Shown: positions 1 to 64,000 of the stretch, in pieces
How the letters are laid out: each line of letters opens with the position of its first letter
Position numbering within the stretch: position 1 is the stretch's first letter
Assembly: GCF_020618775.1 (NCBI RefSeq)
Contig: NZ_JAESVB010000002.1
Location: 558,001-622,000 of the forward strand
From: Acidisoma silvae
Lineage (GTDB): Bacteria > Pseudomonadota > Alphaproteobacteria > Acetobacterales > Acetobacteraceae
Reading direction: 5' to 3'
Length of the DNA: 64,000 bases
Translations under genes and position numbers: made by a program
The notes under the pieces: model-generated
Database searches by the model: none
What the model saw: only the letters and a program-made list of their open reading frames with translations
Told to the model about the DNA's origin: nothing

Positions 1-314
1 TTGTCGGTGGAAAGCGTGAAGGCCCCGGCCGCGCCGCTCAGCCCCGTCACGCGACGGCCGAGCAGGCGCGGCGCGTCGAAAGGCGCGATCTGCTTTTCCA
101 GTTGCGTGATGAGGTCGGCGGCTTCGATCGCGGGATGGGCGGGAATGTCGTAGATCGGCTTTTCCGGATAAAGCGCGGTGCATTGGCCGCCCACCTCGTC
201 CAGCGCGTCGATCAGCACGGCGCGCATTTTCAGCATGCCGCATTCGAAAACCGCGAAAAGCCCGGCCGGCCCCGCGCCCACGATCGCCACATCCGTATCC
301 AAGACCTGAGCCAT
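1..314 (-). CDS. Ferredoxin--NADP reductase, thioredoxin-reductase-like type (N-terminal part; runs off the window)
   Basis: Reverse-strand reading begins MAQVLDTDVAIVGAGPAGLF, a classic FAD-binding GxGxxG dinucleotide fold, followed by a GGQCTALYPEKPIYDIP stretch typical of the TrxR-like ferredoxin/flavodoxin-NADP reductases, which lack the CxxC redox pair of true thioredoxin reductase at this position. These flavoenzymes pass electrons between NADPH and ferredoxin or flavodoxin in the cytoplasm. Only about 104 residues are present; the rest lies upstream of position 1. The start at 314 is the first ATG before the Rossmann strand. The gene is divergent from tsaE, leaving an 85-bp promoter region between them. 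The family call is good from the N-terminus, but the C-terminal half cannot be checked. Confidence 0.85.
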   Translation of the reverse strand, partial: MAQVLDTDVAIVGAGPAGLFAVFECGMLKMRAVLIDALDEVGGQCTALYPEKPIYDIPAHPAIEAADLITQLEKQIAPFDAPRLLGRRVTGLSGAAGAFTLSTD

Positions 315-399
315 CCTGCGCCCGTTCCCCGTTCAAACCGTCCCGGTAAATAGGCTCTGGCCTTCCGGTCCGTCCAGCCTTGGGGCATGGTCCCGGCCC

Positions 400-873
400 A
401 TGACCGGCAGTACCTCTCCCTCGCTCGACCTTCAGCTGCATACGCTCGATGAGACGGAAGCCCTGGCGGGGCGGATCGCAGCTCAGCTGTGCCCCGGTGA
501 CGTCGTTCTGCTGTCAGGCCCGCTCGGCGCCGGCAAATCCGCCCTCGCCCGCGCCGTTATCCGCGCGGCATCCGGCGACCCCACTCTGGACGTGCCCAGC
601 CCCAGTTTCACCCTGGTGCAGAGCTATGAGACGCCGAAGGGCATGGTCCATCACTATGACCTGTGGCGGGTTGAACCCGGGCCGGACCTGCGCGAACTCG
701 GCCTGGACGACGCCTTCAATGACATAACCTTGATCGAATGGCCCGACCGGCTGGAAGCCTATACGCCGGCCGATGCGCTTGAAATTACGCTCAATCCGCA
801 TGCGGATGGCCTGCGGGACGCCCGTCTTTCCGGCTGGCCGGATCGCCTTCATCGCCTTATGGACCAGCCATGA
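400..873 (+). CDS. tsaE: tRNA threonylcarbamoyladenosine biosynthesis ATPase TsaE
   Basis: TsaE is the small P-loop ATPase that works with TsaB/TsaD to make t6A37 on ANN-decoding tRNAs in the cytoplasm. The 157-aa product has the Walker A motif GPLGAGKS at residues 40-47, then PSPSFTLVQSY and HHYDLWR, the conserved TsaE blocks, and LIEWPDRL near residue 113. Length fits the family (about 150 aa). It opens a co-directional run into the nucleotidyltransferase, addB, addA and trxA, overlapping the next gene by 4 nt (ATGA). In many alphaproteobacteria an AmgK-type sugar kinase sits between these two genes; here there is none. Confidence 0.93.
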   Translation: MTGSTSPSLDLQLHTLDETEALAGRIAAQLCPGDVVLLSGPLGAGKSALARAVIRAASGDPTLDVPSPSFTLVQSYETPKGMVHHYDLWRVEPGPDLRELGLDDAFNDITLIEWPDRLEAYTPADALEITLNPHADGLRDARLSGWPDRLHRLMDQP

Positions 874-1631
874 CCCAAACAGCCTTCTCGCCTGTCCAAG
901 TCCCGCGCACCGCCATGCTTCTGGCGGCGGGCCTCGGCACCCGCATGCGCCCGCTCACCGTGAAGACGGCGAAGCCGCTGCTGCCCTTGGGCGGCCGGGC
1001 GCTGCTCGATCACGCGCTGGACCGGCTGGCCGATGCGGGCGTGGAAACGGTCGTCGTAAATACCCATTGGCAGGCGGAAACGGTGGAAGCCCATCTCGCC
1101 GCCCGCACGGGCGGCCCCGCCGTCATCGTCCAGCGCGAAGACAGCCTGCGCGACACCGGGGGCGCCGTGGCGTCGGCACTCGCGGCCGGCCATTTGGGGC
1201 AAGATCCTTTTTACGTCATCAATGGCGATGCCTTCTGGCTGGACGGGCCTATCCCCGCGTTGCTGCGCCTGGCCAGCGCCTTGGAAATCGAAACCGCCAA
1301 GGGCGTGCTGCTGCTACAGCGGACCACGCAGGTCGCCAGCGCCACGGGTGCGGGGGATTTCGCGCTCGACGTCTGGGGCCATCCGCGCCGTCCGACGGAG
1401 CATGAGCAGGTTCCCTATATCTATGCCGGCATCCAGATTCTCTCGCCCGACCTGTTCCAGGATCTGCCGCCGGATCGCTTCAGCCTGAACCTGATCTGGG
1501 ATCGCGCCATCGCGGCCGATACGCTGCGCGCCATTGTGCATGACGGCGTCTGGTTCCACCTCTCCACCCCGCCCGATCTGGCCCGTGCCGAGGTCGAGCT
1601 GCGGGAACATGCGGCAGGCAATCGCCGGTGA
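870..1631 (+). CDS. Sugar-phosphate nucleotidyltransferase, MurNAc-1-P uridylyltransferase (MurU)-like
   Basis: The 253-aa protein has the nucleotidyltransferase signature LAAGLGTRMRP (residues 18-28) followed by KPLLPLGG, and a metal-binding INGDAFW segment near residue 118. Members of this family activate sugar-1-phosphates with UTP or similar nucleotides. The MurU branch serves cell-wall recycling by making UDP-MurNAc from MurNAc-1-P. The position tsaE-(amgK)-murU-addB-addA is the known alphaproteobacterial arrangement, which is why MurU is favoured over GlmU- or RfbA-type enzymes. The kinase that would supply its substrate (AmgK) is not next to it. It overlaps tsaE by 4 nt and addB by 4 nt, so translation is probably coupled. 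Confidence 0.82.
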   Translation: MTQTAFSPVQVPRTAMLLAAGLGTRMRPLTVKTAKPLLPLGGRALLDHALDRLADAGVETVVVNTHWQAETVEAHLAARTGGPAVIVQREDSLRDTGGAVASALAAGHLGQDPFYVINGDAFWLDGPIPALLRLASALEIETAKGVLLLQRTTQVASATGAGDFALDVWGHPRRPTEHEQVPYIYAGIQILSPDLFQDLPPDRFSLNLIWDRAIAADTLRAIVHDGVWFHLSTPPDLARAEVELREHAAGNRR

Positions 1632-4600
1632 AACCGCTCGGCCTCTGGTCCATTCCCAGCGGCCAGCCGTTTCTGGATGCCCTGGCCGAACGCTGGCTGC
1701 GCGACCACGGTTCGGCGCCACTGGCCCAGGGGCTCATCCTGCTGCCGACGCGCCGCGCCGCCCGCGCGCTGACGGAAGCCTTTCTGCGTGCGACGGACGG
1801 CAAGCCCCTGCTGCTGCCGCGCATCTCGGCCATCGGCGCGTCGGACGAAGTGCCGCTGGCGCTCGGCCCCGCCGCCCTCGCGCTGCCGCCGGCCATGCCG
1901 GAAGCCCAGCGGCTGGCGACGCTGTCCCGCCTCATCATCGCGCTGGAACAGGCGAGCGGCGCTCTCAGCCCCAGCCTGGATGCGACCTGGCGCCTGGCCC
2001 GCGAACTGGCCAGCCTGATGGACGAGGCCGAACGCGCTGAAGTGCCGCTGGCCGAGGCGCTGCGCGCCAGTGTGCCGGAGGAGCTCGCCGCGCATTGGCA
2101 GAAGACGCTGACCTTCCTGGCCATCGCGACCGACCAATGGCCGCGCATCCTAAATGAATTGCAGTTGATCGACCCGGTCGCGCGTCAGGTTCGCCTGCTC
2201 CATGCCCAGGCAAAGGCCTGGGAAGAGACCCCGCCGGACTATCCCGTCTGGATCGCCGGGCTGACCACCGCCCGCCCTTCCATCGCGCATGTCGCGCAGG
2301 TGGTGGCCAAGCTGCCGCAGGGCGCGGTGATCCTGCAAGGCCTCGACCACGGCATGGCGGATGACGTCTGGAAATCCCTCCAGCCCAGCCATCCGCAGGC
2401 CGGATTGCAACGCCTGATCGCGGCCATGGGCGCGCGGCGGGAAGACGTGCAGCCTTGGGACGATTCGGCCGCACCGGGGCCAAGCCGATCCGATCTTCTG
2501 GAGCGTGCTCTGCTGCCCGCGGAAGCCCTCGGCGCCTGGCGCGAACCGACGCCGCTCGCGCTCGATGGGCTGTATCGCCTGTCGCCGTCGGACCAGCAGC
2601 AGGAAGCCATCGCCATCGCCGCCCTGCTGCGCGATACGCTGGCAACGCCCTCCGCCCGCGCCGTGCTGATCACGCCGGATCGCCAACTTGCCGCGCGTGT
2701 CGCGGTGGAACTGCGCCGCTTCGGCGTCATCGCCGATGACAGTGCGGGCGAAGCTTTGGGGGAGACGCCGGCTGGCACCTTCCTGCGCCTGATCGCGCGC
2801 GCGGTGGCCGACCGTCTGGCGCCGGTGCCCCTGCTGGCTGTGCTGAAACACCCGCTGACCGCCGCCGGCCTGTCGCTCTCGGCCTGCCGCGCCGGCGCCC
2901 GGGCCTTGGAAACGGATTGCCTGCGCGGACCGCGCCCGGCGGCCGGGCTCACCGGCCTGCGCGATGCGCTGGACAAGACGCGCGGCGGTCCTTCGCCGCG
3001 CTCCGTCGATCTGCTGGCGCAGTTGGAACCCGCTTTGCTGCCACTGCTGCGCCTGACAGACGGCTATACCGCTCAGCCTGCCTCCGCTCTGCTCCGCGCT
3101 TTGACGGCGACCGCCGAGGCGCTGGCGACGACCGCCACCGATGCCGGCGCCGGCCGGCTCTGGGCCGGCGAGGAAGGCGAAGCGCTGGCGACCGCCATCG
3201 CCGAGGCTTTGCCCGCGCTGGACACACTGCCCGATATCAGCCCCTCGGTTCTGCCCGGCCTGCTGGAAGCCCTGCTGGAAGGCAAGGTCGTGCGCAGCCG
3301 CCGCGCCATTCGTGGCCTGGAAGGCGCTAAAATCCATCCCCGCGTCTCTATCTGGGGCCTGCTGGAAGCACGCTTGCAAAGCGCTGAAGTCGTCGTTCTC
3401 GGCGGTCTGGTGGAAGGCGTCTGGCCGCCCGCGCCCGACCCTGGCCCCTGGCTCAGCCGCCGCATGCGCGCCGAGGCCGGTCTGCCGTCACCGGAAGAAG
3501 AAATCGGCCAGGCCGCGCATGATTTTCTGGTCGGCGCCTGCGCCGCCCCCACCGTCATTCTCAGCGCGCCGTCCCGCGTTGGCGGGGCGCCGGCCGTGCC
3601 GGCCCGATGGCTGAAGCGGCTGGAAGCGATGCTGGCTGGACAGTCGCGGCAACTTCCCGCCCATCCGGCGCTGACCTGGGCGCAGGCGCTGGATCAGCCG
3701 GGCGCCGCGCCGGAACCCGCGCGGCCGCCTGCCCCCAAACCGGCCGTGGCGCTGCGCCCGCGCAGCCTCTCCATCACCGAAATCGAGACCTGGCTCGCCG
3801 ACCCATACGCCATCTATGCGCGCCATGTGCTGCAGCTGAAGGAGCTCGATCCTTTGGATCAGGCGACGGATGCCGCCGATTACGGGCGCCTTGTCCATGC
3901 CGGTGTGCAGCATTTCCTGACCGAGGCGGGCGCGGAGTGGCGGTCGGATTCACCTCATCGGCTGCGCATCGCCATGGAGCGCGCGCTGGGCGAAGCGCGG
4001 CTGCGGCCGGCGCTGGCCAATTGGTGGCGCCCGCGCCTGGCGCGCATCGCGGACTGGATCGCGGAGGTGGAAACCGCCCGCCGCGCCGGTCTGTCGCTGA
4101 CCAAAATCGGCACCGAGGTCAGCGGCCGATGGACGCTGTCCGGTCCTGCGGGTTCCTTCACGCTGAAAGGCCGCGCCGACCGGATCGAAAAGCGCGCCGA
4201 TGGATCGCTCACCCTCATCGACTACAAGACTGGCACAGTGCCGAGCGACAAGCGCGTGCGCGAAGGCCATGCGCCGCAATTGCCGCTGGAAGCCGCCATG
4301 GCAGCCTCCGGCGCTTTCGGAGAAGACTATGCGGGGCCCACGGCCGAGATGAGCTATTGGCGCCTGCGCGGCGGGGCCGAACCCGGAGCCGTCATCACAC
4401 CCATCGAAAGCCTCACGGAACTGGCCGATCTCGCCGCGCAATCGGCGGACTCGCTACGCGCCCTGATCGCGGCCTTCGATGACGAGGCCAAACCTTACCT
4501 CGCGCGCCCGCATCCCGGCCGGGCGGCGCGGGATTCGGCCTATGGCCGCTTGGCCCGCCTAGCCGAATGGGCCGGCGGCGGGGATGAGGGTAGCCCATGA
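1628..4600 (+). CDS. addB: Double-strand break repair protein AddB (alphaproteobacterial type)
   Basis: AddB is the partner subunit of the AddAB helicase-nuclease that resects DNA double-strand breaks for RecA loading. The 990-aa product has an inactivated helicase-like N-terminal half and a C-terminal RecB-family nuclease domain, where GRADRIEKRADG and the catalytic DYKTG (Asp at about residue 865) are visible. The start is a GTG at 1628 overlapping the preceding TGA (GTGA), which fits translational coupling. An ATGA overlap joins it to addA. Strong family match by length, neighbour and nuclease motif. Confidence 0.95.
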   Translation: MKPLGLWSIPSGQPFLDALAERWLRDHGSAPLAQGLILLPTRRAARALTEAFLRATDGKPLLLPRISAIGASDEVPLALGPAALALPPAMPEAQRLATLSRLIIALEQASGALSPSLDATWRLARELASLMDEAERAEVPLAEALRASVPEELAAHWQKTLTFLAIATDQWPRILNELQLIDPVARQVRLLHAQAKAWEETPPDYPVWIAGLTTARPSIAHVAQVVAKLPQGAVILQGLDHGMADDVWKSLQPSHPQAGLQRLIAAMGARREDVQPWDDSAAPGPSRSDLLERALLPAEALGAWREPTPLALDGLYRLSPSDQQQEAIAIAALLRDTLATPSARAVLITPDRQLAARVAVELRRFGVIADDSAGEALGETPAGTFLRLIARAVADRLAPVPLLAVLKHPLTAAGLSLSACRAGARALETDCLRGPRPAAGLTGLRDALDKTRGGPSPRSVDLLAQLEPALLPLLRLTDGYTAQPASALLRALTATAEALATTATDAGAGRLWAGEEGEALATAIAEALPALDTLPDISPSVLPGLLEALLEGKVVRSRRAIRGLEGAKIHPRVSIWGLLEARLQSAEVVVLGGLVEGVWPPAPDPGPWLSRRMRAEAGLPSPEEEIGQAAHDFLVGACAAPTVILSAPSRVGGAPAVPARWLKRLEAMLAGQSRQLPAHPALTWAQALDQPGAAPEPARPPAPKPAVALRPRSLSITEIETWLADPYAIYARHVLQLKELDPLDQATDAADYGRLVHAGVQHFLTEAGAEWRSDSPHRLRIAMERALGEARLRPALANWWRPRLARIADWIAEVETARRAGLSLTKIGTEVSGRWTLSGPAGSFTLKGRADRIEKRADGSLTLIDYKTGTVPSDKRVREGHAPQLPLEAAMAASGAFGEDYAGPTAEMSYWRLRGGAEPGAVITPIESLTELADLAAQSADSLRALIAAFDDEAKPYLARPHPGRAARDSAYGRLARLAEWAGGGDEGSP

Positions 4601-7600
4601 CGATCCCCCAGCTCGGACTGCCCTTGCCACCGACGCCCACCGCCGATGACGCGCGGGTGCGCGCCAGCCAGCATCAGATGGCGGCGTCCAACCCCCTGGT
4701 TTCCACCTTCGTCGCGGCGTCCGCAGGCTCCGGCAAAACCAAGCTGCTGACCGACCGGCTGCTGCGCCTGATGCTGGGCGGCGTCGACCCCGGCCGCATC
4801 CTCTGCCTCACCTTCACCCGCAATGCCGCCGCCGAAATGGCGCTGCGCTTGCAGGACAGGCTGGGCCGCTGGGTCAGCCTGCCCGATGACGTGCTCAACC
4901 AGGCGCTGGCCGAGCTTGAGGTTCTGCCCAGCGAGGCGCATCGCAAACGCGCCCGCTCGCTGTTTGCCATCGTGCTGGACCTGCCGGGCGGCATGCGCAT
5001 CGACACCATCCACGCCTTCTGCCAGTCGCTGCTGCGCCGCTTTCCGCTGGAAGCCGGCATCTCCCCTCATTTCCGGCTGGTCGAAGAACGCGACGCGCTG
5101 ATTTCGCTGCGGGAGGAGCAGGAGCTTGTCCTGTCCCGCATTCATGACGACGCGCCAGGCATGCGTGACGCCGTCGATGCGCTGGCCGCCGAACTCAGCG
5201 CCGATGACCTGGACGGCCTGCTGCGCAAACTGGACGGGGCGCGGGAAAGAACCGAGGCGCTGCTGGCGCTGGACACCGAGGCACTGATCGCCAGCCAGCG
5301 CCGCGTTCTGGGCGCCGTGCGCAGCGCGGAGGCTATCTGGCAGGACGCGCTGTCGGGCGGCGCAGCCTCCGAATTGCGGCGCGTCCTCTTCACCATTGCC
5401 GAACAGGGGCCGCCCACCGTCCGCATTCGGGCGCTGGCTTTGCTGGACTGGCTGGCCGATGACGAAGACAGCCGCCGCCGCGACTGGACCGTGTGGAGCC
5501 GCAGTTTCTTCAAGGCGGATGGCGGCCCGCTGGCCCGGTCGACATTGGTCGGGAAAAAGCTCGATGCGGACCGGCCTGACCTGTGGCCGGTGATCGAGGC
5601 TGAGCAGGCGCGTCTGACCGCCATCGAAGACGCTTTCGCCGCCGACCGGCTGGCCGATCTGTCCGCGTCTTTCCTGCGCCTCGCTTTGCCGGTGCTGCGC
5701 AACCAGGCGCGGCGGCGGCAGGTGGAAGGGCTGATGGATTACGGCGACCTCATCATCCGCTCCAACGAGTTGCTGCGCGATCCCGGCGCCGCCTGGGTGC
5801 TGTTCAAGCTCGACCATGGGCTGGATCATCTTTTGCTCGACGAGGTGCAGGATACCGCGCCCGCGCAATGGACCATTGCCGGCAGCCTGACGGCGGAATT
5901 CTTCGCCGGCACCGGCGCACGGGAAGTGCAGGCGCAGACGCAGAAGGATGCGCTGGGCCGCACAGTCTTTGCGGTCGGCGACCGCAAGCAGTCCATCTAC
6001 GGTTTCCAGGGCGCCGATCTGCGCTCCTTCGACGATTGGCGGGACCGGTTGCGCCAGCGCGTCCGCCGCGCCCAGCGGGACTGGCATGACGGCGCGCTGG
6101 ACGTCTCCTTCCGCTCGGTCGTGCCGGTGCTTGCGCTGGTCGACGCCGTCTTCGCGGACCCCGAAGCCGCCCGCGGTGTGGTGGAACCTGGCAGCACAGC
6201 GCTGCTGCATGTCTCGGCCCGACCGGAAGATGGCGGGCAGGTCGAAATCTGGCCGCTGACGCCGCGCGAAGCGGTGCCGAGCCCCGATGCCTGGACCATT
6301 CCGGACAGCAATCTGGGCCAAACCTCGGCACCCGGACGTCTGGCGCGCGACCTCGCGCAATGGATCGCCCGGCTGACCGACGGCAGCCAGACGCTGGCAA
6401 GCCAAGGCCGGCCGGTGCAGCCCGGCGATATTCTGGTCCTGCTGCAAAAACGCGCGCCGATCGCGCCGATCCTGGTGCGCGAGCTTAAGGCAGCCGGCGT
6501 GCCCGTCGCCGGGCTGGACCGGCTGGAACTGACGGCCCAGGCCGCCGTGCAGGATCTGATGGCGCTCGCCGACAGCCTGCTGCTGCCGGAGGACGATCTT
6601 TCCTTCGCTTGCTGGCTCACCAGTCCTTTAGGCAATCTGTCAGATGAAAGCCTGATGGACCTCGCCGCCGGGCGCGGCCACCAATACCTGTCGGAAACGC
6701 TGCGCCTGCGCGCGGCGGAACGCCCGGATTGGCAATTCGCCTGGCATTTCTATGAAGTGCTGCAAGCGGAAGTCGATTACGCCACGCCCCATGCCGTACT
6801 GTCCCGCGCGCTCGGCGCGCTGGGCGGCCGGGCGCGGCTGTTCCGCCGCCTGGGCGCGGAAGCCGCCGAGCCGGTGGATGAACTGCTGAACGCTGCGCTG
6901 ACCTATACGGCAAGCCATGCGCCGTCCCTGCAAAGCTTCCTGCACTGGCTGCGGCAATCGACGGCGGAAGCGAAGCGCGAACCCGGCGCGGCCGGCGATG
7001 CCGTGCGCATCATGACCGTCCATGCCTCCAAGGGCTTGCAGGCGCGGATCGTCATCATGGCGGATGCGGCCAACAAGCCGCCCGGCGACCGTTCCTCTCT
7101 CCTCTGGATGCAGGATGAAAATAGCGGCCTGGAATTGCCGATCCTCTGTCCGCGCAAGGACAGTCATTGCGAGGCCAGCCGCAGCTTCCAGGGCATGGTG
7201 CAGGCCCGCGCGGTGGAAGAGCATCACCGCCTGCTTTATGTCGCCATGACGCGGGCCGAAGACCGGCTGATTGTCTGCGGCTGGGAAAGCGGGGGGCCCG
7301 GCAGCCGGGTGCCGACCTGGCATGAGCTGATTGCGCGCGGTTTCGACGCGCTATCGGCGCAGACGCTGGAAGACCCCAATTCCTTCCCACCGCTTCGCCG
7401 CGTTGTGACGGCCCCGCAGCGGCGCCCGCCACCGGAAGCCAAGGCGAAGGCCATCGGTCTGACTGCCGACCTGCCTAGCTGGATGGGTCGCGCACCCGAC
7501 TGGCAGACCGTGCCGGCCCCGCGCGAGCCGCCACGCCCGACGCCGCTGGCGCCCAGCCGGCCGGATGACGTCGCCTTCGGCCCGGTACCGGCCAGCGATT

Positions 7601-8154
7601 CGCCGTTGATCGTGACGGCATCGCGCGGCGCACGCTTCACGCGCGGCACGCTCATCCATCAATTGCTGCAACATATGCCGGACATGCCGGCGGATACGCG
7701 CGCAGAAGCGGCCTTCGACTTCCTCAGCCGCGCCAGCGCCGGCGTCAGCACGGACGAGGTCGAAACCGTGCTGGCACAATGCGAAGCGGTGCTCGGCCAC
7801 CCTGCGCTGGCCGAGGCTTTCGCGCCCGGCAGCCGGGCCGAAGTGCCGCTGGCGGGCGAGGTCGCCGGCGAGGTCATCACCGGCGTCGTCGACCGGCTGG
7901 CGGTAACGGCCGACAGCGTCGTCGCGCTCGACTTCAAGACCAACCGCCAGCCCCCGGCGACGGCGGAAAAGACGCCGCTGCTGTATCTACGGCAAATGGC
8001 GGCCTATCGCGCGCTGCTGGAGCGGATTTTTCCCGACCACCTGATCCACTGCGTGCTGGTCTGGACGGAGACCGGCACCGTCATGCCGCTGCCGGATGCG
8101 CTGCTGAAAAGCCACAGCCCTCAGGCGCGGGCGGCGGCAAAAGCCACGAACTGA
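4597..8154 (+). CDS. addA: Double-strand break repair helicase-nuclease AddA
   Basis: This 1185-aa UvrD/RecB-type superfamily-1 helicase carries Walker A ASAGSGKTKLLTDRLL (residues about 40-55), a LLLDEVQDTAPAQW Walker B motif (most relatives have DEAQD), the VGDRKQSIYGFQGAD motif III region and TVHASKGLQ (motif V). It ends in a RecB-type nuclease domain with GVVDRLAV and the catalytic DFKTN near residue 1111. With AddB it forms the ATP-driven end-resection complex. Its last 34 nt overlap the oppositely oriented glycosyltransferase-like gene, so the two are convergent and antisense at their ends. Confidence 0.96.
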   Translation: MTIPQLGLPLPPTPTADDARVRASQHQMAASNPLVSTFVAASAGSGKTKLLTDRLLRLMLGGVDPGRILCLTFTRNAAAEMALRLQDRLGRWVSLPDDVLNQALAELEVLPSEAHRKRARSLFAIVLDLPGGMRIDTIHAFCQSLLRRFPLEAGISPHFRLVEERDALISLREEQELVLSRIHDDAPGMRDAVDALAAELSADDLDGLLRKLDGARERTEALLALDTEALIASQRRVLGAVRSAEAIWQDALSGGAASELRRVLFTIAEQGPPTVRIRALALLDWLADDEDSRRRDWTVWSRSFFKADGGPLARSTLVGKKLDADRPDLWPVIEAEQARLTAIEDAFAADRLADLSASFLRLALPVLRNQARRRQVEGLMDYGDLIIRSNELLRDPGAAWVLFKLDHGLDHLLLDEVQDTAPAQWTIAGSLTAEFFAGTGAREVQAQTQKDALGRTVFAVGDRKQSIYGFQGADLRSFDDWRDRLRQRVRRAQRDWHDGALDVSFRSVVPVLALVDAVFADPEAARGVVEPGSTALLHVSARPEDGGQVEIWPLTPREAVPSPDAWTIPDSNLGQTSAPGRLARDLAQWIARLTDGSQTLASQGRPVQPGDILVLLQKRAPIAPILVRELKAAGVPVAGLDRLELTAQAAVQDLMALADSLLLPEDDLSFACWLTSPLGNLSDESLMDLAAGRGHQYLSETLRLRAAERPDWQFAWHFYEVLQAEVDYATPHAVLSRALGALGGRARLFRRLGAEAAEPVDELLNAALTYTASHAPSLQSFLHWLRQSTAEAKREPGAAGDAVRIMTVHASKGLQARIVIMADAANKPPGDRSSLLWMQDENSGLELPILCPRKDSHCEASRSFQGMVQARAVEEHHRLLYVAMTRAEDRLIVCGWESGGPGSRVPTWHELIARGFDALSAQTLEDPNSFPPLRRVVTAPQRRPPPEAKAKAIGLTADLPSWMGRAPDWQTVPAPREPPRPTPLAPSRPDDVAFGPVPASDSPLIVTASRGARFTRGTLIHQLLQHMPDMPADTRAEAAFDFLSRASAGVSTDEVETVLAQCEAVLGHPALAEAFAPGSRAEVPLAGEVAGEVITGVVDRLAVTADSVVALDFKTNRQPPATAEKTPLLYLRQMAAYRALLERIFPDHLIHCVLVWTETGTVMPLPDALLKSHSPQARAAAKATN

Positions 8155-9080
8155 TCGAGCAAAGGCCCAACCCAGCCCAGACCGGCTCCATCGGAGAACC
8201 ACGCAGCCCTGACGGCCGCCAGATCCTCCGGACCGCGCACGAATTCCGCGCTTTCCGGCACGCCGGTCACGGGCAGCCGATAGGGCAGGCAATAGGGATA
8301 GTCCCGCACCCGCCATTCGGGCCGATGCGTCGTCATCAGCGCCAGGCAGGGGACGGAATAGGCATCGGCCAGATGCAGGATGGCGGTATCGGTGGAGACC
8401 ACCGCCCTTGCGCCCGCGACGAGGGCGGCCAAGGCTTCGATCGATGGGCAGAATGGTGCCGCAATGGCACCTTCCACGGGCTCGCCCTGGGTCACGACGG
8501 GGCCGAAGCCACGCGCAGCCAGGCCAAGCTGTAGCGCAAGATGCGCCTCCGGCGGCATGTCCCTGAGCGCGATGGAGGCCTTGGGGCAAAGGAGGACATA
8601 GCCTGTCGGCAGGCCCATGTCAGGCAATGGCGCCATCCGTGGCGCCAGCCAGCGATTGCGCTTCTCGTCGGACGATATTGCGTGCGGATTGATACCCAGC
8701 TTGGCGAGAAAAAAATCGATCATGGAAATGCGCGCGAAAGCCGGGTCATGCGCGAAGTCGCGAATGTCGATCACCTGACCGTCGCGCGGCGCCAGATCCA
8801 TCGGCCAGATTTCGGCCAGATCGGTCGCGCGTTCATACAATTGCGGCAGCAGAGGTTTCGCCGACGGTTCCGTGCGGCCAAGAACGACTCGCCCCTGAAT
8901 GGCACCCGTCGCACGGGCAACCGACAGGGCCTGCAATCCGATGATACCGTCGCCCAGGCTGATGCCGAAGCCGTTCAGAACTGTCGTCAGGCTCAAATCC
9001 TGCAATCCTCGATTACCTGCCCCAGCGTCACAACTGATGCTCACGGGAGCAAGCTTGCCTGGAGGGAGGGAATGTCCCAC
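8121..9080 (-). CDS. Glycosyltransferase family 9-like protein
   Basis: The reverse-strand product (up to 319 aa) has an N-terminal [16 protein letters not shown] stretch like the donor-binding entry of ADP-heptose:LPS heptosyltransferases. Its C-terminal half contains [29 protein letters not shown], the family-9 motif in which the acceptor domain closes on the nucleotide sugar. A role in envelope or LPS sugar transfer is inferred; the substrate cannot be read from the sequence. The listed start is a GTG; a TTG just before the first beta strand (near 8997) is an alternative that would shorten the protein by about 27 residues. It stands alone, convergent with addA and divergent from trxA. Confidence 0.6.
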
Positions 9081-9143
9081 CTTCAGTTCAACGCAACATT
9101 AACCGCGTCGCTCCGCGGCGCGGCTTTCAGTATGAGGCCCCCC

Positions 9144-9470
9144 ATGGCTGGCAATACCAAGGCTGTGACTGACGCTAGCTTCGACTCCGATGTCCTGAAG
9201 GCACCGGGTGTCGTCGTCGTCGATTTCTGGGCCGAATGGTGCGGCCCATGCCGCGCGATTTCCCCGGCTCTTGAGGAAATCTCGGCCGAATATGCGGGCA
9301 AACTGACCATTGCCAAGGTCAATATCGACGAAAACCCGACGACGCCGAGCAACTATGCCGTCCGCGGCATCCCGACGCTGATCCTGTTCAAGGACGGCAA
9401 GCAGGTCGCGACCCAGGTCGGCGCCGCTCCCAAGAGCGTGCTCAAGGCCTGGATCGAGCGTAGCCTTTAA
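9144..9470 (+). CDS. trxA: Thioredoxin
   Basis: A 108-aa thioredoxin with [13 protein letters not shown], active-site cysteines at residues 33 and 36, and the cis-proline region [11 protein letters not shown]. It reduces cytoplasmic disulfides and is itself reduced by thioredoxin reductase, encoded here at 60145. The chosen ATG has a GAGG seven nucleotides upstream and gives the usual family length. A second in-frame ATG at 9072 lies six bases after a very strong GGAGG and would add 24 residues without obvious homology, so the true start deserves an experiment. It follows addA, as in many alphaproteobacteria, but is separated from it by the opposed glycosyltransferase gene. Confidence 0.93.
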
Positions 9471-9473
9471 GCG

Positions 9474-9863
9474 ATGTCGGCCGTGGCGATTCGTGAGCCT
9501 CTAATCCGCGTGATCGCCATGCCGGCGGATACCAACCCCGCCGGCGATATCTTCGGCGGCTGGCTGCTGGCGCAGATGGACTTGGCGGCGGGCAATCTTG
9601 CTCATCGCATCGCCAAAGGTCGCTGCGTCACGGTCGCCCTTGACGGTATGGCCTTCCTGGCGCCGGTCCATGTCGGCGACGAGGTCAGCTTCTATGCCGA
9701 CCTGCTCTCCATGGGCCGGACTTCAATGAAAATCTCCGTCGAGGCCGAGCGGCGCACGCGCTATCAGGCGGAGACAGTGCCGGTGACCAAGGCCATCTTT
9801 ACCTTCGTCGCCATCGACGAAGACCGGAAGCCTCGCCCCATCAAGGACGGCGACGGGACTTAA
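9474..9863 (+). CDS. Acyl-CoA thioesterase, YciA-like hotdog fold
   Basis: The 129-aa protein has the hotdog signature MPADTNPAGDIFGGWLLAQMD, in which the Asn/Asp-Gly-Gly region binds the CoA thioester and the Asp is catalytic, and VTVALDGMAFLAPVHVGDEV in the second strand set. YciA-type enzymes hydrolyse a broad range of acyl-CoAs in the cytoplasm, probably tuning free CoA and fatty-acid pools. It begins 3 nt after the trxA stop, so it is likely cotranscribed with trxA, and it overlaps the convergent UPF0178 gene by 4 nt. Confidence 0.88.
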   Translation: MSAVAIREPLIRVIAMPADTNPAGDIFGGWLLAQMDLAAGNLAHRIAKGRCVTVALDGMAFLAPVHVGDEVSFYADLLSMGRTSMKISVEAERRTRYQAETVPVTKAIFTFVAIDEDRKPRPIKDGDGT

Positions 9864-10351
9864 AACCCTCCGGGCGGAACCATCAGGCGCCGTGCGGTTG
9901 GTTTGCGCGCGGCGTTGATGGCGGCGTCCAGCGCCGCCAGAAATTTCGAGCGGTCTTCCTTCGTCAGCCCGTCCGGGCCGCGCGTATTGGCGCCGAAGGA
10001 GCGCAGGTGCTCGGCCACTGCCCGCCCGGCCAAGGCCGTTCCGATATTATCTTCCGTCCAGTGATGCCCGCGTGACGACAGCGCCTTAGCCCCTTTGGCC
10101 AGGCAGCGCGCGGCCAGTGGAATATCGGTGGTGATGCAGACATCCCCGGCCGCGATCTGATCGGCGATCCAGTCATCCGCCACATCCGGCCCATCGGGCA
10201 CGGTGATCATTTCGACATTGGGCCGGCCCGTCGGCCGCAGCGGTCGCGATCCATTGGCGACAACGAAGACTTTGAGGGCGAGGCGGTCGGCGACGCGATA
10301 GACTTCTTCCCGAACCGGGCAGGCGTCGCCGTCTATGTAAAGAATGGTCAT
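9860..10351 (-). CDS. UPF0178 (YaiI/YqxD, DUF188) family protein
   Basis: The 163-aa product begins MTILYIDGDACPVREEVYRV and continues VFVVANGS, VPDGPDVADDWIADQ and VCITTDIPLAARCLAKGA, the complete run of conserved acidic blocks of the UPF0178 family, a PIN/NYN-like nuclease fold without an assigned substrate. Length is normal. It is convergent with the thioesterase gene (4-nt overlap) and is followed on the same strand by no close partner. A nuclease role is only inferred from fold resemblance. Confidence 0.9.
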   Translation of the reverse strand: MTILYIDGDACPVREEVYRVADRLALKVFVVANGSRPLRPTGRPNVEMITVPDGPDVADDWIADQIAAGDVCITTDIPLAARCLAKGAKALSSRGHHWTEDNIGTALAGRAVAEHLRSFGANTRGPDGLTKEDRSKFLAALDAAINAARKPTARRLMVPPGGF

Positions 10352-10402
10352 ACGGCTGATCTAGCCAGACGCAGCCCTATTCTCAAGTCGCCAAAAGAAA
10401 GC

Positions 10403-10502
10403 CGTCATCCGCGAGCGCGTCACGCGGATCTACCCGTCGGGATACCCAAACGCCGTCCGGGCGCCATGACGGGTAGATGCACGGCATGAAGCCGTGCATG
10501 AC
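10403..10502. repeat. Paired palindromic (REP/BIME-like) repeat, copy 1
   Basis: A 100-bp unit made of two inverted REP-like hairpins around a central CCCAAACG. The left hairpin pairs ATCCGCG with CGCGGAT; the right pairs TGCACGGC with GCCGTGCA around ATGAA. Related copies lie at 18881-18980 and 62084-62165, with compensatory base changes in both stems. It lies downstream of livF and could protect or terminate that transcript. Confidence 0.85.
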
Positions 10503-10523
10503 AATTAGGAGGGCAGCCAGAGC

Positions 10524-11246
10524 CTAAGCGGCTGCCACTTGCATCTCACCCAGATAGGCGTCGCGGACATGCTCATTCTCGCGCATTTCGGACGCCGGCC
10601 CTTCCAGCACCACCTGTCCAGTCTGCAAAACATAGGCGCGATGGGCGATGGACAGCGCCATGGCCGCGTTCTGCTCCACCATGAAGATGGTGACGCCCTG
10701 TCGGTTGATCTGCTGGATGATGTCGAAGGTCTGTTCCACGAAAAGCGGCGACAGGCCCATTGACGGCTCATCCATGCAGATCAGCTTCGGGCGGGCCATC
10801 AATGCCCGGCCGATGGCGACCATCTGCTGCTCGCCGCCCGACAGCGTGCCGGCCATCTGGTCCCGGCGCTCCTTCACGCGCGGGAACAGGGAATAGACCC
10901 GCTCCAGATCTTGATCGAAATCAGCGCCACGCTTGCGCGTGAAGGCACCCATTTCCAGATTCTCGAAGACCGTCATGCGCGGAAACAGCCGGCGCGCTTC
11001 CAGCACCGGCGCGATGCCGCGCTTCACCCGCTCGGCGGTCGGCAGCCGGTCGATGCGCTCGCCCTCGAAGATCACCTCGCCCGAGGTCGGCCGCACGATG
11101 CCCATGATGGTCTTCATGGTGGTGGACTTGCCGCAGGCATTGCCGCCCAGCAGGCAGATGATCTCGCCCGCGCCCAGGTTGTAATTGACGTTCTTCAGGA
11201 CGTGCAGGTCGCCGTAGTACGTATTGACGTTGCGAAACTCAAGCAT
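10524..11246 (-). CDS. livF: Branched-chain amino acid-type ABC transporter ATPase (LivF)
   Basis: Second ATPase of a Liv/HAAT-type importer, about 240 aa from the ATG at 11246, which overlaps the upstream stop as ATGCTTGA. Visible motifs are LLGGNACGKSTTMKTIMG (Walker A, with an unusual Asn-Ala-Cys in place of Asn-Gly-Ala), TLSGGEQQMVAIGRAL (signature) and LICMDEPSMGLSP (Walker B). A longer TTG-initiated form is possible but has no benefit. It energises the import of amino acids or related amides with the fused LivM-LivG protein and LivH, and is the last gene of the minus-strand transport run. Confidence 0.93.
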   Translation of the reverse strand: MLEFRNVNTYYGDLHVLKNVNYNLGAGEIICLLGGNACGKSTTMKTIMGIVRPTSGEVIFEGERIDRLPTAERVKRGIAPVLEARRLFPRMTVFENLEMGAFTRKRGADFDQDLERVYSLFPRVKERRDQMAGTLSGGEQQMVAIGRALMARPKLICMDEPSMGLSPLFVEQTFDIIQQINRQGVTIFMVEQNAAMALSIAHRAYVLQTGQVVLEGPASEMRENEHVRDAYLGEMQVAAA

Positions 11247-13323
11247 GAGCGGCAGCCCCCCGGCCAAGATAGGCTTCCAGAACCTGTTCGTTTTTACGCA
11301 CCTCGTCGGCCGGGCCTTCCGTCAGCTTCTCGCCATGGTCGAGGACGATGACCTTGTCGGCGATGCGCGTGACGACATCGAGCTTGTGCTCGATGATCAG
11401 CACCGTCAGGCCGAGCGCGTGAAGCCCCTTGATCTGCTCGGCGAGTTCCAGGGATTCGGAGGTGTTCATGCCCGCCGTCGGCTCATCCAGCAGCAGCAGC
11501 TTGGGTTTGGAGGCCAGCGCGCGGGAAATTTCGACACGCCGGCGATTGGCGTAGGACAGGCCCACCACCGTCTGGCCCAGACGCGGCATCAGGCGGTTGC
11601 CGAAGATCTTCGCGATCTCGATTACCCAGTCTCGTCCCGCCGCCTCTTCCGTCAGTTTCTTGGGGGAGCGGAAGACGGCGGAGAAAGGCCCGGCCTTCAG
11701 CCGCGCATGCAGGCCAACCATGATATTTTCGGCAACCGTCAGCGTCGTGAAGAGACGGATATTCTGGAAGGTGCGGGCAATGCCCGTCTTCAGAATCTGG
11801 TCGGACCGCAGACCCAGGATTTCATTGCCCTGGAACAGGATACTGCCCTCACCCGCCCGCACCAGACCGGTGATGGTATTGAACAGCGTCGATTTGCCGG
11901 ACCCGTTGGGTCCGATGACGGCCACCACGCTGCCGGCCGGCACGGTGATATTGACTTTGTTGAGCGCAACCAGACCGCCGAAGCGCACCGTCAGGTCGTT
12001 GATTTCCAGCATCGGCACCGCGCCGGGCTCGTGGATATAGCCTTCGCCGCCGATCTGGCTGAGCGTCACATCCTCGGCCCGCACATGGGTCTGCACGGTC
12101 GCATGCTGCTGCTCGAAGGACAGCGCCCGCTGGCGCCGGTTGGCCGGAATCAGGCCTTCACGGCGATACAGCATCATGATGACGAGGATGATGCCGAAGA
12201 TCAGCTCGCTCGCCTGGGTCAGGTCGATCGAACTCAGATAGTTGTTGTGGATGCTGTCGCCGAAGGCGTTCACCCATTGCGTCAGGTCGCCCAGGAACCA
12301 GGACTGCAACAGCTGCAGCGCGACGGCGCCCAGCACCACGCCCCAGACGCTGCCCAAGCCGCCCAGCACGACCATGACCAGGATCATGATGGAGACGGGG
12401 AAGCCGAACATATCCGGCGTCGCCGTCTGTAGCTTGGCGACATAGAAGGTGCCGGCCATGCCGGCGAAGGCTGCGCCCAGGCCGAAGGCCAGCAGCTTGA
12501 AGCGCGTCAGATTGATGCCCATGGCACCGGCCGCGATTTCGTCGTCGCGGATCGCCATCCAGGCGCGGCCGATACGGCTTTCCCGCAGGCGCGTGCTGGC
12601 GAAGATCAGGAAAGCAACGACGCCGATGCCGACATAATAATAGGGCGTCGCATCGATGCCGAATTTGTAGCTGAACAGCGTCGGGCTCGCGATGCCGTTC
12701 AGCCCGGCGGCGCCATTCGTCAGCCCCGTCCAGTTGCGCGCCACGATCGGCACGATCTCACCGAAGCCGAGCGTGACGATGGCGAGGTAGTCGCCGCGCA
12801 GACGCAGGGTCGGCGCGCCGAACAGGATGCCGAAGAAGGCGGAGATGACGCCCGAGATCGGCAGCATCAGCCAGAAGGAGACGGTGAAATGAACCAGTGC
12901 ATGGTCGTTCTGCACCACCTTCTGCACTAGGCCGAGCGCCGCGAAGGGTACCCAGAAACCGCTCCAGTCCGGAGTGATCTGCCAGGAGGTCAGAATGCCA
13001 TAGGCATAGGCGCCAATGGCGAAGAAGGCGGCATAGCCGAGGTCGAGCAGGCCGCAGAAGCCGACGACGATATTGAGGCCCAGGGCAAGGGCCGCATAGG
13101 CCGCCGCGTTGCCGGCGGCATCGATATTGGCCTGGTCACCGGTAATGACCGGAAACAGCACGGCCAGCACCGCCAACAGCACGATGGACCCGGTACGGAC
13201 GGCCGGCTTGTCGAAAGGCGCCGTCAGCCAGCGCCATTTGGCGGGCGGTGCCTGAACCGTCGGCAGCGCATTGGTATTCTCATGTCCCGGCTTGGCATCG
13301 GGGGGCGCGGTTGTCGTATCCAT
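11239..13323 (-). CDS. Fused LivM permease-LivG ATPase of a Liv-type ABC importer
   Basis: The 694-aa product joins two subunits normally made separately. Residues about 35-370 are a LivM-type permease with repeated hydrophobic helices and the GLNIVVGFCGLLDLGYAAFF block. A linker of roughly 60 residues leads to residues 438-694, a LivG-type ATPase with Walker A IGPNGSGKST (about 468) and LLLLDEPTAGMN. The start at ATG 13323 has AAGGAGAT nine bases upstream. It follows livH by 14 nt and overlaps livF by 8 nt. Fusion fixes 1:1 stoichiometry of the permease and one ATPase. Substrate is unproved; proximity to pyrimidine catabolism suggests amino- or ureido-acids. Confidence 0.92.
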   Translation of the reverse strand: MDTTTAPPDAKPGHENTNALPTVQAPPAKWRWLTAPFDKPAVRTGSIVLLAVLAVLFPVITGDQANIDAAGNAAAYAALALGLNIVVGFCGLLDLGYAAFFAIGAYAYGILTSWQITPDWSGFWVPFAALGLVQKVVQNDHALVHFTVSFWLMLPISGVISAFFGILFGAPTLRLRGDYLAIVTLGFGEIVPIVARNWTGLTNGAAGLNGIASPTLFSYKFGIDATPYYYVGIGVVAFLIFASTRLRESRIGRAWMAIRDDEIAAGAMGINLTRFKLLAFGLGAAFAGMAGTFYVAKLQTATPDMFGFPVSIMILVMVVLGGLGSVWGVVLGAVALQLLQSWFLGDLTQWVNAFGDSIHNNYLSSIDLTQASELIFGIILVIMMLYRREGLIPANRRQRALSFEQQHATVQTHVRAEDVTLSQIGGEGYIHEPGAVPMLEINDLTVRFGGLVALNKVNITVPAGSVVAVIGPNGSGKSTLFNTITGLVRAGEGSILFQGNEILGLRSDQILKTGIARTFQNIRLFTTLTVAENIMVGLHARLKAGPFSAVFRSPKKLTEEAAGRDWVIEIAKIFGNRLMPRLGQTVVGLSYANRRRVEISRALASKPKLLLLDEPTAGMNTSESLELAEQIKGLHALGLTVLIIEHKLDVVTRIADKVIVLDHGEKLTEGPADEVRKNEQVLEAYLGRGAAAHA

Positions 13324-13337
13324 GGACCCGATCTCCT

Positions 13338-14267
13338 TCAGGACTTGGTGGGCGCAAGGCGCCCGAGCAGGCCGGCAGGGCGGCAGACCAGAACCAGGAC
13401 GAGGAGGGAGAAGATGATGACGTCGGCCCATTTGGCGCCGATATACTGGCCGGCCATGGCTTCGATCAGGCCGATGAGCAGGCCGCCGATCATGGCGCCG
13501 GGAATATTGCCGATGCCGCCCAGAACGGCCGCCGTGAAGGCGCGCAGGCCGGCCGTGAAGCCGATGCCGAAATTGGTGAAGTTGTAATAGAGGCCGAAGA
13601 TGAATCCGGCGGCGCCGGCCAGGGCCGAGCCCAGGAAGAAGGCCGTCATGATGACGCGGTTGACGTCCACGCCCATCATCAGCGCGGCATCCGGGTCCTG
13701 CGCGGTGGCGCGCATTGCCTTACCCAGCTTGCTGCGCTGGACGAAGAAATAGAGCCCGCCCATCAGCACGGCCGACAAGGCCCAGATGATGAACTGAAAG
13801 ACCGTGATCTGTGCGGTGCCGATATGGAGCGCGACCGATGGAATGGGATTCGGGAAGTTCTTTGTATTCGCCCCCATGGTCAGCATGACGACGTTCGACA
13901 GAACGTAGGACACGCCGATGGTGGTGATCATCGCCATCGGCCCCTGCACCCCGCGCAGCGGTCTCAAGGCCAGTCTTTCGATTCCAACGCCCAACATGCC
14001 GCACGCGATCATGGTGACGGCCAGGGTCACCACCAGCACGCCGACCAGCGGAAAACCGTGCAGCAGCACCGTCTGCCCGCTGAGGCCGAACAGGCTGAGC
14101 ACGCCCATCGCGACAAAAGAGCCGATCATAAAAACATTGAAATGGGAGAAATTGATCAGCTCCATGATTCCGTAAACAATCGTGAAGCCAAGGGCGAGCA
14201 AAGCATACATCGCGCCCAGGCTGAGACCGTTGACGAATTGCTGGAGAAGGAGATCGAAGGAGGACAT
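13338..14267 (-). CDS. livH: Liv-type ABC transporter permease (LivH)
   Basis: A 309-aa inner-membrane permease with the LivH opening LLLQQFVNGLSLGAMYALLA, the GIMELINFSHF block, and the transmission-loop motif ALRAFTAAVLGGIGNIPGAM that contacts the ATPases. About eight hydrophobic segments are visible. The start chosen is MSSFDLLLQQF at 14267; a longer reading frame upstream lacks homology and runs through a terminator hairpin. It pairs with the LivM half of the downstream fusion protein. Confidence 0.93.
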   Translation of the reverse strand: MSSFDLLLQQFVNGLSLGAMYALLALGFTIVYGIMELINFSHFNVFMIGSFVAMGVLSLFGLSGQTVLLHGFPLVGVLVVTLAVTMIACGMLGVGIERLALRPLRGVQGPMAMITTIGVSYVLSNVVMLTMGANTKNFPNPIPSVALHIGTAQITVFQFIIWALSAVLMGGLYFFVQRSKLGKAMRATAQDPDAALMMGVDVNRVIMTAFFLGSALAGAAGFIFGLYYNFTNFGIGFTAGLRAFTAAVLGGIGNIPGAMIGGLLIGLIEAMAGQYIGAKWADVIIFSLLVLVLVCRPAGLLGRLAPTKS

Positions 14268-14435
14268 TCTTAAAAGATCCCGGCTCTCAACAGAAATTTC
14301 TAAGGTGAATCGCAGGCAATGCCGTCTCGTTCCCCAGCGCTGGCAGCATGAATGCTGGCGGGCTGTCTGACGGAATGGATGCGCGACACGGGAAGGGATA
14401 CAGCACCGCATTGCCGGACCGTGAAGCACCTGAAG

Positions 14436-14467
14436 AGAAAGGGTGTCCCGGCACGGGACACCCTTTC
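14436..14467 (-). terminator. Hairpin between the binding-protein gene and livH
   Basis: A 14-bp perfect stem (GAAAGGGTGTCCCG paired with its complement, loop GCA) sits 15 nt after the stop of the substrate-binding protein gene, followed on the minus strand by a pyrimidine-rich TCTTC. It probably ends or attenuates transcription so that the binding protein is made in excess of livH and the downstream subunits. Confidence 0.75.
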
Positions 14468-14481
14468 TTATGCAAGGCCAA

Positions 14482-15723
14482 TCAGCTCTGCGGCGCGACG
14501 CCGATGTATTTGAACTGATGGTTGGCGTCATCCAGCGGATATTTCGGATCGTGGGTGATCTGGAACACGCTGACGACGCGCTGCTTCACATCGCCATACT
14601 GATCGAAGGACACCGTGCCCTGCAGCGTATCGACGGAGGAGCTGGCAATAGCCGCACGCACGTTCTCGCGGTTCGGCTGCTTGCCTTCGGCAATCACCTT
14701 CTTCAGCGCAGCAAGGATCACCAGCACGCCATCATAGGCGGTGATGGCATAGTCATCCGGGGCTTCGTTGAAGGCGGAGGTGTATTCGTTCAGCCAGTTC
14801 GCAATCTTCGGGTCGTCGGCGACATGGGGGGAGGCATTGGTAACATACCAGCCTTCGGCCGCCGGGAAGCCGTCACCCGTCGTGATGTCCGGCGTATAGA
14901 TGCCGTCACCGCCACCCTTCTTGATCGTCGGCACGATGGCGTAAGCCTGCTTCACCAGCTTCACGCCGGCATTGCTGACACCACCGTAATAGAGCGAGGA
15001 GGCATTCAGCGACTTGATCTTGGTCAGAACGGCCGAATAGTCGGATGCGGTCGGGTCAAGACGGTCACGGCCGAGAACCTTCAGGCCCTTGGCTTCCGCC
15101 TGCTTCTGGAAGGCGTCCGCCAGGCCGACGCCATAGGCGCCGCTGTCGTCAAGGATATAGACATCCTTCACACCGAGAGTCTCGGCATAGAAATTCGCCA
15201 TGTTCGGACCCTGGAAGGCGTCCGTCGTGACGGTGCGGAAGAAGGTCGGCTTGCCGCTCGGCATATACTGCGCGGCGAATTGCGGGTTGGTCAGATCCGG
15301 ATTGGTCGCCGACGGCGTGACCATCGACACATTGCCTTCGGACAGGATCGGCGCCATCGCCTTGGCGGAGCCGCTCATTTCCGGTCCGATCGCGGCCAGC
15401 ACGTGCTCGTTAGAAACGAACTTGCGGGCATTGGTCGCGGCCTGCGCCGGGTCGTATTGGCCAGCCGTTGCCGTCGCATCGTTCAGCACCAGCGGCTTCA
15501 GCGTGTAGCCGGGGAATTCGTTTGAATCATTGGCCTGCTGAATACCCAGCAGCGCGCCGTTCATGATGCGCTTCGCACCGGCGGCATCCGCACCCGTGAT
15601 GGGCAGGTTGATGCCGATGATGATGGTCTTGCTGTCCGCCGCCTGGGCGCCGCGCGGCAGGCCGAACGCGGCCCCCAATGCGGTACCTGCAAGAAGGGTC
15701 GCCGCAGAACGTCTCGTAATCAT
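14482..15723 (-). CDS. Liv-type ABC transporter periplasmic substrate-binding protein
   Basis: A 413-aa secreted protein. The N-terminus MITRRSAATLLAGTALGAAF has a twin-arginine-like motif and a hydrophobic core, with cleavage likely after GAQA. The mature part starts TIIIGINLPITGADA, the standard first strand of type-I periplasmic binding proteins of the LivK family. The ATG at 15723 is preceded by AGGAG. It probably captures an amino acid, amide or ureido compound and delivers it to LivH/LivMG/LivF, encoded immediately downstream past a terminator hairpin. The ligand cannot be read from the sequence. Confidence 0.88.
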   Translation of the reverse strand: MITRRSAATLLAGTALGAAFGLPRGAQAADSKTIIIGINLPITGADAAGAKRIMNGALLGIQQANDSNEFPGYTLKPLVLNDATATAGQYDPAQAATNARKFVSNEHVLAAIGPEMSGSAKAMAPILSEGNVSMVTPSATNPDLTNPQFAAQYMPSGKPTFFRTVTTDAFQGPNMANFYAETLGVKDVYILDDSGAYGVGLADAFQKQAEAKGLKVLGRDRLDPTASDYSAVLTKIKSLNASSLYYGGVSNAGVKLVKQAYAIVPTIKKGGGDGIYTPDITTGDGFPAAEGWYVTNASPHVADDPKIANWLNEYTSAFNEAPDDYAITAYDGVLVILAALKKVIAEGKQPNRENVRAAIASSSVDTLQGTVSFDQYGDVKQRVVSVFQITHDPKYPLDDANHQFKYIGVAPQS

Positions 15724-15862
15724 CGATAGATCTCCTAGATCAGAACTTGCGCGCTGTGTGAGGGCCGAGGCACGACGCTGCCTGACACAAGCAAGCATCG
15801 CGCCACGGGAGAAGTCCAGACAGAAAATAACGCTGCGGTGAAACCGCCTCGTTGGTCAAGCC

Positions 15863-16903
15863 TTAGCTTTTAAAGGCTTTATCCCAAACCGCCCGGCTAT
15901 AGGCGCCATCGGGTTGTTTTGTGATCACAGGTGTGGACTTGCTAGACAGAAGTTCGTCGACCGTCCGGGCATAATCCGCAGTTTGCAGATAGCCCCAGGG
16001 AGAAGTTCCCAGCAGCTTGACGATGCCCGCGACCATGCGGGCCTGATGTTGCTTCGTCAAGACACCGGCGGTATCGGCGGCGAGCAGGATCTGAACCGCT
16101 TCGGCCTGATGCGCGGCCGCATAGTCCCAGCCTTCCTTGGACGCCTTCAGGAAGCGGGCGAGCCTGTCCACTTTTGCCGGGTCACCCAAGGAAGACTGCA
16201 AGACATAAAGACCGTCTTCAAGCGTCGCCACATGCTCGGCCTGATACTTGAAGACAAGAAGCTGTGCGGGCTGCATGCCGGCTTCGATCAACTGCCAGTA
16301 TTCATTATAGCTCATGGTCGAGATACAGGCGGCCTGCTTCTGCAGCAGCGGATCGACATTGAATCCCTGCTTCAGCACCGTCACGTCCGGATGCGCGCCG
16401 TCCGTGCTGTAGCCGAGCTTGGCCATCCAGGACAGGAAGGGATATTCATTGCCCGAGAACCAGACGCCCAGCGTTTTGCCTTTGAAATCGGCCGGCGTCT
16501 TGATGCCGCTATCCTTGCGGCAGGTCAGTTCCATGCCAGAATTCTGGAAGACCTGCGCGATATTGACGATGGGCACACCCTTCTCGCGCGTGGCCAAGGC
16601 CGAGGGCATCCAGTCGATCACGACATCGGCGCCGCCACCGGCCAGAACCTGATCGGGGTTGATGTCTGGCCCGCCCGGCTTGATCGTCAGGTCAAGATTT
16701 TCGGCCTTGTAGAAGCCTTTTGCCAAGGCCACGTAATAGCCCACGAACTGGCCCTGCGTGACCCATTTCAGCTGCAGGCTGAGCGGATCGGCCGCCTGAG
16801 CGGCAGACGCGGTCAAGGGCGCGGTCGTCGCCAAAGCCCCCAGGCCAAGAACAAAGGCCGCGCCGACCCCGAACAGGAAGCGGCGCATTGGTTGTCGCAT
16901 CAT
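15863..16903 (-). CDS. NMT1/THI5-like ABC transporter substrate-binding protein
   Basis: About 346 aa with a Sec signal peptide (hydrophobic residues 8-30, cleavage after ASAAQA). The mature part begins LSLQLKWVTQGQFVGYYVAL, the signature of NMT1/THI5-like (SsuA/ThiY superfamily) binding proteins that carry thiamine-pyrimidine, riboflavin or other pyrimidine-like ligands. Two ATGs (16903 and 16900) follow a GGGGGG stretch. It lies in line with two permeases, an ATPase and the pyrimidine-degrading enzymes, so a pyrimidine, hydantoin or ureido ligand is the best guess. That assignment rests on context. Confidence 0.85.
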   Translation of the reverse strand: MMRQPMRRFLFGVGAAFVLGLGALATTAPLTASAAQAADPLSLQLKWVTQGQFVGYYVALAKGFYKAENLDLTIKPGGPDINPDQVLAGGGADVVIDWMPSALATREKGVPIVNIAQVFQNSGMELTCRKDSGIKTPADFKGKTLGVWFSGNEYPFLSWMAKLGYSTDGAHPDVTVLKQGFNVDPLLQKQAACISTMSYNEYWQLIEAGMQPAQLLVFKYQAEHVATLEDGLYVLQSSLGDPAKVDRLARFLKASKEGWDYAAAHQAEAVQILLAADTAGVLTKQHQARMVAGIVKLLGTSPWGYLQTADYARTVDELLSSKSTPVITKQPDGAYSRAVWDKAFKS

Positions 16904-17044
16904 GATCCCCCCGATATGGCATTCGCCGCAGTGAAGCAGCAATCACCGGCCAAAGCAGCAAGATTGATGCCGCAGAACACTGATCAGGCGGAATTAAATC
17001 GGCAAGAAACGGTTCTATCGTTACAGCAGCGTCGCGACTGACGC

Positions 17045-18001
17045 TCAAGAACGGCGAGCGCCACGTATCGAGGGATGCCAGAAGGTCACAACCCGCTCGA
17101 TCGCCGCGATCAGCACGAAGGCGGCGCAGCCCGTCACCGCCGCCACCACGATGGTCGCCCAGACGATATCGAGGTTCATGCGCGCGGCTTCGGTGGAAAT
17201 GCGGAACCCCATGCCGCGCGTCGGCGTGCCGAAGAACTCGGCCACCACAGCACCGATCAGCGCCAAAGTCGCATTCAGCTTCAAGGCATTGAAAATCATC
17301 GGCATGGCCACCGGCAGACGCAGGTGCCGCAGCGTCTGCCAATAGCCGGCGGCATAGGTCTGCATCAGGTCCCGCTCCATGGCGTCCGTTGAGGCAAGCC
17401 CTGCCCGCGTATTAACCAGCATCGGGAAGACGGTCATAAGCACCACGACCGCTGCCTTGGACTGCCAGCCGAAGCCGAACCACATCACCATGATCGGCGC
17501 GATGCCGATAATGGGCAAAGCGCTGATAAGATTGCCGAGCGGCGTCAGCCCCCGTTGCAGAAAGGGCGAGCGGTCGATGGCCAGCGCCAGCAGAAAGCCG
17601 CTGCCGCAGCCCATCGCATAGCCTGCCAGCACGGCATGCAGCACCGTCTGGACGAAATCCGCCCAGAGCATCGGAAGGTGATGGCCGATCGCGAGTGCGA
17701 TAGCCGAAGGCGGCGGTAGAATGACGAAGGGTACATGCAGCCCCACCACCAGCATTTCCCACAGCCACAGCATCAGCAGGCCGAACAGAACCGGGGACGC
17801 CATACCATCGGCGCGGTCATTGCCGCGCGCAAACAGCGACAGGCCGGCCAGCACCAGCACCAGTGCCACGCCCGCCGTGATCCAGGGCAGATTACCGAAA
17901 TTCCGCAGCGAGATGCGTGACAGCGTACAGAACAGCAGCCCGGCGGCCGCCATCATCCATTGCGCGCCCGCCCGCGACTCCCCGGTCGCACTGCCGTTCA
18001 C
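17045..18001 (-). CDS. ABC transporter permease (SsuC/TauC-like), second of a pair
   Basis: A 318-aa integral membrane protein. After two N-terminal hydrophobic segments comes the BPD_transp_1 core, with the EAA-like segment GYWQTLRHLRLPVAMPMIFNALK where the ATPase docks. The start is a GTG at 18001 overlapping the upstream TGA (GTGA); a longer frame exists but has no homology. With the preceding permease it forms the channel of the importer whose ATPase is at 19000 and binding protein at 15863. The N-terminal extension of about 60 residues before the usual core is slightly unusual. Confidence 0.87.
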   Translation of the reverse strand: MNGSATGESRAGAQWMMAAAGLLFCTLSRISLRNFGNLPWITAGVALVLVLAGLSLFARGNDRADGMASPVLFGLLMLWLWEMLVVGLHVPFVILPPPSAIALAIGHHLPMLWADFVQTVLHAVLAGYAMGCGSGFLLALAIDRSPFLQRGLTPLGNLISALPIIGIAPIMVMWFGFGWQSKAAVVVLMTVFPMLVNTRAGLASTDAMERDLMQTYAAGYWQTLRHLRLPVAMPMIFNALKLNATLALIGAVVAEFFGTPTRGMGFRISTEAARMNLDIVWATIVVAAVTGCAAFVLIAAIERVVTFWHPSIRGARRS

Positions 18002-18861
18002 AGCCGGCCACCGCGCAGCAGAATCACGCCACGCTCCAGCAGCGTCACCGCCAGCAGCCCGGCGAGCGCCAGCAAGCTGGCCATGACCAGCGCGCTCCAC
18101 ATCATCATCGTCTGCCCATAATAGCTGCCGGCCAGCAGGCGGGCACCGAGGCCGACCTGAGCCCCCGTGGGCATTTCCGCGACAATGGCGCCTGTCACGG
18201 CCAGGGCGACGGCAACCTTCAGGCTGGGAAACAGAAAGGCCATGGCGGAAGGCCAGCGCAGCTTGGCAAAGATCGTCATCTCTCCGGCGCTATAGGTATG
18301 CATCAGGTCCAGTTGCAGCGGATCGGGCGTGCGAAACCCCTTCACCATGCCGACCGTCACCGGAAAAAAGGTGAGATAGGCGACGATGGCCGCTTTCGGC
18401 ACTAACCCGGTCACGCCCATGGCCCCCAGCGCCACCACCAGCATCGGCGCAATCGCCAGCACCGGCACGGTCTGGCTGGCGATGACCCAGGGCATGACGG
18501 ACCGGTCCAGCGTGCGGATATGGACGATGCCGATGGCAAGCAAAATGCCGAGAATAAGGCCGAAGAACAGCCCGATCACGGTCGTCTCCGCCGTATAGCC
18601 CGCTTGCAGCAACAGGTTGCGTGGGGAGGAGAGTGGAAAGCCGAAGACGCTGTAGATCAGCGCCGAGGCGATCTGGTCCGGCGCCGGCAACACCGGCCGA
18701 TCCATCGACCAACAGGCCTGGGCGACTGCCCAAAGCCCGTGCGGCTGGTCAGGGTCCATCAGCGCTTCCGCCTGCGGCGCATTCAGCCAGACGGCCGCCG
18801 CGTACCAAAGGATCAGCACCGCGACCAGCACGGTCGCGACGGGCAAGGCTTTTTTCGTCAT
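17998..18861 (-). CDS. ABC transporter permease (SsuC/TauC-like), first of a pair
   Basis: A 287-aa inner-membrane permease with about six hydrophobic segments. The core includes TAETTVIGLFFGLILGILLA and the EAA loop AGEMTIFAKLRWPSAMAFLFP. An insert between the first helix and the core (residues about 30-65) resembles that of pyrimidine- and riboflavin-precursor importers, but this is a weak hint. It is separated from the ATPase gene by 138 bp that contain repeat copy 2, and overlaps the next permease by 4 nt. Confidence 0.87.
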   Translation of the reverse strand: MTKKALPVATVLVAVLILWYAAAVWLNAPQAEALMDPDQPHGLWAVAQACWSMDRPVLPAPDQIASALIYSVFGFPLSSPRNLLLQAGYTAETTVIGLFFGLILGILLAIGIVHIRTLDRSVMPWVIASQTVPVLAIAPMLVVALGAMGVTGLVPKAAIVAYLTFFPVTVGMVKGFRTPDPLQLDLMHTYSAGEMTIFAKLRWPSAMAFLFPSLKVAVALAVTGAIVAEMPTGAQVGLGARLLAGSYYGQTMMMWSALVMASLLALAGLLAVTLLERGVILLRGGRL

Positions 18862-18880
18862 GCGCCGATCGCTTTTCTTT

Positions 18881-18980
18881 CGTCACCCGCGGACTTGTTC
18901 CGCGGGTCTACCGGTCCAGGCGCCCAAACGCCGTCCTGGCGCCGCAACGGGTAGATGCCCGGCATGAAGCCGGGCATGAC
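18881..18980. repeat. Paired palindromic (REP/BIME-like) repeat, copy 2
   Basis: A 100-bp unit collinear with copy 1. Its left stem reads ACCCGCGG with CCGCGGGT, and its right stem TGCCCGGC with GCCGGGCA, so both stems differ from copy 1 by paired changes. It lies inside the transport operon between the ATPase and the first permease, where it may stabilise or segment the transcript. Confidence 0.85.
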
Positions 18981-18999
18981 GAGACTGAATAGGGCCGCC

Positions 19000-19797
19000 T
19001 CACCCATGCCCATGGCCGTCATACAAAGCGGCACGCACGCGGTGCGACAGCGCCAGAAATTCCGGCGTCTCGCGATCTTCCAGGCGCCGCAGGCGCGGCA
19101 GGGCGCTTTCGATCACCTCCACCACCCGGCCCGGACGCAGCGACATGACGACGATATGGGTGGAGAGGAAAACGGCCTCAGGAATGGAATGCGTGACGAA
19201 AACGCCCGTCAGCCCGCTGCTCGCCCAAAGCTCATGCAAATGCAGATTGAGCCCGTCGCGCGTAATCTCATCCAGGGCGCCGAAAGGCTCATCCATCAGC
19301 AGAAGGCTGGGTTTGAAGCTGAGCGCGCGGGCGATGGAGACGCGCTGCTGCATGCCGCCCGACAGCTGCCAGGGAAATTTCCGGGCAAAATCAGCCAGAC
19401 CCACCAGAGCCAGATTGCGCTCGGCCTCGGCCTGCCGCTCGGCCCGGCCCATGCCGGCAATCTCCAACGGCAGCGTCACATTGCGGGCGACGGATCGCCA
19501 GGGCAGCAGAGCCGGCGCCTGAAAGACATAGCCGTAGGCCCGCGCCAGCCGCGCGGCCTCGGGCGTCATGCCGTTCACCCGCAGCAGACCGGAGCTCGGC
19601 TGCACCAGATCGGCGATGGCGCGCAGCAGGGTCGTCTTGCCGCAGCCTGAGGGGCCGATGAGAGAGACGAAATCACCCTGTCCGATTGTCAGGTCGATAT
19701 CGGACAGCGCCAGCGTCGCGGCATCCCCTGTGCCGAAGCGGATAGAAAGGTTCTCCGCAACGACCGCTGCCCCGGCCAAGGGGTTGGAGGCGTCCAC
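19000..19797 (-). CDS. ABC transporter ATP-binding protein (SsuB/TauB-like)
   Basis: A 265-aa ATPase with Walker A LIGPSGCGKTTLLRAIA, Q-loop YVFQAPALLPWRSV, signature WQLSGGMQQRVSIARAL, Walker B LLLMDEPFGALDEITR and the switch histidine THSIPEA. It belongs to the nitrate/sulfonate/taurine class that pairs with NMT1-type binding proteins. The GTG start lies 2 nt after the amidohydrolase stop, so enzyme and transporter genes are cotranscribed. It powers the two permeases downstream. Confidence 0.92.
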   Translation of the reverse strand: MDASNPLAGAAVVAENLSIRFGTGDAATLALSDIDLTIGQGDFVSLIGPSGCGKTTLLRAIADLVQPSSGLLRVNGMTPEAARLARAYGYVFQAPALLPWRSVARNVTLPLEIAGMGRAERQAEAERNLALVGLADFARKFPWQLSGGMQQRVSIARALSFKPSLLLMDEPFGALDEITRDGLNLHLHELWASSGLTGVFVTHSIPEAVFLSTHIVVMSLRPGRVVEVIESALPRLRRLEDRETPEFLALSHRVRAALYDGHGHG

Positions 19798-19799
19798 GG

Positions 19800-21056
19800 T
19801 CAGCTCTGGCCCGAGAGCTTCGCATCCATCGCCAGCACCGCCTGCAACAGCACGGTGGCGCCGGCCGCGACATCGCCCGGCTCGGCGCTTTCGATCTCAT
19901 TATGGCTGATGCCGCCGGCGCAGGGCACGAAGATCATCGTCGTCGGCGCGACCGAGGCGACATAGGCCGAATCATGCCCGGCGCCGGAAATGATATCCCG
20001 ATGCGGAAAGCCGGCCTGCACGGCCGCGGCACGGACGGCGGTCACGCAATCGGCGTCGAAATGCACGGCCGGGGAATTCCAGATACAGGTGAGGTCAGCC
20101 GCGACGCCGCTGGATGCGGCGACCGTCGCCAGACGCTCGGTCAGCTTCTGCTCCATCGCTGACAACACAGAATCATCGGGGTCACGGAAATCGACGGTGA
20201 AGAAGGTCTCACCCGGAATAACGTTGCGGCTATTGGGCCGCGCCTCGATCAAGCCCACCGTACCGACCGCATTGGGCGCATGTTCCAGCGCGATCTGCTG
20301 CACCACTTCGATCATCCGGGCGGTCGCGACCAGCGCATCCTGGCGCAGATACATGGGCGTGGAACCGGCATGGCTGTCGACGCCCGTCACCGTCACCTCA
20401 TACCAGCGCATGCCCTGCACGCCGGTGACAACGCCGATGGTCTTTGCCTCGGCCTCCAGGATCGGCCCCTGCTCGATATGCAGCTCGAAATGCGCGGCGA
20501 GCGGATGCGCGCCGCAGGCCTCGTCACCGATGAAGCCGATATCGCGCAGCGCATCGCCGAAACGGATGCCGTCCCGGTCCTCCCGCGCATAAGCCCAGTC
20601 CTTCGTGAACTTGCCGGCGAAAACGCCGGAGGAGAGCATGGCCGGCGCGAAGCGGCTGCCTTCCTCGTTCGTCCAGTTAATCACCTCGATCGGATGCGTC
20701 GTCTCATAGCCCGCATCCTGCAATGTGCGCAGCAGTTCCAGTCCTGACAGCACACCGATGATACCGTCGAATTTGCCGCCCGTCGGCTGCGTATCCAGAT
20801 GGCTGCCGATGGCGATGGGCGGCAGGCCGTTATCCTTCCCCGGCCGGCGGGCGAAGATATTGCCCATATCGTCGATGGTGACCGCGCAACCTGCGGCTTC
20901 GCAGGCGGCGATGAACCAGCGCCGCACCTCGGCGTCCAGCTCCGTCAGCGTCAGGCGCTTGATGCCGCCCTTGGCCGTGCCGCCGATCCGGGCGGTATCC
21001 AGAATGCTGTCCCAGAGACGGGCCGGGTCGATGGCGAGATTGGTGGCGAGACTCAT
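19800..21056 (-). CDS. M20-family Zn amidohydrolase, N-carbamoyl-beta-alanine amidase/hydantoinase-C type
   Basis: A 418-aa protein with all M20 carbamoylase motifs: GSHLDTQPTGGKFDG (metal ligands), NEEGSRF, HIEQGPILE, GAGHDSAY and ISHNE. The family cleaves N-carbamoyl beta- or alpha-amino acids to the amino acid, CO2 and NH3. Sitting between preA and a transporter ATPase, and with dihydropyrimidinase divergent, it is best read as beta-ureidopropionase, the last step of the reductive pathway. N-carbamoyl-L-amino-acid hydrolase or allantoate amidohydrolase are alternatives. Its ATG overlaps the preA stop by 4 nt. Confidence 0.9.
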   Translation of the reverse strand: MSLATNLAIDPARLWDSILDTARIGGTAKGGIKRLTLTELDAEVRRWFIAACEAAGCAVTIDDMGNIFARRPGKDNGLPPIAIGSHLDTQPTGGKFDGIIGVLSGLELLRTLQDAGYETTHPIEVINWTNEEGSRFAPAMLSSGVFAGKFTKDWAYAREDRDGIRFGDALRDIGFIGDEACGAHPLAAHFELHIEQGPILEAEAKTIGVVTGVQGMRWYEVTVTGVDSHAGSTPMYLRQDALVATARMIEVVQQIALEHAPNAVGTVGLIEARPNSRNVIPGETFFTVDFRDPDDSVLSAMEQKLTERLATVAASSGVAADLTCIWNSPAVHFDADCVTAVRAAAVQAGFPHRDIISGAGHDSAYVASVAPTTMIFVPCAGGISHNEIESAEPGDVAAGATVLLQAVLAMDAKLSGQS

Positions 21057-22351
21057 ACCAAGGCTTTCGTCTGTGAAGGCGGGGCGTCCGCCCGAAGCGG
21101 GTTATTGGGGTGCTCTTTCCAGGTGGAGAAGGCAAGCCCGGTCTCAGCCGGGTTCATGGTGATGCAATTGTCGACCGGGCAGACATGAGCGCAGAGGTTG
21201 CACCCGACGCATTCATCCTCGATCACCTCGTAATGCCGGCGGCCATCGACCTTCGCGGCGCTGATGGCCTGATGCGCCGTATCCTCGCAGGCGATGTGGC
21301 ACAGGCCGCATTTGACGCAGAGATCCTGGTTGATATGGGCCAGCGTCTTGAAATTGATATTGAGGTCTTCCCAATGCACGAAATTGGGAATCGCCTTGCC
21401 CTGAAAATCCTTGATGCGGGCATAGCCCTTCTGGTCCATCCAATTGGACAGGCCGTCCGTCAGATCGTCGATGATGCGGAATCCATGGTGCATCGCGGCC
21501 GTGCAGATCTGCACCGTGCCAGAGCCCAGAGCGATGAATTCCGCCGCATCATTCCAGGTTGATATGCCACCGATGCCGGAAATGGGCAGGCCGGCCATAT
21601 CCCGCGCCCGCGCGATTTCACCCACCATGCGCAGCGCAATCGGCTTCACGCCCGGCCCGCAATAGCCGCCATGAGTACCCATGCCGCCGACGACGGGCGT
21701 GGGAGCCATGGCATCAAGATCGATCGACATGATCGACATGATCGTGTTGATCAGCGAAACCGCATCCGCCCCACCGCGATGCGCGGCGCGCGCCGGCGCC
21801 AGAATATCCGTCACATTCGGCGTCAGCTTCACGATGGTCGGCATCCGCGTATGCTGCTTGCACCAGCGCGTGACCATCTCGACATAATCAGGCACCTGGC
21901 CCACGGCCGCGCCCATGCCGCGCTCACTCATGCCATGCGGACAGCCGAAATTCAGTTCGATACCGTCCGCGCCGGTGTCTTCCACCAGCGGCAGAATCGC
22001 CTTCCACGCTTCTTCCTCGCAAGGCACCATGAGGCTGACGATGATGGCCCGATCCGGGAAATCCCGCTTCACGGACTTGATTTCGCGCAGATTCACGTCC
22101 AGCGGCCGATCCGTGATCAGCTCGATATTGTTGAAGCCCATGATGCGGTTGCCGCCATAGGACGCAGCGCCGTAGCGGCTGGAGACATTGACCACCGGCG
22201 GATCCTCGCCCAGCGTCTTCCATACCACACCGCCCCAACCCGCCTTCAGAGCGCGGACGACGTTATATTCCTTGTCGGTCGGCGGGGCGGAAGCCAGCCA
22301 GAAAGGATTGGGCGATTTGATGCCGGCGAAATTGACGGAGAGATCGGCCAT
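21053..22351 (-). CDS. preA: NAD-dependent dihydropyrimidine dehydrogenase subunit PreA
   Basis: PreA is the FMN- and Fe-S-containing catalytic subunit that reduces uracil and thymine to their 5,6-dihydro forms. The 432-aa product has the dihydroorotate-dehydrogenase-like barrel (PNPFWLASAPPTDKEYNV at the start, ELNFGCPHGMSERGMG with the active-site region, IGGISTWNDAAEFI) and a C-terminal pair of 4Fe-4S motifs, CVKCGLCHIAC and CVGCNLCAHVC. Length matches E. coli PreA (about 411 aa). It follows preT by 17 bp and overlaps the amidohydrolase. Confidence 0.96.
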   Translation of the reverse strand: MADLSVNFAGIKSPNPFWLASAPPTDKEYNVVRALKAGWGGVVWKTLGEDPPVVNVSSRYGAASYGGNRIMGFNNIELITDRPLDVNLREIKSVKRDFPDRAIIVSLMVPCEEEAWKAILPLVEDTGADGIELNFGCPHGMSERGMGAAVGQVPDYVEMVTRWCKQHTRMPTIVKLTPNVTDILAPARAAHRGGADAVSLINTIMSIMSIDLDAMAPTPVVGGMGTHGGYCGPGVKPIALRMVGEIARARDMAGLPISGIGGISTWNDAAEFIALGSGTVQICTAAMHHGFRIIDDLTDGLSNWMDQKGYARIKDFQGKAIPNFVHWEDLNINFKTLAHINQDLCVKCGLCHIACEDTAHQAISAAKVDGRRHYEVIEDECVGCNLCAHVCPVDNCITMNPAETGLAFSTWKEHPNNPLRADAPPSQTKALV

Positions 22352-22368
22352 GGTTTCGGTCCCCGTTC

Positions 22369-23700
22369 TTAGGCTTTGAGGAAACGGTCGATAGCCATCG
22401 CGGCATCCCGCCCATGGGCGACGGCCTGCACCGTCAGATCCTCACCCGCGCTGACGCAGTCACCGCCCGCAAAAACCCCGGGCAGAGACGTCTGGTAATC
22501 ATCGCCCACGCCGATGCGCTTGCCGCCCAGGTCAGGCGCGGTCCCGGCAGTCAGCGGTTCCGGCAGAAAGCTCTGGCCCACGGCCTTCAGCACCAGATCG
22601 GCCGGCAGGCTCACCCGCTCCTCGGTCAGCACGAGTTTGGCGCCGCTCACCGTGGTTTTGGCGCAGATGACGGCATGGGCTTCCACTGCGACCGGCGCCA
22701 GGAAATGGCGGATGCCGACACCGTGCGTCTGCGCCCAATCCTGCTCCACCTTGGTCGCTCCTATCTGCTCTGGCCCACGGCGGTAGGCCAAGGTGACGGT
22801 CTCTGCGCCCAGCAACTTCACCTGGGTGGCGGCGTCGATAGCGGTATTGCCGCCGCCGATGACGACGACATGACCCTTTGCCAGTACCGCCGCCTCGACA
22901 GGGTTCTGGCGCAGCAATTCGATGAAACCGAGCGCATCCATCACATGCGCGGCCCCCTCGCCCGGCACGCCCAATGCGTTCGGATCGGCAAGACCGATTG
23001 CCACAAACACGGCATCGAATTCCTGCCGCAGCTTATCCAGTGTCAGGTCAGGCCCAAGCGGGGTGCCGTATTCGATAGCGATGCCGCCGATACCGAGAAT
23101 AAAAGCCACTTCGCGCTGTGCGAAGTCATCCACCACCTTATAGGCGGCGATGCCATATTCGTTCAGCCCACCGGGCTTGGGCCGGGCTTCATAGACCAGG
23201 ACGTCATGACCCAGCGTGGCAAGGCGGTGAGCGCAGGCAAGGCCGGCCGGGCCTGCGCCGACCACGGCCACGCGCTTGCCTGTCAGCGGCGCACGCGCAA
23301 AAGGCTGCTCGCCGGTCGCCATCAGGTGATCGGTCGCAAAGCGTTGCAGGCTGCCGATGGTGACGGGCTTGCCCTCCTGCGCTTCACGGACACAGGCCTC
23401 TTCACACAAAATTTCCGTAGGGCAGACACGGGCGCAGCTGCCGCCGAAAATATTGCTTTCCAGGATGGTGACAGCCGAGCCGCGCAGATTGCCGGTGCGA
23501 ATTTTGCCGATGAAGCCGGGAATATCGATGCCCGTCGGGCAGGCATCCACGCAAGGCGCGTCGTAGCAGAAATAACAGCGGTCAGCCTCGACCCTGGCTT
23601 CGTCGCGCGACAGCGGAGCGGTCATTTCCCCAAGCTTGATCGCGACCTCTGCCGCACGGGCAGAAACGCCCAAAACTTGCTCGCCAAGCCCTTCCGACAT
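22369..23700 (-). CDS. preT: NAD-dependent dihydropyrimidine dehydrogenase subunit PreT
   Basis: PreT is the FAD/NAD(P)H subunit that feeds electrons to PreA. From the ATG at 23700 (GGGGGA upstream) the 443-aa product has an N-terminal Fe-S region, DRCYFCYDAPCVDACPTGIDI and CARVCPTEILCEEACVR, then two Rossmann motifs: VVGAGPAGLACAHRL (FAD) and VVIGGGNTAIDAAT (NADH). The C-terminus GVFAGGDCV is the family's FAD-closing segment. It is the first gene of a minus-strand run of enzymes and transporters about 13 kb long, and is divergent from hydA. Confidence 0.95.
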   Translation of the reverse strand: MSEGLGEQVLGVSARAAEVAIKLGEMTAPLSRDEARVEADRCYFCYDAPCVDACPTGIDIPGFIGKIRTGNLRGSAVTILESNIFGGSCARVCPTEILCEEACVREAQEGKPVTIGSLQRFATDHLMATGEQPFARAPLTGKRVAVVGAGPAGLACAHRLATLGHDVLVYEARPKPGGLNEYGIAAYKVVDDFAQREVAFILGIGGIAIEYGTPLGPDLTLDKLRQEFDAVFVAIGLADPNALGVPGEGAAHVMDALGFIELLRQNPVEAAVLAKGHVVVIGGGNTAIDAATQVKLLGAETVTLAYRRGPEQIGATKVEQDWAQTHGVGIRHFLAPVAVEAHAVICAKTTVSGAKLVLTEERVSLPADLVLKAVGQSFLPEPLTAGTAPDLGGKRIGVGDDYQTSLPGVFAGGDCVSAGEDLTVQAVAHGRDAAMAIDRFLKA

Positions 23701-23738
23701 GCATTCCCCCGGTCTGACGATGGATGGATGCTGCTTAA

Positions 23739-25666
<1,928 letters not shown>

Positions 25667-25670
<4 letters not shown>

Positions 25671-25918
25671 GGCTCGCCAGCCCAACCCGCCTCAATCGCT
25701 TCGTTGATTTCTTCAATCGTTGCGACTTTCGTCGTTTTTCCGGCAAGCAGACCGATAAAACCATCGATCGTTCCAGCAGGATTTGCGGCACGGAGGGCGA
25801 TCCGGCCATCGGGCAGCTTGTCCAGCTCAATCTTGTCGCCCGGACGGATGCCAAGATGGCTCAGCACGTCCTTGCGGAAGGTCACCTGCCCGCGCGCCGT
25901 TACCGTGAGAATGGCCAT
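25667..25918 (-). CDS. AbrB/MazE-like (VapB) antitoxin
   Basis: An 83-aa protein beginning MAILTVTARGQVTFRKDVLS, a swapped-hairpin AbrB DNA-binding domain (residues 1-48), followed by an acidic C-terminal tail, VATIEEINEAIEAGWAGEP, that would wrap the PIN toxin. The ATG at 25918 follows GGAGG. It is expected to neutralise the downstream VapC and repress its own promoter through the dyad described at 25951-25968. Confidence 0.88.
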
Positions 25919-25946
25919 TGCTTCAACCTCCTCTCCTACCATCAAA

Positions 25947-25975
25947 AATGTAATGCAATTATGCATTATTTTCAA
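25947..25975 (-). promoter_or_regulatory. vapBC promoter with embedded operator
   Basis: On the minus strand a -35 TTGAAA and a -10 TACATT are separated by exactly 17 bp. The spacer holds a dyad TAATGCA-ATTA-TGCATTA (25951-25968, written on the plus strand), the kind of site AbrB-type antitoxins bind. Placement inside the promoter predicts direct autorepression. The AT-rich segment stands out in this GC-rich chromosome. Confidence 0.65.
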
Positions 25976-26015
25976 CACCGATTGTCTCGCATGGATCCGC
26001 TTGGCTAGATGCAGC

Positions 26016-26402
26016 ATGACCCAGCGCATCGCCTCCATCACCCTGCTCGTCGATTCCTACGACACGGCAATCGCCTATTACGTCAGCGCGCTCGGCTTCG
26101 CTTTGCTCATCGATCATGATCGCGGCAATGGGGATCGCTGGGTCGAAGTGGCGCCTTCAGGCGGCGGTGTCGCCATACGTCTGGCTGTCGCCAAAAACGA
26201 AGCACAGCGGCAGGCCATGGGCGCCCAGGCCGGCGGTCGTGTGCTCTGCGTGCTGCAAACGGATGATCTGGCGCGGGATGTGGCTGCCTATAGGGCGCGC
26301 GGCGTCATCTTTCAGGAGGAACCGCGCCAGGAGAGTTATGGCGCGGTAGCGGTCTTCCAGGATTATCTCGGCAACCGCTGGGACTTGATCCAGCCGGCCT
26401 AA
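26016..26402 (+). CDS. VOC (glyoxalase/bleomycin resistance) family protein
   Basis: A 128-aa protein with the vicinal-oxygen-chelate fold: SITLLVDSYDTAIAYYVSALGF for the first beta-alpha-beta unit, and GAVAVFQDYLGNRWDLIQ at the end, where the C-terminal metal-ligand region lies. Substrate is not predictable. It is convergent with the coiled-coil gene (4-nt overlap). Confidence 0.82.
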   Translation: MTQRIASITLLVDSYDTAIAYYVSALGFALLIDHDRGNGDRWVEVAPSGGGVAIRLAVAKNEAQRQAMGAQAGGRVLCVLQTDDLARDVAAYRARGVIFQEEPRQESYGAVAVFQDYLGNRWDLIQPA

Positions 26403-26680
26403 GGCTGGCGGGGGCCGTTGCTTGCTTCGATATCCGCCATGCGGATTTCCAAAGCGCGGCGCCAATTCACCCCTACGCCCATGATCTCAGCCTTGATCGT
26501 GGTTTCCAGATCGTCACGCAGTTCTTCCATGCGTCGTTCCAGCCGCTTCACCCGATCGAATGTCGAGAGCGACAAGGTGCGAACATCGCCGACTTCGACG
26601 CGCAGGCTTTTGACCTCGTCCCGAATTTCGCGCAGCAGCAGATTCGTCAGGCTCTCGGTCTCGTTCACGGTATCACCCAC
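26399..26680 (-). CDS. Hypothetical small coiled-coil protein
   Basis: A 93-aa, highly charged protein. Residues about 6-65 are heptad-like (LTNLLLREIRDEVKSLRVEV, then FDRVKRLERRMEELRDDLET), predicting one long coiled coil; there is no cysteine, signal peptide or membrane segment. I do not recognise a family. Similar small predicted coiled-coil proteins are common in alphaproteobacteria and may be structural or regulatory partners. Coding is supported by an open frame, codon use like its neighbours and the tight convergent overlap with the VOC gene. Confidence 0.6.
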   Translation of the reverse strand: MGDTVNETESLTNLLLREIRDEVKSLRVEVGDVRTLSLSTFDRVKRLERRMEELRDDLETTIKAEIMGVGVNWRRALEIRMADIEASNGPRQP

Positions 26681-26701
26681 AACCGACTAAGCAATGAGCC
26701 T

Positions 26702-26722
26702 AAGGCGAAATCATTTCGCCTT
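26702..26722 (-). terminator. Hairpin downstream of the suf operon
   Basis: AAGGCGAAAT and ATTTCGCCTT form a 10-bp perfect stem around a single C, 12 nt past the sufA stop. The T-tract is weak on both strands, so it may act as an mRNA-end stabiliser or imperfect terminator. Confidence 0.5.
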
Positions 26723-26734
26723 CAACAATCAGAA

Positions 26735-27118
26735 TTAGACGTAAAAACTCTCGCCGCAGCCGCAGCGGCCTTTTTCGTTCGGATTGACGAAGGTGAAGCC
26801 GGCCGACAGCTTCTCCACCTTATAATCCATCTCGGTGCCGATCAGGAAAAGGCTCGCCTTGCGGTCCACAAGCACGGTCTGGCCGTTGTCGGTCACGACC
26901 TCATCGGTCGGGCCGACCGCATCGACGAAATCCATGTCGTAGGACAGGCCTGAGCAACCCTTGGTGCCGACGGAAATCTTCAGCAGCTTGCCCTGCTGGC
27001 CACCGGCATAAAGCTGCGCCAAGCGCGCGGCTGCCGCGTCCGACAGCTTCATCAGCGGCGGCAGCGCGCGGCGGGCGGGTTTCGGAGCGGCAGAACCCGT
27101 CTCTACGGTTTGGCTCAT
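26735..27118 (-). CDS. sufA: Fe-S cluster A-type carrier, SufA/HesB family
   Basis: A 127-aa A-type carrier that takes Fe-S clusters from SufBCD to apo-proteins. The three conserved cysteines are visible in KGCSGLSY and GRCGCGESF at the C-terminus. An extra N-terminal stretch of about 20 residues (MSQTVETGSAAPKPARRALP) precedes the family core. It is the last gene of the suf operon. Confidence 0.92.
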   Translation of the reverse strand: MSQTVETGSAAPKPARRALPPLMKLSDAAAARLAQLYAGGQQGKLLKISVGTKGCSGLSYDMDFVDAVGPTDEVVTDNGQTVLVDRKASLFLIGTEMDYKVEKLSAGFTFVNPNEKGRCGCGESFYV

Positions 27119-27135
27119 AACGTCCTTCTCCTCGA

Positions 27136-27534
27136 TCAGAACATATTCATGGCAAGACGGGCTTCATCGCTCATCCGGCTCATGTCCCATGGCGGATCCC
27201 ACACTGTCTCGACGTCGCAGGCGGTCACGCCCGGCACGACCATGATCGCTTCGCGCACCATAACGGGCAATTCCTGGGCCGAGGGGCAGCCCGGGGCCGT
27301 CAGCGTCATCTCAACCTTGATCTTGCCGTCATCGGCAATATCGACGGCATAGATGAGGCCGAGTTCGTAGATATTCACCGGAATTTCCGGATCATAGACG
27401 GTCGCAATCGCCTCGATCACGGAATCCTCGCTCACCGAGTCAGACACCGGCGGGGCCACTTCGCCGTCCGGCGTCCAGGCGTGATGCACGGCCTGATCAT
27501 CGGTCGCATCCGGCTTCTGGCTCAACTCGTCCAT
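27136..27534 (-). CDS. sufT: SUF system protein SufT (DUF59/MIP18 family)
   Basis: A 132-aa protein with the DUF59 core: VIEAIATVYDPEIPVNIYELGLIY, then MTLTAPGCPSAQELPVMVREAI, containing the conserved cysteine, and WDPPWDMSRMSDEARL at the end. SufT helps Fe-S protein maturation, though its biochemical step is not settled. The ATG at 27534 has AGGAGA eight bases upstream; another in-frame ATG at 27555 overlaps the sufS stop (TGATG) and would add seven residues. Confidence 0.9.
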   Translation of the reverse strand: MDELSQKPDATDDQAVHHAWTPDGEVAPPVSDSVSEDSVIEAIATVYDPEIPVNIYELGLIYAVDIADDGKIKVEMTLTAPGCPSAQELPVMVREAIMVVPGVTACDVETVWDPPWDMSRMSDEARLAMNMF

Positions 27535-27554
27535 CTTACTCTCCTGCTCCGGCA

Positions 27555-28802
27555 TCAGGCGAAAAACGCTTTGATGCGGCCAAGCGTCTCGGCCAGGAAA
27601 TCGATCTCCGCGATCGTCGTATAGACCCCGAAGGTCGCACGCGCGGTGCTGTCCACGCCCAGACGCTGCATCAGGGGTTCCGCGCAATGATGCCCGGCCC
27701 GGACGGCAATGCCCGAACGGTCCAGCAGCGTCGCCACATCATGCGCGTGCGCGCCGTCCATCGCAAAGGAAATGACGCCGCCCCTGTCCTGGGCATGACC
27801 GTAGATCGTCAGCCCATCGACCGCGGAAAGCTTCGCCAATGCGTGTTCGGTCAGGGCCGCTTCATGCGCCGAAATGGCGTCATAACCGATGCTTTCGACA
27901 TACTGGATCGCGGCATTCAGGCCGATGCCTTCCAGAATGGCCGGCGTGCCCGCCTCGAACTTATGCGGCACGCGCGCCCAGGTGGAGCGCTCAAAGGTGA
28001 CGGAGCTGATCATGTCGCCGCCACCCATGAAAGGCGGCATGGCTTCCAGCAAATCCCGCTTGCCGTACAGCACGCCGATGCCGGTGGGGCCGTACAGCTT
28101 GTGGCCGGTCCAGGCATAGAAATCGACGTCCAGCGCCTGCACATCGACTTTCCGATGCACGATGGCCTGAGACCCATCCAGTAGCACCTTGGCGCCATAG
28201 GCGTGCGCCAGTTGCACGATGCGTTCGGCCGGCGTGCAAGTGCCCAGCACATTCGACATATGGGTGATGGAAACCAAGCCCACCTTGCCGTCGCTCAGCA
28301 GGTCTTCCAGATGCGCCATGTCCAGCTCACCGCTGGCGGTGATCTTCGCCACGCGGAGTTCGATGCCATGGGCATCGCGCAGCATCTGCCACGGGACAAT
28401 ATTGGAGTGGTGCTCCATTTCGGAAATCACCACGGCCTGCCCGGCCTTCATCACGCCGCGCCCATAGCTATAGGCGACGAGGTTCAGCGCCTCGGTGCTG
28501 TTGCGGGTAATGACGATCTCGTCGCGCGATCCGGCATTCATCAGGCGCGCGGCGGAATCCCGCACCGCCTCGAAAGCTTCCGTCGTGCGCTCACTCATCC
28601 AATGCGCACCGCGATGGACATTCGCATATTGCGTTTCCATCGCGTCGCGCATCGCATCGATGACGACCCGGGGCTTCATCGCCGAGGCGCCGCTATCGAG
28701 AAACACCAGCTTCTGGCCCCGCACCGTCTGCGACAGGATGGGAAAATCGGCGCGAATGCGCTCGACATCAAATGCCGCGACCTGCCCCGGAATCGCATTC
28801 AT
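27555..28802 (-). CDS. sufS: Cysteine desulfurase SufS
   Basis: A 415-aa PLP enzyme that takes sulfur from cysteine for Fe-S cluster assembly. The PLP-binding lysine is in WTGHKLYGPTGIGVLYG, and the C-terminal active-site loop with the catalytic cysteine is AVRAGHHCAEPLM. Length and motifs fit group II desulfurases (SufS/CsdA). No SufE or SufU partner is encoded in the cluster. It overlaps sufD by 4 nt. Confidence 0.96.
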   Translation of the reverse strand: MNAIPGQVAAFDVERIRADFPILSQTVRGQKLVFLDSGASAMKPRVVIDAMRDAMETQYANVHRGAHWMSERTTEAFEAVRDSAARLMNAGSRDEIVITRNSTEALNLVAYSYGRGVMKAGQAVVISEMEHHSNIVPWQMLRDAHGIELRVAKITASGELDMAHLEDLLSDGKVGLVSITHMSNVLGTCTPAERIVQLAHAYGAKVLLDGSQAIVHRKVDVQALDVDFYAWTGHKLYGPTGIGVLYGKRDLLEAMPPFMGGGDMISSVTFERSTWARVPHKFEAGTPAILEGIGLNAAIQYVESIGYDAISAHEAALTEHALAKLSAVDGLTIYGHAQDRGGVISFAMDGAHAHDVATLLDRSGIAVRAGHHCAEPLMQRLGVDSTARATFGVYTTIAEIDFLAETLGRIKAFFA

Positions 28803-30094
28803 GCCGCCGGTGCCTCCGCATCCTTACCTGTCGTTGCCCACCATTGTTCGACCGCATGTTCGAAAACATCGCGCAGGCCCTCATGCGCCACCGCCTCGAA
28901 AGCGTCGGTCAGGAAGGCACGCACCAGTATCATGCGCGCCTGATCGGCCGGCACGCCACGGCTGCGCAGATAGAACAGCTGCTCGGGGTCCAAGGCGCCA
29001 ACCGTCGCACCATGGCTGCACTTCACGTCATCGGCGTAGATTTCCAGTTCCGGCTTGCTGTTGATCTCAGCGTCGGGGGACAGCAGCAGCGCCTGGTTCA
29101 TCTGGTAGCCGTCGGTCTTCTGGGCAATACGCGCCACTTCGATGCGGCCCTGGAAAACAGCACGCGCCTTGCCAGTCAGCACGCTTTTCACGGTCTGGCG
29201 CGACGGGCAATTCGGCGCGTCATGCGAAATGGCGGTCGTAAAGTCACTGACCTGATTGCCGCCCATGATCTGAGCCGCGTTCAGATGCACCGCCGCCTGC
29301 TCGCCGCCCAGCCGGGCATGGATTTCCGTGCGGCCCAGCTTGGCGCCGAGCGCGAGCGAGAAGCAGTCATAGACGCCGTTCGCCGCCGTATCGGCATAGA
29401 TGGTGCCGAGATGGAAAGCGTCCTCGGAATCCTGCTGCAAGCGGCCATGAGTCAAATGCGCGCCTTCAGCCACCGCAATCTCGATCACCGGATTGTTCAG
29501 ATATTCGCCGATGCCGGCTGAGACTTCCAGCAGCACAAGACGCGCGCCTTCACCCAGGCTGATGCGATGGCGCGGATGGCTGGCAACGCGACGATGGCGG
29601 CCAGACGTCAGTTGCGCCAGCATCAGAAAGCCGGCGTCGAAACCCGCCGGCACGTCGATGATGATGCCGTCTTCGGTCAGCATGGTGTTGAGCGCCACAA
29701 CGCGGTCACGCTCGGGCTTCGTCAAATCGCCGAACACGCCGGTACCGGCGAAGGACTTGACCTCCAGCCCGTCAGGCGACGTTGACAAATCAGGCCGGTA
29801 GCGACCATCGACGAAGATCAGTCGCGGGCCTTCAACCTTCGGCAGCAGTGCCAGCAGATCGACACCCGCCTGCGTATCGGCGATCGGCTCCTGAAAATCG
29901 AGCGCCGCGACAGACCGCAGATTGGTGTAATGCCAAGCCTCTTCCTTCGGCGTTGGCAGCCCCTTGTCGCGCAGCAATGCGGCCGCTGCATCGCGCGGTG
30001 CCGCATTGCCCGGCAGACGGACACGCAGACCGTCATACCGCGCCAGGAAACCCTTCAGGGCTTCGCTCGGCGCTTGCTGTTTCACGGCCTGCAT
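28799..30094 (-). CDS. sufD: Fe-S cluster assembly scaffold protein SufD
   Basis: A 431-aa SufD, the beta-helical partner of SufB in the SufBC2D scaffold. Recognisable blocks are PKEEAWHYTNLR in the N-terminal region and CSHGATVGALDPEQLFYLRSRGV at the C-terminus, containing the conserved His that acts in cluster formation. It begins one base into the sufC stop (TAATG) and overlaps sufS by 4 nt, so B-C-D-S are translationally linked. Confidence 0.94.
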   Translation of the reverse strand: MQAVKQQAPSEALKGFLARYDGLRVRLPGNAAPRDAAAALLRDKGLPTPKEEAWHYTNLRSVAALDFQEPIADTQAGVDLLALLPKVEGPRLIFVDGRYRPDLSTSPDGLEVKSFAGTGVFGDLTKPERDRVVALNTMLTEDGIIIDVPAGFDAGFLMLAQLTSGRHRRVASHPRHRISLGEGARLVLLEVSAGIGEYLNNPVIEIAVAEGAHLTHGRLQQDSEDAFHLGTIYADTAANGVYDCFSLALGAKLGRTEIHARLGGEQAAVHLNAAQIMGGNQVSDFTTAISHDAPNCPSRQTVKSVLTGKARAVFQGRIEVARIAQKTDGYQMNQALLLSPDAEINSKPELEIYADDVKCSHGATVGALDPEQLFYLRSRGVPADQARMILVRAFLTDAFEAVAHEGLRDVFEHAVEQWWATTGKDAEAPAA

Positions 30095-30852
30095 TATGCC
30101 GCCTCCGCCGCCTCGCCGATGATGCCGGCATAGCCATCGGCTTCCAGCTCTTTCGCGAGTTCCGGACCGCCGGAGCGGATGATGCGGCCGTCGGCCAGCA
30201 CATGCACATGGTCGGGCACGATATAATCCAGCAGGCGCTGGTAATGGGTGATGACGAGGGCCGAGAAATTCGGGCCGCGCGAGGCGTTCACGCCTTCGGC
30301 GACGATGCGCAGCGCATCGATATCGAGGCCGCTATCGGTCTCGTCCAGCAGTGCCAGCTTCGGCTGCAACATCGTCATCTGAAGGATTTCGTTGCGCTTC
30401 TTTTCGCCGCCCGAAAACCCAACATTGACGTTGCGCTTCAGCATGTCTTCCGACATGGCAAGCTTCTTCACCGCCGCGCGGGCCTGTTTCAGAAACTGCA
30501 CCGCGTCCAGCTCACCCTCGCCGCGCGCGCGGCGAACGGAGTTCAACGCCGTGCGCAGGAAATTGGCATTGCCGACGCCCGGCAGTTCCACCGGATACTG
30601 GAAGGCAAGAAAGATTCCGGCGGCGGCACGCTCTTCCGGTTCCATGGCCAGAATATCCTGGCCGAAGAAGGTGGCCGTGCCACCCGTCACTTCATAGCCT
30701 TCGCGGCCGGACAGAACGTAGGACAGCGTTGACTTGCCGGCGCCGTTCGGCCCCATGACGGCATGAACCTCACCCTGCGGGATCGTGAGATCGATCCCCT
30801 TGAGGATTTGCTTGCCGTCGATCTCGGCGGTCAGTCCCTTGATTTCGAGCAT
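30094..30852 (-). CDS. sufC: Fe-S cluster assembly ATPase SufC
   Basis: A 252-aa ABC-type ATPase without membrane domain. Walker A VMGPNGAGKSTLSYVLSG, the SufC-specific GREGYEVT, signature NVGFSGGEKKRNEILQM and Walker B LALLDETDSGLDIDALR are all present; the Asp in the DETDSGLD form is characteristic of SufC. ATP hydrolysis drives conformational change in SufB-SufD during cluster assembly. It follows sufB by 12 nt. Confidence 0.96.
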   Translation of the reverse strand: MLEIKGLTAEIDGKQILKGIDLTIPQGEVHAVMGPNGAGKSTLSYVLSGREGYEVTGGTATFFGQDILAMEPEERAAAGIFLAFQYPVELPGVGNANFLRTALNSVRRARGEGELDAVQFLKQARAAVKKLAMSEDMLKRNVNVGFSGGEKKRNEILQMTMLQPKLALLDETDSGLDIDALRIVAEGVNASRGPNFSALVITHYQRLLDYIVPDHVHVLADGRIIRSGGPELAKELEADGYAGIIGEAAEAA

Positions 30853-30864
30853 CTTACGCGATCC

Positions 30865-32352
30865 TTAACCCACCGAGCCTTCAAGGCTTATGGCCAACAA
30901 CTTCTGAGCTTCGACGGCGAATTCCATCGGCAGCTCCTTCAAGACATCCTTGCAGAACCCGTTCACGATCAGCCCCACCGCGTCCTCTTCCGAAAGACCT
31001 CGGCTGCGGCAATAGAAAAGCTGATCCTCGGCGATTTTGGAGGTCGTCGCCTCATGCTCGATCTTGGCCGAAGGATTGCGGCTTTCGATATAGGGCACGG
31101 TATGGGCGCCGCACTGATCGCCGATCAGCAGGCTGTCGCATTGCGTGAAATTCCGCGCGTTCTGCGCCTTCGGCATCATCCGCACCAGACCGCGATAGGT
31201 GCTGTCGGAATGGCCGGCGCTGATCGTCTTGGCGATGATCGTGCTATTCGTATTGCGGCCGATATGGATCATCTTGGTGCCGGTATCGGCCTGCTGATGA
31301 TTGTTCGTGACCGCGACGGAATAGAATTCACCCACGCTGCCGTCGCCGATCAAAATGCAGGACGGATATTTCCAGGTGATGGCCGATCCCGTCTCCACCT
31401 GCGTCCAGCTGATGCGGCTGCGGGCGCCACGGCAGGCGCCGCGCTTGGTGACGAAGTTATAGATGCCGCCACGGCCTTCCGAATCGCCCGGATACCAGTT
31501 CTGCACGGTGGAATATTTGATCTTGGCGTCATCCATCGCAACCAGCTCAACCACCGCCGCATGCAGCTGATTCTCATCGCGCATCGGCGCGGTGCAGCCT
31601 TCCAGATAGCTGACGGAGGCCCCGTCCTCGGCAATGATCAGCGTGCGCTCAAACTGCCCGGTATTCTTCGCATTGATGCGGAAATAGGTGGAGAGTTCCA
31701 TCGGGCATTTGACGCCCTTGGGGATGAACACGAAGCTGCCATCGGTAAAGACGGCGGAATTGAGCGCTGCGAAGAAATTGTCGCCGGCCGGCACTACGCT
31801 GCCCAGATACTCGCGCACCAGGTCAGGGTATTCGCGTACCGCATCCGAAATCGAGCAGAAGATCACGCCGGCCTTGGCGAGCGTGGAGCGGAAGGTGGTC
31901 GCGACCGAGACGCTGTCGAAAACGGCATCCACCGCCATGGGCAGACGCTCTTCGTCACCCTGCTCGACGCCGGCCAGGATCGCCTGTTCCTTCAGCGGAA
32001 TGCCAAGCTTTTCGTAGGTGCGCAGCAGTTCGGGGTCGACCTCATCCAGGCTCTTCGGACCGCTGCCCTTCTTTTTGGGCGCCGCGTAATAGTGGATGTC
32101 CTGGTAATCGATCACCGGATAGCCCGGCTTCGCCCAATGCGGCTCTTCCATCTTCTGCCAGATGGCAAAGGCTTTCAGGCGCCAGGCCAGCAGCCATTCG
32201 GGCTCGCCCTTGCGGTCTGAAATCAGCCGGATCGTGTCTTCGTTCAGGCCCTTGGGCGCGAGATCCATCTCAAGATCGGTCTCGAAGCCCCACTTATAGG
32301 TGGAGCCTGTAACGGCGCTGACGGTCTCTAGGGTTTCTGCAACTGCTGGCAT
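30865..32352 (-). CDS. sufB: Fe-S cluster assembly scaffold protein SufB
   Basis: A 495-aa SufB, the main scaffold on which the nascent cluster is built. Characteristic blocks include [20 protein letters not shown] near the start, [10 protein letters not shown] and [17 protein letters not shown] in the middle, and [23 protein letters not shown] in the C-terminus, where the conserved cysteine and Glu lie. The ATG chosen at 32352 gives normal length and sits 5 nt after the Rrf2 gene; a longer frame would overlap the regulator. Confidence 0.96.
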
Positions 32353-32357
32353 GGGCC

Positions 32358-32858
32358 TTACTCGACAAAGGCTGTGGTGGAAACGGAGGCGCCGGCTGGA
32401 TGATAGGATGGCATGGCGCTCGCCTCGGTCATGGGGACGACAGAAAGCGCGTCCCGTTCGGGGGGACGCATATCCGCAAGACTGATCCCGGACAATGCGT
32501 CCAGAATGGCGGAATTGACCCGGTCCCATCGCCCCTTGACGGGGCAGAGGGCCGATGAATCGCAGATCGCGGGGGAATGCTCCACGCAGGCGGTCAGCGC
32601 AATCGGCCCGTCGATCGCGGTGATCACGTCAGCGACCGGAATGGCGGAGAGCGGCTTGGCGAGGCGATACCCGCCCCGTGCGCCGCGCTGGGAACAGACG
32701 AGCCCGGCCGTCGTCATGATCTTGAGGACTTTGGCGACGGTCGGTTCCGGCACGCCGGTCGCGGCCGCGATTCCGCCCGAAGTCTGCAAGGCAAAATCAT
32801 CCCCCAGCCGCACCAGCACGACGACCGCATAGTCCGTCAATTTGGACAATTTCAACAT
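32358..32858 (-). CDS. Rrf2-family SUF system Fe-S regulator
   Basis: A 166-aa winged-helix regulator. The N-terminus [19 protein letters not shown] and the [20 protein letters not shown] wing are typical Rrf2. Three cysteines for a cluster are at residues 91, 99 and 105 (in [16 protein letters not shown]). As the first gene of the suf operon it very likely senses Fe-S status and controls sufBCDSTA, like IscR or the alphaproteobacterial SUF regulator. The C-terminal tail of about 45 residues is Ser/Pro/Ala-rich and unlike the core. Confidence 0.9.
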
Positions 32859-32880
32859 GGATCCCTTCTAGCCCTTCATT

Positions 32881-32899
32881 CAGGACCAAGCCAGTCCTG
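32881..32899. promoter_or_regulatory. Candidate operator upstream of the Rrf2-suf operon
   Basis: CAGGAC and GTCCTG form a 6-bp dyad with a 7-bp spacer, in the 121-bp region between the Rrf2 gene and the divergent ureohydrolase. A site for autoregulation would be expected here, but it does not match a well-defined IscR consensus I can verify. Confidence 0.3.
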
Positions 32900-32979
32900 T
32901 TTTGGAGGGCAGCCCTGCCGGTTGAACCCAGGCCCGGAACTCTCTACCCAGATTACAGGCTTCGATGAGGGCAATACCG

Positions 32980-34041
32980 ATGGCGGACGACAGCTTCGAC
33001 TCCAACCTCTCTCGGCTGCGGGACAAATATGTCGGCCTCGGCGGCGGAACGGTGTTCGACCCGCATTTCCAGGAGATTGCTGCCAAAACCATCAGCCCCG
33101 ATGGGCGCCGCCGCCTGCCCTATTCCGACCCGGCGACGTTCATGGCCGCGCCCTACCGGCAGAATGCCTTCGGGACGCTGGACGGTTTGAAGGATCTGGA
33201 CGTCGCGCTGATCGGCGTGCCGATGGACCTCGGCGTCACCAACCGCAGCGGTTGCCGCCTGGGCCCGCGCGCCGTGCGCGCGGTGGAGCGCATCGGGCCT
33301 TATGAGCATGTGCTGCGTGTGGCGCCGATGGGCATGTTGCGCGTCGCCGATGTGGGTGATGTGCCGCTACGCTCCCGCTACAGCCTGGAAAGCTGCCATG
33401 AGGATATCGAGGCCGCCTATAAGGCCGTCGTCGCGGCCGGCGTCATTCCCCTTTCCGTGGGTGGCGACCATTCCATTAGCCAGGCAATCCTGAAGGCGGT
33501 GGGTGAAAAGCGCCCCGTCGGGCTTATCCATATCGACGCGCATTCCGATACGGCGGGCGAATATGAGGGCAGCCGCTTCCATCACGGCGGTCCTTTCCGC
33601 CAGGCCGTGCTGGACGGCGCCGTCGATCCACGCCGCACTTTGCAGATCGGCATTCGCGGCACGGCGGAATATCTGTACGAATTCTCGACCGATAGCGGCA
33701 TGACGGTGGTTCATGCCGAGGAGGTCGAGGAGCACGGCATCCGCCGCTATATCGATGTCGCGCGCCAGCTGATCGGCGACGGCCCGGTCTATATTTCCTT
33801 CGACATCGATTCCGTGGACCCCGGCTTCGCGCCTGGCACCGGTACGCCGGAAGTGGGAGGATTGCAGCCGCGCGAGGTGCTGGCCCTGCTGCGCGGCCTC
33901 AAAGGCCTGGATATCGTCGGCGGCGATGTTGTGGAGGTCGCACCGCAATATGATGCGACCAGCAATACCGCCCATATCGCGGCCCAGGTGCTGTTCGAAA
34001 TGCTGTCTCTGGTCGCGCTGCGGGAAAAGCCGTCGATTTAA
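32980..34041 (+). CDS. Agmatinase-family ureohydrolase
   Basis: A 353-aa Mn-dependent ureohydrolase. The three metal-binding signatures are complete: VGGDHSIS, IHIDAHSDT and SFDIDSVDPGFAPGTGTPE. Agmatinase cleaves agmatine to putrescine and urea; relatives act on guanidinobutyrate, guanidinopropionate or guanidine, and the loop HSDTAGEYEGSRFHHG might hold the specificity. The ATG at 32980 has AGGG eight bases upstream; an ATG at 32965 would add five residues. It is monocistronic and divergent from the suf operon, so no neighbour points to a substrate. Confidence 0.85.
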   Translation: MADDSFDSNLSRLRDKYVGLGGGTVFDPHFQEIAAKTISPDGRRRLPYSDPATFMAAPYRQNAFGTLDGLKDLDVALIGVPMDLGVTNRSGCRLGPRAVRAVERIGPYEHVLRVAPMGMLRVADVGDVPLRSRYSLESCHEDIEAAYKAVVAAGVIPLSVGGDHSISQAILKAVGEKRPVGLIHIDAHSDTAGEYEGSRFHHGGPFRQAVLDGAVDPRRTLQIGIRGTAEYLYEFSTDSGMTVVHAEEVEEHGIRRYIDVARQLIGDGPVYISFDIDSVDPGFAPGTGTPEVGGLQPREVLALLRGLKGLDIVGGDVVEVAPQYDATSNTAHIAAQVLFEMLSLVALREKPSI

Positions 34042-34122
34042 GAGGCCAAGCTTCGTTGCATTACGAACTCGTCATCATCGCAATGGTTGAACCGTAAGCG
34101 GCAGGCGCTCACTCTCCATCCC

Positions 34123-34494
34123 ATGACGGAAAACAGTCCTCATGATATCGAAATGCGCGCCGATGGCACCTTTGTGGAGGCGGCGCGCGGCCCTGGGGCG
34201 ACCGGCGCCCGCTTCACTGCAAGCTGGCCGCCGCAGGGCGCGCCACGTGGAGGGTTTGCGCGTGGGCTCGCCATAGCCGGGGTGCTGGCAGGTGCGGCCA
34301 TTGTCATCGGGCTGGTGCTGTCACTCGCCCTGATTCTGGTGCCCATGGCCATTGCAGCGGCGCTGATCGGCTACGCCGCGCTGCGCTTCCAGATGTGGCG
34401 GATGCGGCAAAGCGGGCAGACAATGCGCGGGCCCTTAGGGCCGATCATGGCCCAGGCCGAGGCAATGATGCGCAATCGCGCCGGGCGCCAATAA
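34123..34494 (+). CDS. Hypothetical small membrane protein
   Basis: A 123-aa protein: a polar N-terminus of about 45 residues (DIEMRADGTFVEAARGP), then a long hydrophobic stretch at about residues 47-83 (GLAIAGVLAGAAIVIGLVLS, then ALILVPMAIAAALIGYAALR) that is enough for two helices in a hairpin, and a basic, Met/Gln-rich tail. No family recognised. The start at ATG 34123 gives the conserved-looking MTENSPHD; a frame starting at 34087 adds 12 residues. It follows the ureohydrolase by 81 bp on the same strand. Confidence 0.65.
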   Translation: MTENSPHDIEMRADGTFVEAARGPGATGARFTASWPPQGAPRGGFARGLAIAGVLAGAAIVIGLVLSLALILVPMAIAAALIGYAALRFQMWRMRQSGQTMRGPLGPIMAQAEAMMRNRAGRQ

Positions 34495-34574
34495 CCTATC
34501 GAATTATCTTTTGATTCAAAATCGAAATAATTAGCCTTTGAAGTTGGGCTCAGTTAGGCGTGCGTTGTCACCCT

Positions 34575-34600
34575 GGCGGCACTGCTGTTGCAGCGCCGCC
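34575..34600 (+). other. Strong hairpin in the leader of the 26-aa microprotein gene
   Basis: GGCGGC and GCCGCC enclose CTGC/GCAG with a TGTT loop (10 paired bases, one mismatch), ending 17 nt before the GGAGG. It lies in a 382-bp stretch (34495-34876) that otherwise holds the microprotein, a terminator and a small dyad. It could be a leader structure or belong to a small RNA. Confidence 0.45.
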
Positions 34601-34631
34601 AAATCACGGGTGGCGAAGGAGGTGAGGGCAA

Positions 34632-34712
34632 TTGCCCGAAACTTTCTACCGCGTAGCGATGGTCGTTTTGACCTTGGCTTTGGTCATTCTCGCCATCGTG
34701 GGGCTTAACTAG
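34632..34712 (+). CDS. 26-aa single-helix membrane microprotein (TTG start)
   Basis: A TTG codon lies 9 nt after an AAGGAGGTGA ribosome binding site, the strongest in this region, and opens a frame of 26 codons ending in TAG: it begins MPETFYRV and the rest (AMVVLTLALVILAIVGLN) is one hydrophobic helix. The frame is too short for ordinary gene calls. A structured leader precedes it and an 11-bp terminator follows, making a self-contained transcription unit. Such one-helix proteins often attach to larger membrane complexes (transporters, respiratory enzymes), but no partner is adjacent. Function unknown. Confidence 0.6.
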   Translation: MPETFYRVAMVVLTLALVILAIVGLN

Positions 34713-34725
34713 CCTAGAAGCCTGG

Positions 34726-34755
34726 GGTCCCGTCTCCCTAGACAGAGACGGGACC
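34726..34755 (+). terminator. Terminator after the 26-aa microprotein
   Basis: GGTCCCGTCTC and GAGACGGGACC form an 11-bp perfect stem with an 8-nt loop, 13 nt past the microprotein stop, followed by a short TT. The stem strength fits a Rho-independent terminator although the T-tract is poor. Confidence 0.65.
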
Positions 34756-34789
34756 TTAGACGAGCTAGAGGTGGGGGCTCCTGCCCTTA

Positions 34790-34806
34790 CTTTCACCGCG
34801 TGAAAG
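34790..34806. promoter_or_regulatory. 17-bp inverted repeat in the microprotein/SDR intergenic region
   Basis: CTTTCAC-CGC-GTGAAAG is a perfect 7-bp dyad with a 3-bp spacer, 71 bp before the end of the SDR gene. It could be an operator or a weak terminator for the opposite-strand SDR. It resembles a parS half-site but the spacing is wrong. Confidence 0.3.
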
Positions 34807-34876
34807 CTATATACGCCCACGCACCTTAATTTTCAATAAAGCCTTTCTGCATCATATATCTTGGCCGCGGTTTGCC

Positions 34877-35629
34877 TCAAATCTGCGCCTGACCGCCATC
34901 GACATAGAGCTCGATGCCGTTCACGAAGCTGGCGTCATCCGAGGCCAGAAACAGTACTGCTTTCGCGATTTCCGCCGGCTGACCGACGCGGCCTGCCGGG
35001 ATGAGTTGCAGCAGGCTTGCCTTCACGCCTTCCGCCGCGTCACCACCACCGAACAGCGCGTTCAACCCAGCCGTCTCCGTCAGACCGGGGCTGACGGCGT
35101 TGACGCGAATATTGCGGTCCTTCAGATCCAGAATCCAGTTGCGCGCGAAGCTGCGCACGGCGGCCTTCGTGGCACTGTAGATGCTGAAGGCCGGCGTGCC
35201 CTTGATGCTGGTGATGGACGCGTTCAACACGATGGCACCACCGTCGCGCAGCAGCGGCAGCGCCTTCTGCACCGTAAAGACCGTGCCCTTTACGTTCGAG
35301 GCGAAGGTGCTGTCGAAATGCGCCTCGGTGATCGCGCCCAGCGGCGCGAAGTCACCGCCACCGGCATTGGCGAAAACAACGTCGATATGATCGTGTTTCC
35401 GCTGCACGGCGTCATAGAGCCGGTCGATATCCTCGAGCTTGGCCATATCCGCCTGCACGGCGGTGGCGCGCGGGCCGATCTGCTTCACGGCCGCGTCCAA
35501 GGCATCCTGCCGCCGGCCGGTGATGAAAACGAAAGCACCTTCCTCGGCGAAAGCCTTGGCGGTCGCAAGACCGATGCCGCTATTGCCGCCGGTGACGACG
35601 ACCACTTTGTCCTGAAACCGATTGCCCAT
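34877..35629 (-). CDS. SDR-family NAD(P)-dependent oxidoreductase
   Basis: A 250-aa classical short-chain dehydrogenase with cofactor motif VVVTGGNSGIGLATAK, the NAG motif FANAGGG, the catalytic Ser in LNASITS, and YSATKAAV (Tyr-x3-Lys). The C-terminus ASFVNGIELYVDGGQ is typical of this fold. Substrate not predictable. It is divergent from the LysR gene, which probably regulates it. This SDR/LysR pairing is common in proteobacteria. Confidence 0.9.
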   Translation of the reverse strand: MGNRFQDKVVVVTGGNSGIGLATAKAFAEEGAFVFITGRRQDALDAAVKQIGPRATAVQADMAKLEDIDRLYDAVQRKHDHIDVVFANAGGGDFAPLGAITEAHFDSTFASNVKGTVFTVQKALPLLRDGGAIVLNASITSIKGTPAFSIYSATKAAVRSFARNWILDLKDRNIRVNAVSPGLTETAGLNALFGGGDAAEGVKASLLQLIPAGRVGQPAEIAKAVLFLASDDASFVNGIELYVDGGQAQI

Positions 35630-35714
35630 TTGAAGTCTCCTGTGGTTGCGCTGATTGCGTGCCAGAAGATTTACTCAGGGAACGATCTTGCCAGTAGGCG
35701 GCAATATCGGCACT

Positions 35715-35738
35715 CATCGTTCCATTGATAGGACGATG
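35715..35738. promoter_or_regulatory. Imperfect dyad before the LysR gene
   Basis: CATCGT and ACGATG flank an 11-12-bp centre containing ATTGAT, overlapping the ribosome binding site of the LysR gene in the region shared with the SDR. LysR-type regulators bind T-N11-A dyads in such positions. Evidence is positional only. Confidence 0.35.
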
Positions 35739-35741
35739 ATC

Positions 35742-36641
35742 ATGATCGATCTCAACGACTATGCCTATTTCGCGGCGGTCGTTCAGCATGGCGGTTTCGC
35801 CCCCGCCGGGCGGGCGCTGCATATGCCGAAATCCAAGCTCAGCCGCCGCATCGCGGGGCTGGAAAGCCGCCTCGGCGCGCGGCTGCTGGAACGCTCCACC
35901 CGCCGCTTTCGCGTCACCGAAACGGGAGAGGCCTTCTACGCGCGCTGCCGCGCGATCCTGTCGGAAATGGAACTGGCCGAGGCCGTTATCGCCGCGGGTT
36001 TGAGCGAACCCCACGGGCTGGTGCGCTTCTCCTGCCCGACCGGCCTCGTCGGCGTGCTCGCGCCATATTTTCCGGCCTTCCTGAACCGTTACCCGAAAGT
36101 GCGTCTGCAAATCCTGGCGCTCGACAGGCCCGTCGATCTGATCGAGGAACGGATCGACGTCGCTTTGCGCGTGCGCCTGACGCTGGAAAGCGATGCCGCC
36201 ATGACCATGCGCTCGCTCGGCATGTCCCGACGCATCCTCGTGGCAAACCCGACGCTGGCCCGTGCCGTCAGTGAGGATGTCACTGCGCTCTCATCGCTAC
36301 CCGTTCTCGGCACCAGTGACGATGTCAGCGAGGTCGAATGGCTGCTGGAAGGGCCGGCGGGCGAAACCCATCGGCTGACGCTGACACCGCGCATGAGCTG
36401 CGGCGATTTCGATACCGTCAGGCAGGCAGCGCTGGCCGGCACCGGCATCGCGCTGCTGCCCGATCATGTCGTCTCGGAATGGCTTACGTCAGGGCAATTG
36501 GTGCAGGTTTTGCCGAACTGGCGGGGGCCGCCCGGCATCGTCCATCTGGTCTTCACGACGCGGCGCGGCCTGCCCCCGGCCGTCCGCGCCTTTATCGATC
36601 ACCTCGCCCGGACCTTTCCGGCGGAGGCGACGACCCGTTAG
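35742..36641 (+). CDS. LysR-family transcriptional regulator
   Basis: A 299-aa regulator: N-terminal winged helix-turn-helix (MIDLNDYAYFAAVVQHGGFA, then SKLSRRIAGLESRLGARLLERS), and a periplasmic-binding-like effector domain from about residue 90. The ATG at 35742 has AGGA eight bases upstream. It likely controls the divergent SDR gene. The effector is unknown. Its end overlaps the convergent dehydrogenase gene by 4 nt. Confidence 0.92.
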   Translation: MIDLNDYAYFAAVVQHGGFAPAGRALHMPKSKLSRRIAGLESRLGARLLERSTRRFRVTETGEAFYARCRAILSEMELAEAVIAAGLSEPHGLVRFSCPTGLVGVLAPYFPAFLNRYPKVRLQILALDRPVDLIEERIDVALRVRLTLESDAAMTMRSLGMSRRILVANPTLARAVSEDVTALSSLPVLGTSDDVSEVEWLLEGPAGETHRLTLTPRMSCGDFDTVRQAALAGTGIALLPDHVVSEWLTSGQLVQVLPNWRGPPGIVHLVFTTRRGLPPAVRAFIDHLARTFPAEATTR

Positions 36642-37636
36642 CCAAGAACAGGAATCTTGCCGCCCAGTTCATCCTCGATATGCACGCGGATGATCTGTTC
36701 GAATTCGCTCTCGGCGACGAATCCGAGCGAGGCCGCGCGGCTGGTATCGAACCCCTTGGCCCAGGTATCGACGATGCGGATGATCCGCTCATCCGGCTCG
36801 CGCTTTATCAGCGCCACAGCCTTCGGCCCGGCGACCTTTTCCAATGCCGCGATCTGCTCGGCCACGGTAATGGACAGGCCCGGCATCGACAGGCTGGTGC
36901 GGCCGCGCAGCAGCGCCGTATCCAGCCCCGCCGCATGAACCAGAAAGCCGATGGTGGCACGCGGGCTCGCCATCCAATGCTGAACCCTGTCGCTCACCGG
37001 CAGCACCGCCGGCAGGCCGACCAGCGGCTCGCGAATGATGTTGGAGAAGAAGCCGGACGCCGCCAGGTTCGGCTTGCCCGGGCGCACGCAGACGGTCGGC
37101 AGGCGCAGGCCGATGCCGTCGATGAAGCCGCGACGCGCGTAATCGGCCAGCAGCAGCTCGCACATCGCTTTCTGCGTGCCGTAGCTGGTGCCGGGCGTCA
37201 GGAAATATTCGTCGTCGATGACATCCGGCATATCGCCACCGAAGACGGCGATGGAGGAGGAGAAGACGACGCGCGGCTTCCAGGCCCCGCCTTTGGACTG
37301 CTCGACCCGGATGCCTTCCAGCAGGAATCGCATGCCGTCCAGATTGACGCGATAGCCCTTGTCCATATCCATCTCCGCTTCGCCCGAGACGATGGCGGCG
37401 AGATGGAAGATGATATCGGGGCGCCCGGCCAGCAGTTCGGTCGCCGCACCGGCCACCGACAGATCGGCCGCCGTACAATCGGTCGTGCCGATGAAACCAT
37501 GCGGCGTCGCGGGGGCGATGACGTCGATCAGGGTCAGATGCTCAACGGGCTTGCCGCCCAGGCCGCCGTCAGCCGCGATCCGCTCGGCCAGCTTGCGGCC
37601 CACCATGCCGGCGCCGCCCAAAATCATCACATGCAT
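36638..37636 (-). CDS. NAD-dependent epimerase/dehydratase, D-erythronate dehydrogenase (DenD)-like
   Basis: A 332-aa extended SDR with MILGGAGMVGRKLAERI (GxxGxxG), FHLAAIVSGEAEMDMDKGYRVN and the catalytic YGTQKAMCE, plus SSIAVFGGDMPDVI for the Ser/Thr region. The DenD family oxidises D-erythronate at C2 in tetronate breakdown. The normal companions (DtnK/OtnK kinase, OtnC/OtnI) are not next to it, so the substrate assignment is by family only. It overlaps the LysR gene by 4 nt. Confidence 0.8.
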   Translation of the reverse strand: MHVMILGGAGMVGRKLAERIAADGGLGGKPVEHLTLIDVIAPATPHGFIGTTDCTAADLSVAGAATELLAGRPDIIFHLAAIVSGEAEMDMDKGYRVNLDGMRFLLEGIRVEQSKGGAWKPRVVFSSSIAVFGGDMPDVIDDEYFLTPGTSYGTQKAMCELLLADYARRGFIDGIGLRLPTVCVRPGKPNLAASGFFSNIIREPLVGLPAVLPVSDRVQHWMASPRATIGFLVHAAGLDTALLRGRTSLSMPGLSITVAEQIAALEKVAGPKAVALIKREPDERIIRIVDTWAKGFDTSRAASLGFVAESEFEQIIRVHIEDELGGKIPVLG

Positions 37637-37708
37637 CTGCGTATTCTCCTCTGACGCCCGCCGCTTCGCGGTCTTGCCCTGTCATCAGAGCGATCTTCGG
37701 CACGCCTG

Positions 37709-39019
37709 TCAAAGCGCGCCGGCGCTGGCTCCGAATATGGCGCGCAGGGCCAGGAACAGCAGGCCGCCTGCCAGGAAGCCGACCAGCGTTCCGTTGATAC
37801 GGATATACTGAAGGTCGCGGCCCACGCGCAGTTCCAGCCGCTCCGTCACCGTCTTCGCATCCCATTGCGCGACGACATCGGCCACGAAATCGGCCGCGCG
37901 CTCCTGCGCCAGCGGCAGAAGGGAGCCGACGATGGCAGCCACGCCACGTTCCAGCCCGGCGCGAATGGCCGGGTCCTGCTCGATCGCCGCGCCGAATTTC
38001 GCCAGCGTCGCTTCCAGCACGGCAATGGTATGGCCGTTCGGCTTCTCGGCATCCCGTTCGATGGCCAGCCGCAGCCGCTCCCAGACATCGCGCAGCCAGT
38101 CCTGCACCGATTGATGCGTGACGACGCGCTTCACGGCGGCGCCGATCTCGGCCGCCCGCTCGGGGTCCGTCTCGATGAGCTTGATCTGCTCGCGCACCCA
38201 GTCGTCGAAAGCAAGCCGCATGGTCGACCCTTCCGGGCCGATGGCGTCGATCTCGGAATTGACCCCGGCGATGACGCGCTTGGCGACGCTGCCGCCGATG
38301 GCCCAGCCCAGAAGCGACCCGCCCTGCTCGCGCACGCGGTCGCGAATGCCGCCGCGCAGGTCATCCTCCTTGCTGGTCAGCATGGTCCGCAACTGGCCGA
38401 GGACGAAGGTGAAAACCTCTTGATGGCGGCCGCCTTCGACCAATCCATATAGGGCGCGGGCGACGACGCGCCCGGCATCCGGCCCGCCGACCAGGCGCGG
38501 CAGCAGATGCGACAACAGGCGGCGCGCCCGGCCGTCCTCGATCGAGCCCAGCAGTTTCGGCAAGGCTGCCGCCAAAGCCGTCGCGGCCGGTCGTGCCGTC
38601 GCCGGGTCGGACAGAAAGCGATGCACCAGCCCCGGCAGATCGGCGCGGGCGAGCACACGGGAGACTTCGGCGCTGGTGATGACATGGGCGCCGATAAAGC
38701 GGCCCAGCGCCCGGCCCAGACGTTCCTTCTGCGCGGGGATGATCGCCGTATGCGGAATGGGCAGGCCGAGCGGTCGGCGGAACAGCGCCGTGACCGCGAA
38801 CCAATCGGCAAGGCCACCGACGACACCGGCCTTGGATGCCGATTCCAGAAGCTGCTGCGGCAAGCCATGCGGCAAGGCGAAGCTCGCGGCGCACAGCGCA
38901 CCCATGCCGACCAGCAGCCCGGTCGCCACCATCCGGTGCCGCTTCAGGGACCGTCGGGCGGCCGCGTCGGTATCCGGAGCCGTAGCGCCAAGGACAGAAA
39001 CCTGGGGGCCGGCATCCAT
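37709..39019 (-). CDS. DUF445 (YjiN-like) membrane protein
   Basis: A 436-aa protein with hydrophobic helices near the N-terminus (ATGLLVGMGALCAASFALP, then a loop with GVVGGLADWFAVTALFRRPL) and a C-terminal anchor (LVGFLAGGLLFLALRAIFG). The DWFAVTALFRRPLGLPIPHTAIIP block identifies DUF445. The long central part is helical and cytosolic. Function is unknown; a role at the inner membrane is inferred. The ATG at 39019 has AGGGA upstream and lies 7 nt from the DUF6476 gene, so the two are probably cotranscribed. Confidence 0.87.
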   Translation of the reverse strand: MDAGPQVSVLGATAPDTDAAARRSLKRHRMVATGLLVGMGALCAASFALPHGLPQQLLESASKAGVVGGLADWFAVTALFRRPLGLPIPHTAIIPAQKERLGRALGRFIGAHVITSAEVSRVLARADLPGLVHRFLSDPATARPAATALAAALPKLLGSIEDGRARRLLSHLLPRLVGGPDAGRVVARALYGLVEGGRHQEVFTFVLGQLRTMLTSKEDDLRGGIRDRVREQGGSLLGWAIGGSVAKRVIAGVNSEIDAIGPEGSTMRLAFDDWVREQIKLIETDPERAAEIGAAVKRVVTHQSVQDWLRDVWERLRLAIERDAEKPNGHTIAVLEATLAKFGAAIEQDPAIRAGLERGVAAIVGSLLPLAQERAADFVADVVAQWDAKTVTERLELRVGRDLQYIRINGTLVGFLAGGLLFLALRAIFGASAGAL

Positions 39020-39026
39020 GTCCCTG

Positions 39027-39353
39027 CTATTTTCCCAGCATGAGTTGGCCGGTGACATGACCGGTGGCGGGATCGAGGAACAGGATGCGGTCCGGGCCGC
39101 CGCCATTGATCAGAACGCTCAGGCGGTCCCCTACCCCCGTGATCGTCACGATATGCGACCCCGCCGGCTGGCTCAGCATATTCGTGGTCAGCGCGATCGT
39201 GTCCGGTGCCATGCTGCTGCTCGTCACCTGCGCGCTGTGCGAATGGCCGGAGATGATATCTTTCACGACTTTGACGATGACGACGGTCGTCGCCAGCACG
39301 ACCAATATGCCGAGGCCGATGACCACCATCATCAGTGGCCGGTTCTTTTCCAT
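39027..39353 (-). CDS. DUF6476 family membrane-anchored protein
   Basis: A 108-aa protein with a single N-terminal transmembrane helix (LMMVVIGLGILVVLATTVVI) and a small periplasmic beta-rich domain, MLSQPAGSHIVTITGVGDRL, ending LDPATGHVTGQL. The family occurs in alphaproteobacteria next to RluD-type pseudouridine synthases, as here (rluD is divergent, 53 bp away). Function unknown. Confidence 0.8.
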   Translation of the reverse strand: MEKNRPLMMVVIGLGILVVLATTVVIVKVVKDIISGHSHSAQVTSSSMAPDTIALTTNMLSQPAGSHIVTITGVGDRLSVLINGGGPDRILFLDPATGHVTGQLMLGK

Positions 39354-39406
39354 AAGCGCGTCCTCAAGCCCTACCGGGCTTTATCGATTGTGGGTATCTC
39401 TCGCAC

Positions 39407-40456
39407 ATGACCAAGACCCCGACCGATGATTTCGACACTGACGCCGACCTCGACGACGAGGACGGCACCCCTATTCTGCCCGGTGAGATCACCGTCATGC
39501 CCGAAGATGCCGGTGAGCGGCTGGACCGCTTTCTGGCCCAGCGCTTCGACGGTCTCTCCCGTTCGCGGATCAAGAACCTGATCCTGGACGGGATGGCAAG
39601 TCGCGGCGGCATGACGGTGCGCGACCCGTCAGAAGCCATTCAGGCCGGCGCCATCTACAGCCTGAACGTGCCGGAAGCGGCGCCCGCGCTGCCGCAGCCC
39701 GAGAATATTCCGCTGACGGTGCTTTATGAAGATTCCGATCTCATCGTCATCGACAAGCCGGCCGGTCTCGTCGTCCATCCCGCACCCGGCAATTACCAGG
39801 GCACGCTGGTCAATGCGCTGCTGGCCCATTGCGGCGAAAGCCTGACCGGTATCGGCGGCGAGAAGCGGCCCGGCATCGTCCATCGCCTGGACAAGGACAC
39901 GTCCGGCGTCATGGTCGCCGCCAAGACCGAACTGGCCCATACGCGTCTGTCGGAAGTCTTCGCCAATCGCGATCTCGATCGCCACTATATGGCGCTCGCC
40001 TGGGGGCTGATGAGCCCGTCAGCCGGCGATATCGAAGGCGCCATCGGCCGCGATCCGCGTGACCGCAAGCGCATGGCGGTGCGGGCCGCCGGTGGCCGGG
40101 CGGCGCTGACGCATTACAGCACGCTGCAGATCTGGCGCCTGGCGCTGTCGCTGCTGGACGTAAAACTGTCCACCGGGCGGACGCATCAGATTCGCGTCCA
40201 TCTCTCGAACATCGGGCATCCCATCATCGGCGACGGCGTCTATCTGCGGCGCGTTCCGGCGGTCTCCAAAAACCTGCCGCCCGAGCTGCGCACGGCCTTG
40301 CTGGATTTCCCGCGTCAGGCGCTGCACGCGGCCAGTCTTGCCTTTGCCCATCCGCGCACGGGTGAGGCCTTGTCCTTCCGAACGGAGCCGCCGGCTGATT
40401 TTCAGGCACTGCTCGACCGGCTTGATGCGGAGGCGGGTATCGGCTCCGCACGTTGA
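39407..40456 (+). CDS. rluD: 23S rRNA pseudouridine synthase RluD family (RluA-type)
   Basis: A 349-aa enzyme with an N-terminal S4 RNA-binding domain (DAGERLDRFLAQRFDGLSRS, residues about 30-95) and the pseudouridine synthase core: the catalytic Asp is in GIVHRLDKDTSGVMV, followed by KLSTGRTHQIRVHLSNIGHPI. RluD modifies helix 69 of 23S rRNA, and this length and S4 domain fit RluD/RluC better than RluA. An acidic N-terminal tail (DDFDTDADLDDEDGT) is unusual but common in alphaproteobacterial members. Confidence 0.92.
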   Translation: MTKTPTDDFDTDADLDDEDGTPILPGEITVMPEDAGERLDRFLAQRFDGLSRSRIKNLILDGMASRGGMTVRDPSEAIQAGAIYSLNVPEAAPALPQPENIPLTVLYEDSDLIVIDKPAGLVVHPAPGNYQGTLVNALLAHCGESLTGIGGEKRPGIVHRLDKDTSGVMVAAKTELAHTRLSEVFANRDLDRHYMALAWGLMSPSAGDIEGAIGRDPRDRKRMAVRAAGGRAALTHYSTLQIWRLALSLLDVKLSTGRTHQIRVHLSNIGHPIIGDGVYLRRVPAVSKNLPPELRTALLDFPRQALHAASLAFAHPRTGEALSFRTEPPADFQALLDRLDAEAGIGSAR

Positions 40457-40487
40457 CAGGCAGCGGAACCAAGTCCTAGCTCAGACC

Positions 40488-41717
40488 ATGCCCCCTGATC
40501 GCGCGCTCAGCCCCTCCGCCGGATTATCGACGGGGATGACCCTTCTGCTGGCTGCCGCCGCAGGTATCAGCGTCGCCAATCTCTATCTTGCCCAGCCGAT
40601 GATTGGGCTCATCGGCCCCTCCGTCGGACTCAAGCCCGGCGCCTATGGGCTGGTGGTGACGCTGACCCAGCTCGGTTACGCGGCGGGGCTGCTGCTGCTG
40701 GTGCCGCTCGGCGATTTTCTGGAAAATCGCCGGCTGATGGTGACGACCGTCTCGCTCGCGGCCGTGACGCTGATCGCCACATCGCTTGCCCATTCGGCAA
40801 CCGTTTTCCTGGCAGCCTGTTTCGTCATTGGCCTGACCGCCGTGAATGCACAGATCGTGGTGCCGATGGCAGCCCATCTGGCCCTGCCCGAACGGCGCGG
40901 CCGGCAGGTCGGCACCGTCGTTTCGGGTCTGCTGACCGGCATTCTGCTCAGCCGTCCCATCGCCAGCTTGATCGCGAGCGTCGCCGGCTGGCGCGTGGTC
41001 TTCATGGTCGCGACCGTCATCACCCTCGCCATGGGTGTGGCCCTGTGGTCGCGCCTGCCGGACCGCCGGCCGGACGCGCGAAGCCATTACCTGAATGTGC
41101 TGGGCTCGCTTTGGCCGATGCTGCGGCGGACGCCGGTGCTACAGCACCGCATGGCCTATCAGATGGGCCTGTTCTTTGCCTTTTCGGTCTTCTGGACCAC
41201 GATCCCCCTGGAATTGACCCGGCATTTCGGCTTCGGCCAGCGCGAAATCGCGGTCTTTTCCCTGGTCGGCGCGGCTGGCGCCCTTTCCGCCCCCATCGCC
41301 GGACGCTTGGCGGATGCCGGGCGCAGCACCATCGGCACGCTGATCGCCATCATCATGGTCGCCGCCGGACTGGCGCTGACCTGGGCTGGCGCCGCCGAAC
41401 GCAGCTGGCTCGGTATCGGCCTCTTCGTCATCAGCACCATCCTGCTCGACGGTGGCGTGCAGGCCAATCTCGCCTTTTCACAAAAGGCGCTGTTCGATCT
41501 GGCGCCTGAGCATCGCAGCCGCATGAACGCCATGTTCATTGCCGGCGCCTTCCTGGCGGCCTCCATCGGCTCGGCCCTCGCGCCGCTCGCCTATGCGGTT
41601 GACGGCTGGCCTCTGGTCGCCCTGCTCGGCGTCTTGCCGCCCTGCGCGGCTCTTGCGGCCTTCTTCCTCCATCATCGCGGCCAGTGGGGCAAAACCGCCG
41701 CCGCCGGCCGCCGCTGA
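40488..41717 (+). CDS. MFS transporter (drug/metabolite exporter type)
   Basis: A 409-aa 12-helix major-facilitator protein, with LVPLGDFLENRRLMV as the loop 2-3 signature (G-D-x5-R) and PIAGRLADAGRST in the second half. The transmembrane pattern and LAQPMIGLIGP opening match the YdeA/SotB-like subset of drug-H+ antiporters. Substrate unknown. The ATG at 40488 starts 31 bp after rluD. It runs with a second MFS gene 11 bp downstream. Confidence 0.87.
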   Translation: MPPDRALSPSAGLSTGMTLLLAAAAGISVANLYLAQPMIGLIGPSVGLKPGAYGLVVTLTQLGYAAGLLLLVPLGDFLENRRLMVTTVSLAAVTLIATSLAHSATVFLAACFVIGLTAVNAQIVVPMAAHLALPERRGRQVGTVVSGLLTGILLSRPIASLIASVAGWRVVFMVATVITLAMGVALWSRLPDRRPDARSHYLNVLGSLWPMLRRTPVLQHRMAYQMGLFFAFSVFWTTIPLELTRHFGFGQREIAVFSLVGAAGALSAPIAGRLADAGRSTIGTLIAIIMVAAGLALTWAGAAERSWLGIGLFVISTILLDGGVQANLAFSQKALFDLAPEHRSRMNAMFIAGAFLAASIGSALAPLAYAVDGWPLVALLGVLPPCAALAAFFLHHRGQWGKTAAAGRR

Positions 41718-41728
41718 AGCCGAGAGCG

Positions 41729-43144
41729 ATGCGCAAGCCGGACATCGCCCTGCTGACTGCCCTTCTCGTCGCCGGCAGCGGCTTCATGGAACTGCTGGAT
41801 ACGACGGTCATCACCACCGCCATTCCGCGCATGGCGCAAAGCTTCGGCGTTCACCCCGTCGATCTCAATCTCGGCGTCACCGCCTATATGATTATGCTTG
41901 CCGCCGGTATTCCGCTGAGCGGCTGGGCGGCCGAACGCTTCGGCGCCCGCACCGTCTTCGCCAGCGCCATCTTGCTCTTCACCGTCGCCTCCGCGCTCTG
42001 CGGCTTGTCGAACGGGCTATGGGAATTCTTCGGCGCCCGCATTCTGCAGGGCCTCGGCGGGGCCATGATGGTGCCGGTCGGCCGGCTGGTCGTGCTGCGC
42101 GTCACGCCGAAATCGCAGCTCATGCAGGCGACAGCGCTGATCACCTGGCCGGCGCTGGTCGCGCCGATTCTGGGCCCTGTCGTCGGCGGCTTTCTGACGA
42201 CCTATGCGTCCTGGCGCTGGATCTTCTTCCTCAATGTCCCGATCGGCATCCTGGGCCTGGCCGCGACCCTGCTGATCATCCGCAATACCCATAGCGAGTC
42301 TACCAAAAGGCTGGACGTGCCGGGCGCCATTCTCAGCGGCCTGTCCGCCATGGCCTTCGTCTATGGCGCCAGTCTGGCCGGCACCGCCTCCGGCAATCTG
42401 GGCTGGAGCCTCGGCCTCATGCTGCTGGGCGTGATCGGCGGCTGGGCCACGGTGCGGCACGCAAAGCGGGTCAAGGCGCCGCTGATCGAGTTCACAGCCT
42501 TCTCGATCCAGACCTTCCGCGCGACGCTGCGGGGCGGGTCGCTGGTCCGCATGGGCATCAACGCCGCGCCCTTCCTGCTGCCACTGCTGTTCCAGCTCGG
42601 CTTTCACCGCAGCCCGGTCGAAGCCGGATCACTTCTGCTTGTACTGTTTGTCGGAAACCTGGCGATCAAGCCGCTGACAACGCCCATGATGCGCCGCTTC
42701 GGCTTTCGCCGCGTGCTGATCGTCAATGGCACAATCCTGGCTTTGACCTTCCTCGGCTTCGCGCTGCTGGAAGCCCGGACGCCGGCCTGGCTGCTGATGC
42801 CGCTGCTCTTGATCAGCGGCATGGCGCGCTCGACCGAATTCACGGCTATGAATACCCTGGCCTATGCCGATATCCCGCCCGAACGCATGGGTTCGGCCAA
42901 TATCTTGTTCAATCTCGGCCAGCAGGTCGCCTTCGGTATCGGGGTCGCGGTCGGCGCCATTTTGCTGCGCCTGGGCCATGGCATCCTTGGCGGCGAGCAG
43001 ATCACCGTCGCCGATTTCCGCTTCGCCTTCGCCGGAACGTTCATTCTCTGCCTGTTAGGCCTGGCCGATTTCCTGGCGCTTCCGCCGCATGCGGGAGCCA
43101 ATGTCAGCGGGCATCGTGCGAAAGGCTTAGCCCCCCGCCTTTGA
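41729..43144 (+). CDS. MFS transporter, DHA2 (EmrB/QacA-like) subfamily
   Basis: A 471-aa exporter with LDTTVITTAIPRMAQSFGV at helix 1, the DHA2 mark, PLSGWAAERFGARTVF at the loop 2-3, and GPVVGGFLTTYASWRWIFFLN in helix 5 (motif C). EmrB-like proteins use 14 helices and often act with a membrane-fusion partner (EmrA); none is adjacent. A GTG start at 41684 would overlap the first MFS gene, but the ATG at 41729 gives the usual N-terminus. Confidence 0.88.
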   Translation: MRKPDIALLTALLVAGSGFMELLDTTVITTAIPRMAQSFGVHPVDLNLGVTAYMIMLAAGIPLSGWAAERFGARTVFASAILLFTVASALCGLSNGLWEFFGARILQGLGGAMMVPVGRLVVLRVTPKSQLMQATALITWPALVAPILGPVVGGFLTTYASWRWIFFLNVPIGILGLAATLLIIRNTHSESTKRLDVPGAILSGLSAMAFVYGASLAGTASGNLGWSLGLMLLGVIGGWATVRHAKRVKAPLIEFTAFSIQTFRATLRGGSLVRMGINAAPFLLPLLFQLGFHRSPVEAGSLLLVLFVGNLAIKPLTTPMMRRFGFRRVLIVNGTILALTFLGFALLEARTPAWLLMPLLLISGMARSTEFTAMNTLAYADIPPERMGSANILFNLGQQVAFGIGVAVGAILLRLGHGILGGEQITVADFRFAFAGTFILCLLGLADFLALPPHAGANVSGHRAKGLAPRL

Positions 43145-43230
43145 AGTGCGTAGGACGTGACGATTGAATTGCGAGGCGTCGGCGGTCATAAACATCCCAT
43201 ACAGGGACTGCAAAAAGGGATTTTCGGACT

Positions 43231-44694
43231 ATGAAGTTGGACCTTAAGACCGAGTTATCGCGCCGGAGCTCGGCGGCCCAGACCGTAGTACCGGTCATTC
43301 TCTCCGGCGGTTCCGGCACACGCCTTTGGCCTGTTTCACGTGAAAGCTTTCCGAAGCAGTTCTGGCCGCTCGCCTCCGAGAAGCCGCTGATCGTAGAAAC
43401 CGCGCTGCGCACCTTCGGCGGCGAATTCGCGGCCCCGATGGTCGTCTGCAACGAGGCGCATCGCTTCATGGTGGCTGAACAGCTGCGTGAAGCCGGCGTT
43501 GCCGGCGCGCGCATCGTGCTGGAACCCATGGGCCGCAACAGCGCCCCGGCCATCGCCGCCGCCGCGCTGATTCTGGCGCAGGACGATCCGCAGGCCGTGA
43601 TCTGCATGATGGCGGCTGATGCCGCGATCCCCGATGGACAGGCCCTGCGCGACGCCCTGCTGACGGCGGCCGAGGTTGCCCGCACCGGCATGGTGGTGAC
43701 GCTCGGCATTCACCCGACCAAGCCCGAGACCGGCTTCGGCTATATCGAAATGGGCGCCCCGCTGGAAAAGACCCCGCAGGCCCATAAGCTGACCCGCTTC
43801 ATCGAAAAGCCGGACGCCGCTTTCGCTGAAAAGCTTATCGCCACCGGCGGCGTGCTGTGGAATTCTGGTATCTTCGTCTTCACCGTCAGCACCCTGCTGG
43901 AAGAGCTACAGGCTCATGCGCCGCATGTTCTGACGACCGCCCGCAAGGCCGTTGAAGCGCGGACGACCGACCTGGACTTCATCCGCCTGGGCCGCGAGGA
44001 ATTCGCCGCCTGCCCGAATATCAGCCTCGACTATGCCGTGGCCGAACACACCACCCGCGCCGCCGTGGTGCCCGTCAACTTCCACTGGTCCGATGTCGGC
44101 AGCTGGAGCGCGCTGTGGGATCTGGGCGAGAAGGATAGCGGCGGCAATGTCGCCGTCGGCGATGTTCTGCTGGAAGACGCCAAGAATTGCTATGTCCGCA
44201 GCGACGGCATGCTGACCGCCGTTCTGGGCCTGGATGACGTTGTGGTCGTCGTGACCGAGGACGCCGTTCTCGCCGCGCATAAGGACCACGCGCAGGACGT
44301 GAAGAAGATCGTGGAGAAGCTGAAGGCCGAGAAGCGCCCGGAAGCGACCACCCATAATCTTTGCTATCGCCCCTGGGGCCATTACGAAGTGCTGATCCTG
44401 GGCGACCGCTTCCAGGTCAAGCGCATCGTGGTGAAGCCGGGCGAAAAGCTGTCGCTGCAAAGCCATTTCCACCGCGCCGAACATTGGGTCGTGGTCGAAG
44501 GCACCGCCATCGTGACGCGCGACCACGAAGAGATCATGGTCCGCGAGAACGAGAGCATCTATCTGCCGCTCGGCTGCAAGCATCGCCTCTATAATCCGGG
44601 CCGCGTGCCGATGACGCTGATTGAAGTGCAGTCCGGCGCCTATCTGGGTGAGGACGACATCGTCCGCTACGAAGACACCTACGGCCGCAGCTGA
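43231..44694 (+). CDS. manC: Mannose-1-phosphate guanylyltransferase / mannose-6-phosphate isomerase
   Basis: A 487-aa bifunctional ManC: the N-terminal transferase has ILSGGSGTRLWPVSRESFPK and FIEKPDAAFAEKLIA; the C-terminal cupin (PWGHYEVLILGDRFQVKRIV, LQSHFHRAEHWVVVEGTA) is the isomerase. It makes GDP-mannose for exopolysaccharide and LPS sugars. It is followed by a strong terminator and convergent clcA. An imperfect parS-like site lies inside codons 34-39 with unusual codon choice. Confidence 0.93.
   Translation: MKLDLKTELSRRSSAAQTVVPVILSGGSGTRLWPVSRESFPKQFWPLASEKPLIVETALRTFGGEFAAPMVVCNEAHRFMVAEQLREAGVAGARIVLEPMGRNSAPAIAAAALILAQDDPQAVICMMAADAAIPDGQALRDALLTAAEVARTGMVVTLGIHPTKPETGFGYIEMGAPLEKTPQAHKLTRFIEKPDAAFAEKLIATGGVLWNSGIFVFTVSTLLEELQAHAPHVLTTARKAVEARTTDLDFIRLGREEFAACPNISLDYAVAEHTTRAAVVPVNFHWSDVGSWSALWDLGEKDSGGNVAVGDVLLEDAKNCYVRSDGMLTAVLGLDDVVVVVTEDAVLAAHKDHAQDVKKIVEKLKAEKRPEATTHNLCYRPWGHYEVLILGDRFQVKRIVVKPGEKLSLQSHFHRAEHWVVVEGTAIVTRDHEEIMVRENESIYLPLGCKHRLYNPGRVPMTLIEVQSGAYLGEDDIVRYEDTYGRS
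43332..43347. other. parS-like ParB-binding site inside manC
   Basis: TGTTTCACGTGAAAGC matches 14 of 16 positions of the parS consensus (TGTTTCACGTGAAACA), including the central TTTCACGTGAAA palindrome. It spells V-S-R-E-S of manC using GTT, TCA and CGT, codons uncommon in this genome, as if the DNA rather than the protein were selected. No parA/parB is in the window. Confidence 0.6.
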
Positions 44695-44746
44695 TCCGAT
44701 CGACCGGAGGGGTCAAACCCTTCGGTCACAGCCGACCGATGAGACG

Positions 44747-44782
44747 AACGGCCGAAGCAGGGATTACCCCGCTTCGGCCGTT
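44747..44782. terminator. Bidirectional terminator between manC and clcA
   Basis: AACGGCCGAAGC and GCTTCGGCCGTT form a 12-bp perfect stem around a 12-nt loop. The plus-strand side is followed by TGTCGTTTC. It lies 52 nt past the manC stop and overlaps the end of the convergent clcA, so it can serve both genes. Confidence 0.8.
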
Positions 44783-46125
44783 GTCGTTTCAGGCTGCGGC
44801 TTTGCGACATTCATGGCCTCCGCGCTGCGCAGGAAGCGGCGGGCCAGCACGCTGTAGAAGGGACGCCGGCAGATCAGGCGCGAGGTCGCGTAGCCCAGCA
44901 TGGCCGTCGCCATGATGGGGATCGTCATCTGCTGGTTGGCCGTCATTTCCAGCACGATGACGAAGGCCGTGATCGGCGCCTGCACGACACCCGCGAAATA
45001 CCCGGCCATGCCCAGCAGCACGATGGCGCGGGCCGGGCTATGCGGCAGGAAATGCGCGAGCCAGCTGCCAAGCGACGCGCCGACCGCAAGCGAAGGCGCG
45101 AAGATGCCGCCCGGAATACCGCTGAGATAGGACAGCGCGCTGGCCAGGAACTTCAGGATGAAGAAGGTGACCGGCAGGCGGCTATTGCCTTCCACCAGCA
45201 TCTTCGCCTGGGCATAGCCGGTGCCGTAGGTGGCGCCACCCGACAGCAGGCCGATGATCGCGATCAGCAAGCCGCAAAGCGCGGCGAAGCCGATGGGATG
45301 CCGCCTGATCCATTGCCCGGCCCGGCCCGGCACGCCACGCGTAATCACGATCAGGCTTTGGCTGAAGGCGCCGCCCAGCCCGCCGCCGATGACGCCGCAG
45401 AGCAGAACCGCGAACCAGCCGGCGCCCAAGGGGAGGCCGACCGAAGTCACGCCGAAATAGGTATAGTTGCCGGAGAGCGCCAAGGTCGCGATGCCGCCCA
45501 GGATCACCGCCGTCAGCACCATGCCGCTGGTGCGACTCTCAAAGCTGTGGCTCAGTTCCTCGATCGCGAAGACGATGCCGGCCAGCGGCGTATTGAAGGC
45601 GGCGGCCACGCCCGCCGCGCCACCCGCCAGAACAAGGCCGCGCTGCGTCTCCAGGCGCGGCAGGCGCAGCGCCTGACCCAAAGCCTGCATGATGGACGCG
45701 CCGACCTGAACCGTTGGCCCCTCTCGGCCGATCGAGGCACCGGACAGCAGCCCGAGCAGCGTCAGCAGCACTTTGCCCAGACCGACCCGCAGCGACAGCA
45801 CGCGGGCGACGGCGCGCGGGTCCTTCATCTGCATGGCGGCGATGACCTGCGGAATGCCGCTGCCCTGGGCGCCAGGGAAAACCCGCTGTGTCAGCAAAAC
45901 CGAGAGGGCAAAACCCGCCGGCGCGATGAAGAGCGCAAACCAGTGATGGCTGCCGGTCATCCAGGTGAATCCGTCCTGCGCCCAATCGGCCAGATTGGCG
46001 AAAGCGATGGCGACCAACGCCACCATGATCGCCCCCAGCCAGAAGGCTAGCCGGCGCGCCCAGAGCCGTGGCGAGGTCAACGGCAATTGGCGCCATGCGC
46101 GCAAAACGCGCCGATTGATTTTCAT
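44764..46125 (-). CDS. clcA: ClC-type H+/Cl- exchanger
   Basis: A 453-aa membrane protein with the three ClC selectivity-filter motifs: GAQGSGIPQVIAAM, GREGPTVQVGASIM (gating glutamate) and GIPGGIFAPSLAVGA. The proton-pathway glutamates appear in IVFAIEELSHSFE, predicting an exchanger rather than a channel. ClC exchangers support acid resistance by moving Cl- against H+, fitting an acid-tolerant lifestyle if the organism is an Acetobacteraceae member. About ten hydrophobic segments are visible. The start at 46125 is the first ATG of the basic N-terminus. Confidence 0.93.
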   Translation of the reverse strand: MKINRRVLRAWRQLPLTSPRLWARRLAFWLGAIMVALVAIAFANLADWAQDGFTWMTGSHHWFALFIAPAGFALSVLLTQRVFPGAQGSGIPQVIAAMQMKDPRAVARVLSLRVGLGKVLLTLLGLLSGASIGREGPTVQVGASIMQALGQALRLPRLETQRGLVLAGGAAGVAAAFNTPLAGIVFAIEELSHSFESRTSGMVLTAVILGGIATLALSGNYTYFGVTSVGLPLGAGWFAVLLCGVIGGGLGGAFSQSLIVITRGVPGRAGQWIRRHPIGFAALCGLLIAIIGLLSGGATYGTGYAQAKMLVEGNSRLPVTFFILKFLASALSYLSGIPGGIFAPSLAVGASLGSWLAHFLPHSPARAIVLLGMAGYFAGVVQAPITAFVIVLEMTANQQMTIPIMATAMLGYATSRLICRRPFYSVLARRFLRSAEAMNVAKPQPETTTAEAG

Positions 46126-46215
46126 GGCAGTCTCTGGGGAAGCTGGATAATGGCGGACGAGGAATGGCGCTGTCGAAACCGCTCCGGCGACATCATTCCC
46201 GGCGAAGCATTTCGG

Positions 46216-47913
46216 TTAGTGGAAGCGGGGAGCAGGCGTCAAGGATGGCGCGTCCATCGCAGGGCCATGCATGACAACGCGGTCACGCCCGGCATTCTTG
46301 GCCTCGTAGAGCCGCTCATCCGCCAATGCCATGACTTCCGTGGGGTTGGCCCCTTCCGCCGACTGGGCAATGCCGATGCTCAAAGTCACCTGAAGGCGCG
46401 GATGGATGCGCGACCAATCCCAATTCCGCATGACCTGGCAGATGCGATGGCATGTGCGTGCCGACATGACGGTATCGGCTCCTTCCGCCAGCAGCACGAA
46501 TTCCTCGCCGCCATAGCGGAACAGCCGGTCCTGCCCGCGTGTGGCGACTTTCAGTAGAGTCGCCACCTGCCTCAAAACTTCGTCACCGACAGCGTGAGAG
46601 AGGCTGTCATTGACCTGCTTGAAATGATCGAGGTCGATCATCGCGATGGCATAGGCGCCTGAGATCTGACTGCCGACCGCAAGCAGCGCGCGTTCCAGCC
46701 CACGGCGATTGGGCAGGCCCGTCAGCACATCCTCCATGCTGGCGCTCATCAGTACCGCCGCTTCCTGGGCCAGCGCGCGGTTCATTTCCTCAAGCCCATC
46801 GGCGCGGGATTGCTCGGCTTCCACGCGGGCCTGCAAATGCCGGGTCTCATACTGGATGGCCGCGACACGTGAGCGGATCAGCGCGGTTTCCGTATGCTTG
46901 CGCACGTAGCGGGCATGAAATTCACGATGCCACGTCAAAGCCGCCGCAAAATCCCCAGCCGCCGCGCAGGCTTCGGACAGGCGCTCGCAAACCGGCACAC
47001 CAATCTCGAAATCGGAGATCTCGGCGGTCAGGGTCGCGCATTCCGTCAGCGTCCGCGCCGCTTCCGGCAGCGTTTCCGCCGCCATTTCCAGCTTGCCGCG
47101 CGCATAGAGGTAATAGATGCGCGAGCGCGTGCCGGCACCGCCTTCGATCAGATCCCATTCCGCAAGAATATCGGCGGCGGCCGTCAATTCGCCGGCCAGG
47201 AGCTGGTATTCGGTGAGCGAGCAGATCACCAGGCGCGCGGCCCAGGCGTCGCCGCTCTCCCGCGTCAGCTGAAGCGCCTCCTCGGCCAGACCGATGATCC
47301 GGCCGAGGGCAACCGCCTCGGCATTCTGCCTCCAGATCAAGGCTTCGATATCGCCGAGATTGATCAGCCAGCGGGCGAGATCGACCGGCTGGTCAATACC
47401 GCGCGCCATGGCGACGGCGCGGCTTGCGAATTCCTGCGCGCGGTCAAGCTGCCCCAGCATCCAGAAAACGACGCCCACCACATTCAGCGCGAAGCAGATC
47501 AGGCGCTGTTCCTGTGCGGTTTCCGCCAGTTCCAGCGCCTGCATCGCCTCATCCAGCGCTTCGTTCGGAGAACCGACCTCGATCAGCAGCCAGGCATAAA
47601 TGGCGCGGGACCAGGATTCCCGCGGCCGGTCACCGAGCGCCGTGTAGAAATCACGGGCCGAGAGAACATGCAGCAGCCCTTCCTCATAATAGCCCTGCAT
47701 GAAGCAGTACCAGCTGAGATGGGTCGCCGCACTGGCCCGCAGCAGCGGATCATCCGCCGCTAAGGCCTCTTCATGAACCTGCTGCGCCAGCGCAAGCGCG
47801 GCCTCGACTCTGCCCGTGCAGGAGAGATCCCAGGCCAGAGCCAAGCCCGGGACCATCGGCGCGAAAGGCGCAATCACCGCTTGGGCGAAGGGCGAATCGC
47901 TTTGTTCCGTCAT
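46216..47913 (-). CDS. TPR-like sensor diguanylate cyclase (GGDEF)
   Basis: A 565-aa soluble protein. Residues about 20-370 are helical TPR-like repeats (e.g. LALAQQVHEEALAADDPLLR, YYEEGLLHVLSARDFYTALG), and residues about 395-550 form a GGDEF domain: DVLTGLPNRRGLERAL, then GGEEF at 468-472. The inhibitory RxxD (RGQD) lies exactly five residues before GGEEF, so product feedback by c-di-GMP is likely. With no transmembrane helix it probably senses cytosolic ligands or a partner through the repeats. Confidence 0.92.
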   Translation of the reverse strand: MTEQSDSPFAQAVIAPFAPMVPGLALAWDLSCTGRVEAALALAQQVHEEALAADDPLLRASAATHLSWYCFMQGYYEEGLLHVLSARDFYTALGDRPRESWSRAIYAWLLIEVGSPNEALDEAMQALELAETAQEQRLICFALNVVGVVFWMLGQLDRAQEFASRAVAMARGIDQPVDLARWLINLGDIEALIWRQNAEAVALGRIIGLAEEALQLTRESGDAWAARLVICSLTEYQLLAGELTAAADILAEWDLIEGGAGTRSRIYYLYARGKLEMAAETLPEAARTLTECATLTAEISDFEIGVPVCERLSEACAAAGDFAAALTWHREFHARYVRKHTETALIRSRVAAIQYETRHLQARVEAEQSRADGLEEMNRALAQEAAVLMSASMEDVLTGLPNRRGLERALLAVGSQISGAYAIAMIDLDHFKQVNDSLSHAVGDEVLRQVATLLKVATRGQDRLFRYGGEEFVLLAEGADTVMSARTCHRICQVMRNWDWSRIHPRLQVTLSIGIAQSAEGANPTEVMALADERLYEAKNAGRDRVVMHGPAMDAPSLTPAPRFH

Positions 47914-47937
47914 CGAGAGCCGTATCCGCCCGCAGGC

Positions 47938-48483
47938 TTAGAACGGGATCTCATCGTCCAGGTCGCCGCCACGGCCCGGGCCGCTGTCCCAGCCACCGCC
48001 GCCACCGCTACCGCCGGAAGCCGGGGCACGGCTGCCGCCGCTCGCAGGCCGCTCGCCGCCGCGGCTGGCGCCGCCGAAGCTGCTGCCACCGCTGGCGCGT
48101 TCACCACCACCCGCGCCCATGCCGCCGCCTTCGGCGCGGTCAAGCAGCACCATCTCGGCGCCGATGCGGCCCAGCAGAACCTCGGTCGTATAACGGTCCG
48201 CGCCGGACTGGTCGGTCCATTTCCGGGTCTGGAGCTTGCCTTCGACATAGACCTTGCTGCCCTTGCGCAGATAACGCTCCGCGACATCGGCCAGCCGGTC
48301 ATTCATGATGACGACGCTGTGCCACTCGGTCCGCTCCTGCCGCTCGCCGCTGGCCTTGTCATTCCAGCTTTCCGAGGTCGCGATGCGCAGGTTCACGATC
48401 TTCATGCCGGTCTGGGTATTGCGGACCTCCGGGTCTTTGCCCAGGTTCCCGATCAGGGTCACTTTGTTGACGCTACCCGCCAT
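47938..48483 (-). CDS. ssb: Single-stranded DNA-binding protein
   Basis: A 181-aa SSB: an N-terminal OB fold ([20 protein letters not shown], then [20 protein letters not shown]), a long Gly/Ser-rich linker (residues about 115-170), and the acidic C-terminal tip DLDDEIPF that recruits repair and replication proteins. It is divergent from uvrA across 317 bp, the pairing seen in many proteobacteria, where both can be under LexA control. Confidence 0.95.
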
Positions 48484-48772
48484 GTTTTCAGTCTCCAGTC
48501 GGCCGTAAAACGTAAAAATTCAGGTTATCCGATATCGCCGATCCCAGCCAGATCGCCAGTAAAATCGACAGACGTCATTCCATAATCGGAACGCTTGCAG
48601 TCTGGCACCATTCTCGGGCAAGGCGCTTTACTTTTTTCAGTCCATCCCCAATCTGCATCTGGCTCTTGGCCCTGTCCTGCCGTCCTTGGCTGAGACAGGC
48701 TCATGACAAGCTTGCATGATTGGGCGCTATGCGGGCACGGACGCTCGACGCGGCGCCGCAAAGCTTGTACGT

Positions 48773-48787
48773 GAACAAGACACGAAC
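48773..48787. promoter_or_regulatory. LexA box (alphaproteobacterial type) upstream of uvrA
   Basis: GAAC-AAGACAC-GAAC fits the alphaproteobacterial LexA consensus GAAC-N7-GAAC exactly. It sits 13 bp before the chosen uvrA ATG, in the 317-bp ssb/uvrA intergenic region; the rest of that region shows nothing else clear to me. Its place rules out the longer uvrA start. Confidence 0.8.
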
Positions 48788-48800
48788 ATCAATTCGGGAT

Positions 48801-51764
<2,964 letters not shown>

Positions 51765-51853
51765 TCCGGCTGCCCCGATGACAGTTATCGCCCGGCAGGC
51801 GCTGGCGCCGACCGAATAGGAATGGTCTGATCCCGCAACCATAGGAGGCTGCG

Positions 51854-52555
51854 ATGTCACTCATTCCCTATCAGCGCGCACTCATCATCGGGGTCGGACC
51901 CGGCATCAGTGCCTCGGTTGCGCGGCAATTATCGGCCGCCGGCGTTGCCGTGGCACTGGCCGCCCGCAATATCGAAAAACTCTCGGGCCTTGCGGCCGAG
52001 ACGCGCGCCAAAACCTTCGCGGTGGACGCGACCGACCCGGCGGCGGTCGCTGGCCTTTTCACGGAAGTCGATGCGGCAATCGGCGTGCCGGATGTGGTGA
52101 TCTACAATGCCAGTGCGCGCGTGCGCGGCCCGCTGGCGGAACTGGACCCCGCTGCCGTGCAGCAGGTTCTTCAGGTCTCGACCTTCGGGGCATTCCTCGC
52201 CGTGCAGCAGGCGGCGCGGCGCATGGTGCCGGCGAAGCACGGCGCCATCCTGCTGACCGGCGCTTCCGCCGGCCTCAAGGGCTTTCCGCTCTCGGCGCCT
52301 TTCGCCATGGGCAAGTTCGCACTGCGCGGCCTGGCGCAAAGCGCCGCGCGCGAACTCGGTCCGCAGGGCATCCATGTCGCCCATTTCAATATCGACGGCG
52401 GCGTGCGCAGCGCCACGCGGCCGGACCCGGCAGACCGGCCCGACAGCACGCTGGACCCCGATGCTGTGGCCCAGACCTATCTCGATATCCTGCGCCAGCC
52501 GCGCAGCGCCTGGTCGCTGGAGGTTGAACTGCGGCCCTGGGTTGAGACTTTCTAG
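51854..52555 (+). CDS. Divergent SDR-family protein lacking the catalytic tyrosine
   Basis: A 233-aa Rossmann-fold protein with LIIGVGPGISASVARQL as the cofactor motif, IYNASARVRGP in place of the NNAG motif, and a Ser in LLTGASAGLKG. The active site, normally Tyr-x3-Lys, reads FAMGKFALR with Phe150 and Lys154, so the hydroxyl that donates the proton is absent. The loss suggests a non-catalytic or altered reaction. GGAGG precedes the ATG. It ends 61 bp before the TetR gene; a functional link is possible. Confidence 0.87.
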   Translation: MSLIPYQRALIIGVGPGISASVARQLSAAGVAVALAARNIEKLSGLAAETRAKTFAVDATDPAAVAGLFTEVDAAIGVPDVVIYNASARVRGPLAELDPAAVQQVLQVSTFGAFLAVQQAARRMVPAKHGAILLTGASAGLKGFPLSAPFAMGKFALRGLAQSAARELGPQGIHVAHFNIDGGVRSATRPDPADRPDSTLDPDAVAQTYLDILRQPRSAWSLEVELRPWVETF

Positions 52556-52585
52556 ACCTTCACTCCCGCCGCCACTGATGATGGA

Positions 52586-52619
52586 CATTCATTCTAGAAT
52601 ATGCATTCTAGAATGAATG
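52586..52619. promoter_or_regulatory. 34-bp palindromic operator covering the TetR start codon
   Basis: Two perfect 15-bp arms, CATTCATTCTAGAAT and its complement, surround ATGC. Each arm contains its own 10-bp palindrome, ATTCTAGAAT, giving two nested half-sites. The last three bases of the right arm are the ATG of the TetR gene, so binding would block both promoter and translation-start DNA. It is strongly AT-rich against the genome. Confidence 0.8.
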
Positions 52620-53234
52620 GTCAGAACAGCACGCTTTTCAACAGAGCATTTTATCGACGCGGCGATCGCCCTTGTGGCCGCCGGTGGCCCCGGGGCCGCC
52701 ACCATGCAGGCGGTCGCGCGGCATGTCGGCGCGCCGACCGGGTCGATCTATCATCGCTTCGAATCGCGCTCGGCGATTTTCGCGGCCGCCTGGAATCAAA
52801 GCTACGACACATTAGTCGGCGCTTTGGCACCCCTTCTGCTGGCTGGTCGTCCCCGGGAGGCCGCATTGGCGCTTCTGCCCTGGGCCAGTGAGGATCGCGA
52901 CCGCGCCCGTTTCCTGCTGCTGCACGAACCTGTCTCTCTGTTTGAGGACGCACCGCCACCCGAGCCGCTGCGGCAGGAGATGGAGCGTCTGGAAAGCGGG
53001 ATGGACCAGGCCTTTCGCGCCTGCATTGCCCGGACAGGCGATGGCGCCATCCGAGAAGAAGACCTGGCGCGCGCCAAATTCCTGATCTTCGACGCGCCCA
53101 TCGCCATTCTCCGCCCACATCTGCTGGCAGGCAGCGCCTTTCCACCCTTTGTCGGACAGATGATCGCGGAACTCCATGCCGGCGTGCCTATCGCAAGAAC
53201 AGGCCGAGGCGCCGACGATACGCAGGCCGCCTGA
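52617..53234 (+). CDS. TetR-family transcriptional regulator
   Basis: A 205-aa regulator with helix-turn-helix MQAVARHVGAPTGSIYHRF (residues about 28-47), the TetR core. The ligand domain is alanine/leucine-rich without recognisable ligand signature. Its ATG is the end of a 34-bp palindrome, implying autorepression and probably leaderless or poorly led translation, as no ribosome binding site is seen. The methionine aminopeptidase gene begins 3 nt after its stop, so both share control. Confidence 0.9.
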   Translation: MVRTARFSTEHFIDAAIALVAAGGPGAATMQAVARHVGAPTGSIYHRFESRSAIFAAAWNQSYDTLVGALAPLLLAGRPREAALALLPWASEDRDRARFLLLHEPVSLFEDAPPPEPLRQEMERLESGMDQAFRACIARTGDGAIREEDLARAKFLIFDAPIAILRPHLLAGSAFPPFVGQMIAELHAGVPIARTGRGADDTQAA

Positions 53235-53237
53235 ACC

Positions 53238-54038
53238 ATGTCCGAATCCCGCGCGCAGCGCCCCATCCCATTGCATAACGCCGATGATTTCGCTGCCATG
53301 CGCAGAGCCGGACAGCTTGCCGCCGCGACGCTGGACATGGTTACGGCGCATGTCGGCAGCGGCATCACCACCGCCGCGCTCGATTATTTGTGTCATCAAT
53401 TCATTTTGGACCATGGCGCCATCCCGGCGTCCTTAGGCTATCGCGGCTATGCCCATGCAACCTGCATTTCCGTGAACCATGTCGTCTGTCACGGCATCCC
53501 CGGCAATCGGACTTTGGTCGAAGGCGATATTCTCAACATCGACCTCGCCGTCATCCTCGACGGATGGCATGGCGACAGCAGCCGCATGTATGGCGTCGGC
53601 AAAATCAGCATGCGCGCGGCGCGGCTGGTCGATACCGCCTATGACGCCATGATGCGCGGCATCGCCGCGATACGTCCTGGCGCGACGCTCGGCGATATCG
53701 GCTTCGCCATGCAGCAGCATGCCGAGGCTGCGCGGTTCAGCGTGGTGCGGGATTTTTGCGGCCACGGCTTGGGACGCGTCTATCATGACGCGCCGGACGT
53801 GCTGAATTACGGGGAGCGCGGCAAAGGCACCGTGCTGCGCCCCGGCATGTTTCTGACCGTGGAACCGATGATCAATGCCGGCCGGGCCGAGGTGAAGGTG
53901 CTGAGCGACGGTTGGACTGCGGTTACCCGCGACCGCAGCCTGTCCGCGCAGTTCGAGCACAGTGTCGGCGTCACGGAGACCGGCTACGAAATCTTCACGC
54001 TGTCGCCTGCGGGATTCACGAAACCGCCCTACGCCTGA
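53238..54038 (+). CDS. map: Methionine aminopeptidase type I
   Basis: A 266-aa Map that removes the initiator Met from nascent proteins. Ligand residues can be placed: His85 in VVCHGIP, Asp102 in LNIDLAV, Asp113 in WHGDSS, His in FCGHGLGRVYHDAP, Glu in TVEPMIN and Glu in SAQFEHSVGV. Map is normally a housekeeping gene beside rpsB; this copy sits 3 nt behind a TetR gene, so it may be an extra, regulated copy. Confidence 0.93.
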   Translation: MSESRAQRPIPLHNADDFAAMRRAGQLAAATLDMVTAHVGSGITTAALDYLCHQFILDHGAIPASLGYRGYAHATCISVNHVVCHGIPGNRTLVEGDILNIDLAVILDGWHGDSSRMYGVGKISMRAARLVDTAYDAMMRGIAAIRPGATLGDIGFAMQQHAEAARFSVVRDFCGHGLGRVYHDAPDVLNYGERGKGTVLRPGMFLTVEPMINAGRAEVKVLSDGWTAVTRDRSLSAQFEHSVGVTETGYEIFTLSPAGFTKPPYA

Positions 54039-54044
54039 AACCTG

Positions 54045-54410
54045 CTAAAACGGCGTCTCGGCGACATGCCACAGCACGCCGGACGGGTCGGTGATGAAGC
54101 CGACCTTCATCCCCCAGGGCTGGATCGCCGGGGCCTGCGGCGGCTTGACCGCGAAATCGATCATCAGCGCATTGATGTCGAGTTCATCCCAAAAGCTTTC
54201 GACATCGCGCACCAGCAATTGGACCATGAAGTTCTCGGCCAGCGCCGGCTCGTGGAAATCCTGGAGAATGAAACTGAAACTGCCCATCTTGAGCATGGCG
54301 ACCGGTGGCTCCTCCCAGGTCAGCCGGAAGCCCAGCGCCTGATAGAAGCGCTTGGACAGCGCGAAATCCTTGGCCGGCACAAAAGGCCGCAGCGCCAGAA
54401 CCTGATCCAT
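54045..54410 (-). CDS. VOC family protein
   Basis: A 121-aa glyoxalase-fold protein: VLALRPFVPAKDFALSKRFY, ALGFRLTWEEPP, SFILQDFHEPALAENFMVQL and AIQPWGMKVGFITDPSGVLW. The final metal-ligand region is degenerate (DPSGVLWH). The start at 54410 (MDQVLALRPF) is preferred over 54431. It is convergent with map, 6 bp away, and divergent from the Hsp70-like gene. Confidence 0.8.
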   Translation of the reverse strand: MDQVLALRPFVPAKDFALSKRFYQALGFRLTWEEPPVAMLKMGSFSFILQDFHEPALAENFMVQLLVRDVESFWDELDINALMIDFAVKPPQAPAIQPWGMKVGFITDPSGVLWHVAETPF

Positions 54411-54567
54411 GTTCAGTCCACTCCCGCGCATCGCAATACGCCGCTTCTACCGCGCCGGAAGGCAGGCCGCCACCGTCGCGCATAGGCGGTTCCGGCCGAT
54501 AGGGCTTGCCATCCGCCGCCGAGCGCGGTTGAACCGCCGCCCTTTGACTGACCGGGACCAGGCGCGG

Positions 54568-55848
54568 ATGACACAGCTGATCGGCATCGACTTCGGCACC
54601 ACCAATAGCGTGCTGGCAAAGCTTGAGACCGATGGCAGCGTCACCACAACGCGCTATGCGGTCGGTAGCCGCGAGGTCGACACCTTCCGCACCGTGCTGT
54701 GCTTCTGGAACGAGCATGAGAAAGGTCGCAGCAGGCTCTGCCATGCCGCCGGCCCCTATGCGGTGGAAAACTACCTAAACGACCCCACGGACAGCCGCCT
54801 CATCATGTCGATGAAGACCTATCTGGCGCAGCACAGTTTTTCGCGGACCAATATCTTCGGCAAGATTTTCACGCTGGAAGACATGATCGCGAGCTTCCTG
54901 GACGGGCTGTTTCAGGGCGAAAAGCCGGAAGCCCATATCGTCGCCGGCCGCCCCGTGCGCTTCGCGGGAGACCTTGCCGATGACGCCTTCGGGGAAAGCC
55001 GCCTGCGCGCGTCCTTCGCCCAGGCCGGCTATCCGCAGATCGACGTGGCGTTGGAGCCCGAGGCTGCCGGCTATCGCTTCGCCCGCACGCTCACTGAACC
55101 CGCGACCGTGCTGGTCGGCGATTTCGGCGGCGGCACCAGCGATTTCTCGGTCATCCGCTTCGACCCCCGCAACAGCCGGGGCGTCAAGCCGCTCGGCTAT
55201 TCTGGCGTCGGCATCGCGGGCGATACCTTCGACTATCGCATCATCGACAATGTCGTCTCGCCATTGCTCGGCAAGGGCGACACCTACTCGGTCATGGGTA
55301 CGGATCTGCCGGTGCCGCCGGAATATTTCTCCGGCTTCGCGCGCTGGCACCGGCTGTCGCTGATGAAGGCGCCGCGCACCCTGCGCGCCATCGAGGAAGT
55401 GGCCGCCGCCAGCCATAATCCGGACAAGCTGCGCATGCTGGTCCGACTGATCGAGGATGAACTCGGCTATCAGCTCTATCAGACCGTCAGCGCCGTAAAG
55501 GCGGAACTGTCGCGCTCGGAGACGGCGACCCTGCGCTTCGCCCATGGCGATCTGGCGATCGAGCGCACCATTGCGCGGCATGAATTCGAAGCCTGGATCG
55601 CCCCGGACCTCGCCCGCATGTCGGCCTCGGTCGATCAGGCGCTGGCCGCCGCCGGATTGCGGCCGGATGAAATCGACCGCGTCTTTCTGACCGGCGGCAC
55701 CTCCTTCGTGCCTGCCGTGCGCGGCTTGTTCGAAACCCGTTTCGGCGCGGAACGTGTATCGGGCGGCGGCGAATTCGTCTCCGTCGCCGAAGGCCTGGCA
55801 CTCATCGGCCGCGACAGGGCGGAGAATGGCCTGCTCGCTTTGGCCTAA
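54568..55848 (+). CDS. yegD: Hsp70-family chaperone-like protein, YegD type
   Basis: A 426-aa protein with the actin-like ATPase of Hsp70 but no normal C-terminal substrate-binding domain. Phosphate loops IGIDFGTTNSVLAKLETDG and VLVGDFGGGTSDFSVIRFD are present, and VFLTGGTSFVPAVRGLFETR is the adenosine loop. Length and the inserted segment after residue 40 (CFWNEHEKGRSRLC) match YegD. Role unclear; no DnaJ or GrpE neighbour. A longer reading frame upstream has no homology. Confidence 0.85.
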   Translation: MTQLIGIDFGTTNSVLAKLETDGSVTTTRYAVGSREVDTFRTVLCFWNEHEKGRSRLCHAAGPYAVENYLNDPTDSRLIMSMKTYLAQHSFSRTNIFGKIFTLEDMIASFLDGLFQGEKPEAHIVAGRPVRFAGDLADDAFGESRLRASFAQAGYPQIDVALEPEAAGYRFARTLTEPATVLVGDFGGGTSDFSVIRFDPRNSRGVKPLGYSGVGIAGDTFDYRIIDNVVSPLLGKGDTYSVMGTDLPVPPEYFSGFARWHRLSLMKAPRTLRAIEEVAAASHNPDKLRMLVRLIEDELGYQLYQTVSAVKAELSRSETATLRFAHGDLAIERTIARHEFEAWIAPDLARMSASVDQALAAAGLRPDEIDRVFLTGGTSFVPAVRGLFETRFGAERVSGGGEFVSVAEGLALIGRDRAENGLLALA

Positions 55849-55953
55849 AGACCAGCGCGACAGCGCCAGATAAACCTTCCTTAATACGGCGTTGCGTTGT
55901 TTAGCGCCGAGCCAGGACGTAGCTTGCGGCAGCAGCTTGCACAGGAGTTTTGC

Positions 55954-56397
55954 ATGTCCCTGACCCGCTTCTCAAAACGTCTCAGCGCCCCGGCAGCCCT
56001 GGCCGCAGCCGCCCTGATCGGCCTGACCGGCGTTGCCTCCGCGCAGAGCGCCTGTGGCGTTCCGCCCTCGGGCCTTGTGCGGCTCTGGGCCGGCATCGGC
56101 TGCCAGGGGCAGTCGGTCGATTTCGCGACCAACGGCACGGTTGCCAATTTCCCGGCCTATTCTGTCTCAAATGGCACCGGGCAGTGGATCGCGCTGTCCG
56201 ATACGCCGGACCCGACCCAGGCCAATCATACGCTGCTGATCCAGAACGGCTGCTATTATCCAGACCTCAGCCAGTTTCATTGGCAGAATGGCCAGTCCTG
56301 GGTCGGAAATATCCGCGCGATTGCGGTTCTGCCGCCGGGCGGCAGTCCCGATACCTATCCCTATGGCGGCCATAAGGTGATCGGCAAATGCAGCTGA
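55954..56397 (+). CDS. Hypothetical secreted cysteine-containing protein
   Basis: A 147-aa protein with a clear Sec signal peptide (basic MSLTRFSKRL, hydrophobic core, cleavage after VASA) and four cysteines in the mature part (about residues 34, 49, 105 and 146), enough for two disulfides. The mature chain is rich in Gly, Asn and Trp (YSVSNGTGQWIALSDTPD) and is probably a small beta domain. No family recognised. AGGAG precedes the ATG. It lies between the YegD gene and the YdcF-like gene on the same strand. Confidence 0.7.
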   Translation: MSLTRFSKRLSAPAALAAAALIGLTGVASAQSACGVPPSGLVRLWAGIGCQGQSVDFATNGTVANFPAYSVSNGTGQWIALSDTPDPTQANHTLLIQNGCYYPDLSQFHWQNGQSWVGNIRAIAVLPPGGSPDTYPYGGHKVIGKCS

Positions 56398-56484
56398 CCG
56401 CCCTGGCAGCACGCGCAGGTTGAGGCAAAGCCGCTGTTCATCTTCGTCCTCTCCAAGCTGGTCTGGCTGATCCTGGCGCCCAGC

Positions 56485-57234
56485 ATGCTGTTGTTGCTGC
56501 TGGCCTGCCTGGGCCTGCTGCTGGTCATTTTCCAGCGCAGGCGGGCCGGGGTCACCTGCCTGTCAGTGTCGCTCGCGACCCTTGCCGCCATTGCGTTTCT
56601 TCCCGTGGGGTCGTGGCTGCTGGCGCCCATCGAAAACCGCTTTCCCCAGCCGCAGGCACTGCCCGGCTCGGTGACGGGCATCATCGTTCTGGGCGGCGCG
56701 GTGGAAACCGCGATCTCCGCCGCGCACGGCATGCCCGCGCTGAATGCGGCCGCCGAACGGATGACGAGCTTCGTGACGCTCGCGCGCCGCTACCCCGGGG
56801 CGAAGCTGATCTTCACGGGCGGCAATGGCGAACTGGTCCATGCGGATCTGACTGAGGCCGACGTGGCGAAGCAGCTTTTCGACGGCCTAGGCCTCGCCGA
56901 TCGCGATGTCATCTACGAACACCGTTCGCGGACGACCTATGAAAACGTCCGTGATCTCAAGGTGCTGCTGAAGCCGCAGCCGGGCCAGACCTGGCTGCTC
57001 ATCTCCTCAGCCTGGCATATGCCGCGCGCCATGGGCCTGTTCCAGCACAGCCGATGGCCGGTCATTCCCTATCCCGTCGGCTATAAAACAGGTCCGGGCC
57101 TCGTCATGGCCTTGCGCGGCAGCTTTCCCGATCGGCTGGAACTGGTCGATCTCGCCGCGCATGAATGGATCGGACTGACCGCTTACTGGCTACTCGGCCG
57201 CACCTCGGCGCTCTTTCCTGCGCCGCAGGGCTGA
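56485..57234 (+). CDS. YdcF/ElyC-like DUF218 membrane protein
   Basis: A DUF218 protein of about 249 aa from the ATG at 56485: two N-terminal hydrophobic helices, then GIIVLGGAVETAISAAHG and IFTGGNGELVHADLTEADVA, then EHRSRTTYENVRDLKVLL and LLISSAWHMPRAMGLFQ, the family blocks. ElyC-type members act in envelope/peptidoglycan precursor homeostasis. Codons upstream in the same frame (KPLFIFVLSKLVWLILAPS) match the family N-terminus, but the only start codon there is CTG at 56434, placed eight bases after GAGG. Overlaps the convergent M23 gene by 52 nt. Confidence 0.87.
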   Translation: MLLLLLACLGLLLVIFQRRRAGVTCLSVSLATLAAIAFLPVGSWLLAPIENRFPQPQALPGSVTGIIVLGGAVETAISAAHGMPALNAAAERMTSFVTLARRYPGAKLIFTGGNGELVHADLTEADVAKQLFDGLGLADRDVIYEHRSRTTYENVRDLKVLLKPQPGQTWLLISSAWHMPRAMGLFQHSRWPVIPYPVGYKTGPGLVMALRGSFPDRLELVDLAAHEWIGLTAYWLLGRTSALFPAPQG

Positions 57235-57716
57235 ACGCCCAGGTAAGACGCCGGATCGACGCGTTTTCCGTCGATATGAATTTCAAAATACAGATGCGTG
57301 CCGAGCGTCAGCCCGGTGCGACCGATGCGGCCGATCCATTGTCCTGCCTTGAGGGTTTTGGCGCCATTCGCAATCGCGGGGGAAACCATGCCGAGATGCG
57401 CGTATAGCGACTGGAAGCCGGGATGCTGCACCAGAACCTCCAGCCCGCCCATGCCTTCCCGGTCTATGCGGATGATGTGCCCGGGCGCTACCGCCACCAC
57501 CTTCGCGCCCGCCGCAGCGCGCAGATCGGCGCCCCAATGATAGCGCCCGGCGACAGGCGCCTGCCGCAGAATGCGCGGACCGAAGGGCGAAGTAACACAA
57601 CCGGGCTGAACCGGAAGAATGAGTTCGGTTTGACCAACAGCCCCGGCCTGCGCGGTTTGGTAGCTCAGCATCATCGCCGCAACCGTCAGTAAAACGACAA
57701 CTCCTGTTTTATTCAT
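57183..57716 (-). CDS. M23-family (LytM) peptidase
   Basis: A 177-aa secreted protein. An N-terminal signal helix (VVVLLTVAAMMLSYQTAQAG) is followed by the LytM core: CVTSPFGPRILR, YHWGADLRAAAG (metal-ligand region), VEHPGF-like VQHPGFQSLYAHLGM and GTHLYFEIHIDGKRVDP. The first His ligand of the usual HxGxD is seen in HWGAD. The enzyme would cut peptidoglycan cross-links or regulate amidases in the periplasm. Start at ATG 57716; divergent from the OmpW gene. Confidence 0.87.
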   Translation of the reverse strand: MNKTGVVVLLTVAAMMLSYQTAQAGAVGQTELILPVQPGCVTSPFGPRILRQAPVAGRYHWGADLRAAAGAKVVAVAPGHIIRIDREGMGGLEVLVQHPGFQSLYAHLGMVSPAIANGAKTLKAGQWIGRIGRTGLTLGTHLYFEIHIDGKRVDPASYLGVQPCGAGKSAEVRPSSQ

Positions 57717-57795
57717 TCGCTTTTCGCCTAGGCGCGGAAACCGGTACGTTCTAAAAGCTAATTCCCCTGAACCGTTTTTTGACCCCAGAAAACAG

Positions 57796-58458
57796 ATGAT
57801 ATCTTGGACTTTGCTGCGTGTGGCGCTCATTGGTATCGCCCTTGCCGTTCCCCTTGCGACCGCTTCTGCCCAAACAGCGGATTCCAGCGATAATCTAGTC
57901 GCCGGTAGCGTTCTTGTGCGCGGTCGCATTCTCGGCGTCATCCCCAAACACGGCTCCGCCACCATTTCACGCATTGGCGGCCATCTGCAGAATTCCGACA
58001 GTGTGGCGCCGGAAGTCGATATTTCCTATTTCTTCACAAACCACATCGCTGTCGAAGCTGAGGTCGGATACGAGCATACGACGCTGACGGCGCAAGGCAC
58101 GCGCTTGGGCAATGTCGCGATCGGCAAGGTATCGAGCGTTCCGATATTCGTGGTGCCGCAATACCACCTTCTGCCTTTCTCTCGCTTCAACCCTTATATC
58201 GGCATCGGTCTGGCGATTCTGCCCTATTTCGACGCTGACCCCGCGGGTGGCTTGGTGCAGCAACTCTCGGTCTCGTCCGAAGCTGGCGCGATCTTTCAGA
58301 TTGGCGTCGACTACCGTGTGTCCGGCCCCTGGTACGCGAATTTTGACGTCAAGAAACTGATCCTGAGCGCTCACGCCACCGCGAATAACGGGGCATTGAG
58401 TGCTAGTGGACAAGTCAACCCCTGGGTCATCGGCGCGGGCATCGGCTACCGCTTCTGA
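57796..58458 (+). CDS. OmpW-family outer-membrane beta-barrel protein
   Basis: A 220-aa protein with signal peptide (cleavage after ASAQ) and alternating beta strands ending in VIGAGIGYRF, the C-terminal aromatic required for outer-membrane insertion. LVRGRILGVIPKHGSATISR and PEVDISYFFTNHIAVEAEVG are OmpW blocks. OmpW forms a narrow barrel for hydrophobic solutes. It is divergent from the M23 gene. Confidence 0.9.
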   Translation: MISWTLLRVALIGIALAVPLATASAQTADSSDNLVAGSVLVRGRILGVIPKHGSATISRIGGHLQNSDSVAPEVDISYFFTNHIAVEAEVGYEHTTLTAQGTRLGNVAIGKVSSVPIFVVPQYHLLPFSRFNPYIGIGLAILPYFDADPAGGLVQQLSVSSEAGAIFQIGVDYRVSGPWYANFDVKKLILSAHATANNGALSASGQVNPWVIGAGIGYRF

Positions 58459-58522
58459 CCGGCCAAGCTGGACAAGCGCCACGGAACACGGCACCTCGCC
58501 TCCGTTGCTTTTGACGGATCGG

Positions 58523-59482
58523 ATGATGGCCCTGACCGCTGGCCCGCTTTCCCTGCTCATCATGGGCTTTGGCGCCTTCGGCCAGGCTTTGGCCGGCGCC
58601 CTGCACCGGCGCGGCGACATCGCCATTTCGGTCTTCAGCCGCAACCCGCCGAAGGATGATGTGGCTTCGGCCGCTGTCTCCGCCTTCATTCATGACCTGC
58701 AGGCGATCGACCTCGGCGCTTATGACGTCGTCATTCTGGCCTTGCCCAGCGGCGCTCTGGCCTCCGTTCTCGACCGGTTGCCGCCGCATCGGCCCCGCGC
58801 CGTCATCCTTTCCTGCGTCAAGGGCATGGACGCGGAGACGCATGACTTCCCGACCGATCTGATTGCACAGCATCTGCCCGGCCATGTGGTCGGCATGCTT
58901 TCTGGCCCCACCTTCGCCAGCGAAATGCTGGCCGGCCACGCAGCCTGGATGTCGCTCGGCTGTGTCGAGGCTGAAATGGCACGCAGCATCGCCGCTAGGC
59001 TGGCCAGCCCGCTGCTGTCGCTGACGCCGACGACAGACCTGCGCGGACTGGAAATCGTCGGAGTCGCCAAGAATATCATCGCCATCGGCGCCGGCCTGGC
59101 GGAAGGGCTGGACCTGGGCGCCAATACCCGCGCCAGCTATGTCGCGCGCGGCATCAGGGAATTGTCCCTGCTTCTGCCCGCGCTTGGCGGAGAGGCGGAG
59201 ACCGTGCTGTCCCCCGGCGGCCTTGGTGATCTCATCCTCACCTGCACATCCGCACAGTCCCGCAATTACCGCTTCGGCCAGGATCTCGGCCGCAGCATGA
59301 CGGCGCAGACAGTGACACTCACGTCAGGTGCAATCCCGCTCGCGGAAGGCAGCCGCTCCATCACGGCTTTCCTCGCCTTCATCCGCCGCTCAGGCGCGGC
59401 GTCCGGCTATTTCGAGGGGCTGGCGGCGGCCATGGCCAATCCGGCCGAGATGGCGGCGCGGCTGCTCGCCACCATCGACTGA
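58523..59482 (+). CDS. gpsA: NAD(P)-dependent glycerol-3-phosphate dehydrogenase family protein
   Basis: A 319-aa protein with LLIMGFGAFGQALAGAL as the NAD(P)-binding motif (GxGxxG), LSCVKGMDAETHDFPTDL, MLSGPTFASEM, VGVAKNIIAIGAGLAEGLDL with the catalytic Lys, and LTCTSAQSRNYRFG. It makes glycerol-3-phosphate for phospholipids. It differs from most GpsA in GFGAFG rather than GAGAWG, so a second gpsA elsewhere may be the main one. The start at ATG 58523 has a second ATG three bases later; the longer frame from 58400 overlaps OmpW and lacks homology. Confidence 0.87.
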   Translation: MMALTAGPLSLLIMGFGAFGQALAGALHRRGDIAISVFSRNPPKDDVASAAVSAFIHDLQAIDLGAYDVVILALPSGALASVLDRLPPHRPRAVILSCVKGMDAETHDFPTDLIAQHLPGHVVGMLSGPTFASEMLAGHAAWMSLGCVEAEMARSIAARLASPLLSLTPTTDLRGLEIVGVAKNIIAIGAGLAEGLDLGANTRASYVARGIRELSLLLPALGGEAETVLSPGGLGDLILTCTSAQSRNYRFGQDLGRSMTAQTVTLTSGAIPLAEGSRSITAFLAFIRRSGAASGYFEGLAAAMANPAEMAARLLATID

Positions 59483-59492
59483 CGGCCTATCC

Positions 59493-59972
59493 TCAGATCG
59501 GAACGCCGGCGACGTTCTTGCTGGTCCTGATTGTCTGCAGCGTCTGCACGCGGCTCACCTCGGCCAGACCCGTCAGCTTTTGCGTCAGCACATTCTCATG
59601 GGCCGCATCCCGCGCGACAAGACGCAGCAGGAAATCGCCACCGCCCCGGATCATGTGGCATTCGCGCACTTCTTCCCAGACCGCCACCTGCTTCTCGAAG
59701 CCGGAGAGCACGGCCTCCTTCTGGCTTTCCAGCCCGACGATGACAAAAAACGTAATGCTCCAGCCGAGTTTCGAGCCATCCGTTTCGGCGTGATAGCCGC
59801 GGATAAGCCCGGCCTCCTCCAGCCGGCGCACACGCCGCAGGCAGGGCGGCGCGGAGATGCCGGCGCGTCTGGCCAGTTCCACATTGGTGATACGGCCATC
59901 GACCTGCAGTTCGGTCAGTATTCTGCGGTCGATCGCGTCGAAATCGACAAGCTCATTCGGGTCGGTCTTCAT
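59493..59972 (-). CDS. Lrp/AsnC-family transcriptional regulator
   Basis: A 159-aa regulator: helix-turn-helix LVDFDAIDRRILTELQVDGR and NVELARRAGISAPPCLRRVR (residues about 8-55), then the RAM ligand domain FVIVGLESQKEAVLSGFEKQ. It is divergent from trxB across 172 bp, and Lrp/trxB neighbours are common in alphaproteobacteria. The start at ATG 59972 is preferred over 60050. Its last bases lie 10 nt from the gpsA stop. Confidence 0.92.
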   Translation of the reverse strand: MKTDPNELVDFDAIDRRILTELQVDGRITNVELARRAGISAPPCLRRVRRLEEAGLIRGYHAETDGSKLGWSITFFVIVGLESQKEAVLSGFEKQVAVWEEVRECHMIRGGGDFLLRLVARDAAHENVLTQKLTGLAEVSRVQTLQTIRTSKNVAGVPI

Positions 59973-60014
59973 AGAAAGATCCAAATACTCTAAAGCGCCC
60001 AAAGCTGGCGCCGC

Positions 60015-60036
60015 GCGCAATATTATTTCATTGGCC
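60015..60036. promoter_or_regulatory. AT-rich dyad in the Lrp/trxB promoter region
   Basis: CAAT-N8-ATTG, with the AT-rich core TATTATTTC, lies between the divergent regulator and trxB. AT-rich dyads of this kind resemble Lrp/AsnC sites. It is a candidate for self-regulation and control of trxB. Confidence 0.35.
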
Positions 60037-60144
60037 TGCGGTGCGGGCAATGGTATCGAGGCCGACCCGGCAGTCTTTTCCTTGCCTTAGCTTCCGGTGG
60101 GCCGATATCTTATTTTTGCTCGAATCGGTGGATCGACTTTTTTC

Positions 60145-61113
60145 ATGACCTCAATGCAACCCATTCCGGTGCTCATCATCGGTGCCGGTCCTGCAGGCTA
60201 TACCGCAGCGATCTACGCCGCGCGTGCCGGCCTGTCGCCTGTTCTTATTGCCGGGCTGCAGCCGGGCGGTCAGCTGACCATCACCACCGATGTCGAAAAT
60301 TATCCGGGTTTCGCCGACCCGATCCAGGGCCCCTGGCTGATGGAACAGATGGCGGCACAGGCCGAACGCATGGGCACGCGCATCATTCACGACATCGTGA
60401 CGGATGTTGATTTCACACGCCGCCCCTTCGTAGCCCTCACCGATTCGAATGAGCGATTCGAGGCGAATTCGGTGATCATCGCCACCGGCGCTTCCGCCCG
60501 CTGGCTGGAACTGCCGTCCGAACGCGCATTGCGCGGCGCAGGCGTTTCAGCTTGCGCCACCTGCGACGGCTTCTTCTATCGCGGCAAGACGGTTGCGGTC
60601 ATCGGTGGCGGCAATACGGCGGTCGAGGAAGCGCTGTATCTGACGCACCACGCCAGCCACGTCACGCTGATCCATCGCCGCGACTCGCTGCGCGCCGAGC
60701 GCATCCTGCAGGACCGCCTGCTATCCAATGCGAAAGTGTCGGTGATCTGGGATCACGCTGTCGACGAAGTTCTGGGCGCGGGTTCGCCTGCCGTCGTCAA
60801 CGGATTGCGCTTGAAGCATGTGCGGACAGGCGCGACACGCATGATCGACGTCGACGGCGTTTTCGTCGCCATCGGTCATACGCCGAACACCGCCGTCTTC
60901 AAAAATACGCTCGACCTCGACGCTGATGGCTATATCACCACGGAAAGCGGCACGACGCGCACCTCGGTGCCCGGCGTCTTTGCGGCCGGCGACGTGCAGG
61001 ATCGTATCTATCGTCAGGCGGTGACAGCGGCGGCCTCCGGCTGCATGGCGGCGCTCGATGCCGAAAAATGGCTGACGCATAGTGTTTCGAAAGTTTCTGT
61101 AGCGGCTTACTAA
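60145..61113 (+). CDS. trxB: Thioredoxin reductase
   Basis: A 322-aa FAD enzyme that reduces thioredoxin with NADPH. FAD motif LIIGAGPAGYTAAIYAARAG, redox pair ACATCDGFF with Cys137 and Cys140, NADPH motif VIGGGNTAVEEALYL, HRRDSLRAE and the GVFAAGDVQDRIYRQAVTAA closing segment are complete. Start at ATG 60145; a longer frame from 60097 has no homology. Works with TrxA (9144). Confidence 0.95.
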   Translation: MTSMQPIPVLIIGAGPAGYTAAIYAARAGLSPVLIAGLQPGGQLTITTDVENYPGFADPIQGPWLMEQMAAQAERMGTRIIHDIVTDVDFTRRPFVALTDSNERFEANSVIIATGASARWLELPSERALRGAGVSACATCDGFFYRGKTVAVIGGGNTAVEEALYLTHHASHVTLIHRRDSLRAERILQDRLLSNAKVSVIWDHAVDEVLGAGSPAVVNGLRLKHVRTGATRMIDVDGVFVAIGHTPNTAVFKNTLDLDADGYITTESGTTRTSVPGVFAAGDVQDRIYRQAVTAAASGCMAALDAEKWLTHSVSKVSVAAY

Positions 61114-61189
61114 GCTGCAATGGGGTGATGTGGAGGGCCATGTCACCCGCTCGAATGAACCTTATGGCTAGATGATTGGGATCGGCACG

Positions 61190-62074
61190 ATGGATTGGGA
61201 CAAACTAAGGGTTTTTCACTCGGTGGCGGAGGCGGGCAGCTTCACCCACGCGGGTGATACCTTGAACCTCAGCCAGTCTGCAGTTTCCCGCCAGATTTCG
61301 GCGCTTGAGGAAGCTCTTCAGGTTCCGCTGTTCCACCGCCATGCGCGTGGCCTGATCCTGACGGAACAGGGCGAGGCACTGAACAAGACAGTGCGTGAAG
61401 TCTTCGCGAAGCTCGCGATGACGGAAGCCCTGCTGACGGAAAGCAAGGAAAAGCCGGCCGGCCGCCTGAAGGTGACGACCACGGTGGGCTTCGGCTCCAT
61501 CTGGCTCGCCTCCCGCGTTCAGGCTTTCCTGGAGCAATATCCGGAAGTCTCGATGTCCATGCTGCTGGATGACGGCGATCTCGATCTCGCCATGCGCGAA
61601 GCCGATGTCGCCATCCGCATGCATCCGCCGAAGCAGCCCGATCTGGTGCAGCGCCATCTGATGGACATCCATTGGACGGTCTACGCCTCGCCGGAATACC
61701 TCAAGAAGCACGGCACGCCGCAGACCGCGGAAGACCTCGACAACCACAAGATCATCCTCTTCGGCGGCTACCAGCCCCCGGTCGAGGATATCAACTGGCT
61801 GGCCGAAGCCGGACGCCGCCCGGGCAATCCGCGCCGCGCCGCGCTGGAAATCAACAACCTGCACGGCATGGCGCTGGCCATCCGCTCGGGCCTCGGCATC
61901 GGCGTGCTGCCGGACTACCTCGGCCGCGACACCGAAGGCCTGGTTCACATCCTGCAGGAAGTGAAGGCGCCGAAGGTCGATGTCTTCTTCGTCTATCCGG
62001 AAGAGCTGCGGAATTCGAAGCGCGTTGCCGTCTTCCGTGACTTCCTGCTGGCCCATATCGCCGAAAAAGCCTGA
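61190..62074 (+). CDS. LysR-family transcriptional regulator
   Basis: A 294-aa regulator: MDWDKLRVFHSVAEAGSFTH, then DTLNLSQSAVSRQISALEEA as helix-turn-helix, and a substrate-binding domain from about residue 90 (LKVTTTVGFGSIWLASRVQA). The start at 61190 is the family form; an ATG at 61172 adds six residues. Next to trxB, it matches a group of alphaproteobacterial regulators found downstream of trxB, but no target can be assigned. Repeat copy 3 follows it. Confidence 0.92.
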   Translation: MDWDKLRVFHSVAEAGSFTHAGDTLNLSQSAVSRQISALEEALQVPLFHRHARGLILTEQGEALNKTVREVFAKLAMTEALLTESKEKPAGRLKVTTTVGFGSIWLASRVQAFLEQYPEVSMSMLLDDGDLDLAMREADVAIRMHPPKQPDLVQRHLMDIHWTVYASPEYLKKHGTPQTAEDLDNHKIILFGGYQPPVEDINWLAEAGRRPGNPRRAALEINNLHGMALAIRSGLGIGVLPDYLGRDTEGLVHILQEVKAPKVDVFFVYPEELRNSKRVAVFRDFLLAHIAEKA

Positions 62075-62083
62075 TTACCCAAG

Positions 62084-62165
62084 CCGTCATCCGCGCACCC
62101 GGTGCGCGGATCTACCCGTAAGGGCGCCCAAACGGGTAGATGCGCGGCATCAAGCCGCGCATGAC
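62084..62165. repeat. Paired palindromic (REP/BIME-like) repeat, copy 3 (18-bp shorter)
   Basis: An 82-bp version of copies 1 and 2 lacking 18 bp between CCCAAACG and the right-hand hairpin. Left stem ATCCGCGCACC pairs with GGTGCGCGGAT; right stem TGCGCGGC with GCCGCGCA, again differing by compensatory changes. It lies between the LysR and nth genes. Confidence 0.85.
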
Positions 62166-62190
62166 GACCGCATAAGGGCAATCCCCCCGC

Positions 62191-62919
62191 ATGACTGAAA
62201 CAACCGCTCTCGCTGCCGCCCGCCCGAAAGCGGCAAGCGCGCGCATGCCCAACAAGAACGTGCGTCCGTTTCTGGAAGCGCTCGCAGGCCATTGGCCCGA
62301 TGCGAAGACGGAACTCGTCTATTCGGATGTCTATACGCTGCTGGTCTCTGTCGTGCTGTCGGCCCAGGCGACTGATATTTCGGTCAACAAGGCCACCGGC
62401 CCGCTGTTCAAGTTGGCCGGAACGCCGCAGGCGATGGTGGCCCTCGGCGTGGAAGGCGTGGGCCGCTACATCAGGACGATCGGGCTGTGGCAGGGCAAGG
62501 CCCGCAATGTCGTGGCTCTGTCGGAAATCCTGGTCGCGCAATATGGCGGCGAAGTGCCGCATGACCGCGACGCGCTGGAAGCCTTGCCCGGCGTCGGCCG
62601 CAAGACCGCCAATGTCGTGCTGAACGTGGCCTTCGGCGAACCCACAATCGCCGTCGACACGCATCTGTTCCGGCTGGGCAATCGCACGGGCCTCGCGCCG
62701 GGCGCGACCGTCCGCGTGGTCGAGGATCAGCTCCTCAAGCGCATCCCGCCGGATATGCTGATGCATGCCCATCACTGGCTGATCCTGCACGGCCGCTACA
62801 TCTGCAAGGCGCGGCTGCCGGAATGCTGGCGCTGCAATGCCGCGCCCTGGTGCGGCCTGAAGACCAAGAGCCCGCCGCCCGCCGTGAAGCCGCCATCTCG
62901 GAAACACGTGGCCGCGTAA
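62191..62919 (+). CDS. nth: Endonuclease III
   Basis: A 242-aa DNA glycosylase/AP lyase for oxidised pyrimidines. The helix-hairpin-helix LPGVGRKTANVVL carries the catalytic Lys138, and Asp156 in TIAVDTHLFRLGNR completes the pair, spaced as in E. coli Nth. The 4Fe-4S cysteines follow the family spacing in CKARLPECWRCNAAPWC. The first 18 residues before MPNKNVRPF are Ala-rich and poorly conserved, so the true start may be the ATG at 62245. Confidence 0.95.
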   Translation: MTETTALAAARPKAASARMPNKNVRPFLEALAGHWPDAKTELVYSDVYTLLVSVVLSAQATDISVNKATGPLFKLAGTPQAMVALGVEGVGRYIRTIGLWQGKARNVVALSEILVAQYGGEVPHDRDALEALPGVGRKTANVVLNVAFGEPTIAVDTHLFRLGNRTGLAPGATVRVVEDQLLKRIPPDMLMHAHHWLILHGRYICKARLPECWRCNAAPWCGLKTKSPPPAVKPPSRKHVAA

Positions 62920-62961
62920 GCGCATTCGCGATAAAAGGCTGCGCATCACGAAGGAATTCGC

Positions 62962-64000
62962 ATGCGCATTGTTGTCGCCATGTCCGGCGGTGTGGATAGC
63001 TCAGTCGTCGCCGGTCTTCTCGCCGAACAGGGCCATGAAGTCATCGGCGTGACGTTGCAGCTGTACGATCACGGCCAGGCTGCGAAACGCAAGGGCGCCT
63101 GCTGCGCCGGTGAGGATATTCACGACGCGAAGCGCGTCGCCGACCGCATCGGCATTCCCCATTACGTCATCGACGCCGAAGCGCGTTTCCGCGCGGCGGT
63201 CATGGAAGACTTCGCCGCCAGCTACGCGGCCGGCGAAACGCCCGTGCCCTGCGTGCGCTGCAATCAGAGCGTGAAGTTCGGCGATCTGATCGCCATGGCG
63301 CGCGACCTGGGCGCGGAGGCCATGGCGACCGGCCATTACGTCCGCCGCATCGAAGGCCCGAACGGCGCGGAACTGCATCGCGCGGTCGACCCGGCGCGCG
63401 ACCAGAGCTGGTTCCTGTTCGCCACCACGCGCGAGCAGCTGGATTTCAGCCGCTTTCCGCTGGGCGATATGCCGGACAAGGCCGCCGTGCGCGCGGAAGC
63501 CGCGCGACTGGGTATGCAGGTCGCGGTGAAGCCGGACAGCCAGGATATCTGCTTCGTGCCGCAAGGCCGTTACACGGATATCATCGCCAAGCTGCGGCCC
63601 GAGGCGATGACGCCGGGTGATATCGTCGATGCCGAAGGCCGCGTTCTGGGCCAGCATGAGGGTATCGCGCGCTATACCGTGGGGCAGGCCAAGCGCCTGC
63701 GGCTGCCGCATCGGGAAGGCGAGGAAAGCCCGGTCGTGACGCAGTTGGACCCGGCCCGCCGTCGCATCATCGTCGGCCCCCGTCAGGGTGGCGTGCGCGA
63801 GGTGCGTCTGCGCGAGGTCAATTGGCTGGCAGATGCGCCTGAAGACGGCCTGCGGGTGACAGTGAAGATGCGCGCCCGCGCCGAACCCGCGCCCGCACTG
63901 GTGCGGCCCTTGGCTGCTGGTGGCGCCCTAGTGGTGCTGGATGAGCCTGCTCTGCCCGCCCCCGGCCAGGGCTGTGTCTTTTATCAGGGCGACCGCGTGC
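62962..64000 (+). CDS. mnmA: tRNA-specific 2-thiouridylase MnmA (C-terminal end beyond the window)
   Basis: The frame beginning MRIVVAMSGGVDSSVVAGLL is open to the window edge (346 codons). SGGVDSS is the PP-loop ATP motif; PCVRCNQSVKFGDL holds the first catalytic cysteine and DSQDICFVPQGRYTDII the second. MnmA puts sulfur on the wobble uridine of Lys, Glu and Gln tRNAs, using sulfur relayed from a cysteine desulfurase. AAGGA precedes the ATG. Follows nth by 42 bp. Confidence 0.95.
   Translation, partial: MRIVVAMSGGVDSSVVAGLLAEQGHEVIGVTLQLYDHGQAAKRKGACCAGEDIHDAKRVADRIGIPHYVIDAEARFRAAVMEDFAASYAAGETPVPCVRCNQSVKFGDLIAMARDLGAEAMATGHYVRRIEGPNGAELHRAVDPARDQSWFLFATTREQLDFSRFPLGDMPDKAAVRAEAARLGMQVAVKPDSQDICFVPQGRYTDIIAKLRPEAMTPGDIVDAEGRVLGQHEGIARYTVGQAKRLRLPHREGEESPVVTQLDPARRRIIVGPRQGGVREVRLREVNWLADAPEDGLRVTVKMRARAEPAPALVRPLAAGGALVVLDEPALPAPGQGCVFYQGDRV

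Follow-up and report, generated by a model that had tools for sequence, protein, structure and literature searches.

A putative chromosomal type I toxin-antitoxin-like module with par/Fst-like organization and an unrelated membrane peptide in Acidisoma silvae

What is encoded by a short intergenic gap in Acidisoma silvae, a wood-dwelling bacterium, and does its small open reading frame (ORF) act alone? The window analysed is a 64,000-nucleotide stretch of contig NZ_JAESVB010000002.1 (assembly GCF_020618775.1, positions 558,001 to 622,000 of the forward strand), and the gap, at 34495-34876 of this window, separates an ORF ending at 34494 from a minus-strand short-chain dehydrogenase gene (stop 34877-34879). 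The original prediction, made from the sequence alone, placed there a 26-aa one-helix membrane microprotein in its own transcription unit, with a TTG start, a ribosome binding site, a preceding hairpin and a following 11-bp terminator, in a setting considered too tidy to be chance. Re-reading of the sequence located the TTG-started ORF, the Shine-Dalgarno sequence and both hairpins at that place. The prediction did not mention that the translation-start region recurs at 34768-34810, and an antisense RNA encoded just beyond the hairpin would make the locus a type I toxin-antitoxin module, not a stand-alone microprotein gene. With a probability of roughly three in four, the locus is a lineage-restricted chromosomal type I toxin-antitoxin-like module with a par/Fst-like organization and an unrelated peptide. 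Its features are as follows.

34567..34614, plus strand: 5' stem-loop of the peptide mRNA, with an outer 7-bp stem, a 3' bulge and an inner stem, and with covariation
34615..34624, plus strand: Shine-Dalgarno sequence GAAGGAGGTG, identical in all four subfamily-A genes
34619..34660, plus strand: direct repeat copy 1 (Shine-Dalgarno sequence, start codon and first nine codons of the ORF), from local alignment and repeat search
34632..34712, plus strand: 26-aa membrane peptide MPETFYRVAMVVLTLALVILAIVGLN, TTG start, 26 codons, from the ORF, its homologues and their substitution pattern
34726..34755, plus strand: 11-bp GC-rich hairpin, presumed mRNA terminator, 13 bases after the stop
34768..34810, no strand assigned: direct repeat copy 2 of the translation-start region (score 35), whose minus-strand transcript would be complementary to copy 1
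34808..34836, minus strand: predicted antisense promoter TTGAAA-17-TATATA (-35 at 34836-34831, -10 at 34813-34808; 9/12 matches)
34725..34801, minus strand: predicted antisense (antitoxin) RNA, 5' end at about 34797-34801, 3' end placed by guess at the shared hairpin

On the mRNA side, the outer stem is formed by 34567-34573 pairing with 34608-34614 (7 bp), and the 12-nt arms of the inner stem (34574-34585 and 34590-34601) are 92% complementary. The GGAGG of the Shine-Dalgarno sequence stands 9 bases from the TTG codon. The arms of the post-stop hairpin (34726-34736 and 34745-34755, 11 bp) are 100% complementary, and a hairpin follows soon after the stop in each of the six loci described below (single-sequence folds). 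Because the window hairpin has no T-run, the terminator claimed originally stands as a hairpin with a presumed terminating role. The anatomy points to a separate transcription unit for the peptide gene, as had been proposed, and this unit now appears to have a convergent antisense RNA gene as its partner; a promoter search found no convincing sense promoter. An AT-rich TTTTGATTCAAAATCGAAAT-like stretch lies upstream of the 5' stem-loop (about 34509-34534), and somewhat similar stretches are seen by eye upstream of four of the other loci (A1_G3, both A2 copies and B2); this shared stretch is possibly a promoter or regulator site.

The locus belongs to a small family. A DNA search of 60 genomes, including that of A. 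silvae (G000), found the unit twice in G000 and once in Acidisoma cellulosilyticum (G003), and a peptide search, also of 60 genomes, added a second G003 copy. These four loci, which form subfamily A (A1_win, the window locus; A2_G0, its A. silvae paralog; A1_G3 and A2_G3 in A. cellulosilyticum), keep the same four parts. A further A. silvae locus, B1, was a weak match in the peptide search and reached E 0.0024 with the four-row A profile, and another, B2, was found by a profile that included B1. By sequence comparison, B1 and B2 are more divergent paralogs, giving four copies in the A. silvae genome, and the six family loci (four in A. silvae, two in A. cellulosilyticum) each have a G-rich Shine-Dalgarno sequence and a hairpin after the stop. 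The peptide search listed 17 places, five of which were kept as family (L004, L005, L015, L016, L017), while L013 was dropped; seven dropped places resemble the C-terminus of what we take to be HemJ, and four resemble what is presumably a PsiE-type protein. In the former, a conserved P-x-x-FYR-x-AN-EVPT C-terminal segment (L006-L009, L012, L014, L019) resembles the peptide N-terminus, a likeness that is probably coincidence. Origin of the peptide as a HemJ fragment, suggested by the shared P-E-x-F-Y-R start, was rejected, the profile search listing no such match in the A. silvae genome at E up to 10.

Several lines of evidence support the A-family ORF as a gene under purifying selection. The four A peptides align gap-free and share one residue in 16 of 26 columns (the first position being counted as M throughout), and their start codons (TTG, TTG, ATG and GTG) fall in the same alignment column. 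Across the six pairs of A genes, Ks is 0.56-1.79 against a Ka of 0.10-0.25, Ka/Ks is 0.12-0.33, and each pair differs at 9-13 third codon positions against 0-4 second positions. The frame, whose conservation had been proposed as the check on the peptide, is thus kept in the ortholog and the paralogs with its start in the same place, and a chance ORF is ruled out by the substitution pattern and the copies. All six peptides are hydrophobic (26-27 aa; maximum 17-residue Kyte-Doolittle mean 2.15-3.02), and the coding evidence favours the earlier reading of a translated one-helix microprotein. Tryptophan is absent from all six; no charged tail is seen in the A peptides, and the last residues are KLRN in B1 and KLH in B2. 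The B1 start is uncertain, because the codon at the conserved site is CTG (with no ATG, GTG or TTG there) and an ATG lies three codons upstream.

In each of the four A genes, the 5' stem-loop precedes GAAGGAGGTG with at most one base in between. Over its 18 pairs, 95.8% of 71 cells are paired and 7 of 18 pairs have changes on both sides, with 0 of 500 shuffles reaching either value, in an alignment of only four sequences that form two ortholog pairs; slid versions pair at 27.5-55.1%. The count of further pair types is no higher than in shuffles (369 of 500 reach it). For B1 and B2, the 5' structure is predicted from single-sequence folds only. Together with the four parts kept by the A copies and the third-position differences, this covariation bears out the view that the setting is not due to chance.

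Past the hairpin, all six loci carry a direct repeat of the Shine-Dalgarno sequence, start and first codons. This was evaluated by aligning the start region (-22 to +30) with the 200 bases beginning 45 bases after codon 26, against 2000 dinucleotide shuffles. The local scores are 35, 19, 24, 24, 39 and 41 (A1_win, A1_G3, A2_G0, A2_G3, B1 and B2, in this order here and below), reached by 0, 252, 15, 51, 0 and 0 shuffles, so that by alignment the repeat is decisive in A1_win, B1 and B2, suggestive in A2_G0 and A2_G3, and not significant by local score in A1_G3. The window repeat was also found independently by a general repeat search. Gaps in the repeat break its frame relative to the ORF.

A transcript of the opposite strand would pair with the start region. 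The predicted start-region/antisense duplex energies are -60.5, -49.4, -44.6, -45.6, -55.6 and -60.8 kcal/mol, with 0, 1, 23, 28, 0 and 0 of 300 shuffles as low (z -7.2 for the window). When the six mRNAs are assigned to the six RNAs in all 720 ways, the cognate assignment ranks first (sum -316.5, mean -249.5), and exchanging the RNAs of the A2 orthologs gives the runner-up, which trails by 1.1 kcal/mol. All four start regions in A. silvae pair best with their own RNA (A2 by only 0.7 kcal/mol), as do both in A. cellulosilyticum; across species, the A2_G3 start region reaches -57.1 with the A1_win RNA and -52.0 with the A2_G0 RNA, against -45.6 with its own. In a scan of the flanks (12-14 kb per locus, 10-base steps), A1_win and B2 have the repeat as their top site; in A1_G3 and B1, where other windows outrank it, it comes second and in the third row, respectively, and the A2 repeats are not among the six listed best sites. 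Mirrored changes with pairing kept occur at 2 sites between the A1 orthologs, 1 between the A2 orthologs and 3 between B1 and B2 (cognate/swapped paired columns 61/57, 50/50 and 72/64), which is a modest signal. Taken together, these comparisons make the antisense evidence strong for A1_win, B1 and B2, mixed for A1_G3, and weak alone for both A2 copies.

Beyond the repeat, on the opposite strand, promoter-like hexamers were found at TTGAAA-17-TATATA (A1_win), TTGAAA-17-TATAGT (A1_G3), CTGGAA-18-TATATA (A2_G0), CTGGAA-18-TATCGT (A2_G3) and CTGGAA-18-TATATC (B1), and in these five loci no antisense site scores higher than this one. The B2 hexamers are weaker (CTGGCT-16-GATAAG) and rank behind TTGAGA-18-TTTCAT. 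Matches number 9, 10, 7, 7, 7 and 7 of 12, and a score of 7/12, that of four of the six, is reached at 7-8% of other positions. The combined p is 2.9e-7 against all positions and 2.3e-5 against the same flanks, both values being optimistic, given the lack of independence between orthologs and a start point picked with the sequences already in view. A second promoter-like match, TTGAGG-18-TATGAT, lies on the minus strand at 34880-34851 of the window and is directed toward the unit. The predicted RNA starts, GGT(A/G), lie 7 bases after the -10 hexamer in four loci, 8 in B2 and 10 in A1_win, and fall 79-128 bases after codon 26, inside the separate repeat, so that the 5' end of the predicted antisense RNA would be complementary to the site where translation of the peptide starts. 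The antisense side of the shared hairpin has no T-run at A1, A2 and B2, and the predicted B1 antisense RNA would terminate at a separate GC-rich hairpin with a T-rich tail, TTTATTTT. This B1 terminator-like hairpin lies, in L051, opposite the minus-strand unit at 6448-6531, on its downstream side, suggesting a self-contained small RNA gene.

The loci stand in unrelated contexts: A1 between a small unnamed protein that follows an arginase-family gene and a dehydrogenase, A2 between a presumed ffh gene (named from its sequence) and an aldo/keto reductase gene, B1 between a glycosyltransferase and an RF-1-domain gene, and B2 between what we take to be a radA-like gene and Hsp20. The downstream gene is convergent at each of A1, A2, B1 and B2. 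The small protein before the window unit (34087-34494), which has a hydrophobic segment and no Pfam match, directly follows the arginase-family gene, and related proteins are encoded after that gene in G001 (52% identity), G003 (84%) and G004 (51%), with none in the 5 kb of G002. Dehydrogenase, LysR and epimerase genes (34877-37636) lie between the unit and a DUF445 gene in the window, as in G003. In G004 the DUF445 gene directly follows the arginase and small-protein genes, and in the 6 kb taken from G001 only the epimerase was found, without a dehydrogenase or LysR gene, so that the block looks inserted or lost; neither G004 nor G001 has a family member. The unit is absent from the B1 site in four other Acidisoma genomes, where the G003 gap holds dissimilar sequence, and B1 would therefore be either an acquisition of A. 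silvae or a locus that was lost from the other genomes and decayed there.

Database searches indicate a narrow distribution. The three remaining Acidisoma genomes gave no credible match (best E 1.41), and among 397 genomes of the family the best A-profile match outside A. silvae and A. cellulosilyticum had an E of 9.5e-4; the B profile was matched below 0.1 only by G000 and G003. Among 395 genomes of the order, a sample evidently without G003, only G000 itself passed 0.01. The best E was only 9.5e-4 to 0.5 in 12 of 14 genomes matching the A profile and likewise in 48 of 50 matching the B1-containing profile, and most such weak matches sit inside long open frames. A pattern scan of 84,980 species, which may exclude the window's own records, gave 35 candidate stretches and two confirmed loci, both of A. 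cellulosilyticum. By these searches, clear members occur only in the two species, with a peptide so short that distant relatives may be missed. Four of the six peptides were scanned and matched no Pfam or NCBIfam (E up to 10) or PADLOC family; a PHROG match for one peptide (E 0.21) was taken as chance, as were four sub-threshold Rfam matches (E 1.1-3.5) in the window, where no Rfam family reached its gathering score. Regarding a mobile-element origin, no confirmed relative was found in viral contigs (three alignments), nor by tblastn for A1 in plasmid or phage records or for B1 in plasmids.

The convergence of transcripts across direct repeats is the par/Fst organization, and for this reason we infer a type I module. 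In the proposed mechanism, a short mRNA (5' stem-loop, strong Shine-Dalgarno sequence, 26-codon ORF and terminator hairpin) would encode a single-helix inner-membrane peptide, and a convergent small RNA would start in the second copy of the translation start, on the other side of the hairpin. The 5' part of this RNA would be antisense to the Shine-Dalgarno sequence, start codon and first codons of the mRNA, and pairing there, perhaps also through the hairpin possibly shared by both RNAs, would block ribosome binding. On depletion of the RNA, the peptide would be made and inserted into the membrane, and growth would slow. Sequence comparison supports a coding frame in a paralogous family, covariation of the stem-loop, direct repeats and cognate complementarity; the antisense promoter is predicted, and transcription, repression and toxicity are inferred, with toxicity the least supported step.

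That last step is where the chief competing explanation departs, in which the peptide serves the cell without being toxic, perhaps as a small membrane protein that forms part of a membrane complex or regulates one, and the convergent antisense RNA adjusts its translation. Single-helix regulators are common, and both purifying selection on the peptide and the putative nature of its toxicity agree with such a role; we nevertheless regard it as unlikely, since the paralogs are several and lie in unrelated contexts, the searches made found the family in two close species only, antisense pairing is largely cognate-specific, and one locus (B1) is absent from four relatives. It is more improbable still that a tandem duplication of the 5' end left the downstream repeat behind as a non-functional relic, producing no antisense RNA and leaving a simple microprotein gene. 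The B1 and B2 repeats, if translated, would give the beginning of a similar peptide, the A2 and A1_G3 repeats are weak and mirrored changes are few, yet the repeat occurs in the same order at six loci though the other 3' flank aligns poorly, its gaps break the frame, and promoter-like sequence adjoins it on the opposite strand. Least probable is a regulatory RNA with an incidental ORF, to which the structured, covarying 5' region would be suited, and against which stand the conserved Shine-Dalgarno sequence and start and substitutions that follow a coding frame with constrained amino acids.

The type I toxin-antitoxin reading is thus preferred. Type I modules are difficult to detect from sequence, and the par-like kind has been described mainly in Gram-positive bacteria. 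If confirmed, the Acidisoma loci would show that a Gram-negative class, too, has the Fst-like convergent layout, built around an unrelated peptide, and would provide a search rule (a short hydrophobic ORF followed by a hairpin and, further downstream, by another copy of the ORF's translation start), while four copies in one genome would make antisense-antitoxin cross-talk and specificity directly testable. Somewhat better than even odds are given to the fuller claim of an undescribed type I family of Alphaproteobacteria with a par-like direct-repeat layout, independent of Fst, and with four self-recognizing copies in one genome; titles and abstract starts disclosed no such system in Alphaproteobacteria or Acetobacteraceae, a search mostly outside subscription papers and hence weak evidence of absence.

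Among known systems, TisB, ShoB and ZorO are short hydrophobic peptides. As here, TisB/IstR-1, ShoB/OhsC and ZorO/OrzO have a neighbouring antitoxin RNA with limited complementarity, but these pairs are divergent, and their RNAs, according to one account (PMC4147584), are complementary to a long 5' UTR and not to the translation start. The same account describes Ibs/Sib of Escherichia coli, which, like the Acidisoma loci, has several short hydrophobic peptide genes per genome and an antisense RNA over the start (PMC4147584); Sib lies opposite the whole ibs ORF, whereas the RNA predicted here originates past the hairpin, in a distinct repeat, and its pairing is imperfect. Whole-ORF antisense of the Ibs/Sib type was accordingly not found, read-through past the hairpin being possible. 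Membrane type I toxins, as characterized in PMC8309996, are small hydrophobic peptides of under 60 aa with a predicted transmembrane helix, which the Acidisoma peptides fit in size and hydrophobicity, the A peptides differing by the absence of the C-terminal cationic residues common in this group.

The closest parallel is par of plasmid pAD1 (Fst/RNA I-RNA II) and its chromosomal homologs, found in Firmicutes according to PMC7472228, in which convergent RNAs run across direct repeats and the antisense RNA covers the translation start. Shared with that description are a small single-helix peptide, a hairpin between the genes and a structured 5' part of the mRNA (PMC7472228). The direct-repeat pair joining toxin start and antitoxin gene is present here, clear in A1_win, B1 and B2 and weak alone elsewhere; a possible counterpart to the bidirectional factor-independent terminator of par/Fst is the hairpin after the stop at six loci, which has no T-run on the antisense side at A1, A2 and B2, and a possible counterpart to one of its convergent promoters is the antisense promoter-like sequence at six loci, a sense promoter not having been found. 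The peptides themselves show no sequence relatedness to Fst, and four of the six gave 0 Pfam and 0 NCBIfam matches to the Fst/Ldr superfamily at E up to 10, in libraries that may be without an Fst model. The Fst prototype has 33 aa and a charged C-terminus, and members of its superfamily usually contain a tryptophan, absent here and, in the same account, from the Fst prototype itself (PMC7472228). We conclude that the module would work like the par type, yet is probably not a member of the Fst peptide family.
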